Of a stretch of DNA of 22,127 bases, positions 1-22,127 are shown piece after piece; within the stretch, counting starts at the first letter, position 1; each line of letters starts with the position of its first letter. The DNA is from Mesaphorura yosii (taxonomy: Eukaryota > Arthropoda > Collembola > Poduromorpha > Tullbergiidae): the NCBI GenBank assembly GCA_009869945.1, contig WIXG01000779.1, positions 1 to 22,127 on the forward strand, written 5' to 3'. A program made the translations under genes and the position numbers. The notes beneath the pieces were generated by a model, which did no database searches, was not told the DNA's origin, and saw nothing but the letters and a program-made list of their open reading frames with translations.

Positions 1-1
1 T

Positions 2-592
2 GAAAAGTGGACAGCCGATCTGCTGGTGCCGGTGAAAATGGAAGTTGAGCATCTGCTTTCCCAAATCAAGATAATGGAGCGCAATATACGGGCTACCTCA
101 AAGACCTTGCACGTAACTAAAGAGCTACTGCACTCGATGGAGGCGAATCGACTACGCTTCCTGGTCACGAGCTACTACCGCACTCGCCTGCTTAAAATTG
201 AAGAGTATTGCTACCACATCAATGCGAAGGAGGAGGAGCGGAAGAAACTGGCGCAGGAGTACAGGGAGAAGAAAACGACTCGCAAGCCACCCGCCTCAAG
301 ACTGATGCCGGCGGAGGAAATCTACTTGTCCGAGTACCTGCACATCATGGAAGGTCACATGAAGAACGTTGTGCTACGCTTGCTTCCGCCGCCAATGCAA
401 AAATTGAATCGGTCGAAGTTCATCAAAGAACCACACCTGGACGCATTTGTTTTCTTCGAAGCAAAGGAGGACCGCGAAGTGTACGAGCCGGACCAGCAAA
501 TCTACGTTGAACTGCGGACAGGGATCAAGTACATGATGCGTTATCGCCTGATTTCGGATTTGGTCGAGGCAGGAGCGGTCACCCTGGTCTAA
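2..592 (+). CDS. SLD5: DNA replication complex GINS protein SLD5 (GINS4), 3' part
   Basis: SLD5 is one of four subunits of the GINS complex, which joins MCM2-7 and CDC45 to form the replicative CMG helicase in the nucleus. The reading frame is open from base 2, so the N-terminus lies outside the window; the first visible residues EKWTADLL match the helical start of the GINS A-domain. Family landmarks are in order: MEANRLRFLVTSYYRTRLLKIE (A-domain helix, first 20 residues characteristic), the PAEEIYLSEYL helix, a second helix ending VLRLLPPPMQK, then the B-domain with the DAFVFFEAKED strand and the C-terminal RYRLISDLVEAGAVTLV, which corresponds to the usual RY..I..LV..GAV.L. end of SLD5. The stop is TAA at 590-592. 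An in-frame GTG at 26 and ATG at 38 are internal codons, not starts. The gene appears intact and single-copy here; its housekeeping role is unrelated to the downstream receptor clusters. Confidence 0.93.
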   Translation, partial: EKWTADLLVPVKMEVEHLLSQIKIMERNIRATSKTLHVTKELLHSMEANRLRFLVTSYYRTRLLKIEEYCYHINAKEEERKKLAQEYREKKTTRKPPASRLMPAEEIYLSEYLHIMEGHMKNVVLRLLPPPMQKLNRSKFIKEPHLDAFVFFEAKEDREVYEPDQQIYVELRTGIKYMMRYRLISDLVEAGAVTLV

Positions 593-740
593 GTCTGACC
601 CAGATTGTCCACATTCCACAGAAGTGAGCAGTGGTGATAATTAATAACCTTGAGTTTGAGTTCTGTGCTCCTTACGTATGGGACGCGTATTTCACTCGAT
701 AGCCATTCATTTTTCACACTGCTCGCTATCGCTTATTGCA

Positions 741-746
741 AATAAA
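741..746 (+). promoter_or_regulatory. Poly(A) signal AATAAA for SLD5
   Basis: A canonical AATAAA lies about 150 bases after the SLD5 stop codon, with a further AATAAA-like element near 770. This is the likely 3' end of the SLD5 transcript. Confidence 0.6.
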
Positions 747-1197
747 ACCTTTATAAACCAATAAACCCCACCAGGGAGCCCGTTTAATAATTCAGGAGGA
801 TTTCCACTTCATTCAGTTCATTCTTCTCGGAAAAGGGACTGTTTTCATCAATTATTATTACCACAACTCTGAATATTAACTCGCGTTTCAAAGTTGCCAC
901 CCGTGAATGCTTCGACCGCTGCCATTTTCCGGGTTTAACTGATCAAATTTCCCGATCGGTATTCGAATTCTAAATTCAAGAAGGCAAAGAACTTTATTAA
1001 AATATTTAGCGCCTGCCTTTTTCTTAGAATTCATAGATATTCGACTGCACAAAACTGGAAGACAAAATTCTTGAATGCCTCACTTCATTTTTGTTGCAGT
1101 CGGCTCGGGTTAAAAGCCAAGGAAAGATGCATTCGTCAACTGCACGACTTTGCCGTTGATGCCTCATTTACATTGACACCCTCAAACTGTTAAATAG
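747..1197. other. Intergenic stretch without recognised gene
   Basis: Mostly AT-rich sequence with no convincing reading frame or repeat. A short ATG-initiated frame near 1126 (starting MHSSTARLCR, then TGA) could be a decayed first part of the receptor pseudogene that begins near 1198, but it is too short to support. Confidence 0.5.
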
Positions 1198-2396
1198 AAT
1201 TTCCGCCAGCGGAAGTGCCTAGCACTTTTCTCCGCGCTGGTGGTCTACTACTGGGCCACGTTCATTCTAATCCTCAAAGGTCGGATCACCTCCAGCCTCA
1301 TTGCCACTTCTTTCCTTCTCGTGTACGCCATCGGTGAGTCGTTCAGCGTCGCCGTTCAAGTCATTCTGATCTGGCAGCGAGAAGAATGGTACCAAATCAT
1401 TAACTGCGCCATTCAATTCTTCGAGTACTTTATGAAAGGTAAGGAGGACCTCGTTCGTTAAATAAGGGCCCAGGCCCAGAGGACTGAAACCAATTGTAAT
1501 ATTTTCCAAACCAGAAAAATACGCCTTACAAATTGGAGGAAAGGGCCAGCAATCCAGCTGCCAGTGAAACTTACCCTCAAGGACGTGCCAATCTGGGAGC
1601 TGATCATCCAGCTGATAATGATTAGATTCGCCGTGATTCAGCCTCTCGCAGTCTACATCTTCTACTGGAGCAACCCGCTCGCAAAACACTATCCAGTCTA
1701 CCACCTAGTCGAGTACCTCCAGCTGACTGGTATCCTACTGGCCACCGTCCTGATTCTATACTCGTTCGTTGCCGCGCTCCAGGGAATTCAGGCCATGCTG
1801 TAGGCGTTCGCTGCAGCCGCGTACCAGACTTACATCATCTACTCGGGCCACTTTTGGCTCAAAAAGTCCCTGACCGTGCCTGTGCTATCCAAACAGGCGA
1901 AGAATGTCCTTGACAAGACTCAGCTCTCAACTTAACCCTCGACTTAATGTCCATGTTTCGACACGTGCAAGTCTTCAGCCAGGACAACGTCGAACTCCTC
2001 AATCCCCTTTGGTCCCCATGCACGACGTTTTTTCTTTACCTGTTCCAATTCATGCTCATCTGGTTCCACTCGCAACTTCCGATCGAAAGCCGCGTATTTC
2101 TCGCGAAAATGTCCGGTCGGCATCTTTATGACTGTCGTGCCCACTTGCGCGTGCATTCATATCGAGTCGTCTAAATTCAGGCGTACGTGGACAAACTACG
2201 TGAAGGCCAACTGTGCCGGGCAAGAACGGAGGCTGTATTTGTACATGGTCAGAGCCTGCACTCCAATTAAGCCATTCTTGGGGATTTTATGTGCATTCAG
2301 AAGAGTTCGTGCTACAAAATGACGCTCTTCCCCGTCCTCCACACGATGAAGGAGCTGCTCATGTTTGGAGGAGCGGAGAGGGCGAGGGCCCGGTGA
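1198..2396 (+). pseudogene. Decayed seven-TM chemoreceptor (gustatory/odorant-like)
   Basis: Hydrophobic segments in shifting frames follow the plan of the intact receptor at 7609-8893. The first block (about 1198-1438) reads ALFSALVVYYWATFILIL and TSFLLVYAIGESFSVAVQVIL, ending FEYFMKG. After an intron-like gap (donor GTAAGG at 1440, acceptor near 1514) comes a second block with PIWELIIQLIMIRFAVIQPL and VEYLQLTGILLATVLILYSF. That block hits an in-frame TAG at 1801, after which coding-like sequence continues (AFAAAAYQTYIIYSGHFWLK). A third block near 1947 starts MSMFRHVQVFSQDNVELLN, and the last block (about 2189-2396) contains RRLYLYMVRACTPIKPFLG then, after a frame change, FPVLHTMKELLMFG. 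The last block aligns with LLLKYIKSCRPLRFDIG and the final helix of the 7609 gene. One nonsense codon and at least three frame changes make a working receptor unlikely. Intron phases also fail to match across the first gap. Confidence 0.68.
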
Positions 2397-2811
2397 ATGA
2401 ATTTGGAAATGCTTGACCAGGCCACAGCCCAACTCCAGTCTCAGCTGGCGAAATCCAGTTCCAACCGATGCAATGTACCAATACCAAAAATGCTTGAATT
2501 ATTCATACTCGGGAATATCAAATCCAGTAAAATACTCCATATTTTAGTATTCCTGGAATAAGTGACGACTACCGAGAAATACCGATTGTTTTACGATTTT
2601 ATGTCATACTGATGTCATACATACGATTTTATCTGTGCTGCGGGTTTTGCATTTTGTAAAAAGAATTTATTGAGCCATTCATTGCCCCTTCATTTTCTTC
2701 AATTTCTTCACTGTATCTCGTGCCTGTGAACGCGAACTGCGAACTTGTCCCGCCGCTGCTGCTAATTTGCCTACTGATCACTGTCGATCTGAAATCACAT
2801 CAGTTTTGGTC
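2397..2811. other. Intergenic stretch, 5' flank of the 2812 gene
   Basis: AT-rich and without a recognisable gene. The segment 2595-2635 holds an imperfect local duplication around the words ATGTCATAC and ACGATTTTAT. No TATA box or initiator could be assigned with confidence. Confidence 0.4.
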
Positions 2812-4114
2812 ATGATGAAGAACAGAAACTTCTTTATTTGTGTAGTTTTGCTGTGGTCTTTTCTTGGAAGCGAAGGCACGCCGATACCGATTCCAACACC
2901 AGCGAACTCTCATTTCTGGGACAAATGCTTCACAGGTTGGTCGTGTCTTGTTTGCCATGATGGTGGATTTGAATTCTTAAGTTCGACGCGTACGAATTGC
3001 AGCAAACCCACACGAAGGCCACCAGGAAGTGGCGGTCGCTCCTGAGGTGGCCGGACGAGAATCCGGGAATTCGCCCTTCGGCGTATCGTCAAAATTCCAC
3101 GACATAAACTGTGTCGGGTTCCGAGACGAAAACAATGGGTCAGGCCTGCACCACATCGGACACTTCTTCAACACCAAAACCAGACCGGTTGACCACGTTT
3201 TCACGAAGCACAAGAATCTCACGTAAGGGCTGAAGGTGACACATCCTGGAAGGATGGAACCAGCGGGAATACTGAAGCTGGCCGCGACGAAGGAGTTCCA
3301 GACGAAACTGAAAGCGGCGCTGAGTGACCAGCTCGGCTGGATGTACCTGGAAAATCTCACATATTTCGGGGAAACAAAGGCGCTTGCGAATGAGATTGAG
3401 ATCGAGAAGACGTCGGGCGCACTCGCGTTTCAGTACGGCGCCAGATGCAAGCTGACACTCGGCGGCGGCGGCAACCAAGAGACGGTAGGATTTCGATTCG
3501 AGTCGACCGAACTCGTATTCTACATGCCTTCGTACGGTAAATGCGAGGTCAAAGACGGCTTCCTTCCGATCGTCAACCCAGCAACAGACAGTGCCCGGTA
3601 CGAGAATCCAGAGTCCGACACGCTGGACGTGAAACTGACCTTGTGCCCGTACGTCAGCTGGAAGGGAGTGCCGCCGCCGAAATTCAAGGATGTCTACATG
3701 AACTCAAGACGGAGCAGCCAGATCACGAACGATTATCGGCGTCCGAACCCGATCATGAAGCGGCTCATTGACGCCTTCGGCAAGAAGGCGAGTCCCCGAA
3801 CTGGGCTCAAGCTTCGTTTCTCTCCGGAGGTCTTTGGCCGTATTCCAGAGAACGAAGAGGAGCACATTGCACCGGGCACAGCGGGCTATCTCTACGAGCA
3901 CGTGCTGACGTGTGGAGACTACCAAGTCTTCACGGCTCTCGTCCATCAGCGGACTTACTCGCTGGAGGGCGCAAAGTGCATGGATCTCGGCCCGCAGCCG
4001 AAGAAGCAGATGGGCGTGCTGGAATCGTGTGAAGTTTGCCCAGACTTGAATTTGAATCCAAGCAGCTGTGAAGAAGGGATTATTTTTCCAGGAATGACGA
4101 GATTAGTCAATTAG
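2812..4114 (+). CDS. Unrecognised secreted protein, interrupted by one in-frame TAA
   Basis: Exon 1 (2812-2935) starts MMKNRNFFICVVLLWSFLG, a clear signal peptide, followed by a Pro-rich stretch. A GT-AG intron (2936-3002, 67 bp, weak GTTGGT donor, TTGCAG acceptor) joins in phase to exon 2 (3003-4114). Exon 2 is one continuous frame of about 370 codons, ending LVN and TAG, except for a TAA at 3224-3226 (codon 116 of the spliced frame). Sequence on both sides looks equally protein-like: SSKFHDINCVGFRDENNGSG before, and GLKVTHPGRMEPAGILKLAA after. Several Cys residues and predicted beta-rich text suggest a folded extracellular protein; the family is not recognised. Explanations for the TAA are a nonsense allele or young pseudogene, a sequencing error, readthrough, or splicing around it: the TAA lies inside AC|GTAAGG, a plausible donor, and an in-phase but poor acceptor exists near 3327 (CTGAG|T). 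Confidence 0.55.
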
Positions 4115-4740
4115 TGAAGGGAATCCTAGTTGCTAATAGCATGGAATTTTACCATCACTCAAAGAAACCCTTTAACAATCAAGAGAATGACACTTAATCG
4201 TCCATCAAGTAATTTTTTTTCACAAGTCAGTAAGCTTCAATTAACATATAAGAACCAAACTCAAAATTTTGTTGTCAAATTGAGCTTTTTTGGCTTCAGT
4301 TGGGCGCTTGTCTCTGGCCAATTGGAATTTTTCGCGGATGAGGGCAATGAGACAAACCCTTTTACAAAAGCTAAACCGTCTGATTACAATAATGTTTCCA
4401 AAATATACAGATGTACAAATGAACCTCCTCCAATCAGTTGCATTAGAACTGATTTCGCGGTATAAGAAATAGCTACAGTAAGTTATTTGGCTCAACGACA
4501 CTGCCATTTTCAGGAGTTTAGCATGCCGCATAGAAGAACTTTTCGAGGGCACCGGTCATTCAATGGATTAAAAAGCATAATTTGAAATATTGAAATGATT
4601 TGCAAAAAATATTTATAAATACATTTATTTGATTGATAAGATTTTAAAATGCGTATGGCGGTGATTGCTATTTGCATGTATTGCTGATGGATAAAGGTTT
4701 TATTTGAATGATGGTTAAAATATTTCCAGTTCCTAATTCC
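4115..4740. other. AT-rich intergenic region between convergent genes
   Basis: No supported gene. A 111-codon frame at 4130-4465 has no recognisable composition or context and is probably chance. On the minus strand AATAAA occurs at 4624-4629 and 4699-4704; either could end the transcript of the gustatory receptor that stops at 4907. Confidence 0.45.
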
Positions 4741-4913
4741 CTAATTAATTTACTTCTACATGAATTAGAAGATAAATTCCGTATGTCAACATTTATATGT
4801 GATAAATCAATAAACAATTAGCTAATTGATTTACTTCTACATGAATTAGAAGATAAATTCCGTCTGTCAACGTTTATAAGTGATAAATCAATAAACAATT
4901 AACTAATTAATTT
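4741..4913. repeat. 81-bp tandem repeat, about 2.1 copies
   Basis: Copy 1 is 4741-4821 and copy 2 is 4822-4902, differing at only a few positions; a third partial copy (4903-4913) repeats CTAATTAATTT. Each full copy contains the small inverted repeat CTTCTA/TAGAAG around a 7-base loop. The partial third copy overlaps the stop codon of the minus-strand receptor (4907-4909), so the array sits in that gene's 3' UTR. Confidence 0.85.
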
Positions 4914-6318
4914 GTGACAGGAGAAAAGTTGATGTTTGCATTGATCCGAACTGAAGCTTGAGTTCCTGGGTTTTGAGGCAGAGAATTCCAGCCACCGAAT
5001 GAGGCTTGGAACTGAACCAGAACGACGTTGTACGAACAAACGGCGCCAAATAGCTGTTATGAATTATTATAATTAGTTAAGTTCCCAGCATACGTCAAAG
5101 CTAATTGTCAAAACTACCAAACTTCGTAGAGAATTGGTACCTTACCGAAATTAGCATGGCTCTGTTCAGTTTAAAGTACTTGCATGCACTCAGTTGGAAC
5201 TCCACCTCACCGCCGGCTCCTGCGAGCAGCCTGCGTACGATGTCAAAGGTTTCCCGATCCTGCGCTGGAACGCTGGAGTCAGGAATTGTCAGCACAGCAG
5301 CCTTCAGCTGGGCCGCCGTAAGGTGTAGGCTCTCTCCGGCATTCGTAATCAGAACGAGTTTGCATCCGTATCCGAAGAGAAGCACGTAGACTCCGAGGTA
5401 GAAAATCGGCTCCGCGTCCAGATTCAGAACGAATGTGAATGCACCGAGAAATACAACCAAAGTGATTGCCACAAAGTGCGTGGCAGTGATGACTAGCGCT
5501 GGAATCCCGACAAATGTGTCCAGGTGCTTAAAGATCGCGATCAGGCTCGAGATTTGGGCACGCAGTTGTGGGGCGTTGACAAGAACCATTCCTTTGCCAT
5601 TGCCAGTACCCCATTCCGTTAATCGCCTCAATTCGTCGCAAAATGCTTCGGTAGCCGTCAGCATCGACTCAACAGTCAAGGACCTCACAAGCTCACATAA
5701 GAGAAAGTGAACTATCATCAACGCGAAGAATAAAACCTCGTTTCCGCTTCCACCCAGCAGGCCCCACAACCACGACGACTCCCAAGTTTCTGGACTCAGG
5801 TGTTGAAAAACTCGTACGAAGAACACGAAGCAGCAGCCGATGATGATCAAATTCGTTGCCCAATATATCCAACGGAGAATTTTCCGAGTTTTTGTCCAAC
5901 TCACCTTGCATTTTGAATTCTTACTCGTATTCTTATTCAGTACGCTCCTTTGGCAAGTCTGCCTGTACTCCTGAATTGCATTGACCAATCGCACAAAGTT
6001 GGGCACCGAGACAAGCCAACAAGCGAGAGTCGTGTAGCTCTCGACGCAGAACCACGCGTTGACAAGTTCGCCAACTCGGGTCAGGAAATTGTTGCTGGCT
6101 CGAAGAGAAATTTGGGTTTCATCGTCTGTGCCGATCATATACGTGGCCAAAATGAATGTCTGCGCGGAGAGCACATTCAAGACCAGCACGAACAGGAACC
6201 AAATACCACGGGCATTGAGCACCGTCCATTTGTAAGTATTAAGCCCATCTAGTTTGATTGGGGCCAGGCCCAGAAGGCAGGCAAGGCTCAGCAGGAGTCT
6301 CAGGCTTTGGTGTTCCAT
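4907..6318 (-). CDS. Gustatory receptor family protein (Gr-like 1), 439 aa
   Basis: A seven-TM chemoreceptor of the insect gustatory receptor type, a presumed ligand-gated cation channel in sensory neuron membranes. Exon 1 runs 6318-5146; exon 2 runs 5053-4907. The 92-bp intron (5054-5145, GTAAG...CAG) is phase 0, exactly where the Gr family has its conserved last intron. The C-terminus carries the family signature: FQLSACKYFKLNRAMLIS in exon 1, then LFGAVCSYNVVLVQFQ in exon 2, the TYhhhhhQF-type motif with SY in place of TY. Other conserved blocks are IFKHLDTFVGIPALVI and LLFGYGCKLVLITNAGESL. The start was put at ATG 6318 (MEHQSLRLLLSLACLLGL); the frame is open upstream only through a TTG, with no better ATG. 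Exon 2 extends about 30 residues past the motif with a polar tail, longer than usual. The paralogue at 9083-10492 has the same exon structure. The ligand cannot be inferred. Confidence 0.87.
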
Positions 6319-6401
6319 CGCAGACCGTAGCCAGACAGAACCAACAACCAACTGCAACTACTGAAGAGCTCGAGCGGTGGGAAAAGAAAAATTGCACTGT
6401 T

Positions 6402-6590
6402 CTAACTCTTCTGGCTTGGAGAAATTCACATGCGAGGAAGCAGCAGCGGCCAATTCACAAGAACCAAGCTTCGCGAACCAGCCTACGTCCTTTTCATGTA
6501 CCGCTGCCTTCAACTCGCTTACCAACGACATCTTGGCATGTGCCCGCATTGAAGTCGTGCATACGAGCGTGCTTGTTTCGAGGTGAGGTC
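6402..6590 (+). pseudogene. Relic fragment of the 7-TM receptor paralogous to 7609-8893
   Basis: From 6409 the + strand reads FWLGEIHMRGSSSGQFTR then TKLREPAYVLFMYRCLQL. This matches FWLGEIRAHAQHGSSHFTTA and KLREPAHALHFYRCLEL of the intact gene at 8359-8470. The frame then breaks and the homology resumes in another frame as NDILACARIEVVHTSVLVS, matching NELLARTRIELAHTAII. A TGA also interrupts the first frame. No receptor-like sequence was recognised on either side, so this is an isolated piece of one exon, lying head-to-head with the start of the minus-strand receptor. Confidence 0.8.
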
Positions 6591-6774
6591 ACATGCTCGT
6601 ATTTCTAATGTGCATTGATTTGAAAACTTGTTGCTTGGCAAATAATTGTTTCAGATGCCCCCAATAATGCGCTGGGACTTAGGTTTTTTCGGTAATTTTT
6701 GCTCGTTACTGAGATAGGTAGTCATGCAAACCTGGTAGTGGTCGTTCTGCCATCTCTTCCTGTCGAAGTGGACT

Positions 6775-7016
6775 TCAAATCTGGCGTGGCTTCACAACAC
6801 CGACAACTTGGAGCTCTTTTATTCTTTTCTTAACGTCCAAGCTCATGACCTTACTCTTTCCATCATCAAGTACAAAGGCCTCGATTTCGAAGTATAGCAC
6901 ATCTTGGCTGTTGCTTGGGTAAAATCATTTACAACTTGGGAGGCATTTTTCCCATATTCTTTGCAATAGTAGATGACGTGGCCACCATCATGGCTGGTAT
7001 TTTTCGTAAACACTGA
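6775..7016 (-). pseudogene. Degraded coding-like fragment of unknown origin
   Basis: On the minus strand two adjacent frames look protein-like: an upstream piece with GGHVIYYCKEYGKNASQVVN and a downstream piece with VLYFEIEAFVLDDGKSKVMS then LDVKKRIKELQVVGVVKPRQ, ending at TGA (6775-6777). They need one frame change to join. No family is recognised. It may be a remnant of a cellular gene or of a transposon; chance cannot be excluded. Confidence 0.25.
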
Positions 7017-7608
7017 TCATTGTCCCTCTATCTTCGCCATGGCTTCGGCTTTGTTGTAGAATCTTTCTTTTTCAACCCAGTTTATAATAACTCGAGTTCT
7101 CTTCGGTTTCTGTTCTTGATTAGCGTCTTCAGTGTGATAAGTATCAGATTAGGACGTGTAATTAATTCGAGACAAAGTGAGAGACATTTTCTGACAGACA
7201 ATAATAAGCGCGCGACAACTAAATGGACAATGACTGTGACTGTGTATTTTATTTTCATTGCCTTATCATGCTTTTACGCTAAAAATAATATATTCATGAT
7301 TTCGTATGTTCAAAGCTTTTAGGACTAAAAGTTAAACGCTCAAATTATTACGGTCTCAACGCTGAAATCAATATTTTTAACTTCTGAATAAATTTAACCC
7401 TTTTATTATTCAATTCGGCTCATGAAAAATGAGCATAAAACTCGACTCGAGCCGATCGAGCACCTACCATAAACATTTTATTCTGCCAGTTTTCCACTTC
7501 GATCCGCAGCGCTTTGCTTTTGGTCGCCAGTTCGCTTGCTGAGGAACACCACAGTAGTAAAGTCTTATTTGTTGGTCAACGCCTGAAGATTCTAGTTCTC
7601 AGGTCAAA
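7017..7608. other. Intergenic region and 5' flank of the 7609 receptor
   Basis: No supported gene. A 100-codon frame at 7020-7322 is rich in Phe, Ser and Asn, lacks family features and sits in AT-rich DNA; it was not accepted. No promoter element could be assigned. Confidence 0.4.
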
Positions 7609-8893
7609 ATGATTACGAAATTTAGCATGCACCTGCTTCAATTTTCTGTGGGTGCCGCTCATACGTGTAAAATATCCCCTTATCGGTGGAATTGGAAGCA
7701 GAATCGTATGGAATTGGACAGTTCAAGGGTCCATCGGGTTTTGTACACCATCACACGCCTGATCTTCGCTGTAAATCAAGTCATCATGACTGTGCGGGTC
7801 GTGAATGCCCTGCTGGACCTAAACACTTCCAACCTGTACAGGATTCTGCCGCCTGTGTACTTGATATGCCGCTCCTTGACCTGTCTGTTGCTCTGTATGC
7901 TCGCTACGAGTGGGGTCACGTACCTGACGTGGGCAAACCAGTGTCTGGGCCATTTCAACCAAGTACAAAAGCAGTATTTGAAGAAGAATGTGCTTCTTGA
8001 GAGCAAGAAAGAGAAGGGCATATTCAGCTTAAGCTTGAGTGAACGCTTGGGGTTGGGACTGACAATTGTGTCTTTCCTTCTTCCATTCCCGATCGTTGGG
8101 CTCTATTTCAGTAAGTTATTGGCCCTCAATTCCTGTTAAATGTTGCCTAAGTAAGAAATTTGAATTGTTTGCTTTGTCTTTAGCTTTCGTGGACTCGCCG
8201 ATGTACGTCGCCTCGCTCATCCCAACCGATCAATCGTACTCTCTTTGGCTGTACTTGCTGGGCGCAGGCTTCGAGGCCTACCTCACCGCCATTGGAATGT
8301 CAGTGGTTGCTGCGGTGTGTAATCTCGTTCTCATACTTGTACCAAACACCATATTCTGGCTTGGAGAAATCCGTGCGCATGCACAGCATGGCAGCAGCCA
8401 CTTCACAACCGCAAAACTCCGCGAGCCGGCCCACGCCCTGCATTTTTATCGCTGCCTTGAACTGCTCGTCCGACTTGCCAACGAGCTTCTTGCCCGTACT
8501 CGAATTGAACTCGCACACACTGCCATCATTGCTTGTGCCGTCATTTCGAATGTGATCCTGATTCGGTACCACCTTCTCGTTTCGTTCTCTGGCCTCCTCA
8601 TCTTTGTCTCGTTGGTTATTGTGGCAGCCACCTTCCTGGCGTACTTGCACATCATGCTCGGGCAGATCTGTACGACATCAAAAGCATTCCTTGGGAACTG
8701 CAATTGCAGCAACCATACAAACTTGACGGACGCTGACCGCCAGCTTCTGCTCAAATACATCAAATCATGTCGACCACTCCGGTTTGACATCGGTTCCTTC
8801 GGCTCATTCCAGCGTCTCGGGGCTCTTCGGCAGCTCGGACGAATCGTGGTGTACACGGTCAAGACTCTCGTCACAATGAAGTACTCAGCCTGA
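7609..8893 (+). CDS. Seven-TM chemoreceptor-like protein, 403 aa
   Basis: Exon 1 is 7609-8110, exon 2 is 8184-8893. The 73-bp intron (8111-8183, GTAAGT...TTTAG) is phase 1 and the joined frame is exactly 404 codons with the TGA stop. The protein has about seven hydrophobic segments, including YLICRSLTCLLLCMLATSGV, LTIVSFLLPFPIVGLYF, GMSVVAAVCNLVLILV and LIFVSLVIVAATFLAYL, with little charged loop sequence. The C-terminus has CRPLRFDIGSFGSFQRLG followed by a last helix. It lacks the TYhhhhhQF motif of the two minus-strand gustatory receptors, so it belongs to a different, possibly lineage-specific, chemoreceptor branch. Two related relics in the window (1198-2396 and 6402-6590) show the family has been duplicating and dying here. 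A non-sensory 7-TM function is possible. Confidence 0.75.
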
Positions 8894-8924
8894 GCCTGAG
8901 GCTAAAGTCCATCTGATTTTTTCT

Positions 8925-8930
8925 TTTATT
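8925..8930 (-). promoter_or_regulatory. Minus-strand AATAAA for the 9083-10492 receptor
   Basis: TTTATT on the + strand reads AATAAA on the minus strand, about 155 bases past the stop at 9083 and only 32 bases after the stop of the convergent + strand gene. The two 3' UTRs would overlap. Confidence 0.45.
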
Positions 8931-9038
8931 ACTGTATGATCGTAAGCTTTTTTACAGTTAATTACTCCTCTAAAGTAAAATAGTTTGTAAATGTGCTCTA
9001 AAATTAACAGATTTTAATTGATTATGCGACGCGACAAA

Positions 9039-9044
9039 AATAAA
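9039..9044 (+). promoter_or_regulatory. Poly(A) signal AATAAA for the 7609-8893 receptor
   Basis: AATAAA about 145 bases after the stop codon at 8893 and 39 bases before the stop codon of the convergent receptor at 9083. Confidence 0.5.
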
Positions 9045-9082
9045 GTAATACGTGTTAGCTCTTTTAGCAGTTAATTAACTGT

Positions 9083-10492
9083 TTAACTTCGGATTGTTGT
9101 ATTGCTCGACTCTGCTATTGATTCACCAAACGAGACTTGAAACTGAATGATGACGACGTTGTAGGAGCAGACCGCTGCCAACAGCTGCAAAATATGTTAA
9201 CAAAACTTAATGTGTGTTCCCTTGAATGAATTTGCGGAGAAAGAAGTGAAATACTGCAAAGCGCTTACCGAAATTGACATCGCCCGGTTGATCTTGAAGA
9301 ATCTGCATGCAGTTAACTGAAAATTGACCTCACCCACAAATCTCTGCAGTGATTGCAATGTTGTGTGCTCCAGGAACGGGGCTCTTGCGGGTAAGCGGAT
9401 GGCCAAGAGAGCCGCCTTCATCTCCCTCTCTCGCCGCTGCAGTTCATCGCCGGCGTTTGTGATCAGCACGAGCTTGAAGATGTAGCCGAACAAGAAGGTC
9501 AGCAGAGTCACTTGATAAACCACCGGATTGTTGATCCTACGACCGTAGATTGAGGCGGTGATAAAGATCAGCAGTGTAATGGCCATGAAGTGGGTGACCC
9601 CGATGATGAGCGCTGGAATCCCGATGAATGCCTCGAGGTGCTTGAAAAGATCGCAGAGAGCCGTGAGCTGGTTTACGGCCACGGCGCCCGCTCCCTTCAA
9701 CTCCAGTTCACCCGTCCGAGCTGCGCTTGCCATCAACTCCAGCTTTTCTCCAAACGCACGTGAGGTACTCAGTATAAATTCTATGGTCAAAGCTATCGAC
9801 ATCTCGCAGACGACCATGTGGACAAAGATGAGAGTAAAAGAAAGCGACATGTTGCCCGTGCCAGCGAGGAGCCACGACCACGACACGAGGGGTACACGCG
9901 GCTCGATGAACTGCAAGAATAAAATGTAGCTCCCGGATATGCTGCCAGCTGTGAGAAGCCAAAATGCCCAGCGGAGAAGAATCAACACCTTCTTGCCAAA
10001 ACCGGACAAGAGCCAGAGCTTGAAGCCTGAAGGATGATGAGCATGGTCGCCCCGCCCACGGCCGCGCCTGGGAAATTTGAAATCGTACTCCCGCATCGCG
10101 TTTAGGAACCCAACAAAATTAGGCAGCGCCACAAACCAAGCGCCACACATCGTGTAGATTTCTACTACGAACCAAACGTTTGTGACGGCCGTCATCCGCG
10201 CCATGAAAGTACTGGAGATATGGGGTACGTCCCCCTGCGTTGAGAGATACGTGGCCATTGTGATCGTTTGCGCACAGATGGCGTTGTAAACGAGGAGAAA
10301 CATGGACCATAAGCCCCAGAAACTCTGCGCCGTGATCTGATAAGCCTGAGCCCGCGCCGGCGGAACGATACCGGAACTCGAATCAAAGTCAAGAAGCAGT
10401 GATTTGACGGGGAATTGGCCCAGAAGGCCACTCAGACGAATAAGTGCTCCAGGAGCAGTTTGGTGGCGTCGGCGTGTTTGCGACGGACCCAT
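9083..10492 (-). CDS. Gustatory receptor family protein (Gr-like 2), about 441 aa
   Basis: Paralogue of the receptor at 4907-6318, same family and presumed role as a chemosensory cation channel. Exon 1 is 10492-9269, exon 2 is 9184-9083; the 84-bp phase-0 intron (9185-9268, GTAAGC...GCAG) is in the same codon position as in the paralogue. Signature residues are FQLTACRFFKINRAMSIS at the end of exon 1 and LLAAVCSYNVVIIQFQ at the start of exon 2. The shared blocks LFKHLEAFIGIPALIIGVTH and FLFGYIFKLVLITNAGDEL are present. Start: ATG at 10492 has good context (AAAATGG) and gives MGPSQTRRRHQ; the frame is also open to an ATG at 10630, which would add 46 polar residues that look like 5' UTR. An intracellular loop has a Gly-Arg-rich run (PRRGRGRGDHAHH) not found in the paralogue. 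The receptor converges with the 7609 gene. Confidence 0.87.
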
Positions 10493-10630
10493 TTTGAGTT
10501 GAGGAGGGCAATTTTGCAGCTTCCTAAGTAAGTCTGAATTCGGGATGAGCGTGAATCGCGAATTTCTTCGATTTGAAAATTGCAGTTTCGGACAATTAGC
10601 AATTATGCTAATGAATGCTCTGCAAGACAT

Positions 10631-10837
10631 TTATGAATATTTTATGGGTCCTAATTAATTAAAATGCTGCCCACTGCCCAGACGTAGTCGTATTGATTTT
10701 GTCAATGTAACGACCGCAAACACGACCTTTACCTTTGCTAACCTTTGTACGTCTGCCCTAATGACCCAGTTATCTGATTAATCTCCATGCATTCAACTCG
10801 TGCAAATCATTATTTGCTTTATTGTAATAGACAACTA
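10631..10837. other. Intergenic, no gene seen
   Basis: AT-rich sequence between the 5' end of the receptor at 9083-10492 and the 3' end of RTK-A. A 62-codon frame at 10787-10975 on the + strand has no supporting feature. Confidence 0.4.
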
Positions 10838-10843
10838 TTTATT
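10838..10843 (-). promoter_or_regulatory. Minus-strand AATAAA for RTK-A
   Basis: TTTATT on the + strand, AATAAA on the minus strand, about 150 bases past the RTK-A stop codon; another lies at 10818-10823. Probable 3' end of the RTK-A transcript. Confidence 0.45.
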
Positions 10844-10988
10844 GCACTAGAACTATGCTTATCTATCAATAGTATACACAAAATTGCAGGAAGCACAATT
10901 TTTGGGTTTACTCATTACGAAAGGAGAAGAAACTTTACGAGACGAGTATTAACGTTTATCAAGCGGTGGTTTTGAACTGAACGTTCAA

Positions 10989-13976
10989 TCAAGTGAAGTC
11001 TGCCGTCAATAAAATCTTCTTTATGCTCCCGAAATCAGGCCTCGCATCGACGGAGTACGTCCAGCATTCTTGAATCAGATTAAACCTGTACGATAAACAA
11101 GGAAATGATTATTCGGCTGACTTTTCTCATCGTTGGTACCAAAATCGGGCAAACTTACAATTCGTCGTTCGCGTACTGTGGCCTCGTGAGCCTCAACCCG
11201 CACTTTAGCTGATCAATAAAGCTGGGGCTCCACTCCAGCCCTCCATACGGGATGGCGCCAAGTGTGAACAGTTCCCACGTCGTCACTCCGAACGACCACA
11301 CGTCTGACTTGGAACTGATACTCATGTTGGCGAGCACTTCGGGAGCCATCCACCGCCAAGGGAGCTGAGCATCCTTTTGAATTTTGGCGCTGGCTGAATT
11401 ATAATAGTACATCTGGCGGGAGAGCCCAAAGTCACTGATTTTCGCCGTCAGATTGTAGTCAAGAAGAATATTTCGAACTGCGAGGTCACCGTGAACTATT
11501 TTGTGCCTGGAGAGGAAATCCATCCCGTTCACAATCTGCTGACTCCATTTAAGGAGTGTGGTTGCGTCGAACTGCTGCTCCAGCGAGCTCGCTGTGACGT
11601 AACTGCTAAAAAAAAACATACGGTCAATCACTGCCTTGAAGAACAACTTGCCTACTATTTGCTATCAAGACAGCGCTTTTACCTCTCAGATGGCAGCTCT
11701 GGCGTGTACACCAAAATTTGCGGGAATTCTTGAATTCGGTCGTTGACCTGAGCTTCTTCCAGCTCTTTCGCCCGAAATTTGTGCTTATTTTCACGCAGAT
11801 AATCGGTGATGCTTCCAAATCCACAAAACTCGACGGCAATGTAAAGTTCAACTGGAAGTTCAAAGCATATCAATGAACAAGGCTGGTCAATAAAGGATAA
11901 AGGTCAATGAGCTAATATGCCGTTCCCTTACAATTGCGAATCTCCTCCGTGTACGCCCCAACGAGACGGATCACGTTCTCGTGCCCGCCTTTGATAAAAT
12001 TCACGTAGGCCATGATTTTGAGCTCGACCAAAAACGTTTTGAACATTTCCTTGTTGACGATATCGCGCTTCAGAACTTTGATGGCGGCAATTTTCCCGTC
12101 GACAAACCCTTTGTACACGACTCCGAAGGCGCCACCGCCAATTTCCTCACGGAACTGAATCTTTGATTTGTCGAGGTCGTAAATGTAGGGCATTTGCATT
12201 GAATTCAGCTGCACATCGTCGGGATCCTCGGCCCCATTCATCCCGTACGAGAACTCCCACCCAAAAATGTCGTCCGAGTTGGCGTCCTGCACGCCCTGCC
12301 GGAATTCGCTGACTTCTTCGTCGGTGAGGAAAAGCGACCGCCGTCTCTGACTTCGTTTGTACGTGACAAAGGCGCCGATTCCAAAAAGCACGATAATGCC
12401 GGCAACAATGGTGCTGGCCAAGTACAGGGTCATACTATTGACTTTGTCTTTCGTCCCGCAGACAGCTTCCGTTTCGTCTTCGCCCAGAGCGCAGTCTCGC
12501 ACTCCGTCGCAGTTCATAGCCATCTTTCCCGTCTCCGAATTTACAGCCGGGACACAATCGCCGTATACGCCGCATTCAAACTCGTTGCTCTTGCAGAAAT
12601 TCTTTGCCCGACAGTAAATCGGGTTTTCGTCAGAGCCATCGGAACATTGCTCGTTTTGGTCACAGACGAGCTGCAGTCCGATGCACTGGCCGTTATCACA
12701 TGCGTACTGGTTCGGTCCGCAGTTGACGCCTTCGTTAATCCACCGCAGCGTGTCGGGCGTGAATGTAAGCACATACGCCGTGGGGCCGGCAAACACTTCG
12801 TGGGCGATGCCGTTGAAGATCCCGACGACCGTCCGTCTTGGAGGTGTTGGAGGCTCCTCGTCCTGGCGGTGCTTTCGCTTGCGCGCGTGCGTATTTTCAT
12901 CGTGCGCGTGCGTGGTTTGTATGTTGAAGTAAAATTTCTCGACGCAGAGCCCATGATCTTCCGTGTCAAGCGTCCCCGTCCCGTTCCTCGTCTCCTTCGT
13001 CGTGGGCGTACCACAGATTCTGTTTTTGTACACCGTGCCTTCGATGGGCGAGTACTCGGCTTGTCGCGTCCAAACACTGATGCAGTAGTCCCAAGGCTCT
13101 ACCAGCAGCTTGAAGGCTGTGTCCGCCTGTACAAGGGCAAAGTGGTAGTAACATTTCCACCCCGAAATCAGGTTCACGTCTCCGGGCTCGATTATGGATC
13201 GCTTGTCATGGGCCGTCTGATTGTACCACGACTCACTCCAGTCTGGCAGGCACAACGGTCGAATTTGCCGTGTGAATGTGATTGGCTCCTCCAAGTGAAT
13301 AAGAGCAAAATCGTCGTCGGCGCTCATCCAGTGTTTCGTGCGCATGGAGCTGTTCGGATGGAGTCGCACGTGTGAAATCCTCCGCTGGACCTGATCCTTG
13401 AGCCGAATGTGGTAATTTTTCGTAGGCTCCAGCATAAACTTTCCGTCCGAGTGCGGAGAACGAAATGCTCTGCCACCTTCAGTAGAATCATGAATCAAGT
13501 ACACTCGAAGTAATGCATCCACTTTTGGGCGGGTTTTGGCACGGAGTTTGAACTTTTTGATCCGTACCTGTTAAAAGTGTGTAGCGGCTGATAATCACTG
13601 CTGGCCAATATTTGTCCTTCTCTGACTCTTCAGACTCGTTCTCGGAGATACGCATTATCGCTAACCACGGGAATCCTCTCGCGTCTTCATCGCTGATTTT
13701 GCAGTCTACGAGTACATTACTTGGAGTAGAAAATGAGGAAGAAGTTTGGGAAGCCGACTTACTGTCAAATTCGTTCCAGTCCCGATCAACATCTTCGCTC
13801 CTTCTCTGAGATTCGATAGGCACTGGATTCGACGAAACGGCTGAACCATCGTTTAACGGATTTTGCACTGGAATTGGATTGTATTCCTGTCCAAGTGCAC
13901 GCCCAAGAGACCACCGCACAAGTGCAACTGCAGCGAAGATTGGAAGTAATTTATTGGAGAAATAAAATATGTGCAT
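10989..13976 (-). CDS. RTK-A: pseudoprotease-LDLa-TM receptor tyrosine kinase, 887 aa
   Basis: Exons, in transcript order: 13976-13568, 13476-11932, 11851-11683, 11602-11159, 11085-10989; introns of 91, 80, 80 and 73 bp are all GT-AG and the CDS totals 888 codons. Residues 1-30 are a signal peptide. About 92-385 is a trypsin fold: FPWLAIM, RYTLLTG, DDDFALIHL, RPLCLP, LISGW, NRICG, GIFNGIA and LRWI follow the S1 order. The LTAAHC histidine and GDSGG serine are absent; the Asp102 position keeps D192, so no protease activity is expected. Two LDLa modules follow (389-425 with CSDGSDENPIYC; 431-476), then a TM helix (485-509) and RSQRRR stop-transfer. The kinase has GGGAFG (583-588), K603, E621, an insert of about 40 residues, HGDLAVRN (745-752, HRD arginine replaced by Gly), DFG (765-767), APE (794-796), DVWSFG, and CWTYSVDARPDF, ending 18 residues after this RPDF motif. 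The split kinase and PYIYDL juxtamembrane motif resemble PDGFR/VEGFR/Torso-type RTKs. Family novelty is inferred from memory. Confidence 0.87.
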
Positions 13977-14461
13977 AATTGCGTTAATCTACATAATCCC
14001 TTGCGTTCAGGTTGGTCAGGTATCAAAGTTCAGCTACTAACTGTGGCTTTAAATTATGTAAGTCGGGTGATGCCATTGCCAGTGTCATTATCATGGCCAC
14101 AAGTCTGTTCTGTTGAGTGGGCCAGGAGTATTCAATCGTGTCGGTATCTTTTCAGTCTTGCAATTTACAATTAGTGGCTACTTGTTTCTTGTGGGAAATT
14201 CTGGTGATAAGCAACACACTGACTTATTGCAGCATGATTCAAGCGGCTATCATTCGAGTGCGCGGTCATCAAATTAGCAAACGTACATATGCCATATCTA
14301 ATCAGGGCTGGATGTTGAACTGAGTGTACAAGCGAAGCAAGTAAGCAAAAATTCGTCAGTGACATTATTTTGTCGATGGCAAGCTAATAGGCAATAGCTT
14401 ATTTATAGAATGCCAATTGTCCTGCTGCGGCTTACAACTATTTCAAGCTTCAGCTCATAAA
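13977..14461. other. Divergent intergenic region upstream of RTK-A
   Basis: No gene was supported. Short frames at 13971-14323 (+) and 14171-14365 (-) overlap each other and lack family features. This interval should contain the RTK-A promoter and part of that of the secreted-protein gene at 14698. Confidence 0.4.
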
Positions 14462-14486
14462 AAGCCCATTAATGATTAATGGGCTT
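14462..14486. repeat. Perfect inverted repeat, 12-bp arms, 1-base spacer
   Basis: AAGCCCATTAAT (14462-14473) and ATTAATGGGCTT (14475-14486) are perfect reverse complements around a single G. The right arm runs into C followed by six T. It looks like a bacterial intrinsic terminator, but the context is clearly eukaryotic, so it is recorded only as a hairpin or cruciform-capable repeat. Confidence 0.85.
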
Positions 14487-14562
14487 CTTTTTTAAGAATT
14501 TTGAATAGGTCCAACCCTGAATCTTCTCCTAAACATAAAAAACGTGTTTCTTTTTTAAGAAT
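14485..14562. repeat. Pair of 15-bp direct repeats
   Basis: TTCTTTTTTAAGAAT occurs at 14485-14499 and again at 14548-14562, 63 bases apart. The first copy abuts the right arm of the inverted repeat. Each copy is itself a partial dyad (TTCTT...AAGAA). Confidence 0.75.
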
Positions 14563-14697
14563 CTCATTATGGATCGATTCCGGACTCTACTTACACCTTT
14601 GAACAATTCGACTTTCGATCTCATTCCAGTTCTGGTGCCGTGTCGTGAAGATCTTTTACTTTCACCTTCTGGTCTTTAAACAATACCAGCAACAACA

Positions 14698-15291
14698 ATG
14701 AAGTTGAGCGTATGTCCGCGTCTTTGTCTCAAATTACCTCCACCACGCGTGAGCCACGCAATTTAATTATAATTCTGTCCCGTTTCGCAGGTTATCGTGC
14801 TCCTGTCAGTCATCGCCTGCACGGCCGGCAACACCGCCACCACCACAGCCGCCGCTGCATTCGATTCGATTCCAAGGCCGCGGACTCTCTTCATTGGTTC
14901 CAGTAACAGCAACAACGGGGCCACCAACATGGAAAGAGGCAAAAAACATCAAAAATACAATAGCCACGACTCCAACACCAAGCTGACTGTGTCCAAGTAC
15001 AGCGTCAGCGGACGTGGGACGCGTTACAGGCGAGACACTCAAGCAATCTTCGACGAGGCACAGATCGAGGCGCCAGCACCGGCGTTAATCTCCACACTAG
15101 TCGCACCCGAGCCAGCGCGAACGCCTGCGATGGACATGGAGCCCAGCACGACAATCTGGCCATTCTCCTACCTCTTCGGAGGACCGAGCCGCCGTCGCGT
15201 CGTCGTCTCTCGCCGTGGACGCCCGTATGGCACGTACCGCCGTAAAGGCTGGTGGCCTTCTGGCAGTGCTGTGCGCGATGCGTGGTGGTAA
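14698..15291 (+). CDS. Secreted basic, Trp-rich C-terminal protein, 170 aa, family unknown
   Basis: Exon 1 is only 12 bases (14698-14709, MKLS); an 81-bp intron (14710-14790, GTATGT...CGCAG, phase 0) joins exon 2 (14791-15291). The joined start MKLSVIVLLSVIACTAG is a clean signal peptide; splitting a signal peptide after a few codons is common in arthropod cuticle and secreted-peptide genes. The mature part begins Ala/Thr-rich. It contains GRGTRYRRDTQ with a furin-like RYRR site (about residues 78-81), an Ala/Pro-rich middle, then a basic C-terminus: GPSRRRVVVSRRGRPYGTYR followed by RKGWWPSG and a terminal WW. There are almost no Cys residues after the signal peptide. It could be a precursor cut into a C-terminal cationic peptide, a cuticular or matrix protein, or something else; function is unknown. 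It sits between RTK-A and RTK-B on the opposite strand and converges with RTK-B. Confidence 0.72.
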
Positions 15292-15398
15292 TTGGCTTGG
15301 GTGACAAGAAGACACAGAAACTGCACAGAGATTTCACTGATACGGTTACTGATGCGGTCTGGCTTTTGGTAGACTTTGACTTCCATTTCTTTTGCTAT

Positions 15399-15408
15399 TT
15401 TATTTATT
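15399..15408 (-). promoter_or_regulatory. Minus-strand poly(A) signals for RTK-B
   Basis: Overlapping TTTATT words on the + strand give two AATAAA signals on the minus strand, about 65-70 bases past the RTK-B stop. Confidence 0.5.
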
Positions 15409-15413
15409 TTTAC

Positions 15414-15419
15414 AATAAA
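15414..15419 (+). promoter_or_regulatory. Poly(A) signal AATAAA for the 14698-15291 gene
   Basis: AATAAA 123 bases after the stop at 15291, six bases from the opposite-strand signals of RTK-B. The convergent transcripts must end within a few tens of bases of each other or overlap. Confidence 0.55.
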
Positions 15420-15470
15420 TCTAATTACTAATTTTTATTGTTCATAGTCCATAGAATAAATTGATTTGTA

Positions 15471-18385
15471 TCATTCTTCGTATGCAAAAATACCGAAATC
15501 TAAATCACACCAGCTGAGGGAACTCAACACCTCCCTCAAAACCCCAAAATCAGGTCTGTCCTCCGCTGCGTATGCCCAGCAGTCTTGGATAATTTGAAAT
15601 CTAAAATTAGTAAACAGTTTAAGCATAGTTTGTTATTCTTATATCGAGTTTGTCTTGATTTCCTATATAAAAATCACTCACAATGCATCATTCGCGAAGT
15701 GCGGCCTCGGCAGCCGTAGTCCACATTTGAGTTGCTCCAAAAAGTGCGGATTCCACTCCAGTCCACCGTACGGCACGCTGCCCAACTCGTACAGCTCCCA
15801 CAGAGTGACCCCAAAGGACCACACGTCTGACTTGGAACTCATCTTCATGGTGCCGATAACTTCGGGGGCCATCCACCGCCAAGGCAGCACGTTTCCTCGT
15901 ACTTTGGCGCATGAAGTGTAGCAGTCGATTTGGCGTGACATGCCAAAGTCGTTGATCTTGGCCGTCAAGTTATGATCGAGGAGCACATTCCTTGCTGCCA
16001 AGTCACCGTGGATTATGTTGTGCGTTGCTAGAAAATGCATTCCGTCGACAATTTGAAGTGTCCACCTGTGCAAGTATGGAATTCCGAAGGCCGGCTGTAG
16101 GGAACTGGCGGCTACATACCTGGAAAGAGTCAAAGAGTCAAAGAAAGTAGGGAAATGAACGAAGACGAGCTTACGTGTGAGGCAGCGATTCCCTTTCCAC
16201 CAGACTTTCACTTCCTTGTTGAAATTTCGACCGATTGTCGTACAGATAGTCGCCAATGCTTCCGAATCGGCAATATTCCACCACGATGTACAGCTCAACT
16301 GTAATTTCAATTTGGCAGGTTGTAGGTTGCAATTAGCGTAAACAAATTCAGATTACTCGCTCGGCTCAGGTTGACTTACAATCTCGAATTTCTGCTATGT
16401 AAGCTCCAATCAGTCGGATTACGTTCTCGTGCCCGCCTTTGATAAAATTCACGTAGGCCATGATTTTGAGCTCGACCAAAAACGTTTTGAACATTTCCTT
16501 GTTGACGAGATCGCGCTTCAGAACTTTCACGGCAACTGTTTTTCCAGCAACGACTCCCTTGTACACAACGCCAAACGCGCCTCCGCCAATTTCCTCCACT
16601 GAAATTAAAGCCCAAGATTGGAAAAATCTTAGCATTCAGTGCCATAGGCTAAGAACTTCAGCCACACTTACGAAATCTGATTTGGTGCTTTTCCAGGTCG
16701 TAAATGAACGGCATCTGCATAGAATTCAAACGGATTTCTCCTTCGCCGCTTTCTGAGCAGGTGTCACCGATTCCGCTTAATTCTTGTACGGAATTGTCAT
16801 CCACCCAAATGCCGTTGGTCGTTACTCCTTGCCGAAATCCCTGAATTTCTTGATCACTCAAGTAGTTGCTGGAGTGACTGGGCTTCATCTGCGACAAAAA
16901 TGCAGTGGATTAGTGGATATGAGAATCGACCTTGGCGCGTGGAGTAAAATGGAGACGGAGGATGCTGGGCTTACTCCGAAACGTTGGACCGCATAAAAAA
17001 AGGCTCCGACAAAGATCACCGTCCCCAAGAACGCGATATAACCCCAAAAGTCGCTCGAGCTCGGTGTTGCCGGCTCTCCGATATCAAGTCGGCAATCCGG
17101 AGTATCGTCAAATTTGTCTTTTCTCGCTTCGCAGAAAAGTGGGTTATCGTCGGAGCCGTCTGAGCATTGCTCGTCGGCAACGGATTTACACACAGAGGCC
17201 AGATCGACGCACTCACCATTGTCGCACGCGAACATGTCAGGACCACACTCAATGCTGGCGTTCATCCACTCCAGAATAGATGGGTTCAGGAGTAGAGCGT
17301 AAGCCGTCGGTCCCTTGTACACTTCCTGGGCTATTCCGTTGAAGATCCCCAGCAACACGCGCTCATTGTTCGGCCGTGTTTGAATACTGTAATAGAATTT
17401 GTCGATGCACAATATTCCACTCTGATATTCTTGGTTGAGGCCCATTTCGCTGCCATTGCGGCTGCGTTGAAGGCTCGTTTCATTAGTTGGCGACCCGCAG
17501 ATTCGGTTTTTGTACGGAGTTGCTGATCCTTCTTCCTTTGAATAGTCGGCCTGGTCTCTCCACACCTGACTACAATAATCGCCCGTCCTGACTTCCAACC
17601 CAAAGAAAGCGTTTGCTTGTCGCAGAGCGCTGTGATAATTACAAATCCAGCCGGACACGATGGTGAGCTCCCCGGGTTCAATAAAAGACTTGCCCTCGCC
17701 CTCCGCTTCTGTTTGATCCCACCAGCTTTCGTTCCACGACGGAAGGCAAAGAGGACGCAGTGTGCGGGTGAAGTTGAGGGACTCCGACAAGTGCACCAAG
17801 GCGAATTCGTTGTCAGTCTGCATCCAATGTTCAGCGCAAACTGAGATGTTTGGGTTGATGTGTATGAAGGACACGTTTACTGTCACATCGCCCTTCAGGT
17901 GGACGTGGTACATGTCCAGCTCGTGTATATTCAGCTTCCGGACCGAATAAGGCGACCGAAAAGCTCGAGAACCGGTCAGCACCGTGCGCGGGCCAATGAC
18001 GACGACGGGCCAGTACGCATCTCGTTGTGGTTCTTTTGCTTCGGAATTGTTGAAAATTCGTATCCAGCCCAACCACGGCGAGTTCTCAGCATCCTTATCG
18101 CTGATTATGCAACCTGACATAAAACAAAAGTGTCAGGCTCAGTTTCGGAACCGCCACCGCCCCATACAATTAAATGAGAAAGAACCTGAACTTACTATTA
18201 TAATCGATTCCCGATTCCAAATCGTCTTCATCTTCGCTCACTTCGCTGGACTCAAACTGGAACTCCGATTCGTCGTCAGAGACTTCCAACAAATTCTCTC
18301 TGGCACATGCTGAAAGAAACATAAGACTTATAAGGCCGGCCAGCAGAAGTAGCGGCCTTTGATTTGGCGTCATTTTTATTGACAT
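15471..18385 (-). CDS. RTK-B: pseudoprotease-LDLa-TM receptor tyrosine kinase, 818 aa
   Basis: Seven exons: 18385-18196, 18113-16975, 16888-16672, 16598-16380, 16298-16175, 16119-15682, 15600-15471; introns of 82, 86, 73, 81, 55 and 81 bp are GT-AG and the sum is 819 codons. A signal peptide (MSIKMTPNQRPLLLLAGLIS) precedes an acidic Ser/Glu/Asp-rich linker. Residues 65-347 form a trypsin fold: SPWLGWI, RTVLTGSRAF where LTAAHC is expected, DNEFALVHL with Glu at the Asp102 position (E166), RPLCLP, IVSGW, NRICG, GIFNGIA, LEWM. All three triad residues are replaced. One LDLa module (353-391, CSDGSDDNPLFC), a TM helix (418-439), and a juxtamembrane FIYDLEK follow. The kinase has GGGAFG (520-525), K540, E558, HGDLAARN (667-674), DFG (687-689), APE (714-716), DVWSFG and CWAYAAEDRPDF, then a tail of 31 residues. 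Exon 5 (FELYIVVEYCRFGSIGDYLY onward) is short and easily missed. Tandem paralogue of RTK-A; it lacks the second LDLa module. Confidence 0.88.
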
Positions 18386-19376
18386 CGTTCAAGGCTCCGG
18401 CTCTAGAGTCTAGACACTCAAGAGCGGTGAAGTTGGTTAAAAGTGCCTGAAAAAGGCAATGACTGCTTAAGCCCGAGGTAAACTAACAACTGAACTTTGA
18501 AATTGGACTTCAGGTATCGGACTGTTCACTTATTTTGGTCGTGATCGATCAAGTGGAGTCGTGGAATGTTTCTTGGCGTTGGATAATTGGCATTGGCACC
18601 TAAGTTATCTGATATCAATCAATTGAAACTGTTGTACACCCACCTTATCTCTTGGAACGTGAAGCTATAACGTCAAACATCAGGGTGTGATGGTGTGATC
18701 CACTTCAATTCCCTGAAGGTGAAATTACGTGCTGCACCGCTCACTACTGCAGGGTGCACTCCAGGTGCGATGGTTGATATTCTTCACATGCCCCTTGTTG
18801 TTTTCGTACTTCTGGAATATGATAAGCGATCAGTAATAGTAATCAGAGGATGACTACCTGTCCTGGTGCCGCGCAGTTTAGCTATGGCCCGATGTATTTC
18901 CGCAGTTTTCCTAGTAAATTCTTGCACTCGTACTTGTTAGCTATATATCTGCGATATCGGGAATGCTGGAATTCTGGGAAACAGACTGCTTAACTTCACC
19001 AAGTGGTCGCACGTGCGACCGATATCTGTGTTTTTGAGCAGAAGAATGTTGAATAACAGTCTGCACTTCTGAATTCCAATTGCGAATAATTGGCGAACTT
19101 TTGACTATGCAAAACAAAATGACATGCGTAAGATGAAATTACTTCGCAAGCCTGAACTAAATTGAAGTCATACAGTCTTTGATAAAGTCTTTGATCTTGC
19201 TGCATTCTACGTAATAAAATTTATGTGGTCCCCCAAATAGACAGTTCTGAATAAATTAGAAAGATTTCCTATGAAAAGCCAACATAAGCAGTTTCTTGGC
19301 ATTGACGTAACAAAGGTCATGGATATGGGCCTACTTAGCAGAACCGGCATTGCCTGCCGAACATCTATATCTGTAG
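18386..19376. other. Divergent interval between RTK-B and RTK-C
   Basis: This should hold the RTK-B promoter and perhaps 5' exons of RTK-C. No exon could be supported. Short candidates on the + strand are a hydrophobic start near 18768 (MVDILHMPLVVFVLLE, then stop) and MARCISAVFLV near 18894. The most distinct element is the palindrome at 19005-19020. Confidence 0.4.
19005..19020. repeat. Perfect 16-bp palindrome with CACGTG core
   Basis: GGTCGCACGTGCGACC is its own reverse complement. The centre CACGTG is the canonical E-box bound by bHLH factors (Myc/Max/USF type). It lies about 620 bases upstream of the RTK-B start and upstream of RTK-C. A regulatory role is only inferred. Confidence 0.6.
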
Positions 19377-21529
19377 TTGCTGGATGGATTCGATTGTGGA
19401 TTCAAATTGTGGAGAGACAACACCGATTCAGAATGGTTCCGACCTGGAATTCTTCCCGAGCATCCCCGCCTTATGGACTCGTGACAATTTTACCCATCTC
19501 ATTCCGTGTGATTGGCAGCGTCCGCGTCCAGGCGCTGGCTGAACCAGGTGAAGGCTCCTGCCATTGCCCTTCAATCAGTGCATCTCTGAAATCGGTGAGA
19601 TCTTTCACGCAAATGCCTATCAACTGTTTGAGATTTTATCATACCTATTCCGGTACCACAGAACGCGATACTCATTTGGCTGGTGACAGGACTCGCCGTG
19701 CTTCTTGCGGCCGCAGTGATCGTACTGGTGCTCGTGATTCGCCTGAGGTGAGAGCACGCACACGGAATTAACAAAATATGAAGTTCCGTTAAAGATTATT
19801 AAGAGCGTAAGCCCACCTCCGTTTTAGATTTCGTGCCGCGCCGTCGCCACCGACGCTATCTCTACGTGAACTTCGGTCATATATAAATGGTCCTAAGACG
19901 ATCAAAGCCAAACGATGTTCAGTACAATACATCAGGTAAGTCCTGAATTAATTCACTTTGCAGGCGCTGCTCTGCCCAGCCCAATCATTATCACACAGTA
20001 TTTGATTCGAAGTTGCTTCCCCAATCCCAAGGGCGGTCCTACACTTATAATCCGTATGCCGGTAATCGTGAATACTGGTACACGGCAACAACGCAGATTA
20101 ACCGGCTGAAATTGGCCGAATCATTCAAACCCGAGGAGTATTGGTCCGCCGTGCCTGAAAGTGCCAAGATCGAAGTTGATGAACACATTATTGGTAAGTT
20201 AACACTGATTTTTGGCGTGGGCGTTTATTGCAAGATTGCATCTCAGCTCCACGATATTGAATCCCCCTGCAGACAAATCACAATGCCTTGGCTCTGGCCA
20301 TTGGTCCATAGTGATGGCTGGCGCTCTGAAGAAACAAATTTTATTTCTTCGGTGTCGCAATTAAAATTCCCTGCGACCCAAGTAATTGGCGGCCTTTGAA
20401 ATCGTTGTACAATGAAGCCAGTACCATGCTGGAGCTGGGCCAGCATCCAAATATTGTACAATTGTGGGGCGTGCATCACAGCCCCGAGTGTTCCGCATCT
20501 CCGTGCCTCATTCTGGAACGATGTAACCGCGGCGATTTGTATGAGCGGCTCCTCGCCATCAGAGACCGGGGCAGTCGTGTACACGGCGACATGTTTTGGA
20601 TCGAACGACGAAATGGAGCCGATTTCTCGATATCGGCGTACGCTCCTTCCTACTTTGTGCTGTGGGCCCATCAGATTGCGAGCGCGATGCAGTACGTGCA
20701 TTCTAAAAATGTTAGTAGAGTTGCACCGTAAAGGCAAGGAATAGGCATCTCAAGTATCGTGACAGGCCATAGAATTCTATCATTACAGATTATCCATGGT
20801 GACATTTCCGCGAGAAACGTGCTCTTCTTCAACAGGCAGCTTGTCAAGCTCTCGAATTTCGGATTGGCAAGACAATTGTCCGATGGCGGGTCTTGCATTA
20901 GCACGACCGGGGTGAGAATGCGATACGAATGCGGATACGAAAATCACGAAGAAGAATACAAATGCATTTCTGTTCATGTTTGGCTCCTGGTTTCAGGAAT
21001 CGGCTGGGTGGCGATGGTCTCCTCTAAAAATTCTCGGATACTTCACCCTGGAGGGCTCAGAAATTCAAAAGTTTTCCAAGCACTCAGACGTTTGGTCGTT
21101 CAAAGTGGCAATGCACGAGATATTTTCACTAGACACTGAGCCGTACAAAAATTATGGGTCTCCAGAGCAGGTGTACTCCAAACTGGCCGCAGGGATCAGG
21201 CTTCCGAAGCCAGAGCTTGCGACGCCCGAAATGTAAGACAATAATCTCACACGAAATCAGTTGTCATTTATGCCATGGCGTTCCGAATCCAAGGTGATGT
21301 GCTTTGACGATTTGTATACTTTGTTTTCAGATACGATCTCATGTGTCAGTGCTGGCACGTAGAGCCTTCCAAGAGAATATCGGCTGATGATTTGGCTGAA
21401 AAATTGCATCCCAGGAAGTTCCCGTCTGCTCACGAGAAGGGCACGCTTGGGATCACCCGCATTGTCAAAACAGACAACGTCCCACTCCAGTACGTACGCG
21501 CGCCTCCACCTCAATTAATCTGTACATGA
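19377..21529 (+). CDS. RTK-C: divergent receptor kinase, probable pseudokinase or decaying gene
   Basis: Supported exons: TM 19633-19747 (PQNAILIWLVTGLAVLLAAA then VIVLVLVIRLR); 19828-19935; 19964-20193 (ends ESAKIEVDEHIIG); 20273-20710; 20789-20911; 20997-21232; 21331-21529 (TGA). Junction phases agree between consecutive exons. Kinase features are LGSGHWSIVMAG (glycine loop), VAIK lysine at 20363-20365, LYNEAS (alpha-C Glu), HPNIVQLWGVH, GDLYERL, a kinase insert, IIHGDISARN, NFG at 20855-20863 in place of DFG, WRWSPLKIL where WRWMAPE is expected, SDVWSFK, and CWHVEPSKRI for CW..RP. Loss of the DFG Asp argues against normal catalysis. The glycine loop and the VAIK segment are in frames that differ by one base (break at about 20335-20344). 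Upstream of the TM, 19378-19539 is an open frame with NGSDLEFFPSIPALWTRDNF, N-glycosylation sites and Cys, but stops (TGA 19540) and frame changes prevent joining it to the TM exon. The 5' end is unresolved; 19377 is a nominal start. Confidence 0.6.
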
Positions 21530-21556
21530 GTCTCCACTGATTAAAGTACATGAAAA

Positions 21557-21562
21557 AATAAA
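21557..21562 (+). promoter_or_regulatory. Poly(A) signal AATAAA for RTK-C
   Basis: AATAAA 28 bases after the RTK-C stop codon; suggests the 3' end of this gene is, or recently was, functional. Confidence 0.55.
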
Positions 21563-21924
21563 AACACAAGCTGCTTGTACTTCTGCTTTCTGGTACTTTG
21601 ACCTTGTTGAACTTCTCTACACTTTATTAGGACACAACAGAATCAGTTCGCTCATGCATGAACAGCAGATAAGATAGCTACAATAAATTCAGCGATCTCA
21701 AGGATATGATGGTTTCTGCGAAATGGTCGGCTGGAAACAGATTGCGATTTCTTTAACTTTGTTCCTAGTGCACCGATTTGTCATTGACAGAGGTCAAAGG
21801 GAGCTGTTTACTGGACAAAAACGTCGCAGTATCTTTTTAACTTTAGCAAATCTTTCAGGCGAACTCCTGAAGAAGCAAGAGAAGAGCGTCTGATTGTTTC
21901 GGGAATTTGAGCTTAATTTTCAGG
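21563..21924. other. Interval after RTK-C with a short signal-peptide-like frame
   Basis: A 56-codon frame at 21723-21893 (+) begins MVGWKQIAISLTLFLVHRFV, which resembles a signal peptide or anchor, then becomes basic and ends at TGA. It could be the first exon of the gene that continues past the window edge, but no good splice donor was found in it. Otherwise nothing is seen. Confidence 0.3.
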
Positions 21925-22127
21925 ATGGTGACTCCACAAATTTTTTGGGTAGCGTTACTGCGTGGTGCTGCAATCCTTCTGCTGCTACTGCTTTTAATTT
22001 ATAGAAAAGCCTCACTAGCCCGGCTACGCCGGGCAGTGTGGCCGGGTGGCTCTTCGTTTCGCGATAAAATACGCGAGTCGGGTGATACTTTGGGCCACCA
22101 CAGGGTACAAAGAGTGAAATCACTCGC
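21925..22127 (+). CDS. Possible 5' exon of a membrane protein, cut by the window end
   Basis: From ATG 21925 the frame stays open to the last base: MVTPQIFWVALLRGAAILLL, more Leu, then IYRKASLARLRRAVWPGG and a polar stretch. A hydrophobic helix followed by Arg/Lys is a membrane anchor with a cytoplasmic side. The sequence TTTTCAG just before the ATG is a plausible acceptor, so this may be an internal TM exon, perhaps of another receptor kinase as in RTK-C. Against this, the GC-rich inverted repeat inside it (22018-22034) looks like repeat-derived DNA. Weak call. Confidence 0.28.
   Translation, partial: MVTPQIFWVALLRGAAILLLLLLLIYRKASLARLRRAVWPGGSSFRDKIRESGDTLGHHRVQRVKSL
22018..22034. repeat. 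GC-rich inverted repeat, 7-bp arms, TAC loop
   Basis: GCCCGGC-TAC-GCCGGGC is a perfect stem with a 3-base loop; a second inverted pair GAGTGA/TCACTC is near the window end. The GC-rich stem contrasts with its AT-rich surroundings and may mark a repeat element that continues outside. Confidence 0.6.

Follow-up and report, generated by a model that had tools for sequence, protein, structure and literature searches.

Two complete genes on the minus strand of the window (the whole 22,127-base stretch of DNA analyzed here, contig C779), RTK-A and RTK-B, almost certainly encode single proteins in which a catalytically dead trypsin-like (S1) domain, LDLa modules, a transmembrane (TM) helix, and a tyrosine kinase are joined. 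The first-pass annotation had read these parts in one spliced frame of both genes, and the open frames and Pfam agreed with it. Judging from their sequences, both proteins are probably type I receptor tyrosine kinases (RTKs) in whose ectodomain one or two LDLa modules follow the dead S1 domain. RTKs are classed by ectodomain, and a trypsin-fold ectodomain would found a new class. A receptor with a built-in dead protease is the reverse of HGF/MET, where the dead protease is the ligand.

Gene models and domain architecture

The RTK-A gene (10989..13976, minus strand) comprised six coding exons (13976-13763, 13705-13568, 13476-11932, 11851-11683, 11602-11159, and 11085-10989) encoding 868 aa, a model based on GT-AG junctions, uninterrupted reading, and Pfam. 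Exon 3 (11932..13476), located within a 552-aa stop-to-stop frame (11912..13570), carried most of the S1-like domain, two LDLa modules, the TM helix, the juxtamembrane part, and the kinase N-lobe. The dead S1 domain spanned approximately 12722..13705 in exons 2 and 3, with limits taken from the Pfam Trypsin match (83-244), alignment to RTK-B, and the triad positions; the TM helix was located at 12365..12427 (residues 468-488; hydropathy 2.33) and the tyrosine kinase domain at 11013..12160 (residues 557-861; Pfam PK_Tyr, with HGDLAVRN and DFG). The RTK-B gene (15471..18385, minus strand) comprised seven coding exons (18385-18196, 18113-16975, 16888-16672, 16598-16380, 16298-16175, 16119-15682, and 15600-15471) encoding 818 aa, again with Pfam support, and its exon 2 (16975..18113) contained the whole S1-like domain, LDLa, and the TM helix, as assigned from a predicted model and structure search. 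In this protein, the dead S1 domain occupied approximately 17248..18113, the TM helix 16987..17049 (residues 419-439; hydropathy 1.88), and the tyrosine kinase domain 15528..16681 (residues 513-800), the last identified by Pfam PK_Tyr, a phmmer search of the PDB, HGDLAARN and DFG, and an inter-lobe insert. All 11 introns of the two genes were GT-AG introns of 55-91 bases, and the two proteins were 52% identical.

Pfam called Trypsin (E-value, 9.4e-8), two LDLa stretches, and a tyrosine kinase (2e-68) in RTK-A. In RTK-B, the tyrosine kinase was called, and Trypsin (0.0026) and LDLa (0.004) fell under their cut-offs; PK_Tyr reached about 1e-67 in both proteins. Structural prediction supported the S1 fold of the RTK-B ectodomain: its model matched trypsin-fold structures, as did that of a relative on contig C454, in whose ectodomain Pfam made no S1 call. 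The mean pLDDT of these models was 68, with shallow alignments of 14 and 11 rows and a range of 37 to 68 over the five C454 models, and the two predictions are not independent because their alignments share rows. The S1 domain preceded the TM helix in RTK-A, RTK-B, and C454.

The same architecture could arise as an artefact of gene models in which an adjacent protease gene and kinase gene are read as one. Such genes do adjoin in this genome, as on contig C447, where an S1 gene is followed by a CDK-like kinase gene. However, open frames crossed the junction between S1 and kinase in RTK-A, in C454, where the whole receptor was a single intronless 900-aa frame, and in C444 and C903, with 570-aa frames spanning S1 into kinase, and we rejected separate genes for these four loci. 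At the remaining loci, ectodomain and kinase parts were likewise arranged in this order on a single strand, and for the architecture as a whole an artefact is extremely improbable. Two candidates were set aside: C447 was rejected as an active trypsin-kinase fusion, its S1 gene and CDK-like kinase gene being separate, and C251, a dead-S1-LDLa-active-S1 region with a kinase about 3.7 kb downstream and no demonstrated fusion, was left out of the count.

Receptor family, catalytic residues, and kinase relationships

The genome (93 Mb, 1127 contigs) contained 66 matches to the R&R cuticle family, an arthropod family, and is therefore probably that of an arthropod; a COX1 search gave no match. A search of this genome with the RTK-B ectodomain gave at least 33 matches. 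Splice-aware alignment of 20 regions identified 15 loci besides RTK-A and RTK-B at which a single strand encoded both ectodomain and kinase (contigs C876, C320, C646, C297, C527, C1030, C444, C914, C903, C668, C608, C254, C454, C94, and C666), and the resulting 17 loci are a lower bound because the genome search gives best candidates only. At least 13 of these relatives were fuller loci, and two of the 15 were partial: the C527 model had neither most of the S1 domain nor the kinase C-lobe, and C320, perhaps a pseudogene, had stops in its S1 match, no glycine loop, and no TM stretch detectable by hydropathy. A hydrophobic TM stretch was found in RTK-A, RTK-B, and 14 of the 15 other models, that of C1030 being weak (1.28). 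The other five aligned regions comprised the protease genes on C961 and C703, the C447 and C251 regions described above, and an ectodomain fragment on C533 (L047 3054-3600). By eye, this fragment much resembled the C903 ectodomain; its model contained no kinase, and it is perhaps a decayed copy. Inside the C444 receptor gene, the long intron contained a candidate hAT-type transposase frame, noted by eye (L035 6532-7176, plus strand).

The first-pass annotation had described the S1 domain as catalytically dead, and this description applied to all readable copies in the family. His57 was replaced by Arg, Asp, Ala, Ser, Val, Gln, or Ile in all 13 readable copies; the position was unreadable in the other four of the 17, owing to an intron there (C444 and C254) or absent coverage (C320 and C527). 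The Asp102 position, read in 15 copies, was Asp in seven, Asn in five, Glu in two, and Phe in one. Decay of the triad was uneven, since Ser195 persisted in a DSG, DSA, or GSG remnant in eight of the 16 readable copies and was gone in eight, RTK-A and RTK-B included; these calls were made by eye because the motif usually has an extra residue after Cys191. The triad is thus incomplete, as in a pseudoprotease, and differs from the His57-Asp102-Ser195 of an active S1A peptidase. In addition, the canonical R/K-[IV]VGG activation site was seen by eye in none of the 14 readable N-termini. These data suggest that the S1 domain of the receptors is catalytically dead and not activatable in the usual way. 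The retained Ser and the seven retained Asp102 residues would be compatible with residual or altered hydrolase activity in copies with Ser195, but the substitution of every readable His57 and the extra residue usual in the Ser motif make such activity highly unlikely.

Comparison of RTK-B with C876 gave pS 0.78 and pN 0.21 for the ectodomain and pS 0.69 and pN 0.15 for the kinase; the corresponding values for RTK-A and RTK-B were 0.83 and 0.32 and 0.68 and 0.20. These values indicate that ectodomain and kinase are both constrained in the two pairs compared, and exact pN/pS ratios are not given because synonymous sites have reached or nearly reached saturation. The tyrosine kinase domain retained its catalytic residues on sequence, as in RTKs: among the 15 models examined (C320 and C527 left out), HxD was present in all and DFG in 13, with DFS in C1030 and the stretch absent from the C646 model. 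The solved kinases closest to RTK-B over the whole kinase length were PDGFRA, VEGFR, FLT3, and KIT (phmmer against the PDB), the top row being a construct with two EGFR kinase copies. The receptors also carried the juxtamembrane motif MP(Y/F)IYDL, which we take to resemble that of PDGFR/VEGFR.

Similar subclades appeared in the kinase trees, namely a clade of seven containing RTK-A and RTK-B, C444/C254 with five others, and C1030/C94. The best trees split the 17 S1-RTK kinases (label changes, 3 and 2) with C903 unplaced, and a single S1-RTK kinase group occurred in 0% of 200 bootstrap trees; a single clade was still not rejected (p-AU 0.162). A single fusion followed by duplication would be the simplest reading of these sequences, and two or three separate fusions are possible. 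At least 159 kinase-family matches were found in the genome, several of those read having HGDLAARN, so that kinases have radiated widely here in addition to the S1 receptors. Among the best eight of the strong kinase loci (L001-L008), none had an S1 frame of the RTK type within 1.5 kb flanks, a reach that a farther exon would escape.

Related S1-LDLa units in modular serine proteases

Dead S1-LDLa units also occurred in protease genes. A 588-aa open frame on C703 (L045 2857-4623) encoded a dead S1, LDLa, and an intact S1 with LTAAHC and GDSG; a 742-aa frame on C326 (L049, minus strand) encoded a dead S1, LDLa, a CCP-like stretch recognized by eye, and an intact S1. On C961, the dead S1, LDLa, and active S1 parts were distributed over three frames of one strand and presumably belong to one gene. 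The three proteins are presumed from their sequences to be secreted. We know of no other instance of the order dead S1-LDLa-(CCP)-active S1 (L045, L049, and L042 genes). Single proteins with LDLa, CCP, and S1 modules are also known from arthropods as the modular serine proteases and Nudel (ModSP, HP14), and in Nudel an LDLa follows a protease-like domain; among the examined rows of Table 2 of PMC10036332, none contained this order, which is found in C703, C326, and presumably C961, and none contained a kinase. On four further contigs (C1096, C825, C629, and C259), an S1 preceded between one and four LDLa modules encoded in the same orientation.

A profile of the receptor S1 domains scored 35.8-42.3 bits against the three dead protease domains, 21.2-32.9 bits against four active S1 domains, and below 0 against seven shuffled sequences, a comparison with seven non-receptor domains only, in which three of the four active domains shared their genes with the dead ones. 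An unrooted tree of 22 S1 domains separated the 15 RTK, three dead, and four active domains into three groups (92/88, 83/82, and 100/99), and by branch lengths the RTK and dead domains were nearer each other than to the active ones. Being unrooted, this tree cannot say which two groups are nearest, and we set it aside as proof of origin because three groups in an unrooted tree give no sister pair. Profile scores and branch lengths favor the dead protease domains as kin of the receptor S1, and the dead-S1-LDLa-active-S1 proteases are a possible source of the receptor module. Since the genome contains this possible source, the way in which an enzyme gave rise to a receptor class could be studied with candidate intermediates at hand.

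Putative docking role and comparison with known systems

Dead S1 domains dock proteins elsewhere, as in the MSP beta-chain on RON and haptoglobin on CD163. By analogy, a docking or ligand-binding role seems the likelier function of the dead S1-LDLa ectodomain, which may be a protein-docking module of protease descent given its fold, the decay of the triad with the domain conserved, and the occurrence of a related unit in proteases. The S1-LDLa ectodomain, joined to the PDGFR/VEGFR-like kinase, would dock a secreted protein that might belong to a protease or immune-recognition cascade. Binding would dimerize or rearrange the receptors, the juxtamembrane segment would be released, and the paired kinases would trans-phosphorylate, the pairing and trans-phosphorylation steps being modeled on known RTKs.

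The LDLa modules or the linker could instead bind the ligand, with the dead S1 serving as a spacer or shield for folding and distance. LDLa is an established binding module, and its CSDGSD(E/D) motif was intact by eye in RTK-A and RTK-B; moreover, in 96 of the 105 pairwise comparisons among 15 models, the ectodomains were less identical than the kinases. However, the S1 core was discernible in paralogues merely 25-30% identical to RTK-B, the S1 was constrained in both pairs tested, and a dead S1-LDLa at the front of modular proteases exceeds what a spacer requires, so that we consider this explanation improbable.

Because the dead-S1-LDLa unit heads modular serine proteases too, a docking role in proteolytic cascades is thinkable. 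The first-pass annotation had proposed such a connection, with the domain sensing cascade proteases or their inhibitors or binding a protease-like ligand. Its dead protease built into an RTK stood, and a protease-like or cascade partner is possible only. Sensing by zymogen-style cleavage was not supported, as the readable N-termini have no canonical activation site by eye, and serpin-type trapping of inhibitors is unlikely because His57 is gone from every readable copy. A related idea, in which a cascade protease cuts the ectodomain and thereby turns the kinase on, also appears unlikely: N-terminal stretches of charged, low-complexity sequence and a loop of the RTK-A S1 rich in Lys/Arg (about residues 306-332) are potentially cleavable and S1 genes are abundant (at least 177 Trypsin matches in the genome), but neither the canonical zymogen site nor, in RTK-B and the database relative P0001 described below, the basic loop was present.

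For the docking ectodomain, a ligand linked to a protease cascade is a tentative possibility with the balance against it; its likelihood was lowered because the unrooted S1 tree alone shows no nearest kinship between receptors and dead proteases. It is similarly speculative that, in this probable arthropod lineage, a dead-S1-LDLa docking cassette was recruited from cascade proteases into an expanded RTK family, so that one upstream recognition complex or partner would both recruit a cascade protease and engage a tyrosine kinase receptor. If true, proteolytic immune or developmental cascades would be coupled directly to phosphotyrosine signaling via a common pseudoprotease module.

In MET/RON with HGF/MSP, a dead S1 domain likewise participates in RTK signaling, but in that system a soluble ligand is the dead protease and the receptor has Sema-PSI-IPT domains, whereas in RTK-A and RTK-B the dead protease is the receptor ectodomain; the structures matched by the C454 model included the MSP beta-chain bound to RON (4qt8). 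PDGFR/VEGFR (class III/V) share the inter-lobe insert and are the closest solved kinases across the RTK-B kinase, but have Ig domains in place of S1-LDLa. A Pfam scan of RTK-A and RTK-B at E-values up to 1 contained neither the Ig family nor the MAM family, which accompanies LDLa in ALK/LTK. Type II TM serine proteases (corin, enteropeptidase, matriptase, and TMPRSS6) likewise contain S1 and LDLa together with a single TM. In these proteases, the TM lies at the N-terminus and the S1 at the C-terminus, whereas in RTK-A and RTK-B the S1 is N-terminal, the TM follows it, and an intracellular kinase is present, an order that is not corin-like. The SMIPP-S proteins of the scabies mite are arthropod S1 domains described as inactivated, one of which (3h7o) was also matched by the C454 model; they are secreted and without a kinase. 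Venus kinase receptors, an invertebrate RTK class, resemble the present receptors in joining a borrowed binding module to a TM and kinase (PMC4038586), but use a Venus flytrap module and an insulin-receptor-like kinase.

Protein database searches returned one relative, P0001, among 7207 candidates for the RTK-B ectodomain and again as sole relative among 1199 candidates for RTK-A; no relative was found among 7996 candidates for C454. Over 483 aa, P0001 shared 94% identity with the unspliced C876 frame, which marks it as a close copy, present in a different record and translated through an intron; as a query it gave no relative in genome_contigs or viral_contigs. The protein database is seemingly poor in spliced animal genes, so absence there says little on other arthropods. 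A receptor-embedded dead protease had been put forward as lacking known precedent. No RTK with an S1 ectodomain was found in the open-access literature searched, and none of the words 'trypsin', 'protease', or 'peptidase' appears in the main text of PMC8662651. Orthologues, ligands, and kinase activity of the S1-RTKs are directly testable.

The window also contained other candidate genes. Between RTK-A and RTK-B, a small plus-strand gene (14697-15291) encoded a probably secreted protein, whose second exon gave no Pfam match above cut-off. A third kinase-like gene (20400-21410, plus strand) was very divergent, with HGDISARN and with NFG replacing DFG; near 19660-19750, ahead of it, there was a hydrophobic stretch. 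This gene (about 20.4-21.4 kb) showed nothing convincing as an S1 part, formed the longest branch in the kinase tree, and is possibly a pseudokinase. Long frames rich in hydrophobic stretches were located at 5101-6357 and 9197-10630 (minus strand) and at 8063-8893 (plus strand); Pfam gave no match for them at E-values up to 0.1, and by eye we take them to be candidate multi-pass proteins like insect chemoreceptors.
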